Source of the DNA: a virus | Length of the DNA: 40,006 bases | Virus record (IMG/VR): IMGVR_UViG_3300022746_000009 | Span: 1 to 40,006 of that record | Strand: one strand, 5' to 3' | Shown: piece by piece, positions 1 to 40,006 of the stretch | Position numbering within the stretch: the stretch's first letter is position 1 | Layout of the letters: each line of letters begins with the position of its first letter | The notes under the pieces: generated by a model | The model's database searches: none | The model's input: only the letters and a program-made list of their open reading frames with translations | What the model was told of the DNA's origin: nothing | Position numbers and translations under genes: made by a program

Positions 1-63
1 CCAGAAGACAACATCATCTTTTTGCTGTTCATTGTTCGTTCTGATGGCATCGTAAAAGTTTAA
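1..63 (+). CDS. 3' end of the tail-adaptor protein encoded in full at 39454-39942
   Basis: The last 20 codons and the stop of the gene at 39454-39942, repeated here because of the 127-base end overlap. The reading frame is open from base 1 to the TAA at 61-63. It is a duplicate of sequence at the other end, not a second gene. Confidence 0.95.
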   Translation, partial: PEDNIIFLLFIVRSDGIVKV

Positions 64-127
64 GGAGGGCTCATGGCAAATTTGAATGTCAGTGCCGTCC
101 CAAGCAATACGAATGTCACAGTTCAAG
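1..127. repeat. Terminal direct repeat, copy 1 (circular closure)
   Basis: These 127 bases are identical to 39880-40006. An exact 127-base end overlap is what a k-mer assembler leaves when it closes a circular or circularly permuted molecule, so I read it as evidence for a complete 39,879-bp genome, not as a biological terminal repeat. A true short terminal repeat cannot be excluded from sequence alone. Confidence 0.95.
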
Positions 128-366
128 ATGCAAACAATATTCAACTTTCTGTCAAGCCTGCAAGCGCGATCAAAGTTGAAGTCACCCCGGTTGCTACGCA
201 AATTGTGCAGATCAATCGTGGAGTTCAGGGCCCAAGTGGAAACAACAATATTGGCGGCTATCCGGTCGCTCTTGATGGCCCCCAGAACTACGACGCGCTC
301 ATGTTTCTCAACAATGAATGGGTGAATATCCCGCAAACCGAAATCGCCGACGGCGGCAACTTTTAA
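73..366 (+). CDS. Small virion-associated protein of the fibre cluster, function unknown
   Basis: A 97-residue protein with a strong AAGGAGG ribosome binding site. The first two thirds are Val/Thr/Ala/Asn-rich and beta-like. A short GPSG motif follows, then a Gly/Asn-rich stretch and a tail containing FLNNEWVNIP, a pattern often seen where fibre subunits join. It lies between the adaptor at 39454-39942 and the fibre starting at 376, with only short gaps, so a structural or fibre-attachment role is inferred. It has no membrane segment, signal peptide or enzyme motif. I do not recognise a named family. Because of the end overlap, its first 55 bases recur at 39952-40006. Confidence 0.8.
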   Translation: MANLNVSAVPSNTNVTVQDANNIQLSVKPASAIKVEVTPVATQIVQINRGVQGPSGNNNIGGYPVALDGPQNYDALMFLNNEWVNIPQTEIADGGNF

Positions 367-375
367 GGAACTATC

Positions 376-1482
376 ATGTCAAACACAATCCGCATCAAAC
401 GTCGCGCCAACGGTGGCGGTGCAGGCGCTCCCGCAGTCTTGCAAAACGCCGAGATGGCATTCAACGAACAGACGAATGTTCTGTACTACGGCACTGGCAC
501 TGGCGGCACTGGCGGCTCTGCCACGGCAATCATTCCTATTGCTGGCAACGGGGCCTTTGTTGATCTCGTGAGTGATCAAACGATTGGCGGCGTCAAGACG
601 TTCACTGATACCGTTGAAGCCAACGTGACTGGCAATGCTGGCACTGCCACAAAGCTCGCCACACCACGCGACATCTCTGTGTCTGGCGACGCCTCTGGCA
701 CGGCTTCGTTTGACGGCTCTGCGAATGCTGACATTGCCATGACTCTGGCAACCGTGAACACAAACGTGGGCACATTTACAAAGGTCACTGTCAACGGCAA
801 AGGTCTGGTGACTGCTGCATCACAAGCAAGCCTGTCTGACCTGTCGAGCCCCACGGCTGACTTTTCGTTTGCTGACCACAAGCTGACCAACTTGACAGAC
901 CCTGTTTCTGCTCAAGACGCGGCCACCAAGGCATACGTTGACAACATTGCTCAAGGTCTTGACCCTAAGGCGTCTTGCGCATACGCAACCACCGCAAACA
1001 TCACTCTGTCCGGCTTGGCAACTCAAGCTGGTGGTGACTGGGCCGCGTCCTTGACCGCTGGTGATCGCATCTTGGTCAAGAATCAATCCGCGCCCGCAGA
1101 GAACGGTATCTACTTGGCCTCCGCTACTGGCTGGACTCGTTCTTCTGATATGGATGTGTGGAGCGAATTCCCAAGCGCGTTCACTTTCATTGAAGGCGGC
1201 GCAACAGAATCCGACACTGGTTGGGTATGTACCGTCAACGCTGGTGGAACTCTTGGCGTGACTGCTGTCACTTGGGTTCAATTCAGCGGTGCTGGCACGT
1301 ACACTGCGGGCACTGGTTTGACATTGAGCGGCACTCAATTCAGCATCACCAACACTGGCGTCACTGCTGACACCTATGGCGTTGTTGGCGGCACTCAAAC
1401 ATTGGTTGCCGCTGTGAATGCTCAAGGTCAAATGACAAGCCTTGCAGCCTACGACATCAACGTGGACGGCGGCACATACTAA
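376..1482 (+). CDS. Tail fibre with Mtd-like N-terminal domain
   Basis: A 368-residue probable receptor-binding fibre subunit. Residues 1-35 (IRIKRRANGGG ... AEMAFNEQTNVLYYG) match the pattern of the major tropism determinant N-terminal domain, which anchors fibres to the tail; the next fibre starts the same way. Residues about 50-170 have the beta-helical style of phage fibres (QTIGGVKTFTD, GNAGTATKLA, ISVSGDASGTASFDG). Residues about 185-300 (DAATKAYVDNIAQGLDPKAS and a stretch with DRILVKNQSAPAENGIYLA) are a module common in many phage fibres. The ribosome binding site is AAGGA. No reverse transcriptase or template repeat is present, so the Mtd-like domain is not part of a diversity-generating element here. 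Confidence 0.85.
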   Translation: MSNTIRIKRRANGGGAGAPAVLQNAEMAFNEQTNVLYYGTGTGGTGGSATAIIPIAGNGAFVDLVSDQTIGGVKTFTDTVEANVTGNAGTATKLATPRDISVSGDASGTASFDGSANADIAMTLATVNTNVGTFTKVTVNGKGLVTAASQASLSDLSSPTADFSFADHKLTNLTDPVSAQDAATKAYVDNIAQGLDPKASCAYATTANITLSGLATQAGGDWAASLTAGDRILVKNQSAPAENGIYLASATGWTRSSDMDVWSEFPSAFTFIEGGATESDTGWVCTVNAGGTLGVTAVTWVQFSGAGTYTAGTGLTLSGTQFSITNTGVTADTYGVVGGTQTLVAAVNAQGQMTSLAAYDINVDGGTY

Positions 1483-1520
1483 ATATTCACCCTGCTACAT
1501 AGCAATCAAAGGGAAGTCAC

Positions 1521-3833
1521 ATGACAAACAAAATTCAAGTCAAGCGTTCGGCGGTCAACGGGAAAGTCCCCACGACTGCCGACCTTGACCTTGGTGAAAT
1601 CGCGCTCAACACGAACAACGGCAAGTTGTTCATGAAGAAAGATGTTGGCGGCACTCAAAGCATTGTCGAGATCGGCGCAACAGGAGCTCCCGGCCCGGCT
1701 GGTGCAGGCGGTGCGCTTGGCTACTATGGCGCGTTTCAAGACGTAACAAACCAGACCGCAGCAAGCACAACTGCGTCCTATGTCATTGGCCTTGGCGTTA
1801 CTGATGAGTCCAATGGCGTGAGTATTGTCAGCGGGAACCGTGTCACGTTTGCAAACGCTGGAACATACAGCATCACGTTCTCAGTTCAATTTGTCAGTAC
1901 AGACACCTCAATTCACGATGCAAATCTCTGGATTCGGAAGAATGGAACCGATGTTGTTGACAGCAACAGTCAGTTCAGTATTCCAAATTCTCACGGCGGC
2001 GTTGATGGTCACTTGATTGGAACGGTCAACTATGTGATGACTGTTGCCGCTGGAGACTATCTGCAAGTTGTTTGGTCTGTGAGCAGTACAAATATTTCAT
2101 TGCAGACTATTGCTGCCCAGACATCTCCAACTGTTCCCCGAACACCTTGCATCATCTTGACTGTTCAACAGGTCATGTATACGCAAGTTGGCCCGACTGG
2201 CCCCACTGGCCCAACAGGTTTGACTGGCCCGACTGGCCCCGCTGGTTCGCCCGGCCCTACTGGGCCAACTGGCCCCACAGGTTCAGCCGCTACAGTGGCT
2301 GTAGGCACGACTTCGACTGGCCCTGCCGCAGTGACCAACAGTGGCACATCGTCTGCTGCCGTGTTCAACTTCACTGTTCCGCAAGGGGCTACCGGGCCAA
2401 CTGGCCCTACTGGCCCAACCGGAACTACAGGCTCCCCCGGCCCGACAGGTGCACCCGGCCCCGCTGGCTCTCCCGGGCCAACAGGCCCCACAGGCCCGAC
2501 AGGCTCTGCCGCCACCGTGACCGTTGGTACAACTTCTACTGGCCCGGCGGCTGTTACCAACAGCGGTACAACTTCTGCCGCAGTGTTTAACTTCACTGTG
2601 CCTCAAGGCCCCACTGGCCCCACCGGGCCGACTGGCCCAACCGGAACTGCGGGCTCCCCCGGCCCAACTGGCCCAACTGGCCCCGCTGGTTCTGCCGCCA
2701 CAGTCACGGTAGGAACGACCACAACAGGCCCTGCTGCCGTTACAAACAGCGGGACAACCTCTGCTGCCATTTTCAACTTTACCGTGCCTCAGGGCCCCAC
2801 AGGGCCAACCGGGCCAACTGGCCCAACGGGTTCCACTGGTTCACCCGGCCCGACTGGCCCGACTGGCCCGACTGGACTTGGTTACTCCGGCCTTACATCG
2901 ACCACATCGGTTGCAATTGGCACAGGCTCCAAAGCCTTCACGACCAATTTGGCTTCGACTGCCACAGCATTTGCGGTCGGTCAATATGTGCGCGTGTTCA
3001 GCACTGCTACCCCTGCCAACTACATGGAAGGCACGATCACCGCCTTTACCTCCACATCTTTGACCGTTAACGTGACGCTTGTTGGCGGTTCTGGCACGAT
3101 TGCGGCATGGACTGTGACTGATGCTGGCATTCAAGGTGCGACTGGCCCCACCGGGCCAACTGGCCCAACAGGCCCAACAGGCTCGACAGGCGCACCCGGC
3201 CCAACTGGTTTGACTGGCCCAACTGGCCCAACAGGCCCGGCAGGTTCTGCCGCCACTGTGACCGTTGGCACAACCTCCACTGGCCCCGCTGCTGTGACAA
3301 ACAGCGGTACGACATCGGCTGCAATCTTCAACTTCACGGTTCCGCAAGGCCCCACTGGCCCGACTGGCCCTACTGGCCCAACTGGAACCGCTGGCTCTCC
3401 CGGCCCCACTGGCCCGACTGGCCCTGCTGGCCCTCCCGGCCCTGTTGCTGGTTCTACAACTCAGGTCATTTACAACAACGCTGGTTCTGCGGCTGGCTCT
3501 GCCAACTTGACATTCAACGGCACGAACTTGACTTGCGGCGGAAGCGTCACGGCCAACTCGGATGAATCGTTGAAGACAAACTGGAGGCCGCTGCCTGAGA
3601 ACTTCATTGAGATGTTGGCATTGCTGAAGCATGGTATCTATGACCGTACCGACATGAATGAAACTCAGGTCGGTGTGTCTGCCCAACAACTGCAAAAGTT
3701 CCTTGCGAATGCTGTGTTTGCGAACCCTGACGGTATACTTTCTGTGGCCTATGGCAATGCTGCCTTGGTCGCCGCCGTTGCTCTTGCCGAGCGCGTGTTG
3801 GCACTTGAAAAACGACTACAGGAAAAAACATGA
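1521..3833 (+). CDS. Collagen-like tail fibre with C1q-like domain and S74 self-cleaving chaperone
   Basis: A 770-residue modular fibre. Order: Mtd-like anchor (1-52); C1q/TNF-like jelly-roll (about 65-220); Gly-Pro-Thr collagen tracts from about 224; four near-identical non-collagen modules of about 37 residues ([20 protein letters not shown] to FNFTVPQG) separating the tracts; a distinct domain at about 453-537 with GTGSKAF and YMEGTITAF; and a C-terminal intramolecular chaperone (679-770) with the S74 signature [13 protein letters not shown]74 domains fold the trimer and then cut themselves off at the conserved Ser-Asp, here S680-D681. Threonine dominates the Y position of the triplets; some Y prolines occur (GSP, GAP, GPP). 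The stop overlaps the start of a 2OG-Fe(II) dioxygenase by ATGA, which suggests coupled synthesis. Confidence 0.9.
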
Positions 3834-4378
3834 CACAACACCTACCAATCTGGCTCTTGGGCCAAGTTCCAACTGAGGTTTGCGACGCTGCAATTCGTGA
3901 ACTCAGTCTCATCGAGCCTTATGACGCAACGATGGGCACTGAGGGCGAAAAGAAGGAACTGTCGCAGCGCAACACCGCTGTGCGCTTTGCGCCTGATGGT
4001 CATTGGTTTGGTGGAATCATGTACGAACACGCTCTCAAGGCCAACCGCGACAACGGGTGGAATTATGAGATTGATTACCACGAGGCCATTCAGTACGCTG
4101 AGTACGGCCCAGAACAGCATTACGACTGGCACACGGACACGTTCACACTTTCAGGCTCACCCTATGACCGCAAAGTCACTGCGGTTTGCCTGATGAACGA
4201 CCCGTCAGAATTTGAAGGCGGCAACTTTGAGATGCGTCTCTACCAAGATTACGTTGCCCCACTCCAAAAGGGAACCATCATTGCGTTTCCGTCTATCCTC
4301 TATCACCGCGTGACCCCTGTCACATCCGGTATTCGCATCTCATCAACAATTTGGCTCAACGGCCCAAGGTTTAAGTAA
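3830..4378 (+). CDS. 2OG-Fe(II) dioxygenase, prolyl 4-hydroxylase/PKHD-like
   Basis: A 182-residue enzyme of the double-stranded beta-helix dioxygenase superfamily, which uses Fe(II), O2 and 2-oxoglutarate to hydroxylate side chains. The iron ligands are H101 and D103 (DWHTD) and H159 (LYHRV); R169, ten residues later, fits the 2-oxoglutarate-binding arginine. EFEGGNF at 128-134 is typical of prolyl hydroxylase-like members, and the length suits a stand-alone catalytic domain. It overlaps the collagen-like fibre gene by four bases (ATGA) and is followed by a TAATG junction, so it is translated with the fibre. Modification of that fibre is a reasonable inference, but most fibre prolines sit in the X position, so the target residue is open. 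A role on a host protein is the alternative. Confidence 0.88.
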   Translation: MTQHLPIWLLGQVPTEVCDAAIRELSLIEPYDATMGTEGEKKELSQRNTAVRFAPDGHWFGGIMYEHALKANRDNGWNYEIDYHEAIQYAEYGPEQHYDWHTDTFTLSGSPYDRKVTAVCLMNDPSEFEGGNFEMRLYQDYVAPLQKGTIIAFPSILYHRVTPVTSGIRISSTIWLNGPRFK

Positions 4379-4557
4379 TGGCGACCATTAACACAACAGA
4401 GGCTCGACTTGATACACACGAGGAAGTTTGTGCTTTTCGCTATGAACAAGTCAACGCTCGACTGAAACGCCTCGAAGGCATTTTGCTCAAGACATGCGGA
4501 ATCATGCTGCTCGGAATGGGTGGCGTGATCTGGGCATCGGTCATCAAGCACGCCTAA
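4378..4557 (+). CDS. Small single-pass membrane protein (XhlA-like)
   Basis: A 59-residue ORF starting in the TAATG junction with the dioxygenase stop. The first half is a charged amphipathic helix with heptad spacing (EARLDTHEEVCAFRYEQVN, then RLKRLEGIL). Residues about 34-56 are a hydrophobic segment ending in a short basic tail. Helix followed by one transmembrane span is the plan of XhlA/haemolysin-type proteins that assist holins, and the gene opens the lysis-side cluster. The assignment rests on architecture and position only. Confidence 0.65.
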   Translation: MATINTTEARLDTHEEVCAFRYEQVNARLKRLEGILLKTCGIMLLGMGGVIWASVIKHA

Positions 4558-4560
4558 GAT

Positions 4561-5259
4561 GTGGAGCTTTATCTTGCCTTCCAAATGGCGCAAGCTGCTC
4601 TCAGCGGGATTCGCTCCTGTTGTGACATGCTGTCAACTGGCAGTGTTGAGATTAAGCGCATTAAAAAGGGCGTGGAAGACGCCAAGGGAATCATCAAAGA
4701 CGTATCTGGTTTCTGGGGATGGCTCACTGCCCTCTTTAAGCCAAGTGTTCCTAAGGTCGTCGCAGATACTCCAGAACCAAAAAAGAAAGCAGACGAGTAC
4801 ATTGACTACATCCCAACAGAAGATGATGTCTCAGAGCAATTCTTTGGACACCTGATTGATTTCATGGAGGCTCAGACAATCATCTTGGATGACATCTCAG
4901 CCCGCAAGGAAGAACTACTTAACCACTTCAATCCAAAACAAAACAACAGGATTGCAGCGGCCAAGCTGATCAAGGATGAGCGCAAGATCAATCAAATGGC
5001 GATGGAGTTCAGCGAGTTGCTGAGTGGTGCGCCTAAGATTCTTGGTGGAGTCTATTCGGACTTCAAGGAAAAGTACCCGGTTGTTGTTCAGGCTCAAGAG
5101 AGAGCCAAAGAGCGATTGAGAATCACAAGGCAACAAGAGTCATGGCGACGAGAGGAGGAGCATCACCAAGTGGTCGATCTAGCAATAGGAATGTTCCTAA
5201 CAATGTCGTTCGTCCTTTGGTTGTGGGCAATATGGATAAAGTTATTTACAAGGGAGTGA
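4561..5259 (+). CDS. Conserved phage protein with C-terminal transmembrane segment, function unknown
   Basis: A 232-residue, mostly helical protein. It has a hydrophobic first helix (about 1-25), a Trp-rich stretch at about 50-60 (FWGWLTALF), an acidic middle, a long charged coiled-coil-like segment (about 105-205) and one strong transmembrane span near 210-229 (GMFLTMSFVLWLWAIWI). GTG at 4561 is chosen because it lies four bases after the preceding stop and keeps the first helix; ATG at 4585 is an alternative with no better ribosome binding site. A membrane-anchored coiled coil between fibre and lysis genes could belong to lysis or to DNA ejection; I cannot decide between them. Confidence 0.8.
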   Translation: MELYLAFQMAQAALSGIRSCCDMLSTGSVEIKRIKKGVEDAKGIIKDVSGFWGWLTALFKPSVPKVVADTPEPKKKADEYIDYIPTEDDVSEQFFGHLIDFMEAQTIILDDISARKEELLNHFNPKQNNRIAAAKLIKDERKINQMAMEFSELLSGAPKILGGVYSDFKEKYPVVVQAQERAKERLRITRQQESWRREEEHHQVVDLAIGMFLTMSFVLWLWAIWIKLFTRE

Positions 5260-5414
5260 TCGTCCTTGTTTGCATCATGCTTGCCATCATCCTCATTGCC
5301 ACTCCGATTTGGCTTGATATGTACGTGAGAAACAGCAAGCGTGAACAGCGAATGAATGAGACAGAGATCAGGATTGAGAAAAAGCTCAAAGAGCTAGAAA
5401 GGGAAACCAAGTGA
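5142..5414 (+). CDS. Small membrane protein with C-terminal coiled coil
   Basis: A 90-residue ORF with a polar N-terminal arm (GGASPSGRSSNRNVPNN), one transmembrane span at about 36-57 (VIYKGVIVLVCIMLAIILIA) and a charged helical tail (ETEIRIEKKLKELERE). Starting at 5142 it overlaps the previous gene by 118 bases in another frame. An internal ATG at 5232 would give a 60-residue form with a 28-base overlap, and the sequence does not settle which is used. A single span with a coiled-coil tail next to the lipoprotein at 5411 is compatible with an i-spanin-like role, but no family is recognised. Confidence 0.65.
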   Translation: MATRGGASPSGRSSNRNVPNNVVRPLVVGNMDKVIYKGVIVLVCIMLAIILIATPIWLDMYVRNSKREQRMNETEIRIEKKLKELERETK

Positions 5415-5602
5415 AATATCTGCTGCATTTATTTTTTCTTTTTTTGATTGCCATTGGTGGCTGTAGTGACTACTACCGTTACCCATGTCAAGACCCAAAG
5501 AACTGGGAAACCGCTGAATGCAAACCTCCAATTTGCACCGTCACCCAAACCTGTCCTGAAGACTTGATCAAACCCGAAACATTGAAAGGTGAAGTGCGAT
5601 GA
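5411..5602 (+). CDS. Small lipoprotein, o-spanin (Rz1)-like candidate
   Basis: A 63-residue protein beginning at a GTG that overlaps the preceding stop (GTGA). It has a lipoprotein signal: MKYLLH, a hydrophobic core, and the lipobox-like IAIGGC with the acylated cysteine at residue 18. The mature part is about 45 residues, Cys- and Pro-containing (CKPPICTVTQTC), so it would be outer-membrane anchored in a Gram-negative host. Small lipoproteins next to a holin and an endolysin are often the outer-membrane half of the spanin that fuses the membranes at lysis. The preceding membrane protein could be its inner-membrane partner. Architecture is clear; the spanin role is inferred. Confidence 0.75.
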   Translation: MKYLLHLFFLFLIAIGGCSDYYRYPCQDPKNWETAECKPPICTVTQTCPEDLIKPETLKGEVR

Positions 5603-5949
5603 AAATTGAATTTAACATGACCAGCGAACAGGTGGACTCGTTCATCAAGTTGTCGATTGCAATCACGTTCTGCGTGGCGATCTTGAACATGATTTTTCTG
5701 TCTATGTACTCGCTGGTGTTTGGGCAGAACCCAATGAACAACATTGCTCCTGCTGACAAGCAATTCTTCTTTTTGTTGTCAGACATGAGTAAGTACATCT
5801 TGGGCTCGCTGGGCACAATGCTGGCGATCAAGGGCAAAGAGAAGCTCGATGAGTGGCGCGGCAACAACAACGACAACAACCAAGCGGTCAATCAGACTGT
5901 GATCGTTGACCCAACCCCCGAAACTTCACCAGAACAGGCCAAACCATGA
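5599..5949 (+). CDS. Putative holin, two membrane segments
   Basis: A 116-residue protein with a strongly hydrophobic segment at about 17-41 and a second, weaker one at about 65-80 (KYILGSLGTMLAIKG). A polar Asn/Gln/Pro-rich C-terminal tail follows (about 90-116). Two short spans, small size, a charged tail and a place two genes upstream of the M15 endolysin fit a class II-type holin, which forms the inner-membrane lesion that lets endolysin reach peptidoglycan. It overlaps both neighbours by ATGA. No family motif is recognised, so the call rests on topology and context. Confidence 0.6.
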   Translation: MKIEFNMTSEQVDSFIKLSIAITFCVAILNMIFLSMYSLVFGQNPMNNIAPADKQFFFLLSDMSKYILGSLGTMLAIKGKEKLDEWRGNNNDNNQAVNQTVIVDPTPETSPEQAKP

Positions 5950-6215
5950 GCGACCTACTCAACCTATGCCATGCGGTGATTGAACACGCCGCAGAAGGTA
6001 GCGCAGAGCTTGATGACGCCAAGAAAGCCCTTGACGCCCTACACCAAGAGGGTGGGCTAGAGAAGGCGGCAGAAGAATTTGCTGGCGATCACATGGGCGA
6101 GATCGCCGTCAAGCTGTTGCTGAACATGGGATTACCATTCATCGGAGCCGAGCTCGTCGGCATGGCAATTGATCACTACAACTCAAAGGAAAAAGATGAC
6201 TCAACTAACACCTAA
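5946..6215 (+). CDS. Small helical protein of the lysis cluster, function unknown
   Basis: An 89-residue protein coupled by ATGA to the holin candidate and overlapping the endolysin start by 20 bases. The first half is an acidic amphipathic helix region (ELDDAKKALDALHQEG). Residues about 50-72 are moderately hydrophobic (EIAVKLLLNMGLPFIGAELV) and may associate with a membrane, and the end is Lys/Asp-rich. It could assist the holin or regulate lysis timing, but nothing in the sequence shows that. Confidence 0.75.
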   Translation: MSDLLNLCHAVIEHAAEGSAELDDAKKALDALHQEGGLEKAAEEFAGDHMGEIAVKLLLNMGLPFIGAELVGMAIDHYNSKEKDDSTNT

Positions 6216-6672
6216 CTTCTCGCTTGATGAGCTGACACACACAGACCATCGTGAACTCGACAATACGCCAACCACACACGAGAAGTGCTTGATTGATGGC
6301 AAGGAAGTGATCGTCAATGCGTATGAAAACTTGCCGCGCTTGGCGAACTTCCTTGAGCAAATCAAGGCTTTGCTTGGCGGCAAACCGATCATCGTGAACA
6401 GCGGATTTCGCTCTGAGGCGGTGAACAACTCGGTGGGCTCAAACAACAAGAGCGATCACCGCCGTGGTTGCGCTGCTGACATCCGTGTGCCCGGCATGAC
6501 GCCTGATGAAGTCACCAAGACCATCATCAACAGCTCGCTTCCATACCAGCAAGTGATTCGTGAGTACGACCGTTGGACGCACGTTGCAATCACAACCAAC
6601 GAAAGCGACGTGCCAAGAAAGTCAAAGATGATCATTGACAAGCAGACGCCCGGTGGCCGTCCATACGCTTAA
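6196..6672 (+). CDS. Endolysin, M15-family L-alanyl-D-glutamate/D-Ala-D-Ala peptidase
   Basis: A 158-residue zinc peptidase of the M15 type, which cuts peptide stems of peptidoglycan at the end of infection. Zinc ligands and motif are visible: SDHRRGCAADI gives H88 and D95, and RWTHVAI gives H129. IIVNSGFRS (65-73) is the usual strand and turn before the active site. There is no signal peptide, which agrees with release through a holin. The ATG at 6196 is preferred over an upstream one at 6169 because AAAGGAAAA sits just before it. The stop shares the palindrome TTAA with the stop of the convergent gene at 6669. Confidence 0.9.
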   Translation: MTQLTPNFSLDELTHTDHRELDNTPTTHEKCLIDGKEVIVNAYENLPRLANFLEQIKALLGGKPIIVNSGFRSEAVNNSVGSNNKSDHRRGCAADIRVPGMTPDEVTKTIINSSLPYQQVIREYDRWTHVAITTNESDVPRKSKMIIDKQTPGGRPYA

Positions 6673-6767
6673 TTTTTGCAAAGCATAGCCATCACCAAGA
6701 CGAATGCCGCGATTCCGATGATTGCCCCTAAGATCAAGATTCCGATGATGAGCGCGACATTAGTCAT
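6669..6767 (-). CDS. 32-residue transmembrane protein
   Basis: A very short leftward ORF: MTN, then one continuous hydrophobic segment (VALIIGILILGAIIGIAAF onward), ending LCKN. The start is supported by AAAAGGACATCACC just upstream, nearly the same leader as that of the lipoprotein at 8080-8208. It is the last gene of the leftward operon and meets the endolysin tail to tail. A single-span peptide of this size could modulate the membrane or lysis; no function can be assigned. A longer in-frame extension to 6902 exists but lacks a good start. Confidence 0.6.
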   Translation of the reverse strand: MTNVALIIGILILGAIIGIAAFVLVMAMLCKN

Positions 6768-6899
6768 GGTGATGTCCTTTTGCCTTAGTTGATTCCCAAA
6801 AATACAGACCGCACAGCTTGCACCGCCACATAAGGCCCTCGTCAACGCGAGCAATGCGTTGTTCCAGCCCTCTCCAGCCTTTGATGACCCTTGGGTAGC

Positions 6900-6925
6900 C
6901 ATAGAGCGTTTTGACGCGCTCTATG
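6900..6925. other. Inverted repeat just after a leftward gene
   Basis: CATAGAGCG and CGCTCTATG form a perfect 9-bp stem around TTTTGACG, four bases beyond the stop of the leftward gene at 6929. No T-run follows on the minus strand, so it is not a classical terminator. It could be an mRNA-stabilising 3' hairpin or a protein-binding site. Confidence 0.5.
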
Positions 6926-6928
6926 TGG

Positions 6929-7135
6929 CTATGCCTTGAGCTCTTTGGCGTGTCGCTTGATTTGATAGTCGAAGCCAATTTTGGAGCAATCCAACTTGGG
7001 TTTCTTGGTGCGCGTCTTCTTTGGTGGTGGCTCAACGTATTTGGGCCACACAGACCAGTCGGCAATGACTGTCTTCATCGGCGCACGGACTTGCCCCGGA
7101 TAGGGTCTGGCGTATTCTTCATTGGTATGTAGCAT
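6929..7135 (-). CDS. Small basic protein, function unknown
   Basis: A 68-residue protein starting at an ATG three bases after the previous stop, with AAGGGG nine bases upstream. The N-terminal third has Tyr/Pro motifs (EEYARPYPGQ) and the middle reads IADWSVWPKYVEPPPKKT. The C-terminal half is strongly basic (KKTRTKKPKLD; YQIKRHAKELKA), which suggests nucleic-acid or acidic-protein binding. It has no membrane segment and no recognised domain. It belongs to the leftward early operon. Confidence 0.65.
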   Translation of the reverse strand: MLHTNEEYARPYPGQVRAPMKTVIADWSVWPKYVEPPPKKTRTKKPKLDCSKIGFDYQIKRHAKELKA

Positions 7136-7260
7136 GGTTCAATCCCCTTGTCTCGACGTTCCTCCACCCACTGAGTCATTCGCTTCTGATGCGTCTTGTT
7201 CTTTTGCATCTCGATTGCAAAGCTCGGTTTCGTCCTGTCGATTGTGAATGCGTTTGTCAT
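7075..7260 (-). CDS. Alternative overlapping ORF, 61 residues, uncertain
   Basis: An ORF in a third frame, from an ATG at 7260, that overlaps the 3' half of the gene at 7139-7366 and the 5' end of the gene at 6929-7135. Its product looks protein-like (IDRTKPSFAIEMQKNK; MTQWVEERRDKGIEPCYIPM) and its composition is no worse than that of the frames it overlaps. Either this is a nested gene or the upstream gene has been lengthened by loss of its stop. Listed because I cannot exclude it. Confidence 0.3.
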   Translation of the reverse strand: MTNAFTIDRTKPSFAIEMQKNKTHQKRMTQWVEERRDKGIEPCYIPMKNTPDPIRGKSVRR

Positions 7261-7366
7261 TCTTTGCTCCAAATATTGCTTCAAACTGTTTTGCGAATGT
7301 GTCATGGCTCACGCTGAGTGGCCTTGGGGCGCTGCCCTTGCCTCCATCGCTCACCACATCACCCAA
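7139..7366 (-). CDS. Small conserved phage protein with GGKGSAPRP motif
   Basis: A 75-residue protein whose N-terminal half (GGKGSAPRPLSV, then FAKQFEAIFG) matches a motif I know from many small phage proteins: a GKGS-x-PRP stretch followed by an aromatic helix ending in IFG. Its function is unknown. The second half is polar and low in hydrophobic residues and overlaps a possible ORF in another frame. The first codon here is TTG at 7366; GTG codons at 7357 and 7354 are alternatives and no ribosome binding site clearly favours one. It overlaps the tiny upstream membrane ORF by 16 bases. Confidence 0.65.
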   Translation of the reverse strand: MGDVVSDGGKGSAPRPLSVSHDTFAKQFEAIFGAKNDKRIHNRQDETELCNRDAKEQDASEANDSVGGGTSRQGD

Positions 7367-7428
7367 TCCACAAAGGCCGCAAAGGCAATCAATGCCATGA
7401 GAAGCTGAAAGTCGCTGACGTTATCCAT
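7351..7428 (-). CDS. 25-residue membrane peptide
   Basis: A very short ORF (MDNVSDFQ, then a hydrophobic run LLMALIAFAAFVDWVMW) with GAAAGG upstream. It overlaps the previous stop by eight bases and the next gene by 16. It has one potential membrane helix. It is supported by its ribosome binding site, its overlaps and other single-span peptides of the same size in this operon, but it is too short for certainty. Confidence 0.5.
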   Translation of the reverse strand: MDNVSDFQLLMALIAFAAFVDWVMW

Positions 7429-7693
7429 GAGGAGCCTTTCTGTACTCAAACAAGTCATGAAAGTTTGGGTACTTTTCGCCGAACAAGCGGGCCATGTGTG
7501 GCACTGCGTCGTTGTTGATTTTGAATCCGCCAGACGCTTCACGTAAGTTCGTGTGATGCCTCAGAAACTCAATGATGGTTCTCGCGGAATAGTGTTTGAA
7601 GCCAATGTTTTTGACCTTCAATGCCTCGACGCAGAACGCGTCAAATATGTGCTGGTTTTCCTCCAGCCATTGTTCAAATTCATTTTTTGTCAT
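7421..7693 (-). CDS. Conserved phage protein, function unknown
   Basis: A 90-residue protein from the ATG at 7693. It begins MTKNEFEQWLEENQHIFDAF and contains KHYSARTIIEFLRHH and FKINNDAVPHMARLF, a pattern I recognise from conserved small phage proteins near replication genes. Its role is unknown and it looks helical and DNA-associated at best. The frame stays open to a TTG at 7813, giving 130 residues, but that extension runs through a hairpin at 7795-7825 and lacks a clear ribosome binding site, so I prefer the shorter form with modest confidence. Confidence 0.7.
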   Translation of the reverse strand: MTKNEFEQWLEENQHIFDAFCVEALKVKNIGFKHYSARTIIEFLRHHTNLREASGGFKINNDAVPHMARLFGEKYPNFHDLFEYRKAPHG

Positions 7694-7794
7694 GTCGTGT
7701 TTTGTGTAGGTGGGGGCTTCCTGCCAAGATTTTTGCGTGGCGAAATTGCCGACAGTATCACCCCCGTAATTGGTGAGGTACTCGCAACCCTTAA

Positions 7795-7825
7795 CGGATG
7801 CGGGCATAGCCAATCATGCCATCCG
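7795..7825 (-). terminator. Hairpin after the leftward gene at 7835, possible weak terminator
   Basis: CGGAT/ATCCG and GGCAT/ATGCC make a 10-bp stem with a three-base bulge and an eight-base loop, ten bases beyond the stop of the gene at 7835. The minus strand continues with TTAA, not a T-run, so termination would be weak. It may set the ratio between upstream and downstream genes of the operon. Confidence 0.35.
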
Positions 7826-7834
7826 ATGCGGGGG

Positions 7835-8062
7835 TTACTTTCCCTCTAAACCGTCTTCGATGTCAACCTGATCGGGGTCGCGTGAGCCTTCGACTTCGAC
7901 GCCTTCCTTCAGAGCTTTAACCAAATCGTCTTGTGATGCTACACGGATTGTGAGCATGGTGTTGGCGACATGATTGAGAGCCTGTGAACGGAGTCCAGCC
8001 TTGACCAAGCGTGTAACGCCGTCATTGGTTGATACGAGGTAGATGCGTTGTTGAGCAGCCAT
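7835..8062 (-). CDS. Small conserved phage protein, function unknown
   Basis: A 75-residue acidic protein with a good ribosome binding site (CAGGATAAAAC before ATG). The N-terminal half (RIYLVSTNDGVTRLVKAG, then ALNHVANTMLTIRVAS) predicts a small alpha/beta fold; the C-terminal third is acidic (VEVEGSRDPDQVDIEDGLEG). Proteins of this kind occur in early regions of related phages without an assigned function. It is in the leftward operon between the small lipoprotein and the conserved gene at 7421. Confidence 0.75.
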   Translation of the reverse strand: MAAQQRIYLVSTNDGVTRLVKAGLRSQALNHVANTMLTIRVASQDDLVKALKEGVEVEGSRDPDQVDIEDGLEGK

Positions 8063-8079
8063 GTTTTATCCTGTTGTGT

Positions 8080-8208
8080 TTAAAGACCGCAGCCGCAGAG
8101 CTGCTTACCGTTGTACCCGGGCACGCAGCGGTAAGGCTGCATTTGTGGGCAAGATGCTGCTGCAATGCCAGAGGCGAGCAACAGAGCGATGAAGACAAAT
8201 TTTTTCAT
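8080..8208 (-). CDS. 42-residue cysteine-rich lipoprotein
   Basis: A short ORF starting MKKFVFIALLLASGIAAA followed by S-C, a complete lipoprotein signal with the lipobox cysteine at residue 20. The mature peptide is about 23 residues with three more cysteines (YRCVPGY, QLCGCGL). The ribosome binding site ATAGGACATCAC precedes the ATG. It would be exported and acylated in a Gram-negative host. Small early lipoproteins of phages and plasmids often alter the cell surface, for example in superinfection exclusion; that role is conjecture here. Confidence 0.65.
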   Translation of the reverse strand: MKKFVFIALLLASGIAAASCPQMQPYRCVPGYNGKQLCGCGL

Positions 8209-8216
8209 GTGATGTC

Positions 8217-8708
8217 CTATTTGATTTGAAGTCGGTCTTTTGTGACGATCATTGCACCTTCGATCTCTTTCCCATCAAGCAGAGCCTGCTTGATCTTGGA
8301 CTTTGATGGCTCCGGTGGTTTTGGGTCTTCACACAATTCCGGTGGGAATTTAGCATCCGCCTCAATCACGACCGACTGATCACGATTGAGGTAGAGCTTT
8401 ACTTTGAACGACCCATCTTCTGCCACGATCTCAGTGCGTCCAACCGCCCGCATGTGGTCGGCCAAATACTTCCTCAATCGCTCAGATTTTTTCTTATGGG
8501 CGTCGCGCAAGGCCGTGACCCTTTTGACCACGGTCGTTGCCTTTTCTACCTCCAATTCTGTATTCAGAATGTAGGCAGCGACATCACCCAACTTGTCACT
8601 GATTTGCTCATGAAGCTCCTCAAAGCGAGGCGTCATTACACCGTCCTCATCAAACATCTCATCGAGTGTTTGACGGAACTCAACAGTTAAAGCGTAGAGT
8701 GATGTCAT
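8217..8708 (-). CDS. Siphovirus Gp157-like protein
   Basis: A 163-residue protein with the plan of the siphovirus Gp157 family. The N-terminal helix opens LYALTVEFRQTLDEMF, a long coiled coil follows (about 30-95, ending KKKSERLRKYLADHM), and a C-terminal beta region has KVKLYLNRDQSVVIE, KFPPELCE, KSKIKQALLDGKEIEGA. Gp157 proteins are linked to replication and recombination genes and are thought to act with ssDNA-binding or annealing proteins. The start at 8708, not 8762, gives the family N terminus and lies four bases after the previous gene, the ssDNA-binding protein at 8713, which supports a joint role. Confidence 0.85.
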   Translation of the reverse strand: MTSLYALTVEFRQTLDEMFDEDGVMTPRFEELHEQISDKLGDVAAYILNTELEVEKATTVVKRVTALRDAHKKKSERLRKYLADHMRAVGRTEIVAEDGSFKVKLYLNRDQSVVIEADAKFPPELCEDPKPPEPSKSKIKQALLDGKEIEGAMIVTKDRLQIK

Positions 8709-8712
8709 ATTT

Positions 8713-9318
8713 TTAGAATGGGATTTCCATGTCGTCGATGTTGGTGCTTTGCAGCTCCGCAAACTCTGGTGACTTTTTCACGTTGTCTTTAATCCACTCA
8801 GGCAGATTATTGAAACAGTCCCAGTTTGGTTCGGTCATGTCGAAATAGATCAAGTCATTGAATGGGTCGGGCTTGTCATCGCGGAACTCAGCGGTTACAG
8901 GACGAATCGCAGCCACGTTGGTGTACGTGCGACCGTTCTTCACTTCGTGAGCCACTGTCAACATGCAGTAAGCGCCCAAAACCTTTTTGATCTCAAAGCC
9001 ATTGAGTTGAGCTTGAGTGAATGGAACACCGCGCCAAGACTCCAAATCTTTGCGCAGAGCGGCTGATTCGGCAAGAGACAGTGTGTATGTCTTGCCAATG
9101 GTCATTTGCTTTGTAATGCCCTCAATTTCAATCGTCAGGGGCGTGCCGTCAGGCTCATGCCCAAGCAGCTCCCATTGAAGGCGAATCTTGTGTTGATCTG
9201 AACCGTAGTCAGACATTTGTGTACCCATGTCGGCAAACATATAGCACCGTGCAATGTGGCTCCCTGCGGGAACTTTCTTGAAGTCTTTGTTTCCGTTGTC
9301 TTTTGCTACTAAAGCCAT
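8713..9318 (-). CDS. Phage single-stranded DNA-binding protein
   Basis: A 201-residue protein of the type found beside Gp157 in many siphoviruses (MALVAKDNGNKDFKKVPAGSH, then ARCYMFADMGTQ; LRKDLESWRGVPFTQAQL; LGAYCMLTVAHEVKNG). The body fits an OB-fold. The extreme C terminus is acidic with an aromatic end, DDMEIPF, resembling the D-D-x-I-P-F tail with which SSBs recruit replication and repair proteins. The ribosome binding site AAAGGAAAG precedes the ATG. It would protect ssDNA during replication and recombination, working with the NinB, RusA and YbcO-like products of the opposite operon. Confidence 0.82.
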   Translation of the reverse strand: MALVAKDNGNKDFKKVPAGSHIARCYMFADMGTQMSDYGSDQHKIRLQWELLGHEPDGTPLTIEIEGITKQMTIGKTYTLSLAESAALRKDLESWRGVPFTQAQLNGFEIKKVLGAYCMLTVAHEVKNGRTYTNVAAIRPVTAEFRDDKPDPFNDLIYFDMTEPNWDCFNNLPEWIKDNVKKSPEFAELQSTNIDDMEIPF

Positions 9319-9342
9319 TTTCTTTCCTTTGTTAAACCGCTT

Positions 9343-9540
9343 TTACTTTGGCTGCGGCACCGCCACACCTACCCCGTTCCAAGTTATCGGGAAGGGTAGA
9401 TTATTGATCACAGCAGCGATCTTAGGAATCATTGTTGGGTCTACGTTCTTTAGAGAAATTTTCTGAGCAAAAAGTTCAGTGCTTTCGCGCTTTCCATCTT
9501 CCTCAATTCGTTCCCAGATTTGTATTTCAAGATGATTCAT
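9343..9540 (-). CDS. Small early protein, function unknown
   Basis: A 65-residue protein starting at the ATG at 9540, which forms ATGA with the stop of the 38-residue ORF upstream; an ATG at 9555 would give five more residues. The sequence NHLEIQIWERIEEDGKRES and a hydrophobic C-terminal part (MIPKIAAVINNLPFPITWNG) suggest a small beta-alpha protein. No family is recognised. It directly precedes the ssDNA-binding gene. Confidence 0.65.
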   Translation of the reverse strand: MNHLEIQIWERIEEDGKRESTELFAQKISLKNVDPTMIPKIAAVINNLPFPITWNGVGVAVPQPK

Positions 9541-9653
9541 AAAATTTTCCACCATGGTTTCTTTTTGAATGGACCGGAGATCGCGGAGTGCACATAGCAC
9601 CAAGTTCCATCCTTGAAGAACAGAACCCTTTCTTCATTGCGTAGCAGAATCAT
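9537..9653 (-). CDS. 38-residue protein coupled to both neighbours
   Basis: A very short ORF (MILLRNEERVLFFKDGTWC ... SGPFKKKPWWKIL). Its start overlaps the stop of the winged-helix gene by ATGA and its stop overlaps the start of the next gene by ATGA, so three genes are translationally coupled in a row. Alternating charged and aromatic residues suggest a small beta-hairpin protein. Its function is unknown. The double coupling is the main evidence that it is real. Confidence 0.6.
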   Translation of the reverse strand: MILLRNEERVLFFKDGTWCYVHSAISGPFKKKPWWKIL

Positions 9654-9973
9654 TTGGTCATCTCCTTTGCCAAGTTCATTGTTGCCTCAAGGGAGCTGAA
9701 ATAACTCTTGCCCATGGGTGTGAGCTTGAAGAACTTTGTTCGGCGGTTAAAGTCTTGATGGACTGTCTTGACGTAACCAACGTCACGAAGCACGCCCAAT
9801 TTGCGGTGAATGGTGGCCGGAGAGACGAACCCCGACTCCATGGCTTGTTTGACCGTCATGGCATTGCCATTCAATTCGCGCGAGGCGATCAACTCAAGCA
9901 GGCGCTCGCAATCACTGTCGCAAAAGAACTTAATTTTAGATTTGAGTTCGATGAATTTCAGATATGTTTTCAT
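9650..9973 (-). CDS. Winged-helix transcriptional regulator (MarR-like)
   Basis: A 107-residue DNA-binding protein, first gene of the leftward early operon. After an N-terminal helix (MKTYLKFIELKSKIKFF) it has a winged helix: CERLLELIASREL, MTVKQAMESGFVSPATIHRK (recognition helix) and LGVLRDVGYVKTVHQDFNRR for the wing, then KLTPMGKSYFSSLEA, a typical MarR-like end. The start at 9973 is fixed by ATAGGACACAAC upstream. It lies divergent from a Cro/YdaS-like gene at 10101, an arrangement usual for phage switch regions, so it may regulate one or both promoters in between. Confidence 0.82.
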   Translation of the reverse strand: MKTYLKFIELKSKIKFFCDSDCERLLELIASRELNGNAMTVKQAMESGFVSPATIHRKLGVLRDVGYVKTVHQDFNRRTKFFKLTPMGKSYFSSLEATMNLAKEMTK

Positions 9974-10010
9974 GTTGTGTCCTATGTTGTAGCCCCGGTG
10001 GGCTGATGCC

Positions 10011-10037
10011 AGTATACACAAATAAACGGGTGAGCAA
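10011..10037 (-). promoter_or_regulatory. Candidate promoter of the leftward early operon
   Basis: On the minus strand a good -10, TATACT (10011-10016), lies about 37 bases before the ATG at 9973. A weaker -35, TTGCTC (10032-10037), is spaced 15 bases, shorter than ideal. The leader contains the small hairpin AGCCC-CGGT-GGGCT at 9991-10004. TAAACGGG at 10023-10030 also occurs in the two operator regions near 18.94 and 19.85 kb. Confidence 0.5.
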
Positions 10038-10073
10038 GCTATATTTCAAAAAAAAGTTGAAATAGGTTAACGG

Positions 10074-10094
10074 TTGATGTAAATCAACTACAAT
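10074..10094 (+). promoter_or_regulatory. Perfect FNR-type box next to a -10 element at the early switch
   Basis: TTGATGTAAATCAA (10074-10087) matches the FNR/ANR consensus TTGAT-N4-ATCAA exactly. It lies within a longer palindrome, GTTGAT-GTAA-ATCAAC. TACAAT (10089-10094) directly after it can serve as a -10 for the gene at 10101, whose ATG would then be at or near the transcription start. A protein bound to the box would block that promoter. Either the host oxygen regulator or the phage's own regulator could be the ligand. Confidence 0.6.
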
Positions 10095-10100
10095 GCACGA

Positions 10101-10274
10101 ATGGAAACACAAAAAGCAATCAAACTCGCAGGCAGCGCCATTAAGTTGGCAAAGCTATTGGGCATCACCAAAGGTGCTGTGTCCCATTGGGGAGAGATGG
10201 TTCCCCGTGGGAGAGAATGGCAACTTCGTGTGATGAAGCCAGAATGGTTTATTGAAGAAAAGGAAACAGCATGA
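10101..10274 (+). CDS. Cro/YdaS-like helix-turn-helix regulator
   Basis: A 57-residue protein, first gene of the rightward early operon. AIKLAGSAIKLAKLLGITKG followed by AVSHWGEMVPRGREW is a typical Cro/YdaS/DicC-type helix-turn-helix in which a helix follows KLLGITKGAVSHW and a Pro-Arg-Glu turn precedes the last helix. No Shine-Dalgarno is visible; a -10-like TACAAT sits seven bases before the ATG, so the mRNA may be leaderless. The stop overlaps the next gene by ATGA. Its likely role is to bind operators between the divergent early operons. Confidence 0.78.
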   Translation: METQKAIKLAGSAIKLAKLLGITKGAVSHWGEMVPRGREWQLRVMKPEWFIEEKETA

Positions 10275-10576
10275 GCTATCAGGAACTTGAGATGAAGATC
10301 ATCCAATGGGGTGAAGCCCGTGGAATCGTGCAGAACAGCACACCGTTTGCCCAATGGAAAAAGCTCATTGAAGAAGCCGTTGAGCTTGTCGAGGCTTTTG
10401 TCGAAGACGATGAGCAAAAGATGAAGGACGCCTATGGCGACATCCTTGTGACCCTCATCATGGGCTGCGCGTGCGCTGATCTTGACCTCACTGAATGCCT
10501 TGCACTGGCATACGACGAGATCAAAGATCGCAAAGGTTATCTGACACCTGATGGAATCTTCGTCAAAGAAGTGTGA
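10271..10576 (+). CDS. MazG-like nucleotide pyrophosphohydrolase
   Basis: A 101-residue all-helical NTP pyrophosphatase of the MazG/dUTPase-like superfamily. The metal-binding pattern is present: IEEAVELVEAF gives E34, E35 and E38, and KDAYGDILV gives D53 and D57. These enzymes hydrolyse (d)NTPs to monophosphates; phage versions are proposed to clean up aberrant nucleotides or to blunt ppGpp signalling. The length equals a single catalytic domain. It is coupled by ATGA to the upstream regulator. A promoter-like element overlaps its stop codon. Confidence 0.88.
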   Translation: MSYQELEMKIIQWGEARGIVQNSTPFAQWKKLIEEAVELVEAFVEDDEQKMKDAYGDILVTLIMGCACADLDLTECLALAYDEIKDRKGYLTPDGIFVKEV

Positions 10577-10582
10577 TATAGT
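10574..10582 (+). promoter_or_regulatory. Extended -10 promoter candidate before the replication gene
   Basis: TGA-TATAGT (10574-10582) is an extended -10 (TGn-TATAGT) overlapping the mazG-like stop; no good -35 is seen. Almost the same element, TGG-TATAGT, stands before the gene at 13561. It would start transcription about 95 bases before the ATG at 10685. Confidence 0.5.
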
Positions 10583-10600
10583 TTTTTGGAACAGCGGCTA

Positions 10601-10669
10601 GGTTGGGATTTGCTCCCCAACCGAAAAGAGTTACCCCCTTCTCCTGCCGATTGTTTCTTCTCCAAGGGG
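10601..10669 (+). promoter_or_regulatory. Structured 5' leader of the replication gene
   Basis: Within the roughly 95-base untranslated leader, GGTTGGG (10601-10607) pairs with CCCAACC (10616-10622), and CCCCTT (10635-10640) pairs with AAGGGG (10664-10669). The second stem ends 15 bases before the start codon. No T-run follows either hairpin. The two stems suggest translational control or an attenuator; no known riboswitch is recognised. Confidence 0.45.
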
Positions 10670-10684
10670 CGTACAAAGGCGGGT

Positions 10685-11455
10685 ATGCACTACTATCAAT
10701 TCAATATTGGTGACTATGCGAGTCACACAAGGAATCTTTCACTCTTGGAAGATTTGGCCTATCGTCGCCTGCTCGACGAATACTACCTCCATGAACAGCC
10801 GTTGAACCCCAGTGTAGCGCTCGTTGCACGGCACATCGGTATGCAAGGCCATGAGGATGAGGTCAAATTCGTCCTCGAAACCTTCTTTGAGCTTGGGGAC
10901 ATGGGATGGTTTAACAACCGGGCAAATCAGGAAATTGAACACTTCAGAGCTAAAACTGAGCAGGCATCAAGGGCAGGGAAAGCGTCCGCAGCTCGAAGGC
11001 TCAACAATCGTTCAACGGACGTTCAACCAACCAATAACCAACAACCAATAACCAATAACCAAGAAAAGAATACCAAGCGCCCTTCGGTCGCTCCGCCTGT
11101 CGGCGTGTCACCAGAAGTTTGGGAATCTTTTGTCAAACATCGCAAAGCCAAGAAGGCGCAGATCACGCAGCTCGTGGTTGACACCATTGCCGAGCAGGCA
11201 AGCAAAGCTGGCTGGACGCTGGAGAAGGCCCTCACCGAGTGCGTGGTGCGCAACTGGCAGTCATTCCGAGCGGACTGGGTAAACCAAGCCTCGAACACGT
11301 TGCCGGGCCGGGATGTGGCCCACATGACCGTTCCACCGCCTCCCAACCAAGACGCGGCACTCAAGAAAATCGAGCAAGACCGAAAATCGGCTGTACCACC
11401 GCCTGCGGACATCCGGGCAAAGATGGCTGAACTGACGAAGGGGATAAAGATATGA
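10685..11455 (+). CDS. DUF1376 (YdaU-like) replication protein
   Basis: A 256-residue protein. Residues 1-90 match DUF1376: MHYYQFNIGDYASHTRNLS, LEDLAYRRLLDEYYLHEQPL, then a winged-helix-like region. DUF1376 proteins sit where lambda O-type initiators do and are thought to act in replication initiation. A low-complexity linker (about 115-127, TNNQQPITNNQ) is encoded by five tandem 7-bp repeats. The C-terminal part contains VSPEVWESFVKHRKAKKAQI and a helical region resembling the C-terminal DNA-binding part of such proteins. The ATG at 10685 follows AAAGGCGGGT and starts the domain exactly; an upstream TTG would run through the structured leader. No helicase or helicase loader is visible, so host DnaB recruitment is inferred. 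Confidence 0.82.
   Translation: MHYYQFNIGDYASHTRNLSLLEDLAYRRLLDEYYLHEQPLNPSVALVARHIGMQGHEDEVKFVLETFFELGDMGWFNNRANQEIEHFRAKTEQASRAGKASAARRLNNRSTDVQPTNNQQPITNNQEKNTKRPSVAPPVGVSPEVWESFVKHRKAKKAQITQLVVDTIAEQASKAGWTLEKALTECVVRNWQSFRADWVNQASNTLPGRDVAHMTVPPPPNQDAALKKIEQDRKSAVPPPADIRAKMAELTKGIKI
11031..11065 (+). repeat. Five tandem 7-bp CCAAYAA repeats, candidate origin iterons
   Basis: CCAATAA, CCAACAA, CCAATAA, CCAATAA, CCAAGAA run head to tail inside the replication gene, preceded by two GTTCAAC copies (11010-11016 and 11021-11027). The + strand of the repeats carries almost no G. Lambda O also carries its origin iterons in mid-gene. Confidence 0.6.
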
Positions 11456-11973
11456 GTCGAAGTGGATATACCGATGACATCGACAACCATTGGCATCACA
11501 TCATGTGGCGCGGTCGTGTAGCAAGCTCTATTCGTGGAAAACGTGGTCAAGCGATGTTGCAAGAATTGCTTTTGGCACTGGACTCAATGACTGACAAAAG
11601 GTTATACCCAAACAATTTTTCGACGACAGATGGCGAGTTTTGTACGTTGGGCGTTTTGGGGTCGGCTCGCGGGACAAAGATGGATGATCTTGGGGATGCA
11701 GAAGATGGGTGTGATGAACATCTAGTCGCCGAGCGTTTTGGTGTTGCTGCGCCACTGGTTCAGGAAATCATGTATTTGAATGATGAATACATTAATGATT
11801 TCATATTTGTTGATGTAGAAATTTGCGGCCCTGTTCGTCCTTGGTATCCTGATTGGGGAAGACATAGTAAATCTGTTTGCATGAATGATGATCGTGCGCC
11901 TTATAAACGCTGGAAGATCATGCGTGATTGGGTTGATTCACAAATAAAAAAGCAAAGCGAAAAAGCATTATGA
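11452..11973 (+). CDS. Conserved phage protein, function unknown
   Basis: A 173-residue protein coupled by ATGA to the replication gene. It begins MSRSGYTDDIDNHWHHIMWR and continues RGKRGQAMLQELLLALDSM, a pattern I know from early regions of phages of Betaproteobacteria and other Proteobacteria, without a function. Several Trp and acidic residues follow (CTLGVLG, EIMYLNDEY, RPWYPDWGRH, RWKIMRDWVDSQIKK). No catalytic motif is evident. Codon use is more AT-rich in the middle than in its neighbours. Confidence 0.8.
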   Translation: MSRSGYTDDIDNHWHHIMWRGRVASSIRGKRGQAMLQELLLALDSMTDKRLYPNNFSTTDGEFCTLGVLGSARGTKMDDLGDAEDGCDEHLVAERFGVAAPLVQEIMYLNDEYINDFIFVDVEICGPVRPWYPDWGRHSKSVCMNDDRAPYKRWKIMRDWVDSQIKKQSEKAL

Positions 11974-11976
11974 CCT

Positions 11977-12267
11977 ATGGCAACGAAACACAAACCCAAA
12001 GCGAGAGCACGAATCTATGCGCCGCCCTTGGAAAGACCCAAGGACTACGTGAGTCCGATCACACCCGAGATGATCGAGCACGTGAGGGACTGCGAAGCCC
12101 GGGAGTGGGTGAAGCGATTCAAGGACAAAGTGAAGACGATTGGCTACGCAGCAGCGTCGAGTTGGTGGCAGGAGCACTTATCGGTCATGCAGAGAATCAG
12201 AGGCGAGTCCGCTACTTTGGATTTGAGACGGCGCATGACTGAGCAACAAAAGAAAGCAATCAAATGA
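11977..12267 (+). CDS. Small basic protein, function unknown
   Basis: A 96-residue protein starting three bases after the previous stop, rich in Lys/Arg (KHKPKARARIYAPPLERPKD; WVKRFKDKVKTIG) with a Trp-containing middle (ASSWWQEHLSVMQRIRGES). It is probably helical and nucleic-acid binding. No family is recognised. It ends in an ATGA overlap with the next small membrane gene. Confidence 0.72.
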   Translation: MATKHKPKARARIYAPPLERPKDYVSPITPEMIEHVRDCEAREWVKRFKDKVKTIGYAAASSWWQEHLSVMQRIRGESATLDLRRRMTEQQKKAIK

Positions 12268-12425
12268 GAACTACAGTTTTTATGGTGTCAGTGATTCACG
12301 GCATGTTGGCCGGATATGGTGTTTATTCGCAAAACTACGCGCTAATGACAGTTGCTTTGGCAATGTTGTTTTTGCATTGTGCGGATGAAATCGTTACGGC
12401 ATTGAAAGGCAAAAATGCGAATTGA
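12264..12425 (+). CDS. 53-residue membrane protein
   Basis: An ATGA-coupled ORF with two hydrophobic stretches: residues 5-20 (VFMVSVIHGMLAGYGV) and 27-40 (LMTVALAMLFLHCA), then a short charged tail. It probably forms a two-span hairpin in the inner membrane. It overlaps the RusA-like gene by 11 bases. Its function is unknown. Confidence 0.6.
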   Translation: MRTTVFMVSVIHGMLAGYGVYSQNYALMTVALAMLFLHCADEIVTALKGKNAN

Positions 12426-12768
12426 ACTTGGATTCCCTCCTGCCGAGCTGTTTCCAAACAGAGCTAAAGGAACGCATTGGGCCAAGCTGTACCAAGTGCG
12501 CAGCGACTACAAAGAGAACTCGACTTTTCTTGCCAAACACCAGATCAAAGGCGTGATCGACAAAGAAGGCGACATCCCCTTGAGGCTGATATTCATCATG
12601 CCTGACAAGCGCAACCGTGATGCGGACAACTGCCTTGCCGCCTGCAAAGCGGGGCTTGATGGATTGGCTGACGCATTGATGGTCAACGACAAACGGTTTT
12701 GGCCCGTCACCATTGCCAGAGAGATCGGTACAAAGACAACAGCAAGACTTATCGTGGAGATTTTATGA
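12415..12768 (+). CDS. rusA: RusA-like Holliday junction resolvase
   Basis: A 117-residue endodeoxyribonuclease of the RusA family, a homodimer that resolves four-way junctions made during phage recombination and replication. The acidic cluster is visible: NRDADNCLAACKAGLDGLAD gives D69 and D71 with K78, and VNDKRF gives D92. This agrees with the catalytic Asp-Asp-Asp and Lys pattern of E. coli RusA. The N-terminal strand IELGFPPAELFPNRAKGTHW is typical. It is coupled downstream by ATGA. It sits in a recombination cluster with NinB and a YbcO-like nuclease, and its product would remove branches before packaging. Confidence 0.9.
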   Translation: MRIELGFPPAELFPNRAKGTHWAKLYQVRSDYKENSTFLAKHQIKGVIDKEGDIPLRLIFIMPDKRNRDADNCLAACKAGLDGLADALMVNDKRFWPVTIAREIGTKTTARLIVEIL

Positions 12769-13091
12769 AAGCAGTTAATTGCAAAACTTGTAAACATGAA
12801 TTGATTGATGACATTGAAACACCATGTCTTATTTGTCATTACGCTTGGGGCGAGCAAAAGCAAATTCATTGGGCCGCAAAGAAGACTTCAGCTCTTGATG
12901 TTCAAGTGGATGGAAATCACTACAAAGACAAAGGAATCCAGCCCATCATCTACATCCACGCTAACAATCTTGGATTCTGTGAAGGCAATGTGGTGAAGTA
13001 CGTCACACGCTGGAAAGACAAGAATGGCGTCAAAGACTTGGAAAAGGCCAAGCACTACATTGAATTGCTCATTGAGCTTCAATCCAAATGA
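12765..13091 (+). CDS. DUF3310 protein with N-terminal zinc ribbon
   Basis: A 108-residue protein in two parts. Residues 4-27 are a four-cysteine zinc-binding knuckle (C-KTC-KHEL and CLIC). Residues about 45-108 match DUF3310 (VDGNHYKDKGIQPIIYIHAN; VVKYVTRWKDKNGVKDLEKA; HYIELL), a domain frequent in phages and sometimes described as nucleotide-kinase-like without proof. The start at 12765 overlaps the RusA stop by ATGA. The same domain pairing occurs in other phages. Its role in early nucleotide or DNA metabolism is inferred from its neighbours. Confidence 0.85.
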   Translation: MKAVNCKTCKHELIDDIETPCLICHYAWGEQKQIHWAAKKTSALDVQVDGNHYKDKGIQPIIYIHANNLGFCEGNVVKYVTRWKDKNGVKDLEKAKHYIELLIELQSK

Positions 13092-13507
13092 AGTACAAGC
13101 TCTACGAAGAAAAGCAGGCCCACGCCACCATGTTGGCGGTGTGGGGCATCATCAAAGAGGCGCTGCAAGGCGGGAAACGTCTTGTGCTTGAGATCACTGA
13201 CGAGAAGCGTTCAAACCCTCAGAACAAAAAGTTCCACGCCATCATTGGGCAAATTGCCTCAAAGGCGCAGCACGCGGGCTCCAAGTGGGAAGTTGAAGAC
13301 TGGAAGCGTTTCCTGCTTGATCAGTTCGCCCAAGACCGTGGAATCATTGGCGGCGAGATCGTTCAGTCACTGGATGGCAACCGTGTCGTTCAGCTTGGCC
13401 TACAGAGCCGCAAGTTCACCAAAGCCGAGGGTGCTGACTTCATTGAATGGCTCTTGATGTGGTCTGCAACCAACGGAATTGACATCAAAGAACCAACCTT
13501 TGATTGA
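13088..13507 (+). CDS. ninB: NinB-like recombination protein
   Basis: A 139-residue protein matching the NinB (lambda Orf) family, a ssDNA-binding recombination mediator that stands in for RecFOR. Typical segments are LVLEITDEKRSNPQNKKFHA, IIGQIASKAQ, WEVEDWKRFLLDQFAQD and LQSRKFTKAEGADFIEWL. The length matches the family. It is coupled by ATGA to the DUF3310 gene. The likely function is to help load recombinase on SSB-coated ssDNA, working with the phage ssDNA-binding protein and RusA. Confidence 0.88.
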   Translation: MKYKLYEEKQAHATMLAVWGIIKEALQGGKRLVLEITDEKRSNPQNKKFHAIIGQIASKAQHAGSKWEVEDWKRFLLDQFAQDRGIIGGEIVQSLDGNRVVQLGLQSRKFTKAEGADFIEWLLMWSATNGIDIKEPTFD

Positions 13508-13511
13508 TCTA

Positions 13512-13520
13512 TGGTATAGT
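13512..13520 (+). promoter_or_regulatory. Extended -10 promoter candidate
   Basis: TGG-TATAGT just after the ninB stop, 40 bases before the ATG at 13561, is nearly identical to the element at 10574-10582. There is no clear -35. It could start a transcript for the cluster of unknown genes from 13561 to 16674. Confidence 0.5.
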
Positions 13521-13560
13521 TCTCTCAACCAAATCAGGGTTACACAAAATAGGACACGAT

Positions 13561-13758
13561 ATGAACAAAGTTTTTTTTCTAATGGCAATTGGGTGTTTCG
13601 CCCCTGCTTTGGTTGGGATTTCCGATCTGGTTTTCTGGTTTTGGACAGATCATCATTTAAGTAATATTTCGTGGGATTTATCTAGGGGTGCATTTGCATA
13701 TTTCAGTTCAATGGCTGGCGTAGCCAGTTTGCTCATTGCTTGCAGATTAACTGATTGA
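13561..13758 (+). CDS. Small two-span membrane protein
   Basis: A 65-residue protein whose start is fixed by ATAGGACACGAT before the ATG. It has hydrophobic segments at about 4-28 (FFLMAIGCFAPALVGISDLV onward) and 43-60 (AFAYFSSMAGVASLLIAC) with a short polar link. It has a candidate promoter of its own. Inner-membrane location is likely and its function is unknown. It resembles other small early membrane proteins in this genome only in size and topology. Confidence 0.65.
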   Translation: MNKVFFLMAIGCFAPALVGISDLVFWFWTDHHLSNISWDLSRGAFAYFSSMAGVASLLIACRLTD

Positions 13759-13765
13759 GGTGACT

Positions 13766-13870
13766 ATGAACTGGCCCTTCCCATCCTATCCACCAACACC
13801 GTGGACAAAAGCACAAGAGCAAGCGTATCAACAAGCGCAACGCGCACAACTGCCAGAAAGCCCTTTATGA
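13766..13870 (+). CDS. 34-residue Pro/Gln-rich peptide
   Basis: A very short ORF with a near-consensus ribosome binding site (TTGAGGTGACT before ATG) and an ATGA overlap with the next gene. It begins MNWPFPSYPPTPWTKAQEQ and continues as a Gln/Ala helix (YQQAQRAQ). The Pro-aromatic start followed by a polar helix suggests a binding peptide. No function is known. Confidence 0.6.
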   Translation: MNWPFPSYPPTPWTKAQEQAYQQAQRAQLPESPL

Positions 13871-14118
13871 AAATCAAATCTCAAACAATGATTGACGTTA
13901 TGCAAGCCATGATTGATACAGAAAACGTATGGCTAACGCAAAAAGACAGAAACATAGACGACATGATTAACCCAAATGCTCCAGTCATCATTCAGGTTGG
14001 TGACTATGGCTATGAAATCCAAAGCGTTGGTGGCGATGTAGAACTTCAAGGGTTCGTCATCATGTGTAAAGAGAGTCCCGTATGTAAATGGGACGACATG
14101 GGGTGCATAGAGTTATGA
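13867..14118 (+). CDS. Small protein, function unknown
   Basis: An 83-residue protein coupled by ATGA on both sides. It has an N-terminal helix (TMIDVMQAMIDTENVWLTQ) and a C-terminal beta region (PVIIQVGDYGYEIQSVGGDV, LQGFVIMCKES). It has no membrane segment or known motif. It lies upstream of the large modular early protein and is in the same transcription unit. Confidence 0.7.
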   Translation: MKIKSQTMIDVMQAMIDTENVWLTQKDRNIDDMINPNAPVIIQVGDYGYEIQSVGGDVELQGFVIMCKESPVCKWDDMGCIEL

Positions 14119-15146
14119 ATACACAATTGATCAAACGTGAAATAAAAAAACCAAACGGCGAAGTCTATGCTGAAGTTTGGCGCGAAGGTGGTCAGCTTAG
14201 ATTGGTTCTTTCTCAATATTCACCCGGCATTCAAATCCGAATGGATGAGAAAGCTATTCCGCAACTTATTGAGGCATTGAAATCTATTGCAGACCCAGAG
14301 AGGCAAGAGCCTTTTGGCTTTGTGGCGCTCAATGAGGTGACTGAGCAATTTAACTCAGTGAACTGCGGAACTATCTACCGACTGCCAGCAGAAGGTCGTT
14401 TACCACTTTACACCCATTCACAACTAAAGCAAGAGCAGGGTGAGCCTGACTACAAAGCCTTATGGCAACAGATATGCGAGCGTTGCGATGAACTTGATGC
14501 AAAGCTAGTCAAGCAAGATCAGGACTATCCATTTGGAGTTTACGGTGCAGAGGATTTGGATAGGGCGTGGAAATCAGGTTATGACAATTGCAAAGCTCAA
14601 TCACTGTGGACTTTAGAAGATGTAAAGAAAGCATGGAAGTCAGGTTATGACGCAGCCAAGCAAGAGCAGGGTGAGCCTGTTGGTCAAGTGTCTAACTATG
14701 ACACTAAAACAGGATTTCTTTACAAAGATTTAGAGCATGGAACGCTTCTCTACACCACATCACAACAACCAGTAATAGACAAATCATCCGCCATACGCAT
14801 AGCCACAGCACTTGGATGGACTCCGCCAAATCAAGAGCGAGATGAATCTGAAATGTGGGCGACAAAAGAAGATTTTTATCGTGAGCTTGACCTTGCAGTA
14901 AATCATGCGCTGCAACAAGTTGAAGTTAAATCCGTGACCATGCGATGCGCAAGCGGTGACATTGCATTGCCAATCATTGAAAGTCGCAATGGCCGTATTT
15001 TGGTTGAGCAAGTTATCGCTCCACAGAATCGCACATGGGTTGGAATGACGGAGGAAGATTTTGTTTGTGTTCACCAGCTATGTGATACGCCAATACAAGC
15101 TGCTGAATATGTAGATCATTTGCTGAAGGAGAAAAACAGTGCGTAA
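14115..15146 (+). CDS. Modular early protein with repeated segments, function unknown
   Basis: A 343-residue protein coupled by ATGA to the previous gene. It is built of recurring pieces: FGFVALNEV ... GRLPLYTHSQLKQEQGEP and later VGQVSNYDTKTGF ... GTLLYTTSQQ, both ending in a Leu-Tyr-Thr strand. Two copies of AWKSGYD each follow an acidic helix (LDRAWKSGYD; VKKAWKSGYDAAKQEQGEP). The C terminus TWVGMTEEDFVCVHQLC resembles the W-x-G-L-T-x-E-E ending common in phage proteins of this style. Such mosaic proteins are frequent in early regions of Burkholderiales phages and lack a known function. Duplication of linker-and-helix units is the main feature. Confidence 0.75.
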   Translation: MNTQLIKREIKKPNGEVYAEVWREGGQLRLVLSQYSPGIQIRMDEKAIPQLIEALKSIADPERQEPFGFVALNEVTEQFNSVNCGTIYRLPAEGRLPLYTHSQLKQEQGEPDYKALWQQICERCDELDAKLVKQDQDYPFGVYGAEDLDRAWKSGYDNCKAQSLWTLEDVKKAWKSGYDAAKQEQGEPVGQVSNYDTKTGFLYKDLEHGTLLYTTSQQPVIDKSSAIRIATALGWTPPNQERDESEMWATKEDFYRELDLAVNHALQQVEVKSVTMRCASGDIALPIIESRNGRILVEQVIAPQNRTWVGMTEEDFVCVHQLCDTPIQAAEYVDHLLKEKNSA

Positions 15147-15600
15147 GCGTTGCCGAAGAAAAGTATGGTCAACCGACATCAACCCAATCGCTCACGCAAT
15201 TGCTGGTGCTTGTATCACTGATACAGGCTCACTGAATGAGCTTCGCCTCAATGAATTGAAATCATTGGAGGCCATGAAGAACGGAACCGCTGGTGTGCAA
15301 GAGTGGCAAATCCTTGCTGACATGATGAATATCTCTGAGACTATGGGTAGGAATGGCATTGGCCCGGAGGTCTTGGAACACTGCGAAATCGCCAATGAAG
15401 CCCTGCACAGAGCTGCAAAGCGATATGAGGCCACAAAGAAAATGGGCCTGTCTGGTGAAGGTTTGAGGGCACTGGGTGACATATTGGCATACCATGACCT
15501 TCAAAGAACCAGCGTTTCAAGAGCAAAATATCAGCAAATGATCGAGAAGACCACCAACTACCTGAAAAGCCACGGCAAGTACGTGACTCACATTGAGTAA
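15139..15600 (+). CDS. Conserved phage early protein, function unknown
   Basis: A 153-residue protein starting at a GTG with AAGGAGAAAAAC before it. MRKRCRRKVW, NPIAHAIAGA, LNELRLNELKSLEAMKNGTA, LADMMNISETMG and ILAYHDLQRTSVSRAKYQQM follow a pattern I recognise from conserved phage proteins found near recombination and lysis-control genes. It is mostly helical with a basic N terminus. No enzymatic motif is seen. DNA binding is possible but not demonstrated. Confidence 0.78.
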   Translation: MRKRCRRKVWSTDINPIAHAIAGACITDTGSLNELRLNELKSLEAMKNGTAGVQEWQILADMMNISETMGRNGIGPEVLEHCEIANEALHRAAKRYEATKKMGLSGEGLRALGDILAYHDLQRTSVSRAKYQQMIEKTTNYLKSHGKYVTHIE

Positions 15601-15602
15601 CA

Positions 15603-15740
15603 ATGATTGAAAAAGACTATCTATTGTCGGCAGAATTGATGTTCAAATTCATGGAGGCATCAAAGGATAGACATATCAAATTCTTTTGGGAACGCCATAT
15701 GTGGGAATGTTTATTTGCATGGGCGGGGTGGGAAGAATGA
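15603..15740 (+). CDS. 45-residue Trp-rich protein
   Basis: A short ORF beginning two bases after the previous stop and ending in ATGA with the YbcO-like gene. The sequence is helical with many aromatics (MFKFMEAS; KFFWERHMWECLFAWAGWEE). No signal peptide or clear membrane span is seen. It is supported by tight packing and coupling. Its function is unknown. Confidence 0.6.
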   Translation: MIEKDYLLSAELMFKFMEASKDRHIKFFWERHMWECLFAWAGWEE

Positions 15741-16084
15741 TGATTCCAAAGCACGAATACATCCGCAGTCCCAAACTCTTGAAGGCTGCGCGTGAGATTC
15801 CATGCCAGAACTGCTACGTTGATGACGGAACAATCGTGGCAGCGCACACCAATTGGGGTGGCGGCAAAGGCCGGGGTATCAAGGCTGATGACAACCAGAT
15901 CGCCAGCCTGTGCTACCGCTGCCACTGCCAGCTCGATCAAGGCTCCACAATGGACAAGCAGCAGCGCCAAGACCTATGGTTCGTTGCCCATAGGAAAACT
16001 GTGCAAAGGTTGGTATCATTGAAGCTGTGGCCTCAAGATGTTCCTGTTCCTGATCTGAGAAAGTATTGGGAGCAAGAGCCGTAA
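15737..16084 (+). CDS. YbcO-like (DUF1364) recombination nuclease
   Basis: A 115-residue protein of the DUF1364/YbcO family, phage-borne metal-dependent nucleases placed beside RusA- and NinB-type genes. The signature is clear: RSPKLLKAA, IPCQNC (C23, C26), AAHTNWGGGKGRGIKADD (H37, N39) and SLCYRCHCQLDQG (C59, C62, H63). The four cysteines and histidines bind zinc, and the histidine-rich part resembles an HNH core. The start at 15737 (ATGA coupling) removes 17 unlikely residues from the longest frame. It probably acts on branched or single-stranded recombination intermediates. Confidence 0.85.
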   Translation: MMIPKHEYIRSPKLLKAAREIPCQNCYVDDGTIVAAHTNWGGGKGRGIKADDNQIASLCYRCHCQLDQGSTMDKQQRQDLWFVAHRKTVQRLVSLKLWPQDVPVPDLRKYWEQEP

Positions 16085-16096
16085 CAAGGAATGATG

Positions 16097-16498
16097 ATGA
16101 AGTACAAAGCAAGCGTAGAGCAAACTCAACAGCAAGACCCATTGATCTACTTCATCATGTGCCTGCTACATGCTCGCACCACTGCTCACCTCAAACATTG
16201 GATGACAGCCAGCCGAAGCGACCACCAAGCGCTCCAATTTTTTTACGAATCAGCCCCCGACCTTATTGACAGCTTTGTCGAAGGCTTCCAAGGTGAATAC
16301 GGCAAGATTCACACCATCCCTGATGGCTACACATTCCCCACAGGGGAACCATGGGATTACTTCAATCAGCTTGGCAAAGAGATTGACGCATACCGTGTGA
16401 GCGGCAAATTCCCACAAGAGAGCTGGTTGCAGAACGTGGTCGATGAGATTCGATTGCTGGTTGCACAGACAAAGTACCAGCTCAAAGAGTTGAAGTAA
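16097..16498 (+). CDS. DUF5856-like helical protein, function unknown
   Basis: A 133-residue all-helical protein. CLLHARTTAHLKHWMTASRS, HQALQFFYESAPDLIDSFVE and GFQGEYGKI have the helix-rich, His/Asp/Glu-spaced look of ferritin-like phage proteins grouped as DUF5856; that assignment is from memory and moderate. Three ATGs occur in a row (16091, 16094, 16097); the third has the proper spacing from AAGGA. The stop forms TAATG with the next gene. Its role is unknown. Confidence 0.72.
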   Translation: MKYKASVEQTQQQDPLIYFIMCLLHARTTAHLKHWMTASRSDHQALQFFYESAPDLIDSFVEGFQGEYGKIHTIPDGYTFPTGEPWDYFNQLGKEIDAYRVSGKFPQESWLQNVVDEIRLLVAQTKYQLKELK

Positions 16499-16674
16499 TG
16501 CCGCTGCGCCACACAAAAGCCGGATGGATGTGGGGAAGCAAAGGGCCTTTCCCCACAAAGGCCAAGGCATTGTCAGTTGCTCGCGCAGCTTACGCGCATG
16601 GGTACAAGGGTGAGCAGAAAAATGTTGAACCGTTCATCGTCGAGTCAAAAATAAAAAGCGCCCCGCCAAAATAA
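16498..16674 (+). CDS. Small basic protein, function unknown
   Basis: A 58-residue protein starting in the TAATG junction. GWMWGSKGPFPTKAKALSVA and RAAYAHGYKGEQ recall small conserved phage proteins with a W-GSKGPFPT-K motif. It is basic at both ends. It is the last gene of the rightward early operon, and a weak terminator-like hairpin follows. No function is known. Confidence 0.68.
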   Translation: MPLRHTKAGWMWGSKGPFPTKAKALSVARAAYAHGYKGEQKNVEPFIVESKIKSAPPK

Positions 16675-16704
16675 TTGACCGACCAAATTTTTTTTTAAAA
16701 ATCC

Positions 16705-16733
16705 AGGGTGGGTCAAAAATAGTGCCCTTTTTT
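16705..16733 (+). terminator. Possible weak terminator after the rightward early operon
   Basis: AGGGT (16705-16709) and GCCCT (16724-16728) can pair over a 14-base loop and are followed by six T residues (16728-16733). The stem is short and includes a G-T pair, so efficiency is doubtful, but it sits where the operon ends. Confidence 0.4.
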
Positions 16734-16988
16734 GCTGTGGACTTTCATAATGCGAAATTCCCTCGAAAAATTCTCTGAATCCGCTCTAAGTGGTTGATTC
16801 ATAAGGCAAAAGCCACGGCGAGAAACCGCGCCGCTATCATGCCGCCGCGCTATCGCCACGCCATGCCGCCATGCTTGAAACCCACGCAAAGCGCCCACAA
16901 TGCCGCGCTTTTTGACCTTGCAAAGCCACGCCGCCGCGCCTTTTTGACCGCCGCCGCGCCGCTTTTGACCGATACACCGCGCCGCCAT
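16713..16988 (-). CDS. Doubtful leftward ORF in the repetitive stretch
   Basis: A 91-residue frame from an ATG with AAGG and the GCAAGC-ATG context shared by genes of the leftward module. Most of it is Gly/Ala/Arg-rich and repetitive (QKRRGGGQKGAAAW; KVKKRG), as expected from a G-rich strand without stops. The last third (MNQPLRADSENFSREF, then HSKKGHYF) is more protein-like. It may be a decayed gene. Kept at low confidence. Confidence 0.2.
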   Translation of the reverse strand: MAARCIGQKRRGGGQKGAAAWLCKVKKRGIVGALRGFQAWRHGVAIARRHDSGAVSRRGFCLMNQPLRADSENFSREFRIMKVHSKKGHYF

Positions 16989-17256
16989 GCTTGCGCCTTG
17001 CCCACGCAAAGCTGCCACAAAGCCGCCGCCGCCCACAAAGAGCCGCCAATGCTTGCACCTTGCGCCGCCGCAAATAACCCGCGCCGCCTTTTGTAAGCCG
17101 CCCACGGTTACGCCTTGCGCCTAAAACGCAAAACGCCCACGCTTTAACCTTGCGCCTATACGCGCAAAGAGCCGCCCACGGTTAAACCGCGCCGCCCCAA
17201 AGAGCCGCGCCCACGTTTAAGCCGCGCCCGTTTTAGAGCCGCTTACAAAAAGCCGC
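16790..17256. repeat. Degenerate C-rich repetitive non-coding stretch
   Basis: About 470 bases with no convincing gene, built from a small vocabulary of recurring words: CCCACGCAAAGC (twice), AGCCGCCCACGGTTA (twice), TTTTGACC (three times), CTTGCGCCT (several) and CCGCGCCGC. C greatly exceeds G on the + strand: 47 C against 26 G in 16861-16920 plus 17041-17100. It lies between two convergent operons. It may be decayed coding DNA of the leftward module, or a structural spacer. Confidence 0.6.
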
Positions 17257-17284
17257 AAAAAGAAAAGCCGCCACAATGGGCGGC
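17257..17284 (-). terminator. Strong rho-independent terminator of the leftward module
   Basis: On the minus strand, GCCGCC-CATTGT-GGCGGC forms a perfect GC stem followed at once by TTTTCTTTTT. It lies a few bases after the stop of the gene at 17289, so it ends the seven-gene leftward operon and protects it from running into the repetitive stretch. Confidence 0.88.
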
Positions 17285-17288
17285 GGGT

Positions 17289-17450
17289 TTATCCTTTTTC
17301 CATGTAAAGCGAAGCCTCCATTTTTAGATCATGGGCTATTTTTAATAGCTTTATGTCGCCCGTTTTTTGCCATTTTTCAAGGTGTAGCCGCGCTAGATCA
17401 TGCAAAAAATATGCTTTGTCAAAGACTTGAACGCTTAAATTTCTTTTCAT
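17289..17450 (-). CDS. 53-residue protein, last gene of the leftward module
   Basis: A short ORF with AAGGGGCAAGC before the ATG. It is a helical, mixed-charge sequence (VQVFDKAYFLHDLARLHLEK; DIKLLKIAHDLKMEASLYM). No motif is recognised. It is followed immediately by a strong terminator. The AAGGGG site shared with six upstream genes supports it. Confidence 0.65.
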   Translation of the reverse strand: MKRNLSVQVFDKAYFLHDLARLHLEKWQKTGDIKLLKIAHDLKMEASLYMEKG

Positions 17451-17459
17451 GCTTGCCCC

Positions 17460-17723
17460 TTAATGTTCAATTGTGACGGTTACGGCTTGCGGCGATAGCT
17501 TGCCTATGTATAACGTGCCGCTATTTGAGAAAATGCAGCAATACACCCGCCGCCACTTTCCCCCGTGTTGCACCATGTATCGTGTGGGGATTTTGCGCCC
17601 GTAACCCGTGGCGGTATACATAAGCCCGCGCTCTTGCCACGGCAGCGGCTTTTCTTTGACCGTTACGCGCTCCGTTAAAAAGGGGCCGTTTTCCCCGCCT
17701 TTGTGTTGAATCCATGCTTGCAT
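17460..17723 (-). CDS. Small protein of the leftward module, function unknown
   Basis: An 87-residue protein with AAGGGGTAAACA before the ATG. It is Trp/Tyr/Gly-containing and beta-like (MQAWIQHKGGENGPFLTERV; YMVQHGGKWRRVYCCIFSNS; TLYIGKLSPQAVTVTIE). The basic patches and a pair of adjacent cysteines stand out, but no family is recognised. The regular alternation suggests a small beta-barrel. It starts three bases after the previous stop. Confidence 0.72.
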   Translation of the reverse strand: MQAWIQHKGGENGPFLTERVTVKEKPLPWQERGLMYTATGYGRKIPTRYMVQHGGKWRRVYCCIFSNSGTLYIGKLSPQAVTVTIEH

Positions 17724-17726
17724 TGT

Positions 17727-17903
17727 TTACCCCTTCGCCGTTTTGTTGATATAGCGGGCCGCTTCTTTGTCTACAAAGAAAAGCCAATTAACGGCAGCGT
17801 CTACCGTTTCAAAGCCATATAGCTCTTTGGTGTTTTCATTAGATAAAAGAAAACCGCCCACGCCTTGCCAAAAATGCCACTTGCCAAAAATAGCGGGCTT
17901 CAT
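17727..17903 (-). CDS. 58-residue protein of the leftward module
   Basis: An ORF with AAAGGGGCGCAAGC before the ATG, overlapping the previous stop by ATGA. It reads FGKWHFWQGVGGFLLS, ELYGFETVDAAVNWLFF, DKEAARYINKTAKG: a small alpha/beta protein with several aromatics and no known motif. It is probably cytoplasmic. Confidence 0.68.
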   Translation of the reverse strand: MKPAIFGKWHFWQGVGGFLLSNENTKELYGFETVDAAVNWLFFVDKEAARYINKTAKG

Positions 17904-18139
17904 GCTTGCGCCCCTTTGAAAAGCTGCCGCGCTTGCGCGTCATAAAAGCGGCGGGCTTGCGTTAAAGTATCAAAGCACTCCCAAAGAAAGCGCCCCTTTT
18001 CGTCGCTCCGCGCCTGTACATGGGTGCAACCGTCTAAAAAAAGCGAAAGCGTAACGCCGCCGCGCTCTTTGGTTTCAATGTATCCGCAAGCCAAAGCGTA
18101 AGGCGTAAGCCGCCCGGCCTTTGTCCTAAATTTATCCAT
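17900..18139 (-). CDS. Small protein of the leftward module, function unknown
   Basis: A 79-residue protein with AAAGGGGCGAAGC before the ATG. It contains RLTPYALACGYIETKERGGV, TLSLFLDGCTHVQARSDEKG and ECFDTLTQARRFYDAQARQL, so beta strands are followed by an amphipathic helix. That arrangement is seen in small phage DNA-metabolism accessory proteins, but no match can be named. It overlaps the upstream gene by eight bases and the downstream gene by four. Confidence 0.72.
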   Translation of the reverse strand: MDKFRTKAGRLTPYALACGYIETKERGGVTLSLFLDGCTHVQARSDEKGRFLWECFDTLTQARRFYDAQARQLFKGAQA

Positions 18140-18284
18140 GCTTCGCCCCTTTGTATTGCTCTTTAAACATTGCCACGGCTTTGCGCTTTGTATAGCCCAT
18201 GTATTGCATGGAAACTAGATAGCCGCCCACGATAGCGGAGACGCGCCAAGCGCCTTGCATTGTTTTTTCAGTTGATACAGTCAT
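18132..18284 (-). CDS. 50-residue protein with GGYLV-x2-QYMGY motif
   Basis: A short ORF with TAAGGGGTAAAAA before the ATG. GAWRVSAIVGGYLVSMQYMG, then YTKRKAVAMFKEQ resembles small phage proteins with a G-GYLV-x-x-QYMGYT-K motif, which look like an amphipathic strand-helix unit. Its function is unknown. Confidence 0.66.
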   Translation of the reverse strand: MTVSTEKTMQGAWRVSAIVGGYLVSMQYMGYTKRKAVAMFKEQYKGAKHG

Positions 18285-18294
18285 TTTTTACCCC

Positions 18295-18753
18295 TTAAAG
18301 CCATGCGGAGCGCAACGCATAACCGCCCGCGCTATCTTCTTCGCCGTTACGCTTGCCATGCGGCGCGGGTGTACCCGTGGGCCAAAGGGCGGAGCCAAGG
18401 CCATAAACTAGGTCAAAGCCCATATCCATACCGCAACCGTTGCAAACGATACCGCCTTTGTTGGATAGCTTGCGGCCCGTTACGATAGAAGCGGCAAAAG
18501 ATATATTGTGTATTTCGCCGTTTTCAACAATTAAGAGCCCTATTTCTCGCCGCATACCGCTTGCCGATACGCTTTTTAAGTTGCAATAAACCGTTTGCCC
18601 CGGCTTAACGCGCTGTAGAAGCTCCGTTTTTACCTGTTCTTTGTATAGCGCCGCGCCTTTGGCTTGCGGCAGCTTTACGGCGGCTTTGTGATACTCCGGG
18701 TATGACGTAAAGAAAACGCGCCCCGCTTCTTGCATATAGATTGTTTTTGCCAT
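18295..18753 (-). CDS. Conserved phage protein with CGMDMGF motif
   Basis: A 152-residue protein, the largest of the leftward module. VKPGQTVYCNLKSVSASGMR, REIGLLIVENGEIHNISFA and VCNGCGMDMGFDLVYGLGSA follow a pattern I recognise from conserved small phage proteins of several host groups: a VS-SGM-R strand and a cGMDMGF-vVY-L end. Its function is unknown. The start at 18753 follows ATAAGGGGCTAATC; a longer frame to 18783 lacks that spacing. Two cysteines precede the CGMDMGF motif and may bind metal. Confidence 0.78.
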   Translation of the reverse strand: MAKTIYMQEAGRVFFTSYPEYHKAAVKLPQAKGAALYKEQVKTELLQRVKPGQTVYCNLKSVSASGMRREIGLLIVENGEIHNISFAASIVTGRKLSNKGGIVCNGCGMDMGFDLVYGLGSALWPTGTPAPHGKRNGEEDSAGGYALRSAWL

Positions 18754-18763
18754 GATTAGCCCC

Positions 18764-18859
18764 TTATTTTGTGAGAATGTCAAAATAGGCCAAAGCGCCT
18801 ACGGTCAAAGCTGCCACAATAGCGGCGGCGGCAATAAAATCTAGAATCATGCTTTTCAT
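18764..18859 (-). CDS. 31-residue membrane peptide, first gene of the leftward module
   Basis: A very short ORF with AAAGGGGTTTTTT before the ATG. After MKSMILD it has a single hydrophobic helix (FIAAAAIVAALTVGALAYF) and ends DILTK. It is 11 bases upstream of the next gene and 48 bases after the predicted transcription start. Its function is unknown. Confidence 0.6.
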   Translation of the reverse strand: MKSMILDFIAAAAIVAALTVGALAYFDILTK

Positions 18860-18910
18860 AAAAAACCCCTTTTTTACGTTTACCGCAAAGCCTTATTGCC
18901 TTGCATGGTT

Positions 18911-18950
18911 CAAAGTATAGGGCAAAGTTTAGCAAAGTAAACGGGGGAAA
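18911..18950. promoter_or_regulatory. Divergent promoter-operator of the leftward module and HNH gene
   Basis: Leftward: -35 TTTACT (18936-18941) and -10 TATACT (18914-18919), spacer 16. Rightward: -10-like TATAGG (18916-18921) overlapping it. Over both lie three CAAAGT repeats (18911, 18923, 18933) spaced 12 and 10 bases, and the inverted repeat GTTTA-GCAAAG-TAAAC (18927-18942), followed by GGGGGAAAACCC. The inverted repeat and G-tract recur at the terminase promoter. Confidence 0.65.
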
Positions 18951-18972
18951 ACCCTTAGAAGGTCAAAATAGT

Positions 18973-19398
18973 TTGCCCACGTTACCAAAAAGCAACACTT
19001 GCGAAGCATTACGGTGCAAAGAAGCGCGGGCGCAAGGCTCCGCCTTTTGTGAAACCCACGGCGGTAAGCCAAAGCAAAGCGCCGCCCGCTTTGAAGCTAA
19101 CGCGCCATATAAGACGGCAGCATGGCAAGCCATACGCGCCGCGCAACTATCCGCCGCCCCCCTTTGCGCTTCTTGCCTTTGCCGTGGCGTGGTGACGCAA
19201 GCCGCCCATGTTGATCACGTTATCCCGTGGCGGGCTATCGGCCCCGCCGCCTTTAAACGCAACCTTTTTCAAAGCCTTTGCGCTTCATGCCATACCCTGA
19301 AAACGGCAGCGGAGCAAAAAGGGGTTTATATCCATTACACCCAAAGCGGCCCCAAAGAGTACACCCGCGCCGATTACTTGCAACTGATACCCCGTTAA
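18973..19398 (+). CDS. HNH endonuclease next to the packaging genes
   Basis: A 141-residue HNH nuclease. Residues 10-29 (CEALRCKEARAQGSAFCETH) are a zinc knuckle. The HNH core is CASC (C65, C68), HVDHVIP (H79-H82), N97 and CASCH (C103, C106, H107). In HK97-type phages an HNH protein encoded beside terminase assists the cos cut by the large terminase, which fits this position. TTG at 18973 with AGAAGG upstream is preferred; a TTG at 18901 would place the operator inside the gene. Although it runs rightward, its + strand is as C-rich as the leftward genes nearby, so the composition belongs to the region and not to the strand. Confidence 0.85.
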   Translation: MPTLPKSNTCEALRCKEARAQGSAFCETHGGKPKQSAARFEANAPYKTAAWQAIRAAQLSAAPLCASCLCRGVVTQAAHVDHVIPWRAIGPAAFKRNLFQSLCASCHTLKTAAEQKGVYIHYTQSGPKEYTRADYLQLIPR

Positions 19399-19546
19399 AC
19401 CGTACCCGCCCGCCACTATCGCGCCCGCCGCGCCCGCTTTGGCCGCATAGACCCCGCAAAACACCACGCGCCACGCTGCCGCGCTTGCGCCGCGCCCATA
19501 AAAGCCCCGTTTTCTAATACAAAAGCACCTATTATTAGCGCTTTTG

Positions 19547-19714
19547 GCATGGCTTGCCCCGCTTTTTACTATTGCTTGCCCTTTGCCATGCCGCGCCGTT
19601 ACGCCGTTTTAATACCATACACCGCGCCCCGCATGGTTTGCCACGCCATACACCGCGCAAAGCCGCGCCATTACGTCATTGTCACGCCATACACCGCGCC
19701 ACGCATGGCTTGCC
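19547..19714 (+). repeat. Two interleaved direct-repeat families before terminase
   Basis: CCATACACCGCGC occurs exactly at 19615-19627, 19646-19658 and 19687-19699, with starts 31 and 41 bases apart, close to three and four helical turns. GCATGGYTTGCC occurs at 19547-19558, 19631-19642 and 19703-19714. A related GCATGGCAAGCCATACGCGC lies inside the HNH gene near 19119. Such arrays resemble terminase-binding sites. Confidence 0.65.
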
Positions 19715-19836
19715 AAGCTCTTTGGCCCGCCAAGCCGCGCCGCGCCGCGCTTTAAGAACTAAAACATGCGCCAATCCCAAAGTAGCAGGCCCGGGGGTAA
19801 TTTCGTAGGGGAGGTAAGTCAGGAGGGGGAGTAAGG

Positions 19837-19866
19837 TATACTGTTTAGTAAGTTAAACGGGGGAAA
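19837..19866 (+). promoter_or_regulatory. Terminase promoter with GTTTA-N6-TAAAC operator
   Basis: A -10 TATACT (19837-19842) without a recognisable -35 is followed directly by GTTTA-GTAAGT-TAAAC (19843-19858) and CGGGGGAAA, then TTCCC and the terS ATG at 19872. The inverted repeat would cover the transcription start. The same arrangement occurs at 18927-18950, which suggests one regulator for both. GGGAA-A-TTCCC at the start codon can also form a small hairpin. Confidence 0.6.
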
Positions 19867-19871
19867 TTCCC

Positions 19872-20243
19872 ATGAAAAAAGCACCCAAACAGATCATCAA
19901 CTTCATACGCAATCCTGACGAGTGGGATGCTGTTGTATTTGAGACACAAATCCGTAACGAAGTAGAGAACTCGACAGGCGCACTGACTGCGAGTGATGAA
20001 GCGTTGGTTGGAATGCTGGTCATGACCATGCAAAGTCTGATCGACGCTCAAAGTGCAATCGCAAAGCATGGGCACATCGAACATTACAACTCCGGCCCTG
20101 CCACGTCGCCTTGGTACAAGATCAGAACCGAATCGCTCGACAAATCCGTCAAGATTTTGGCGGAGCTGGGTTTGGTGGCCCGTGGCCGACCAAAGAAGAC
20201 AAGCGCACCCACTGCGATAGATGAACTATTCGCCTCTGCTTGA
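19872..20243 (+). CDS. terS: Terminase small subunit (P27-like)
   Basis: A 123-residue protein with the look of the P27 small terminase family. The helical N-terminal half is followed by HGHIEHYNSGPATSPWYKIR and SLDKSVKILAELGLVARGRP, the conserved substrate-like end of the family. Small terminases recognise the packaging site on concatemeric DNA and load the large subunit. The repeats at 19547-19714 directly upstream are the obvious binding candidates. It overlaps the large terminase gene by 23 bases. Its own promoter and operator precede it. Confidence 0.88.
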   Translation: MKKAPKQIINFIRNPDEWDAVVFETQIRNEVENSTGALTASDEALVGMLVMTMQSLIDAQSAIAKHGHIEHYNSGPATSPWYKIRTESLDKSVKILAELGLVARGRPKKTSAPTAIDELFASA

Positions 20244-21894
20244 GCCTGCGTTTAAGTACGCGACAGCCGTAGTTCGCGGCGATCAACTTGCGTGTGAAGA
20301 TGTCAGGATTGCGTGTCAACGGTTTCTCGATATGGTCGAGCGCAAAGACGCGCCCTATGAGTTCGTCCCGTCAAAGGCCGAGCACATCCTCAAATTCGCC
20401 AAGTTCTGCCGCCACGTAAAAGGGCCTGATGCTGGCAAGTCGATTGAGCTTGAGGGATTTCAAGTTCTATTCCTTGCTGCAATATATGGTTTCCGTGACA
20501 AGAAAGACCACAGCAAGCGATGGGTGACGGATGTCATCTTGTTCGTTCCCCGCAAGTCCGGGAAGACCACGCTCGCCTCCATCATTGCCCTCTATGAGCT
20601 GTTGTTTGGTGAGGCTGGCCCTGAGGTGTTCACGCTGGCGACAAACCGCGAGCAGGCGTCCATTTGCTTTGATTCATCCAAGGCGATCATGGAGAGCATG
20701 GTTCCCGAGTTGCAGAGCAGATTTATTCCGTTCCGCAGTGAGTTGAAAAAGGCCGGAGACTCCACTTCTACATACCGCGCACTGTCCCGCGAAAACCGCA
20801 AGACGGGTGACGGTAAAAACCCATCATGCGCCATGATTGACGAGGCCGCGCAGATCACAGAGCGCGGGTCGATTGAGGTGTTGCACTCGGGTATGGCTGC
20901 GCGTAAAAACCCGCTCCGCATGTATTTGACGACCGCGAGCTTCACCAAAGAGACAAAGTTCTATGAGGACTTGAATCACTTCCGCGCAGTGCTCCGTGGA
21001 GCCGCTGAAGACTCGTTCCGATGGTTTGGCCTGCTCTATTCTGTTGACCCCGGCGATGAGTGGTCTGACCCCGCCGTGTGGGGCAAGGCGAACCCTATGC
21101 TTGGCGTCTCTGTCACGACCGAAGCAATTCAGCACATGGCCGACGAGGCCAAGAGCAAACCAGCGTCTCTGAACGAATTTTTATGCAAGCAGCTCAACAT
21201 TTATGTGAGCTCGAATGCTGCGTGGGTTGATCGTCGATTCTGGGATGAGTCTGTTGCACCCATGCCGACTGACAAACCAGAGGCGACATTCATTGGATTC
21301 GACTTGGCACACAGCCGAGACTTGAATGCTGTGGTAACGCTCCATCGGTATGCCGAGGAAGACTTGTACGCTCGCTTCAAATTCTTCCTGCCAGAGGAAT
21401 CGATTGACCTGATTCCCAACCATTACAAGTCGATCTTCAGTCAGGCTGTGGCATCCGGTATATTGCACCTCACACCCGGTAACGTGACTGACCTGAATGA
21501 AATTGAATCCTACATACGTCAAGAGGCTGAGACACATGAAGTCAAGGAAATTGGTTATGACCCTTACAACGCTGCTGCTCTTGTTGCCAACCTGTTCTCA
21601 TACGGCCTTCCAGTCAAGAAAGTTGGACAGGGTATGGCAGTGCTATCCAACCCCTCGAAAACGGCGGAACAGCTCATCCTAAAGAAGGCCATCAAACACG
21701 ATGGAAATCCTTTTGTGGGATGGCAATTGGGCAACTGCGAGGTCTATACCGACGTGAATGGCAACGTAAAAGTGAGAAAAAACGAGGCCGACCCATCCGC
21801 GAAGGTTGACGGCATCATCGCCATGATCATGTCTTTGCATTGCCATTTGGATAACGTATTTGTGTCAGACTCTTATGGACTACGATTATTTTGA
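20221..21894 (+). CDS. terL: Terminase large subunit
   Basis: A 557-residue packaging ATPase-nuclease of the Terminase_1 (HK97-like) family. The Walker A variant is P110-RKSGKTT-117, and Walker B with the catalytic acid is CAMIDEAA (D207, E208). The RNase H-like nuclease acids are D361 (GFDLAHSRDL), D447 (GYDPYN) and D530 (KVDGIIAMI). The length is normal for the family. It pumps DNA into the prohead through the portal and cuts the concatemer, probably with the HNH protein encoded upstream. The large-terminase type, together with an adjacent HNH gene, favours cos packaging. Confidence 0.95.
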   Translation: MNYSPLLEPAFKYATAVVRGDQLACEDVRIACQRFLDMVERKDAPYEFVPSKAEHILKFAKFCRHVKGPDAGKSIELEGFQVLFLAAIYGFRDKKDHSKRWVTDVILFVPRKSGKTTLASIIALYELLFGEAGPEVFTLATNREQASICFDSSKAIMESMVPELQSRFIPFRSELKKAGDSTSTYRALSRENRKTGDGKNPSCAMIDEAAQITERGSIEVLHSGMAARKNPLRMYLTTASFTKETKFYEDLNHFRAVLRGAAEDSFRWFGLLYSVDPGDEWSDPAVWGKANPMLGVSVTTEAIQHMADEAKSKPASLNEFLCKQLNIYVSSNAAWVDRRFWDESVAPMPTDKPEATFIGFDLAHSRDLNAVVTLHRYAEEDLYARFKFFLPEESIDLIPNHYKSIFSQAVASGILHLTPGNVTDLNEIESYIRQEAETHEVKEIGYDPYNAAALVANLFSYGLPVKKVGQGMAVLSNPSKTAEQLILKKAIKHDGNPFVGWQLGNCEVYTDVNGNVKVRKNEADPSAKVDGIIAMIMSLHCHLDNVFVSDSYGLRLF

Positions 21895-21924
21895 GTGATA
21901 ACATCACGAAAACTAGGAGCTGAC

Positions 21925-23322
21925 ATGGCTATTCTTGACATTTTTAAACGTAAATCAACCCAAGCTGACGAAAGCAACACGCTATTTGGTCAAACGGCTC
22001 TAGGCAACAACATCGTCTATCAGGGCGACAATAAACGCCCAACAGTCAACACTCAAATCCTCTATGTGACGACATCCAGCGCTAACTCCGCTGGTCGTCC
22101 GGTCGATATGAGCATGTTGACACGCAACAGCACGGTCATGGCCTGTATTGGAGCAAAGGCTCGCGCATTGGCTCAGTTGCCAATCAAGATCATGTCGGAA
22201 GCTGATGATGGCTCTTACCTCAACGCGGTCAAGGATGAGGCTGTCGGTGCACGCGACAAAAACAAGGCCAAGCAAGTCTACAAACTGCTGAACAACCCAA
22301 ACAACTTCCAGTCGAAATATGAGTTCTGGTATCAGTGGCTCATGTGGTACGAGCTCTCCGGTGAGGCGTTTACTTTGTGGTGGCGCAAAGACCAAAAAGA
22401 CCCATCTCAGACACCGCTTGAGATGTATATCTTGGACAGCACGTTGATCGCTGTGACGATCACCCCAACGCGCTACCCATCGTATCGCTTGTCAACTCCC
22501 TCGTATGGATTTAGCAAGGACGAGCCTTTGGCGTCTCATCAAGTAATGCACGTCAAGGAGGCTGCGTGGCAAGGCTCCGCTGGTTTCAACAAAGGCATCT
22601 TGGCCGCTGAATTGGTGAGCCTAGACCAAGACATCGACGTGTATGCCAACTTCATCATGCTGAATGGCGCGAAGCCTTCCGGCATGTTCACGACCGAGCA
22701 AGCGATTCCTGATGCCAAGTACAAAGAGCTTGCTGCTCGTTTGAAAGAGGCTTGGTCGTCAATGGTGGGCAGTCAACGCACCGACGAGTCGAAGCCCGGC
22801 CAAGGCATGTTGCTTGATCAGGGTATGAAGTACACGCCATTGAACATGCTGAACTTGCAGGACACTGACGCACGCGAACTCAAGGTTCAGACCATGAAGC
22901 GTATTTGCGGTTTATTTGGTGTGCCCCCTGCAATGATCGGTATTCAAGATCAGAAGTACAACAACACACAGACTTTGCTTGACGAGTTTTACAAGTCAAC
23001 CATGAGCCCAACAATTGAAAACATCCAAGAGAAGCTGAAGATGCAATTGTTCGGTGGCTATCCATCGTTGCATGTTCAGTTCGATACGGCAAACTTCCTT
23101 AAAGGCGCTCCGCTTGATCAAATGAACTACGTCAAGGCTGGTGTTGAATCTGGCATCTTCACGCCCAATGAGGCGCGTGAATATCTTGGCAAGGCCAAAA
23201 TCGCAGGTGGAGATGAGCTGAAGCAAGACGCCAAAGCAAGTGACCCAATTGCAGGCTCCAGTCCGCAAGATACAGGTGGCGGCGGCGGCAATCAGAAAAA
23301 CAAGTTGAACATCGGCAAATAA
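21925..23322 (+). CDS. Portal protein, HK97 family
   Basis: A 465-residue portal protein, the twelve-fold ring through which DNA enters and leaves. MAILDIFKRKSTQAD, NSTVMACIGAKARALAQLPI, YELSGEAFTLWW, KRICGLFGVPPAMIGI and NTQTLLDEFYKSTMSPTIEN follow the Phage_portal (HK97 gp3-type) pattern through the wing and stem. The C-terminal end is polar and Gly-rich, as usual. ATG at 21925 has CTAGGAGCTGAC upstream; an earlier frame from 21895 lacks this. The stop overlaps a small ORF by TAATG. Confidence 0.93.
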   Translation: MAILDIFKRKSTQADESNTLFGQTALGNNIVYQGDNKRPTVNTQILYVTTSSANSAGRPVDMSMLTRNSTVMACIGAKARALAQLPIKIMSEADDGSYLNAVKDEAVGARDKNKAKQVYKLLNNPNNFQSKYEFWYQWLMWYELSGEAFTLWWRKDQKDPSQTPLEMYILDSTLIAVTITPTRYPSYRLSTPSYGFSKDEPLASHQVMHVKEAAWQGSAGFNKGILAAELVSLDQDIDVYANFIMLNGAKPSGMFTTEQAIPDAKYKELAARLKEAWSSMVGSQRTDESKPGQGMLLDQGMKYTPLNMLNLQDTDARELKVQTMKRICGLFGVPPAMIGIQDQKYNNTQTLLDEFYKSTMSPTIENIQEKLKMQLFGGYPSLHVQFDTANFLKGAPLDQMNYVKAGVESGIFTPNEAREYLGKAKIAGGDELKQDAKASDPIAGSSPQDTGGGGGNQKNKLNIGK

Positions 23323-23534
23323 TGTCGCTGATTTTTAAGATTATGGTAGCATCGTTGGTAGCAAATAGGCCAGCGGTTCCGCCCCCTCCTCGGAGGGGTA
23401 GGCCACCAAAAACAATACACGACATTGATTTATCCAAAGTCGATGAGGTAATCCATGACGCAAAAAAACTTGATGATGGTGTGCGAGGCCAAGCTGGTTC
23501 TCGAAAAGGCAGACAACACAGAACCCACGGGTAA
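23322..23534 (+). CDS. Small ORF between portal and protease, uncertain
   Basis: A 70-residue frame coupled to the portal stop by TAATG. It contains a Pro/Arg-rich AT-hook-like stretch (VPPPPRRGRPPKTI) and an acidic helix (DLSKVDEVIHDAKKLDD). It overlaps the protease gene by 80 bases. CCCCTCC-TC-GGAGGGG (23383-23398) inside it forms a strong hairpin. It may be a real small protein, or a leader whose translation opens the hairpin and controls protease output. Confidence 0.45.
   Translation: MSLIFKIMVASLVANRPAVPPPPRRGRPPKTIHDIDLSKVDEVIHDAKKLDDGVRGQAGSRKGRQHRTHG
23383..23398 (+). other. GC-rich hairpin ahead of the protease gene
   Basis: A seven-base CCCCTCC/GGAGGGG stem with a two-base loop (or six with four), about 57 bases before the protease start, without a T-run. 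It could slow transcription or translation between portal and protease, two products needed in very different amounts. Confidence 0.5.
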
Positions 23535-24276
23535 TATCGAAGCTGTTGTCACAACTTGGGGCCCGCGTGAAGGCGCTGATGGCCGAAAGTTCAACTATCA
23601 GCCAGAGGCATTTATGCAGTGGGCTGAGGACTTCTCCAAGGCTGGCCGACCATTGCCAATGTTCGTGAATCACGATGCTGATTCAATTCCAGTTGGTGAG
23701 TGGACATCATTTGAATTTGATGATACAGGCATGACCGCATGTGGTCGCCTTTACATCAACACCACTCAAGGCTCCGATCTGTATCAAGTCATGAGCGAAT
23801 CGCCCAATATGTTTGGCGGCGTCTCTGTTGGCGCATACGCTGAAGAATATCAGTGGACAAAAGAAGACGGTACTCCAATGACCGTTGGCTCTGACAATCC
23901 ATACGAAGACGGCTATTTCCAAATCACCAAAGGTGGCTTGCGTGAAGTGTCCGTCGTGATGTATCCAAACAACCCAATGGCAGAAGTCAACAAGCTGGAA
24001 TACTTCCGCCCCGACGGCACTGCCGACCTGAAAGTTTTGGAGCAAGCACTGCGGGATGCAGGGTTAATCCGAAAAGATGCGGTCGCTGCCGCATCTATCT
24101 TCAAGAAAGTGATTGAACAGCGTGATGCTGGACATGAGCAACTTGAAATTGCGCCAAAGCAGAGTGATTCTGATGCGGAAGCGACCGAAGCTGCGAAAGT
24201 AGCAGAAGCTGCGATTCTTGCCGCTCTTGAGCAGCGTGAATTGCTCAAATCCCTCGATAAACGACTGAAAGGTTAA
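23455..24276 (+). CDS. Prohead protease, HK97 family (U35/S78-like)
   Basis: A 273-residue maturation protease. The active-site landmarks are LPMFVNHD (H73), PVGEWTSFEFDDTGMTACG, then MFGGVSVGAY (S124) and GGLREVSVVMYPNNPMA, matching the HK97 gp4-type fold. A long helical, acidic tail (about 215-273) may act as a scaffold extension. It cleaves the N-terminal delta domain of the capsid protein and itself during prohead maturation. The start has a clear GAGGTAATCC site. It lies four bases before the first capsid gene. Confidence 0.9.
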   Translation: MTQKNLMMVCEAKLVLEKADNTEPTGNIEAVVTTWGPREGADGRKFNYQPEAFMQWAEDFSKAGRPLPMFVNHDADSIPVGEWTSFEFDDTGMTACGRLYINTTQGSDLYQVMSESPNMFGGVSVGAYAEEYQWTKEDGTPMTVGSDNPYEDGYFQITKGGLREVSVVMYPNNPMAEVNKLEYFRPDGTADLKVLEQALRDAGLIRKDAVAAASIFKKVIEQRDAGHEQLEIAPKQSDSDAEATEAAKVAEAAILAALEQRELLKSLDKRLKG

Positions 24277-24279
24277 ACC

Positions 24280-25626
24280 ATGTCTCAAGTCATTCTTGAC
24301 AAATTGGATGCCATCGAAGCTAAACAAGCTGAGAGCATCGTGGCCGTTGAAGCCAAAATCCCCGCCGCCGTCGAAGCCGTCAAAGCTGAGATGAGCGAGA
24401 TGGTTGCTGCGTTGGAAGCCAAAGTTGCCTCCATCCAAGCTCCCGAATTCATCCGCACTCCTGCTAAGACTGTTCGCCAAGACGTGAACCGTAAAGTTGT
24501 TGAGCAATTGAAGACTTTGGCCTCTGGCTCGAAGACTACTTTTGAAAGCAAACTGCAAGTGTTTGCCGACGAAGCTCAGTACGATGCGTACATGAAAGAA
24601 GCCTCTGCTTTGACCGCTGGTGGTGATGGCAAGGGTGGTCGTACTGCGTATGACCCTGTGTTCGTCGCTCTGCGTTTGGCTAACCCATTGCGCGGCGTGT
24701 CGCGTACCGTGGCTACCGATGGCTCCAGCTATCAGTTCCGCGTGAAAACTGGCAACGCAGGCGCTCGTTGGGGCTACGGCATCCAAAACAACGGCGCGGA
24801 AACCACTGAGAACACAAAGATTTGGCAACAAGTCTTGAAGGACATCAACGTCCAGTTCCCAATCCGTACTGCTGCATTGGACGACATCGACGGCTTGGAA
24901 GCCAACGTGGTTGACGACATGCTGGCCGAATTCGCTGAGAGCGAAGGCTTGGGCATGATCAAGAACTTTGAAGCTGTGGGTGACGGTACAACCAACCCAT
25001 ACGGCGGCTCTGATGGCGTTCGTGGCATCAACAGCTACCCCGGCGCTAACGCATCCTACACAGGCGGCGTGGTTTCGGTGTCTTCGTTCGGCCCCACAGG
25101 CACTGGCGCATCAAGCGGCTTGCACAACCTCGCCACTTATGACCAGTTGACTACCAACGGTGACGCTCAAGTCAACGAAGTGGTCTACAAGGACATGATC
25201 AACTTCATCTATTCCTTGCCACAACAATACTGGACTCCAAATGCGAAGTTCATGATCAACCCATTGATGTTGGCCGCTATCCGTGGCTTGACAGACCAAA
25301 ATGGCACTCCGATCTTCAAGCAAATGGAAGCCATGACCTTGGACGGTATCGTTGGTCAAATGTTGGGCTTCGACGTGGTGGTGAACAAGTACATGGACAA
25401 TCCGTTCGGTACTGGCGTGACTGGTACAACCAGCCTCTACCCAATCCTGTTCGCTGACTTCCCACGCTATCACACCATTGTTGATCGCTTGAACATGGTT
25501 CTGCGTCGCTACGACCAGACCTTGCCCGGCTACATCACCTTCTACGGTGAGAAGCGTTTGCAGTCCGGTATTCGTGACCCCTTCTCTGGTGTCCGTTACC
25601 GTTCAACTGCCACTGCAACTGTCTGA
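24280..25626 (+). CDS. Major capsid protein, HK97 fold, copy 1 with delta domain
   Basis: A 448-residue capsid protein. Residues 1-105 are helical and coiled-coil-like (AIEAKQAESIVAVEAKIPAA and on), the delta scaffold domain removed by the protease; the probable cut lies near KEASALTAGG (106-115). The mature part carries HK97-fold landmarks: DPVFVALRLANPLRG, WQQVLKDINVQFPIRTAALD, DDMLAEFAESEG, PQQYWTPNAKFMINP and the C-terminal RRYDQTLPGYITFYGEKR. It is followed directly by a strong terminator. A paralogue lies downstream at 25686. The ribosome binding site is AAGG. Confidence 0.93.
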   Translation: MSQVILDKLDAIEAKQAESIVAVEAKIPAAVEAVKAEMSEMVAALEAKVASIQAPEFIRTPAKTVRQDVNRKVVEQLKTLASGSKTTFESKLQVFADEAQYDAYMKEASALTAGGDGKGGRTAYDPVFVALRLANPLRGVSRTVATDGSSYQFRVKTGNAGARWGYGIQNNGAETTENTKIWQQVLKDINVQFPIRTAALDDIDGLEANVVDDMLAEFAESEGLGMIKNFEAVGDGTTNPYGGSDGVRGINSYPGANASYTGGVVSVSSFGPTGTGASSGLHNLATYDQLTTNGDAQVNEVVYKDMINFIYSLPQQYWTPNAKFMINPLMLAAIRGLTDQNGTPIFKQMEAMTLDGIVGQMLGFDVVVNKYMDNPFGTGVTGTTSLYPILFADFPRYHTIVDRLNMVLRRYDQTLPGYITFYGEKRLQSGIRDPFSGVRYRSTATATV

Positions 25627-25637
25627 TAGTTGCCATT

Positions 25638-25662
25638 GGAGGGGCTTCGGCCCCTCCTTTTT
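25638..25662 (+). terminator. Strong terminator between the two capsid genes
   Basis: GGAGGGGC-TTCG-GCCCCTCC is a perfect eight-base stem with a UUCG tetraloop followed by five T residues, 11 bases after the first capsid stop. It is expected to lower transcription of everything downstream relative to the main capsid gene. Confidence 0.92.
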
Positions 25663-25685
25663 CGGCTCTCACTAGGAAAAACAAA

Positions 25686-26702
25686 ATGACCATCATCGAA
25701 AAAATCCTGAACGGCATCAAGCAAGCCATCACTGAAAACCAAGAGGTCACAATTGACCTGAAAGAAGCCTCTGCGCTGACTGGCTCTGGTTCGGGTGTTG
25801 GTGGTAACGTCGTATTTGATGACGCATTCGCTGCGCTTCGTCAAGCTAACCCTCTGCGCCAAGGCGCTCGTGAAATTCCCGTCATGGGTTCTGATGCTCA
25901 ATTCGTTGCCAAGACTGGTAACGCTGCGAATGCAACAAACCCATGGACTTATGTGCCCAACCCAAACAGCGGCACTCCAAACATCAACACTTCAATCTGG
26001 CAATTGCCTGTGCGCGTCCTGACCGCCCAGTTGCCAATTCGCTCTGCTGTGTTGTCTGATGTGAATCAATTGAATGCGGCCATCGTTGATGACTTGGCGC
26101 TCGAATTCGCACAGCTCGAAGGTCAATCCATGGTCTTGAACAATGACCAAGATGGTTCGACAACAACCAGCACTGGTGGCACTGATGGCCTGCGCGGCTT
26201 GGACTCGTATCCATCCAACTCGGTGAGTCAATACGGCTCTAGCGGCACTGCAATCACCAACGGCCTGCATAAGATCGCCACCGTGTCATTGGGCGGCTCT
26301 GCTGTCACTTACGACAAAGTGGTTGCCATGGCTAAAGCGTTGCCTGCTCAATACTGGTCGCTGCCCGGCACTGCTTGGCACATGAGCCCCGACATGATCT
26401 TGGCTCTGCGCGAGCTGAAGGACTTGCAAGGTCTGCCATTGTTCCTTGAGCTTGGTGACTCTGACGGCGCGGCGGTCGGTTACGTCTTCGGCTTCCCTGT
26501 TGTGCCAAACCCATTCTTGAGCGCCGCCTTCCCAATTTACTTGGGCAACTGGCCTCGTTTCCTGACCATTGGCGACACCGAGCAAATGACCATCAAAGGC
26601 TTTGAGCAAACAGCTCCCGGCTTCGTGACCATGTTCGCCGAAAAGCGTGTTGTGTCTACTGTGCGCGACCCCTTCGCTGGTGTTCGCATGTCTGCCGCCT
26701 AA
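25686..26702 (+). CDS. Second HK97-fold capsid paralogue without a long delta domain
   Basis: A 338-residue protein clearly homologous to the upstream capsid protein: KEASALT (26-32), FDDAFAALRQANPLRQGARE, TAQLPIRSAVLSD, IVDDLALEFAQLEGQ, LPAQYWSLPGTAWHMSP, GFEQTAPGFVTMFAEKR and RDPFAGVRMSA all align with copy 1. Its N-terminal leader is only about 25 residues against about 105, and the region after GTDGLRGLDSYPS is shorter. It is an intact gene with a normal ribosome binding site (AGGAAAAAC) and is not a fragment. It could form pentons, a minor or decorating shell component, or an alternative shell; the terminator upstream predicts lower abundance. Confidence 0.9.
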   Translation: MTIIEKILNGIKQAITENQEVTIDLKEASALTGSGSGVGGNVVFDDAFAALRQANPLRQGAREIPVMGSDAQFVAKTGNAANATNPWTYVPNPNSGTPNINTSIWQLPVRVLTAQLPIRSAVLSDVNQLNAAIVDDLALEFAQLEGQSMVLNNDQDGSTTTSTGGTDGLRGLDSYPSNSVSQYGSSGTAITNGLHKIATVSLGGSAVTYDKVVAMAKALPAQYWSLPGTAWHMSPDMILALRELKDLQGLPLFLELGDSDGAAVGYVFGFPVVPNPFLSAAFPIYLGNWPRFLTIGDTEQMTIKGFEQTAPGFVTMFAEKRVVSTVRDPFAGVRMSAA

Positions 26703-26714
26703 TAGGGGTTCCGC

Positions 26715-27383
26715 ATGTCCGTTGACCAAGTTGGCTATTTGAATTACGGGGCTCCCACAAGGAACCCGTTCAATTACGCAAAGACCGAGCAGATCAAGCG
26801 TGACATTGCAACGTCTTGGTTGACTCTCGACGAAATCACCAATCAACTCAACTTGTTCGGTGATGAAAGTCAAGACAGCTACTTGACTGGCCTTGAGCTG
26901 GCCGTGCGCATGACGATTGAAGACTTCCTTGGGATGTCCATCTTCCCGGTGTCTTATCGCGTCTGGTACAACGCGGCAAGCCTGTATGGCACGCCTTTGT
27001 CTTTGGACTTGCCTGAGGTGAGCCAGAACTTTGACCCTGCACAGCCGGGCATCACGATCAATGCTGTGAAGTATTGGACTGGCGATCAAGTGCCCGTCAT
27101 TCATGTGATGTCGAAGACCTCGTATTACTACGACGCCTCGGGCAACAAGGTGATCTTGGACAGCCTGCCAAGCGATCTGAATACGGTGATGACATCGCCA
27201 ATCTATTGCGAGTACACAACAGCAGCAAACCCCTTGGCGGCTTACCCCGTGATCAAACAGGCTGGTTTGCTGTTGTTGACTCACCTCTACAACAATCGTA
27301 GCGACACGACTGGCCCGATTCAGCACAACATCCCTTGGGGTGTTCAGACCTTGCTTCGTCCGTACAAACCACTGGTGATGTAA
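26715..27383 (+). CDS. Head-tail connector (HK97 gp6-like adaptor)
   Basis: A 222-residue protein of the adaptor type that forms the first ring below the portal. AKTEQIKRDIATSWLTLDEI, TYLTG-like YLTGLELAVRMTIEDFLG and YPVIKQAGLLLLTHLYNNRS are the N- and C-terminal helices of the gp6/gp15-like fold; the middle is a beta insertion (FPVSYRVWYN, PLSLDLPEV, PIYCEYTTA). Its position right after the capsid genes is standard. It is separated by no bases from the next connector gene. Confidence 0.85.
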   Translation: MSVDQVGYLNYGAPTRNPFNYAKTEQIKRDIATSWLTLDEITNQLNLFGDESQDSYLTGLELAVRMTIEDFLGMSIFPVSYRVWYNAASLYGTPLSLDLPEVSQNFDPAQPGITINAVKYWTGDQVPVIHVMSKTSYYYDASGNKVILDSLPSDLNTVMTSPIYCEYTTAANPLAAYPVIKQAGLLLLTHLYNNRSDTTGPIQHNIPWGVQTLLRPYKPLVM

Positions 27384-27728
27384 ATGGCAATTGCACGTTT
27401 TGAGAATGTCGATGTGAACAACCTTACCTTCGGTACTGATGCCGTGGGTGAGTACACGACGACCATCTCCAAGTGGTTCACCACTCGCGCACGCGTGCAA
27501 GACGTAAAGAACAACCTTGAGATTGACTCAAAATACCGCGTCTATCAAGACCTTGTGAACCTGATCTTCAACTACACGCCCAACATGAAGGAAGTGGTTG
27601 ACAATCAGAATCTTTACTCGATTACATGGCGCGGATTGGACTGGCGTATCACTGATGTCTTTGAGTCAAATGATCGGATGAATGTTCGATTGCTCTGCTA
27701 TCGTAATGACCCATCCACAAGGGTTTAA
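27384..27728 (+). CDS. Head-closure protein (SPP1 gp16/HK97 gp7-like)
   Basis: A 114-residue beta-rich protein starting directly after the adaptor stop. TTTISKWFTTRARVQDVKNN, LVNLIFNYTPNMKEVVDNQN and YSITWRGLDWRITDVFES, ending NDRMNVRLLCYRND, match head-closure/stopper proteins, whose W-R-I strand near the end is typical. These proteins seal the portal after packaging and provide the tail-joining surface. Confidence 0.85.
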   Translation: MAIARFENVDVNNLTFGTDAVGEYTTTISKWFTTRARVQDVKNNLEIDSKYRVYQDLVNLIFNYTPNMKEVVDNQNLYSITWRGLDWRITDVFESNDRMNVRLLCYRNDPSTRV

Positions 27729-27730
27729 GC

Positions 27731-28153
27731 ATGACCACTCAACAGAATCCAGTCCTATACGCGGAAGCGATTCAAGCGCAACTCAAGGCCGTTCTCGGCA
27801 GCGGGATTCCTGTCTATGCGCTGATGAACCGCAACTACGCAACAGAGGGTTCGGGCTTTGTGACTTGGCAGTTGCGCAATGTGCACCAGCCTGTTTACAC
27901 TGGCACGAATCAAAGCATCAAAGGCATTGATCGTCCAACATTCCAAATCAGCGTGTTTGCGCAAAACGCGAATACAGCTCTTGCAATGTCGAACACTATC
28001 TTGCAGTCGATGCACGGCTATTCGGGCATGTATGGTGGCTCAGAGGGAATCTATGTGGCGAAGACTGACATCCTGTGGTTATACAACTCGTATGACGACA
28101 AATTAGGTCTATACCAAATTTTCCTAGACGCTACAATCGACATACCTACATAA
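27731..28153 (+). CDS. Tail terminator (gpU/DUF3168-like)
   Basis: A 140-residue protein starting two bases after the head-closure stop. YAEAIQAQLKAVLGSGIPVY, FVTWQLRNVHQPVYTG, DRPTFQISVFAQNANTALAM and YNSYDDKLGLYQIFLDATID follow the alpha-beta plan of tail-terminator proteins, which cap the tail tube and join it to the head. The assignment rests on fold pattern and gene order. A 41-base gap follows before the tail-tube gene. Confidence 0.8.
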   Translation: MTTQQNPVLYAEAIQAQLKAVLGSGIPVYALMNRNYATEGSGFVTWQLRNVHQPVYTGTNQSIKGIDRPTFQISVFAQNANTALAMSNTILQSMHGYSGMYGGSEGIYVAKTDILWLYNSYDDKLGLYQIFLDATIDIPT

Positions 28154-28194
28154 CACGACATCTTCATCTTTAACCCGTTTTTAAAGGAAACGTC

Positions 28195-28689
28195 ATGGCT
28201 CTCCCAAATAAAGTTTTACCCGGTTTTAGTGCTGCTCTGTATTGCCAGCCAACCGCAACTCCAACCCCATTGACCACTTCGGCTTTGTCCACAGTGTCAA
28301 GCGTGTCTGCTCTTGCAATCTCTGCAAACCAAATCCCAGTTGAAGCAATTCCTGCATTTGGTCAAGACGACGCTGTGGCATCTTTCGGTGTTGCTGGTTC
28401 ACGTCAATCGGACAAGATTCCTGTGCAAGCAGCCCCAACCAGCATGACCATCACTGCTGCTTGGAACCCTTCTGATGCAAACCTGTTGTTGATGCGCGGT
28501 GACGCGTACAGCGGCGTGGTTGATCGCACATTCGTGATCTCTGCAACCGACGGTACTGGCATCGTGTACTACGCATTCAACGGTCGTGTTGGCGAATTCA
28601 AGATTGACTCGGCTCCCGGCGCTGAAGCCAAGTGCACATTCACCGTGCACCCACGCGGCAACCAGTACGGCTGGTCTAACAACGCCTGA
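28195..28689 (+). CDS. Major tail tube protein
   Basis: A 164-residue beta-rich protein with a strong AAAGGAAACGTC ribosome binding site, as expected for an abundant virion protein. Its position between terminator and chaperones, its length, and strands such as TSMTITAAWNPSDANLLLMR, RTFVISATDGTGIVYYAFNG and KCTFTVHPRGNQYGW fit siphovirus tail-tube proteins, which stack as hexameric rings around the tape measure. No Ig-like extension is present. The next small gene overlaps its stop. Confidence 0.85.
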   Translation: MALPNKVLPGFSAALYCQPTATPTPLTTSALSTVSSVSALAISANQIPVEAIPAFGQDDAVASFGVAGSRQSDKIPVQAAPTSMTITAAWNPSDANLLLMRGDAYSGVVDRTFVISATDGTGIVYYAFNGRVGEFKIDSAPGAEAKCTFTVHPRGNQYGWSNNA

Positions 28690-28898
28690 TGATGCAAGTC
28701 ATTGACGCCATCAAGGAACTGACTTCCACATACAAACCCTTGGTCGAAGTTGCCAAGGGGCTTGATGTGGATGCAACCGAGGTGGCCTCTGCTTTGGCAA
28801 AGGCTGACCCCGAGAGTGAGGAATTCACCGTTCTCACAGTTCTCGCCAATCTGAATCCAGTGAACGTCAAAGCGACGCCAGTGGAATCTAAAAACTAA
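28689..28898 (+). CDS. Small acidic protein after the tail tube gene
   Basis: A 69-residue protein starting in an ATGATG overlap with the tail-tube stop. It is acidic and helical (VIDAIKELTSTYKPLVEVAK, VASALAKADPESEEFTVLTV). A small protein here may be a tail-tube assembly partner or virion component. It is transcribed with the tube gene, and a strong terminator lies only two bases after its stop. No family is recognised. Confidence 0.75.
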   Translation: MMQVIDAIKELTSTYKPLVEVAKGLDVDATEVASALAKADPESEEFTVLTVLANLNPVNVKATPVESKN

Positions 28899-28899
28899 G

Positions 28900-28921
28900 A
28901 AAGCCCCTTCGGGGGCTTTTT
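28900..28921 (+). terminator. Strong terminator after the tail tube unit
   Basis: AAAGCCCC-TTCG-GGGGCTTT, a perfect eight-base stem with a UUCG tetraloop, runs into TTTTT. Like the one at 25638, it follows an abundant structural gene and precedes genes needed in smaller amounts. Confidence 0.92.
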
Positions 28922-28928
28922 ACAAGAT

Positions 28929-29156
28929 ATGACAAACTCAGTTGAAAACCCACAAGACTTGCTCCGATACCTTGCCGACAGAATGCTGTCTGGCGACAAA
29001 AATTGGTTTGATTACCCAGAGCAAAAAGTAACTGGCATCTCGCTGGTTCATCGCATTGCGGCAAATCACGCCGACAAGATGGCCCCCGAGGAAGTTGTAG
29101 ACTACGTGGTGCGTCTAAACAACGCAATTTTTCAACGCATGATCTTACGGAAATAA
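28929..29156 (+). CDS. Small protein before the tail chaperones, function unknown
   Basis: A 75-residue helical protein (PQDLLRYLADRMLSGDKNWF; HADKMAPEEVVDYVVRLNNA). It begins eight bases after the terminator T-run and has no clear Shine-Dalgarno, so it is probably weakly made. It directly precedes the chaperone pair, and a chaperone-like or regulatory role is possible. No family is recognised. Confidence 0.68.
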   Translation: MTNSVENPQDLLRYLADRMLSGDKNWFDYPEQKVTGISLVHRIAANHADKMAPEEVVDYVVRLNNAIFQRMILRK

Positions 29157-29159
29157 AAC

Positions 29160-29633
29160 ATGACACGACTATCACAAGCCCTTGGCTCAAAATTCGCGGA
29201 TGCGGTAAATGAAATCCGCACTCGTACCTTCACCCTTGGCAAGCACGAATTCAAAGTTCGCGTGCCATTGAATGCTGAGATGGACGCCTTGCTCAAGCGC
29301 GTCACAGAGGTGAACCCAGAAGTCGCAGAAGCTCGACTCAAAAAAATGACTGAGGCGCTTCGCTCTAACCCTCCTGATGGCGTCGAGCTCAAAGAAGATG
29401 GCGATGTGGTTGTCGAAGGCCGCTCCACGCGAGAGACTGTCAACGCTATTCTGATGCTCGAAAATCGCGTCGTAGAGTACATGAAGCTGCTCGTGACTGA
29501 AGATGGCATGTTGGACGACATCACTTATGAGGAAGTTGATGCAGAGCTTCCATTTGCCTCTCAGCTTGACTTGATCGACGCGATCAACGAAGCCATTCAA
29601 CCCGGCTTCAAAGACACGCGAAAAAACTCCTAA
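29160..29633 (+). CDS. Tail assembly chaperone, gpG-like short form
   Basis: A 157-residue protein: FTLGKHEFKVRVPLNAEMDA, LLKRVTEVNPEVAEARLKKM, acidic middle LKEDGDVVVEGRSTRETVNA and a C-terminal helix DLIDAINEAIQPGFKD. Position between tube and tape measure and the frameshift signal at its end identify it as the gpG-type chaperone that coats the tape measure during tail assembly. The ribosome binding site is GGAAATAAAAC. Nearly all ribosomes end at TAA 29631-29633; a minority shift to make the longer form. Confidence 0.87.
   Translation: MTRLSQALGSKFADAVNEIRTRTFTLGKHEFKVRVPLNAEMDALLKRVTEVNPEVAEARLKKMTEALRSNPPDGVELKEDGDVVVEGRSTRETVNAILMLENRVVEYMKLLVTEDGMLDDITYEEVDAELPFASQLDLIDAINEAIQPGFKDTRKNS
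29621..29627 (+). other. Programmed -1 frameshift site A-AAA-AAC
   Basis: The heptamer lies in the correct phase (cgA AAA AAC), two codons before the stop of the gpG-like gene. Paired segments follow within 80 bases: GGGAC (29634-29638) with GTCCC, CACC with GGTG, and GAGCC with GGCTC, nested. After the shift the frame stays open through the next ORF. Confidence 0.88.
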
Positions 29634-29980
29634 GGGACATTCACCAGCAAGCCAGAGCCTATATTTGGGCTCATGGTGGCTGTCCCGATGAGATTCCGGT
29701 GCTTGACATGCGGAACATCGAAATCATGATCAGCGACGGCATGATTGGCAACAGGGCCATCTTGTTGGCGTTGAGCACGTTGACGACTGGCAACCTCAAT
29801 TCAAAATTGAAGCAAGGTGTCAATCCCTTTACAATCAAGACGGTTCTTCCGTCCACGCATGACTACATCATTCCTCCTTTGTCCGATGAGGAACAAGCGC
29901 TTCAAGCAAGTAAGCAATTGTTAAGTTTCATGGCCTTGGCTCCGGGAGCTCCTCGTTCGTTCACGGAAAGGCTGACATGA
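29627..29980 (+). CDS. Tail assembly chaperone extension, gpT-like part of gpGT
   Basis: A 117-codon frame entered by -1 shifting at 29627. It starts LLRDIHQQARAYIWAHGGCP and continues through DMRNIEIMISDGMIG and LSTLTTGNLNSKLKQ to LSFMALAPGAPRSF. An ATG at 29699 exists inside it, but the upstream codons are open and in phase with the slippery site. That argues for a fusion of 156 + 117 residues (273 in total) and against an independent gene. In lambda the GT extension binds the tube protein while G binds the tape measure. It ends in ATGA with the next gene. Confidence 0.85.
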   Translation, partial: LLRDIHQQARAYIWAHGGCPDEIPVLDMRNIEIMISDGMIGNRAILLALSTLTTGNLNSKLKQGVNPFTIKTVLPSTHDYIIPPLSDEEQALQASKQLLSFMALAPGAPRSFTERLT

Positions 29981-30447
29981 CGCAAATCATTTTCAAGATA
30001 GAAGGATTGGAGTCGCTGGAAAGTCAATTGCTTGGCCTTGCAGAAGGATTCCGAACCGATCTGGTGTTAAGAAACACCGTCACCAAAGCCGTGAAGAAAG
30101 CGATTGAGCCAATTGCCAATGCGATGGCCGAGACGCCTATTCCTTACAACGAAAAAAACACCAAGAATATTCACCTTCGTGATACATTGAGAACTGATGC
30201 GCGGATACCAAATGCTAGAGACAAAGACTCTACTATGGTGAGCCAAACTGATGTTGTGATTGGCCTTGTGACGGTAAAGAAAAGTGCCGTATCTCTCTCT
30301 CAAGAGTTTGGTAATGCGCGGACGGTTGCGCAGCCTTTTATCCGTAGCGGCCTTGAAAGGTCATATCAAGAGGCTGTGACAATTTTCAAGAATGAGATGG
30401 CAGATTTGATACCGCCATACGCGGCAAAGTTGGCTAAGAGGAAATAA
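29977..30447 (+). CDS. HK97 gp10-like protein
   Basis: A 156-residue protein with the HK97 gp10 pattern: a short strand start (IIFKIEGLESLESQLLGLAE), TVTKAVKKAIEPIANAMAET, RDTLRTDARI, SLSQEFGNARTVAQPFIRSG and ERSYQEAVTIFKNEMADLI. Such proteins normally lie between the head-closure and tail-terminator genes; here the gene lies after the chaperones and just before the tape measure. It is coupled by ATGA upstream and TAATG downstream. A role at the head-tail interface or in tail assembly is expected from the family. Confidence 0.82.
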   Translation: MTQIIFKIEGLESLESQLLGLAEGFRTDLVLRNTVTKAVKKAIEPIANAMAETPIPYNEKNTKNIHLRDTLRTDARIPNARDKDSTMVSQTDVVIGLVTVKKSAVSLSQEFGNARTVAQPFIRSGLERSYQEAVTIFKNEMADLIPPYAAKLAKRK

Positions 30448-32837
30448 TGGCAAACCAAATTCTCGCCCGTCTGGGCATCGTAATGGGGGTGGACTCAGGC
30501 GAGCTTGAGATTGGTCTTAAAGCCGCCCAAGAAAAGTTCAAAGGCTTCACTCAGGAGGTGAAGCGTCAAACCAGCGAAGCCGCCAAGCAGACGATGGCCT
30601 TGAAGATGGCTACTGAGTCTTATGGCAAAACACTGACTGAAGTTGACAAGCTAGAGCTCGAACTGAAGTATGGCCGGATGGCTGGCAACATGGTCGAAGA
30701 AAAGACCTTGAATTTGCTTCGTCAACAAGCCGCCGCATATGACGCCGTTAAAGCCGCCGCAGACAAAGCAAACAAAGCCAAATCTGGCGGACTCACAGCT
30801 CAACAGCAAGCGGCTTTAGGCTATCAAACAACCGACATCGTGACCAGCTTGGCTGGCGGTCAAAACCCCATGATGGTTTTGCTGCAACAGGGTGGTCAAC
30901 TGAAAGACCAGTTTGGTGGGTTCAAGCCCATGTTTGCTGGTATTGCTGAAGCGATCACGGCTACCAAAGTTGCTGTGGTTGGCTTTGGCGGAGCAATCGC
31001 TGGTGTGGCCTATGGCATCTACAAGGGCCGTGAAGAACAGAAACAATTCAACAATTCGCTCATTCTTACGGGTCATTATCTGAACATGACAGAGGGCCAA
31101 TTTACGGCTCTGTCAAAGTCAATTTCCAGCAAATACAACGTCTCTTTGAGTGACACGCGATCTGCAATGCAGGCCGTTGTTTCGACAGGTCAATTCACAT
31201 CAACATCTCTGTCTTCTGTGACTGAGGTGATTGCTCGAATGTCAAAGCTGACGGGAGAAACAGCATCGACTATTGCTGGAAATCTGATTCCATCATTTGA
31301 TGGTTCTGCCGCTTCTGCCAAGCGATTGAATGATCAATATCACTTTTTGAGTGTCGAGCAATACAGACAAATTCGACAACTTGAAGCGCAAGGAAAACTT
31401 CAGGAGTCGATCAAGCTGACTGCTGACGCTTTGAGCGCAAGTCTCAACAAGCAGAAGGATGAGCTTGGTTCGTTGGAAAAGGCTTGGAATGCCGTCACAA
31501 AGAGCGTTGGCGACTTCTGGCAGAGCATTAAAAATATCGGCAAGAAAGACCTAGACAAAGAGGTTGAAGCGGCATACAACGCAATTGGCATTGCCATGCG
31601 TAGGGCTGAAAATGAAAACTCCACAGAACTTGACAAGCTCATGCTTGCCAACGCCAAAGCACGGTACGAAAAGCTCGTGCTCGAACGCGGCCAAAAAATT
31701 GCCGATGATGCAAAGGCCGAACAAGAGGCTGTCAAAAACTCAAAGAAGATCAATGACATCGCATCCGGCAATGAAGCATTGCGTCGCAATAAAGAGTTTG
31801 AGCTGGAAAAGCTAAAGAGCGATGAAAAGTTCAATCTATCAATTGAAGCTCTAGATAAGATCAGCGAAATTGAGGCTCGCCGCATCAAAGATCGTGCTGA
31901 CGCGGAGATCAAGTACAAAAAGCTAAATCTCGATGAGTTAGGCCGAGCAACTGTTGAGAATGCAAAACTCTTGGCCGAGGAGCTTAATCAAGCTGATATT
32001 CGCGCCGCCAGAAACAAAGAGGAAGTCTACGCAAAAGCCAGAGAGGCATATCGTTTGTCGGCTCAAGCAGAGCAGGACGCTGTTGATAAAGAACGTGAGC
32101 GCATTGAGTTCTACAAAGAGCACATTTTCTTGCAGGGCGCTGAACTTGAGATTGCTCTTAGCCGTCAAAAGGTAGAGCAGGAGATCGCCGCCATTTATGC
32201 CAAGAAAGACAGTGGCAAAGAAAAAGACAAAGCCGATGCTGCTGATCGCTTGCGAGACATTCAAAAACAACGTGAGGCTGTCATTCAACAAGGCACGCAG
32301 CTCAAGATGTTGCAAGACATGAATCAATCTGTCTACAGCAACATGAGCAATGCCATTGACAACTTTGTTCGCAACGGAAAAATGTCATTCAAAGATTTGG
32401 CTCGCAGCATCATTCAAGACCTGATCTCTATTTCAATGCGAGCGCAAATGCTTGCCATGTTCAAAGGTTTCAGTTTCTTTGGCGGCGGCGGTGGATTTAA
32501 GGATGTTGGCGGCATGGGTGCTGCAAGCAATGACTACTTGGTATCAAGTGGCATTCTTACCAGCGCTGTTGGTGGCCCGTTGGCTTCTGGTCAAGCATCT
32601 ATCGTGGGCGAGAATGGCCCAGAGATTTTTGTGCCAAAGGGCGCAGGAACAATCATTCCCAACACTGGCGATCTGAGCGGATTGAACATGGGCCAGAGCG
32701 TCGTTTACAACGGCCCATACATTGCGAACATGAATGCGATTGATACCCAATCTGGCATTCAGTTCCTGACCAAAAATAAACAGGCCGTTTGGGCCGCAAA
32801 CCAAAGCGCACAGCGTTCATTACCAGCGAGCCGATGA
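30447..32837 (+). CDS. Tape measure protein
   Basis: A 796-residue protein that sets tail length. It has an N-terminal domain LARLGIVMGVDSGELEIGLK, then the tape-measure landmark ALGYQTTDIVTSLAGGQNPM, hydrophobic segments near 170-190, a long coiled-coil middle (about 330-600, Lys/Glu/Ala rich) and a C-terminal lambda gpH-like end (RNGKMSFKDLARSIIQDLIS) with a Gly-rich tail. At about 1.5 angstrom per residue it predicts a tail near 120 nm. The gene overlaps its neighbours by TAATG and ATGA. Confidence 0.92.
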   Translation: MANQILARLGIVMGVDSGELEIGLKAAQEKFKGFTQEVKRQTSEAAKQTMALKMATESYGKTLTEVDKLELELKYGRMAGNMVEEKTLNLLRQQAAAYDAVKAAADKANKAKSGGLTAQQQAALGYQTTDIVTSLAGGQNPMMVLLQQGGQLKDQFGGFKPMFAGIAEAITATKVAVVGFGGAIAGVAYGIYKGREEQKQFNNSLILTGHYLNMTEGQFTALSKSISSKYNVSLSDTRSAMQAVVSTGQFTSTSLSSVTEVIARMSKLTGETASTIAGNLIPSFDGSAASAKRLNDQYHFLSVEQYRQIRQLEAQGKLQESIKLTADALSASLNKQKDELGSLEKAWNAVTKSVGDFWQSIKNIGKKDLDKEVEAAYNAIGIAMRRAENENSTELDKLMLANAKARYEKLVLERGQKIADDAKAEQEAVKNSKKINDIASGNEALRRNKEFELEKLKSDEKFNLSIEALDKISEIEARRIKDRADAEIKYKKLNLDELGRATVENAKLLAEELNQADIRAARNKEEVYAKAREAYRLSAQAEQDAVDKERERIEFYKEHIFLQGAELEIALSRQKVEQEIAAIYAKKDSGKEKDKADAADRLRDIQKQREAVIQQGTQLKMLQDMNQSVYSNMSNAIDNFVRNGKMSFKDLARSIIQDLISISMRAQMLAMFKGFSFFGGGGGFKDVGGMGAASNDYLVSSGILTSAVGGPLASGQASIVGENGPEIFVPKGAGTIIPNTGDLSGLNMGQSVVYNGPYIANMNAIDTQSGIQFLTKNKQAVWAANQSAQRSLPASR

Positions 32838-33517
32838 TGAGCTTACAAACGATTCTTTCTATCTCTGAGTCTGTTGGGATTAACGACCAACGATTTGTCG
32901 GCCAGACATTGAGCCGCAATCAAAAGATCATTACGTCAGAATTGCTGACTGTGGTTCCTTTTGAGTTCACGATGAAGCCGATGAACTATCTGCTCTACAG
33001 CCAAAATCGCTCGGTGCTCGCTGCCTTGCGGGCTGCTGACAAATCGCTTGAACAGAACTTGAACTTCGGCTCAACCGGATGGCTGAACTACATCAAGTAT
33101 CAAGGCGACATGACTGGCGCACAGATCGCTGCCTGCCAATGGCAAACATCCAGCGCAGCAAAGACTTTGGTGTTGGGTAGCCTGCCTTCAATTGCATCGA
33201 CCCTGTATATCGTTAAGACTGGAGACTTCGTTCAGGTTGGCCGATATGCATACATCGTCACAGCAGACGTTCAGCGCGGTATTGGCACGACCGTCAACAT
33301 TCCAGTTCATCGCGCTTTGATGGCAACCCTGTCGGCCCCTGTGAATGCCGTTATTGGGCAATACGGAACCACCGTCAGCATTGGTGGCTCCACATACACG
33401 GGAATCACGTTTCCTGTGATCTTGCGCCAGTACCCAACATACACCCTTGTGCCAATGACCAATGATTCATTCCTTCAGTGGAGTGGGACATTCAACGCAA
33501 TTGAGTCAGTGCTATGA
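32834..33517 (+). CDS. Minor tail protein, distal-tail position
   Basis: A 227-residue beta-rich protein right after the tape measure, coupled by ATGA. FVGQTLSRNQKIITSELLTV, VVPFEFTMKPMNYLLYSQNR, GDFVQVGRYAYIVTADVQRG and NIPVHRALMATLSAP resemble tip proteins of siphoviruses whose RA-like turn follows a PVHR strand. It occupies the place of lambda gpM or a distal tail protein. The exact role at the tail tip is inferred from order. Confidence 0.78.
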   Translation: MMSLQTILSISESVGINDQRFVGQTLSRNQKIITSELLTVVPFEFTMKPMNYLLYSQNRSVLAALRAADKSLEQNLNFGSTGWLNYIKYQGDMTGAQIAACQWQTSSAAKTLVLGSLPSIASTLYIVKTGDFVQVGRYAYIVTADVQRGIGTTVNIPVHRALMATLSAPVNAVIGQYGTTVSIGGSTYTGITFPVILRQYPTYTLVPMTNDSFLQWSGTFNAIESVL

Positions 33518-34107
33518 ACGTGATCACGCCTGTTGACGGAACCAGCAACATTCGATTTGCGGATTTTGTCCGCATAACCACGAATGGGAATGTCTATCGT
33601 TTTACGACATTGCCGTATGACATCACCGTTCCTGCCGTTGACTCATCGGCCTTCAGTGCTGTTGGCGTGCTGATGAAAGTGGGTGAAGCGCAGCGTGACA
33701 TCAAGAGCACGGCAAATGAGACGACGGTCACTTTGACTGGAATCGACACGGCGATGCTTGGTTTTGTTCTGAGCAACAACATCAAAGGCTCTCAGATTGA
33801 GATGTGGCATGGGTTCTTTGATACAAACGATACCCTGATCACCTCTGGTGGCACTGGTGGCCTTTACAAGTTCTTCAATGGATTCATCAACTCTTTCTCA
33901 ATCTCTGAGAATTGGATGGAAGAACAGCGCATGTATGTGGGCACAGTGTCTGTGAGCGCGTCTTCCGTTCAGCTCATCTTGCAGAACCGAATCGCTGGCC
34001 GATACACCAACAACAACTCATGGCAATTCTTCAGCCCCAACGACACTTCCATGAACCGCGTGAACTTCATTCAGAGCATCAATTACCAATTCGGTAAAAC
34101 AGCATGA
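33514..34107 (+). CDS. Minor tail protein, tip assembly
   Basis: A 197-residue protein coupled by ATGA to the previous gene. FADFVRITTNGNVYRFTTLP, VGVLMKVGEAQRDIKSTANE, LTGIDTAMLGFVLSNNIKGS and SVSASSVQLILQNRIAGRYT are the pattern of phage tail proteins (lambda gpL-like place) that contain a tandem beta domain and often a terminal cysteine-rich or RY-T motif. No cysteines are visible, so it probably lacks the iron-sulfur centre of lambda gpL. It is linked by ATGA to the acetyltransferase gene. Confidence 0.76.
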   Translation: MNVITPVDGTSNIRFADFVRITTNGNVYRFTTLPYDITVPAVDSSAFSAVGVLMKVGEAQRDIKSTANETTVTLTGIDTAMLGFVLSNNIKGSQIEMWHGFFDTNDTLITSGGTGGLYKFFNGFINSFSISENWMEEQRMYVGTVSVSASSVQLILQNRIAGRYTNNNSWQFFSPNDTSMNRVNFIQSINYQFGKTA

Positions 34108-34550
34108 AAGTTCGTGACGCGTCACCGTTCGACATTCCTCAAATTCTTGACATGCTTCGGCAGTACAGGAAGCAAACTCCAATTCCATTTTTGGCCGACG
34201 CGGACAACGCTGAATACATCACACGCATGTTGACGGAGCTGATGGCTGGCCGTGGTGTGGTTTTGGTGTCAGAGGATGAGGAACTGACAGGGATGCTGAT
34301 TGCCATCATCTCGCCTAGCCTATGGTCGCCAGAGCACCTTCTTTTGACTGAGATGGCATATTGGGTCAACCCATACTGTCGGGGCAGCACAGCGGGCTAT
34401 AGGCTGCTTGCTGCCTATCAGCAGCGCGGCGCGGCGCTGAAGGCAGAAAAGCGCATCTGCAATTTCGTAATCAGTAAAATGTCAAACAGCCCGAATCTTC
34501 AATACCAGAAGTTCGGTTTCACAAAAGTAGAAGAATCTTGGGTGGGTTGA
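34104..34550 (+). CDS. GNAT-family acetyltransferase inside the tail-tip cluster
   Basis: A 148-residue protein with GNAT architecture: an N-terminal strand-helix (MKVRDASPFDIPQILDMLRQ), central strands (GVVLVSEDEELTGMLIAIIS), the strand LLLTEMAYWVNPYCRGSTAG carrying the acetyl-CoA pyrophosphate loop (R-G-S-T-A-G, R-x-x-G-x-A-like), a following helix (YRLLAAYQQRGAALKAEKRI) and the closing strand FGFTKVEESW. It transfers an acetyl group from acetyl-CoA to an amine. It sits coupled between tail-tip genes in the place of lambda gpK, so the substrate may be a tail protein; host targets are the alternative. Confidence 0.85.
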   Translation: MKVRDASPFDIPQILDMLRQYRKQTPIPFLADADNAEYITRMLTELMAGRGVVLVSEDEELTGMLIAIISPSLWSPEHLLLTEMAYWVNPYCRGSTAGYRLLAAYQQRGAALKAEKRICNFVISKMSNSPNLQYQKFGFTKVEESWVG

Positions 34551-34551
34551 T

Positions 34552-37500
34552 ATGCCAGCATCAATAATTGTTGCTTACGAGGCTGTTGCGGCCTATTACG
34601 CAACAAACGCAGCTTTTGCTTTTGCGGTCAACATGGTCGCGTCTGCGATTATTTCAAAGACTCTTGGCCCAAGCGGCCCCAATGTCAATGACGCTCAAGG
34701 CAACCCAAACCCCGGAAGCCGCGCCCAAGTTCCGCCCGCTGGTGACAATAAGCTGCCTGTGGTCTATGGCGCTGCCTATGTGGGTGGCATCATCACAGAC
34801 CTCAGCATCACATCGGACAATCAGCAGCTCTATTACGTTTTGTCGTTGGCTGAAGTGACAAACACCGAGACTGGCGGAACGCCTGACACCTACACCTTTG
34901 GCAATGTGTATTACGGCGGCAAGAAAGTCATCTTCAATAGCACAAACCAATATCAGGTTGACAGTCTGTTGGATGAATCGACTGGCGTGTACGACACCGC
35001 TGTGGCTGGCAAGCTGGAAATTTATCTTTACCAAAACGGTTCAAGTTCTGGCGTAAACACAACCAAGACAGCCATTGAAGTGATGAACAGCACTGGGCTT
35101 GTTTACACATGGGACTCGACCAAGTTGATGAGCAATTGCGCTTTTGCGATTGTCAAGATTGTCTACAACCAAAATGCCGGGACGACTGGTCTTCAGCAAA
35201 CCAAATTCCAGCTCACCAATAGTCGTTACAAGCCCGGTGATTGCTTCTCTGATTACCTGACATCGGAGCGCTACGGCGCGGCCATTCCTGTCTCTGCAAT
35301 TAACACTGCAAGCCTCACTGCGCTGAACACTTATTGTGATCAGTCGTTCTCGTACACGACCTACTCGGGAACGACCACAACGCAGACTCGATTCCGTTTT
35401 GACGGAACGCTGGACACAAGCCAGACCATCATGACCAATTTGCAGCTCATGGCCGCTTGCTGTGATTGCTTGCTCAAGTACAACGAGATCACTGGCCTCT
35501 GGGGTGTGATTGTTCAGACATCGACCGTTGTGCCCGTGATGGACATCAACGACTCAAACATGGTGTCGGCAATCTCAGTGTCACCCATCGACATTGCATC
35601 CAGCTACAACATTGCTGAAGTCAAGTTCCCAGATAGCACAGCACAAGATTCATTCAATTCCGCAGCGTTTGATTTGTCGGTAATTGACCCTGCCTTGCTT
35701 TATCCAAACGAACCAGTCAACAAGCAGACGATCAGCCTTCCATTGGTGAACAACAGCGTTCGTGCGCAATACCTTGCCAACCGTTTCCTGAAGGCGGCGC
35801 GTGAAGATTTGCAAATGCAATGCGAGGTTAACTATTCTGGTCTTCAGCTTGAGGCTGGCGATGTTGTTACCGTGACCAATGCCAATTACGGATGGACGGC
35901 AAAGCAGTTCCGCATCAACAAGGTGGTGGAGAAGTTTGCTGACAATGGCGCGATTACAGTGACTCTGAATCTGGCAGAGTTCAATGCGTCCGTCTACAAC
36001 GATGTGTCGATCACTCAGTTCACACCATCGCCCAACAGCGGCATTGGCGACCCTACATTCTTTGGCGTGATTTACGCGCCTACAGTTGTCAGCTCGCAGC
36101 CTTTTGCAACTACCCCTTCGTTCAGCGTTCAGGCTCGCGCAAGCAGCGCTGGCGTTGTTCAGTACGCAGAGATTTGGTACAGCGCATACTCAAACCCAAC
36201 AGCATCTCAGCGCATCTTTGCTGGCACGACTGCTGTCAATCCCGGCGGCAATCCGTACAACCCCGGCGCTACGCTTCCCGCTGTCAGCCTGACCAACATT
36301 CCAAACGGTGACTGGTACTTTTTTGCTCGAATGGTCAACGCCTTGGGCATAAGCGTGTTCTCATCGGCCTCGTCAGTTTTTGTGTGGCGACCAACCACAT
36401 TCCAGTACACGAACCGCTATTTGGCCGTAGCCTATGCTGACAACGCGACAGGAACGTCCGGGTTCAGCTACAACCCACGCAACAAGGCTTACTACGGCCT
36501 CTACAACAACGTCACAGCCAACGGCGGCACAGACCCCACGCTCTACACATGGTACGCAGCGTCACCAACATTCAGCACAGCCAACTACATTCTTTACACG
36601 AACCGACAGAACCGAAAGTTCAGTTTCAACGTGGGAAGCGCTGGCTACCTGAACTTGGGTGGAGCATTTGTTCCTTTGGAGACATCGGTCTATGACTCAA
36701 GCTCATGGTCTGGCTTGCTTGACCCTACAGGCTCATTGCAGAGCTTCATTGACCTTGATGCCCGCACAGGTCAAACAATCGTTGCTGGAGCCACTGGAGC
36801 CAACGTGAACGATGGCTTCTTGGCTGTGACAAACAACACCGACGGTTCGATGAAAGTCAACTTGCATGACTTCCTAAACTTTGGTGCTGGCGTTTACTCC
36901 AAGTCATTCAATGCAGCGACCCTGACGATTGACGTTTATGGTCGCGTGGTGGGATTTACCGAAGCTGACCAGTTCTATTACACCGAGCAAGTGTTCACGG
37001 CCACCGCAGGGCAGACAAGTTTCTCGTTCACTCATACGGTTGGATGGATTCTCGTGTTCCGCAACGGAGCGTTGTTGGGCTCATCGGACTACAGCGAAAC
37101 AGGTACTACCGTTGTGATGACGAATGCCTGTGCTGTTGGCGAGAACGTGGTGATTATTTACGCCAGAGGCGTGAGTACCAGTGTGTTCTATGAGCCGCTG
37201 AACATCACGATTGCGTCCAGCACGACCAACACGATCACTTATGCAAGCGCACCGTGGAACCAGATTGCAATTGGTGACCAGCTTTGCTTCTCCAATACTG
37301 GCACTCCAACGCTCTACACCGTCACAGGGGTAAACGCGACCACCAAGGTTGTGACATTCAGCGGAGCCATCTCTGGTGCGACCGCAGGATTGACCGTCTA
37401 TCGCTATCGCGCAGCGGGTTCAAGCTATGCTCCGTTCACTCGTTACGACCAAGCAATCTCTGGCATCACGACTTTCACCCCATCGACTTACTCGATCAAC

Positions 37501-37875
37501 AACGGTTTCGAGTCGATTTATGTTGATGGCGTTCAGTTCAGCGACATTGACTACAACATTACTGGTGCGGCGGTTGATGGCTTCCCCGGCGCTGTGAGTG
37601 GCAACCTGACCATCCTGATGTGGACACCAAACAACTTGGGCGTTCCGGCAAGCAACATCACCAACACGGTGGCTTATTCAACCAACGGCCAGACGACCTA
37701 TCCATTCTCAAGCAATCCGCTTGCAATGGAGGTGTACGCCAATGGTGCGCTGTTGTCTAAAGGCACAGGTTACGATTACACAGCAAGTGCCTCCAACTTC
37801 ATTTTGTCTACCGCTTTCACCAACAACATTACGTTGCTTAACCAACAAACTTTTGCGAGAATTGGCGCGGCTTAA
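34552..37875 (+). CDS. Central tail tip/host-specificity protein (gpJ-like)
   Basis: An 1107-residue protein, the largest in the genome. The hydrophobic N terminus (AAYYATNAAFAFAVNMVASA) is followed by the gpI/gpJ-type opening KLPVVYGAAYVGGIITDLSI and by domains near 250-520 (TYCDQSFSYTTYS, NLQLMAACCDCLLKYNEITG, AGDVVTVTNANYGWTAKQFR) that match tip-hub proteins. Residues about 545-650 are fibronectin-like (QARASSAGVVQYAEIWYSAY). The rest is Gly/Thr/Ser-rich beta structure, with two similar FRNGALLGSSDYSETGTTVV and EVYANGALLSKGTGYDYTAS units. It probably fixes host recognition at the tip. Confidence 0.85.
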   Translation: MPASIIVAYEAVAAYYATNAAFAFAVNMVASAIISKTLGPSGPNVNDAQGNPNPGSRAQVPPAGDNKLPVVYGAAYVGGIITDLSITSDNQQLYYVLSLAEVTNTETGGTPDTYTFGNVYYGGKKVIFNSTNQYQVDSLLDESTGVYDTAVAGKLEIYLYQNGSSSGVNTTKTAIEVMNSTGLVYTWDSTKLMSNCAFAIVKIVYNQNAGTTGLQQTKFQLTNSRYKPGDCFSDYLTSERYGAAIPVSAINTASLTALNTYCDQSFSYTTYSGTTTTQTRFRFDGTLDTSQTIMTNLQLMAACCDCLLKYNEITGLWGVIVQTSTVVPVMDINDSNMVSAISVSPIDIASSYNIAEVKFPDSTAQDSFNSAAFDLSVIDPALLYPNEPVNKQTISLPLVNNSVRAQYLANRFLKAAREDLQMQCEVNYSGLQLEAGDVVTVTNANYGWTAKQFRINKVVEKFADNGAITVTLNLAEFNASVYNDVSITQFTPSPNSGIGDPTFFGVIYAPTVVSSQPFATTPSFSVQARASSAGVVQYAEIWYSAYSNPTASQRIFAGTTAVNPGGNPYNPGATLPAVSLTNIPNGDWYFFARMVNALGISVFSSASSVFVWRPTTFQYTNRYLAVAYADNATGTSGFSYNPRNKAYYGLYNNVTANGGTDPTLYTWYAASPTFSTANYILYTNRQNRKFSFNVGSAGYLNLGGAFVPLETSVYDSSSWSGLLDPTGSLQSFIDLDARTGQTIVAGATGANVNDGFLAVTNNTDGSMKVNLHDFLNFGAGVYSKSFNAATLTIDVYGRVVGFTEADQFYYTEQVFTATAGQTSFSFTHTVGWILVFRNGALLGSSDYSETGTTVVMTNACAVGENVVIIYARGVSTSVFYEPLNITIASSTTNTITYASAPWNQIAIGDQLCFSNTGTPTLYTVTGVNATTKVVTFSGAISGATAGLTVYRYRAAGSSYAPFTRYDQAISGITTFTPSTYSINNGFESIYVDGVQFSDIDYNITGAAVDGFPGAVSGNLTILMWTPNNLGVPASNITNTVAYSTNGQTTYPFSSNPLAMEVYANGALLSKGTGYDYTASASNFILSTAFTNNITLLNQQTFARIGAA

Positions 37876-37884
37876 AGGAAAACT

Positions 37885-38226
37885 ATGACTCAGGCTTATA
37901 ACCTTTCGCAACTGGCGAACAACTTAAATTCCAATGGTCAGCTTGACGCTACCGATGGTCTGGTGAATGCCGTTCCGATTGCGAATGGCGGCACTGCTGC
38001 GGCGACTGCTGCTGCGGCAAGGACAAATCTGAATGTTCCCGAAAGAGATGGCACTGATGCGTCGGGCACATGGCCGATCAACATTACTGGCGAGGCTGGC
38101 TCTGTTGCTTCGCTAACCACAACCAATTGGACAGTGACTCAAGTGGGCACTGATCTTGTCTTTGAATACAATGGCGTAACCGTTGCTAAGATCACATCGA
38201 CTGGTGTGATTACTGCGCAACCATAA
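37885..38226 (+). CDS. Small fibre-type protein
   Basis: A 113-residue protein with a strong AAAGGAAAACT site. MTQAYNLSQLANNLNSNGQL, the Ala-rich helix GGTAAATAAAARTNLNVP, GTWPINITGEAGSVASLTTT and EYNGVTVAKITSTGVITAQP are widespread phage fibre elements: an anchor, a fibre-shaft repeat and a distal strand pair. It follows the tip protein and probably forms part of a side fibre or its base. Confidence 0.82.
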   Translation: MTQAYNLSQLANNLNSNGQLDATDGLVNAVPIANGGTAAATAAAARTNLNVPERDGTDASGTWPINITGEAGSVASLTTTNWTVTQVGTDLVFEYNGVTVAKITSTGVITAQP

Positions 38227-38236
38227 GGAGTAAAAA

Positions 38237-38680
38237 ATGGCATCAAGTCTTAATGGAACAGGCATCACGTTCAGCGATTCATCAACGCAATCAGTAGGTA
38301 CATCCGGTAACTTCAAATTCAATTCTGGATATGGTTCGGAAGCAATTTCCTACGGTTGCCGAGCTTGGGTGAACTTTAACGGCACAACAAGTCCTGGGAC
38401 AATTCGCTCAAGTGGCAACGTCACTTCAGTATCTAAAACAGGCACTGGCGACTTCACTGTGAACTACACAACGGCAATGCCAGACGTAAACTACAGTGTG
38501 ACTGCCTCAGGCATGCGAAATATTGCAGAAGGTACTTCAGCTCAGCCATTGACTATTCGCCCATACCACTCAACTGTGTACGGCGATGCTTTCACCACAA
38601 CGTCCATCCGCTTAAAGTCAACAGTGTATTCAGGCTCGGTAGATGACCCACTTGCTTGCAGTGTTGCAATCTTCCGCTAA
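38237..38680 (+). CDS. Small tail fibre tip protein
   Basis: A 147-residue protein with AAGGAGTAAAAA upstream. LNGTGITFSDSSTQSV is a fibre start; CRAWVNFNGTTSPGTIRSSG and TSVSKTGTGDFTVNYTTAMP, followed by PDVNYSVTASG, are a distal domain common in phages of aquatic bacteria, where it ends fibres. It is a likely receptor-contacting module supplied as a separate subunit. Confidence 0.84.
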   Translation: MASSLNGTGITFSDSSTQSVGTSGNFKFNSGYGSEAISYGCRAWVNFNGTTSPGTIRSSGNVTSVSKTGTGDFTVNYTTAMPDVNYSVTASGMRNIAEGTSAQPLTIRPYHSTVYGDAFTTTSIRLKSTVYSGSVDDPLACSVAIFR

Positions 38681-38698
38681 CCCATAGGAACAAACAAA

Positions 38699-39040
38699 AT
38701 GTCAAAAGTAATCGTCTATCCAAACAACCGTGGCGGCATCGCAATCGTCTATCCTGCTATCAACTGTGGAATTTCGCTTGAGGAAATTGCTCGCAAAGAT
38801 GTTCCATCAAATGTTCCTTATCTCCTCATTGATGAATCGACCATACCAACTGACTATGACTTTTTTGAGGCATTTGAAGCAGATTTCTCATCTCCCTATG
38901 GTTATGGAGTAGGTGCTCAGGCTTGGTTCATCGAGCAATACGAGGCAGAGCTGGCAACACTTAGCCCTGAAACAGATCAGGCGCGTATCATTCAACTTAA
39001 CCAGCAAATTGCAATTCAAAAAATGGAGGTATCAGCATGA
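38699..39040 (+). CDS. Fibre-cluster protein, conserved phage type
   Basis: A 113-residue acidic protein. VIVYPNNRGGIAIVYPAINC, LEEIARKDVPSNVPYLLIDE and FFEAFEADFSSPYG follow a pattern I know from phages where it follows fibre genes; proteins of this kind are taken as fibre assembly or accessory factors. The C-terminal helix (ETDQARIIQLNQQIAIQKME) may be a coiled coil. It is coupled by ATGA to the next gene. Confidence 0.8.
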   Translation: MSKVIVYPNNRGGIAIVYPAINCGISLEEIARKDVPSNVPYLLIDESTIPTDYDFFEAFEADFSSPYGYGVGAQAWFIEQYEAELATLSPETDQARIIQLNQQIAIQKMEVSA

Positions 39041-39270
39041 TCACGATCAATATGACCAAGGCAAAGACCATTGGCCACGACATGCGACGCGCAGCTCGTG
39101 CGGAGGAGTTCAAGCCCTTCGACGAGATCATCGCCAAGCAAATTCCCGGCACGGATATTCAATCAGTTGAAGCGCAACGTCAATCTGTACGTGATAAGTA
39201 TGCAGATATTCAGGCAAAGATTGATGCTGCGAACACGGTTGATGAGATTAAAGGGGCGTTCAATTCATGA
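39037..39270 (+). CDS. Small helical partner of the preceding fibre-cluster protein
   Basis: A 77-residue helical protein coupled by ATGA on both sides. MTKAKTIGHDMRRAARAEEF, FDEIIAKQIPGTDIQSVEAQ and the coiled-coil-like VRDKYADIQAKIDAANTVDE are what is seen in small proteins following the same upstream family in other phages. It is probably a fibre assembly accessory. No catalytic feature is seen. Confidence 0.76.
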   Translation: MITINMTKAKTIGHDMRRAARAEEFKPFDEIIAKQIPGTDIQSVEAQRQSVRDKYADIQAKIDAANTVDEIKGAFNS

Positions 39271-39362
39271 TTTTTAGCCTCATAGAAAATGAATGGCACG
39301 AACTCGAAGCGCTGGAAGATGGCACTGTGTTCGTGAATGTGTTCGCTGAAGGCAAATATTGA
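39267..39362 (+). CDS. 31-residue protein
   Basis: A very short acidic ORF (MIFSLIENEWHELEALEDG, then TVFVNVFAEGKY) starting in an ATGA overlap with the preceding stop. It ends 91 bases before the next gene. Support is limited to translational coupling and the lack of another gene in this position. Confidence 0.5.
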   Translation: MIFSLIENEWHELEALEDGTVFVNVFAEGKY

Positions 39363-39405
39363 AGTCTTTTTGACTTTGAACGACAATACAAGATAAGACC
39401 CGGAG

Positions 39406-39446
39406 CCCTGTGAGTACATGGGGAGCGTCACAACCTGAGAACAGGG
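39406..39446 (+). promoter_or_regulatory. Hairpin that can hide the ribosome binding site of a TTG-start gene
   Basis: CCCTGT (39406-39411) is complementary to ACAGGG (39441-39446), and the latter contains the AGGG of the ribosome binding site for the TTG start at 39454. Pairing would reduce initiation. The loop is 29 bases, so stability is modest. Confidence 0.4.
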
Positions 39447-39453
39447 AACTATC

Positions 39454-39942
39454 TTGGCTGTATTCAACAAAAACTCAATCACGCAAGTAAGCGGATTCAA
39501 CAATCCTTGCATTACTGGCGAACTCGTCTATCAGCAACAGACTTACTGGAATCTTGTGCTCACCGCAGAAGATGGCGTAACTCCTATCAGCCTGACTGAT
39601 GCAATCATCGACGCGCAGATCGTTCGTCGCACACTCACCAACGTACAAGACACTCGCTACGGCCTGTCGTTTGACATTGGCAACTATCAGCCAACTCCAA
39701 CTCCAATTCCATTGACCATCGTCAACCGCAATGACGACGCTGGCTCTTTCACGCTTGTGATTGACGACAATTCGTGGAGCTTGGTGGACACAGACGCAGA
39801 GATGGCGATCAACTCCGTCAATGGCGCTGGCTTTTCTGGTCGCATCAAAATCAGCTTCCCTCAGGTAAGCGCAACGCCCCCAGAAGACAACATCATCTTT
39901 TTGCTGTTCATTGTTCGTTCTGATGGCATCGTAAAAGTTTAA
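39454..39942 (+). CDS. Tail fibre/adaptor protein, BppU-like style
   Basis: A 162-residue beta-rich protein beginning at TTG; the frame is closed just upstream, so no other start is possible nearby. It has FNKNSITQVSGFNNPCITGE, LVYQQQTYWNLVLTAEDGVT, LTDAIIDAQIVRRTLTNVQD, GSFTLVIDDNSWSLVDTDAE and a closing strand pair (NIIFLLFIVRSDGIVKV), the plan of small tail/baseplate adaptor domains that attach fibres. Its last 21 codons (stop included) recur at 1-63 because of the end overlap. It is followed by the small gene at 73. Confidence 0.82.
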   Translation: MAVFNKNSITQVSGFNNPCITGELVYQQQTYWNLVLTAEDGVTPISLTDAIIDAQIVRRTLTNVQDTRYGLSFDIGNYQPTPTPIPLTIVNRNDDAGSFTLVIDDNSWSLVDTDAEMAINSVNGAGFSGRIKISFPQVSATPPEDNIIFLLFIVRSDGIVKV

Positions 39943-40006
39943 GGAGGGCTCATGGCAAATTTGAATGTCAGTGCCGTCCCAAGCAATACGAATGTCACAG
40001 TTCAAG
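39880..40006. repeat. Terminal direct repeat, copy 2 (circular closure)
   Basis: Identical to bases 1-127. It carries the end of the adaptor gene, the AAGGAGG site and the beginning of the next small gene in both copies. Confidence 0.95.
39952..40006 (+). CDS. 5' end of the small fibre-cluster gene found in full at 73-366
   Basis: The first 18 codons of the gene at 73-366, cut by the window end. It is a duplicate produced by the 127-base overlap; on the circle there is only one copy. Confidence 0.95.
   Translation, partial: MANLNVSAVPSNTNVTVQ

Follow-up and report, generated by a model that had tools for sequence, protein, structure and literature searches.

Putative operators of a Cro-like repressor at the HNH endonuclease and terminase promoters of an uncultured phage

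The early switch and the region around cos

The window is the whole 40,006-nt stretch that was analysed, positions 1 to 40,006 of IMG/VR record IMGVR_UViG_3300022746_000009. It carries a terminal direct repeat of 127 bp (1-127 and 39880-40006), which identifies the record as a closed circular assembly permuted through cos. The early switch lies between a leftward and a rightward gene and contains three candidate operators.

9650-9973, minus strand: divergent winged-helix (PadR-like) gene, a profile match; a similar protein at this place only in G012 among the genomes checked
10012-10027, plus strand: candidate operator GTATACACAAATAAAC, leftward side of the switch; relatives L158-L180 have one at the same position
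10056-10071, plus strand: candidate switch operator GTTGAAATAGGTTAAC, a motif match
10067-10094, plus strand: early rightward promoter for cro, TTAACG-16-TACAAT, a consensus match only
10073-10088, plus strand: candidate operator of the switch, GTTGATGTAAATCAAC, directly next to the cro -10; relatives have counterparts 12-14 nt upstream of cro
10101-10274, plus strand: Cro-like regulator of 57 aa with helix ITKGAVSHW (PF14549 P22_Cro, E 1.5e-12), the proposed binder

The product of the 10101-10274 gene, which adjoins the palindromic operators in the divergent early region, scored 47.5 bits against the P22_Cro profile, above the curated cut-off of 30.2, and its nearest solved structure is P22 Cro (1rzs, E 0.0044). 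Searches of the window for the S24 peptidase and HTH_3 domains of a CI-type partner repressor gave no match, other repressor types being possible, and a search for tyrosine-type integrases found none in the window or in ten relatives.

Similar sites were found after ninB and on both sides of an inferred cos, among the HNH and terminase genes.

13514-13529, plus strand: candidate post-ninB operator GTATAGTTCTCTCAAC, overlapping an extended -10, TGGTATAGT (13512-13520)
18914-18941, minus strand: leftward promoter TTTACT-16-TATACT of the leftward module, its -35 inside the operator
18927-18942, plus strand: candidate HNH/leftward-module operator GTTTAGCAAAGTAAAC, from motif, matrix and conservation
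18943-18950, plus strand: GGGGGAAA tail, common to the terminase site and outside the operator core
18973-19398, plus strand: HNH endonuclease, 141 aa, TTG start (PF01844, E 2.2e-8; phrog_144, E 6.5e-23)
19786-19795, no strand assigned: inferred 10-nt cosN CAGGCCCGGG, with the left end of the genome at 19796
19837-19842, plus strand: -10 TATACT before the terminase small subunit, abutting the operator
19843-19858, plus strand: candidate terminase operator GTTTAGTAAGTTAAAC, from motif and matrix
19859-19866, plus strand: GGGGGAAA, ribosome-binding G-run, function by inspection
19872-20243, plus strand: terminase small subunit, 123 aa (PF05119, E 8.2e-7)
20221-21894, plus strand: terminase large subunit, identified by its blastn match to the large terminase annotated in phage P19250A

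The contigs of relatives end in ...GGGAG and begin with GTCAATTTCG, without the ten bases CAGGCGCGGG that junction-spanning contigs contain. Their absence at contig ends places cos at 19786-19795 and would fit a 3' overhang removed in library preparation. Because this cos falls between the HNH and terminase sites, the two lie at opposite ends of virion DNA, at ~845 bp from the right end (HNH) and 47 bp from the left end (terminase); their separation of 916 bp holds only for circular or concatemeric DNA. The region from 16700 to 19785 reaches a GC content of 0.61, with strong negative GC skew and short leftward genes, and includes C-rich repetitive, apparently non-coding stretches beside cos. 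A separate palindrome, GGGAA(A)TTCCC (19859-19874), stands directly before the terminase ATG, overlaps the ribosome-binding site and is conserved in clade 1. A search for relatives of the terminase in GTDB genomes, made for host assignment, found none.

A 16-bp palindrome in the window and its relatives

The sequence-only reading had proposed that one operator, GTTTA-N6-TAAACGGGGGAAA, is placed after a TATA-type -10 at both the HNH and the terminase promoters. The stretches GTTTAGCAAAGTAAACGGGGGAAA (18927-18950) and GTTTAGTAAGTTAAACGGGGGAAA (19843-19866) match this pattern exactly and are its only two copies in the window. The -10 was borne out at the terminase site, where TATACT (19837-19842) is directly adjacent. 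The HNH site differs: its good -10 (TATACT, 18919-18914) faces left, and the matching -35, TTTACT (18941-18936), falls within the palindrome; the site also lies just 3' of a weaker rightward TATA. The TAAACGGG placed in the early switch at 10023-10030 is present and forms the right arm of GTATACACAAATAAAC. The proposed operator had been palindrome plus tail, and of these the palindrome stands. The GGGGGAAA tail is common to the HNH and terminase sites and absent from the switch, the other operators and L081, and CGGGGGAAA was rejected as an operator core on its absence from the switch and L081. By inspection, GGGGGAAA also appears to be a ribosome-binding G-run at the terminase gene; it has no evident role at the HNH gene.

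The operator core is a 16-bp palindrome with half-site GTWKA, that is GT(A/T)(G/T)A, and a 6-bp spacer. In the window, the strict form (GTWKA-N6-TMWAC) was matched seven times against 0.35 expected, and its half-sites gave no match at wrong spacers of 4, 5, 7 and 8. Exactly four places in the 40 kb (10056, 10073, 18927 and 19843) match the alternative form GTTNA-N6-TNAAC (0.59 expected), a number attained in one of 100 shuffles. Shuffles and wrong-spacing controls together rule out a chance origin of the motif. A symmetric matrix trained on the early-switch operators alone placed 18927 and 19843 among the top seven places in the window, so that, at the level of sequence, the earlier proposal of one operator joining the early switch, leftward module, HNH and terminase genes holds. 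Some matches lie in coding DNA, one at 16115 and one at 27275, so not every match is an operator. The latter (GTTGACTCACCTCTAC, 27275-27290) lies within a head gene, is common to several relatives and probably reflects coding constraint.

Eight complete or near-complete relatives (G001-G008) each contain six to eight copies of the strict motif, compared with ~0.3 in shuffled sequence; many copies are spread across each genome, as in dispersed repressor systems. Wrong spacers (4, 5, 7 and 8) gave zero to two matches in the window and these relatives. The strict motif had zero to two copies in 14 phages of other lineages, 11 of which have a different Cro-like protein; the remaining three (G020, G021 and P19250A) yielded no Cro-like gene and serve as sequence-background controls only.

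The site before the HNH gene is the most constant. A strict operator was found 27-122 nt before the HNH start in all nine clade-1 genomes with a placeable HNH gene, while HNH identity in relatives ranged from 54% to 92%; the genomes whose HNH protein is no more than 54-63% identical are among the nine. Its half-sites switch among GTTTA, GTATA and GTTGA from genome to genome (GTTTA..TAAAC, GTTTA..TATAC, GTTGA..TCAAC and GTTGA..TAAAC), and L082 has three operators there. The post-ninB site lies on the extended -10 TGGTATAGT in the window and eight relatives, and is 10-18 nt from the end of ninB in eight of nine genomes (~190 nt downstream in G002). Amid changed flanks, these two conserved positions are the strongest signs of function that the comparison offers. 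Five relatives have an additional operator on the far side of the leftward module, near its distal end (G001 at 6834, G003 at 3463, G004 at 34805, G006 at 36251 and G007 at 458); none was found at this distal place in the window.

At the terminase promoter, where the earlier reading had suggested searching related phages, the motif is strict in some relatives and degenerate in most. The strict form precedes the terminase gene in the window, G002, G010 (L007) and L013/L015; G001 and G009 have a near form (GTTAA), and G003-G008, G011 and others a degenerate one (CTTGA-N6-TTAAG or TTAGG type), as do most clade-1 genomes. Judged by this distribution, the terminase link appears real in the window but lineage-specific. 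In L013 and L015, an apparent homing-endonuclease-like gene, read from sequence, stands directly before the terminase promoter, where the cos flank would be expected.

Operator sequence and Cro type

The Cro helix does not vary within clade 1 (TKGA(V/I)SHW), and the relatives' switch contains three 16-mers (e.g., GTATACACAACTAAAC, GTTGAAGGGTCTATAC and GTATAGGGAAATCAAC). Unrelated prophage Cros with the helix ITKGAVSQW have GTTTAGGGTTCTATAC, GTTTAGCGTCCTATAC or GTATAGCGTTCTATAC at their own switches, in the form GTTTAG-N4-CTATAC or GTATAG-N4-CTATAC. Four phages with the same helix core (L182, L191, L192 and L202) had no strict switch site. Within clade 2, VHNW-type Cros are accompanied by a GTTGC-N6-GCAAC palindrome at cro, and QSAISQW-type Cros by TTATAAG-N4-CTTATAA palindromes both at cro and dispersed. 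Seven genomes of the latter type (G013, G014, G015, G017, G023, G024 and G025) hold several dispersed copies, a second dispersed-operator system. The terminase leader did not covary cleanly with Cro type in clade 2, as two Cro types share one leader. For the third-group palindrome of G021 (TATTC arms), a second copy was not found.

These observations point to the stretches before the HNH and terminase genes being operators of the phage's own Cro-like repressor (10101-10274), to which we assign a probability of roughly 0.82. The PadR-like product of 9650-9973, or a host regulator, might bind them instead. The PadR-like gene flanks the switch and encodes a winged-helix domain, and PadR/MarR-type proteins also bind palindromes. 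Most relatives, however, have unrelated proteins at this place and keep the operators, for which reason the Cro-like protein is the likelier binder; motif presence moreover tracks Cro type, and the half-sites are shared by unrelated Cros that have the same helix. We consider a PadR-like or host binder improbable.

A packaging role for the terminase-side site, as a terminase-binding, cosB-like element, would agree with its location, 47-62 nt inward of the inferred left end and within sequence conserved from cos to the terminase start. The same type of 16-mer nevertheless occurs away from cos, at the early switch, after ninB and before the HNH gene, and the palindrome is degenerate in many phages that otherwise keep the cos flank. 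L013 and L015 keep the unit of -10 and palindrome without a preceding cos-like sequence, which favours promoter control, and a packaging signal seems quite improbable. Least credible is the idea that the palindromes form RNA hairpins in the leaders of the HNH and terminase genes, or that they are direct repeats left around the HNH gene by a recent duplication, with no regulatory role. GTTTA and TAAAC can pair in RNA, some terminase variants keep pairing via wobble (by inspection), and the GGGGGAAA tail, shared outside the operator, could stem from one place having been copied to the other. Against this, the palindrome alone is repeated at other loci and where relatives have different flanks, and several sites extend over promoter elements, which would stay untranscribed.

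Proposed regulation and comparison with known systems

The best reading of these sequences is that the Cro regulon extends to the packaging nuclease, the leftward module and, in the window, terminase. A Cro dimer would bind the 16-bp palindrome; three copies would control the divergent early switch, and single copies overlap the promoter after ninB (13514), the divergent HNH and leftward-module promoters (18927) and the terminase promoter (19843). The predicted sites overlap or abut a -10 or -35, and Cro binding would thus block RNA polymerase: the terminase operator abuts the -10 TATACT, the site at 13514 overlaps a -10 and that at 18927 covers the leftward -35. Regulation would accordingly take the direction of repression, and early autoregulation may be tied to the timing of nuclease and terminase cutting and packaging at cos.

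As neither a tyrosine integrase nor an S24 or HTH_3 repressor was found in the window, a role in lytic timing is more likely than one in lysogeny. A tentative and rather doubtful extension is that the Cro-like protein serves as a lytic timer in this phage, which apparently has neither a CI repressor nor an integrase. Through the HNH and terminase operators, the cos-cutting enzymes would be kept off until replication had made enough operator copies to titrate Cro away, so that the onset of packaging would be coupled to genome copy number.

In the textbook lambdoid switch, Cro acts on early promoters only, and late packaging genes depend on antitermination; the Cros of lambda and P22 act at early operators. 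Our results suggest that one small early repressor may also hold down DNA-packaging genes. It seems to be connected directly with the packaging nuclease and, in the lineage of the window, with terminase, which would provide a short route between early control and the onset of packaging. They also yield a testable recognition code, pairing ITKGAVS(Q/H)W with GTTTA, GTATA or GTTGA half-sites, across uncultured phages and unrelated prophages.

Like the P22 and lambdoid Cro switches (P22_Cro, PF14549), the locus has a small helix-turn-helix lytic repressor beside three palindromic operators of the 16-bp class in a divergent early region. Unlike them, it has the same motif at the HNH, post-ninB and terminase promoters, and it differs from the lambdoid lysis-lysogeny switch in that no CI-type repressor or tyrosine integrase was found. 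The telomere phages N15, PY54 and phiKO2 share an all-alpha Cro and 16-bp palindromic operators; PY54 Cro binds a 16-bp palindrome, and in N15 further operators of the prophage repressor CB lie at repA (PMC4488713). The extra operators of these phages serve plasmid replication and the prophage repressor, whereas those described here lie at packaging genes. In HK97, the HNH protein gp74 promotes cos cleavage (PMC9410871). The HNH gene beside cos and terminase resembles that system, and the ten bases lacking at both contig ends would fit a 10-nt 3' overhang like that of HK97, if only indirectly (PMC9410871), but Cro operator control of HNH and terminase genes was not met for HK97 in the literature searched. 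More generally, we found no description of Cro operators at terminase, or jointly at HNH and terminase promoters, in the open-access literature searched, of which coverage was incomplete.

A parallel for dispersed control is found in L5-type mycobacteriophages, where one repressor has 20-30 dispersed sites that lie mostly off promoters and block elongation, and where the motif changes with repressor type (PMC6550527). The phages studied here would likewise pair one repressor with many dispersed sites and a motif that varies with it, but have only six to eight symmetric sites. Whereas stoperators are oriented with transcription, these are palindromes whose main copies coincide with promoter-like elements. 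Dispersed-operator control is known, while Cro-type operators on the promoters of packaging genes would be new.
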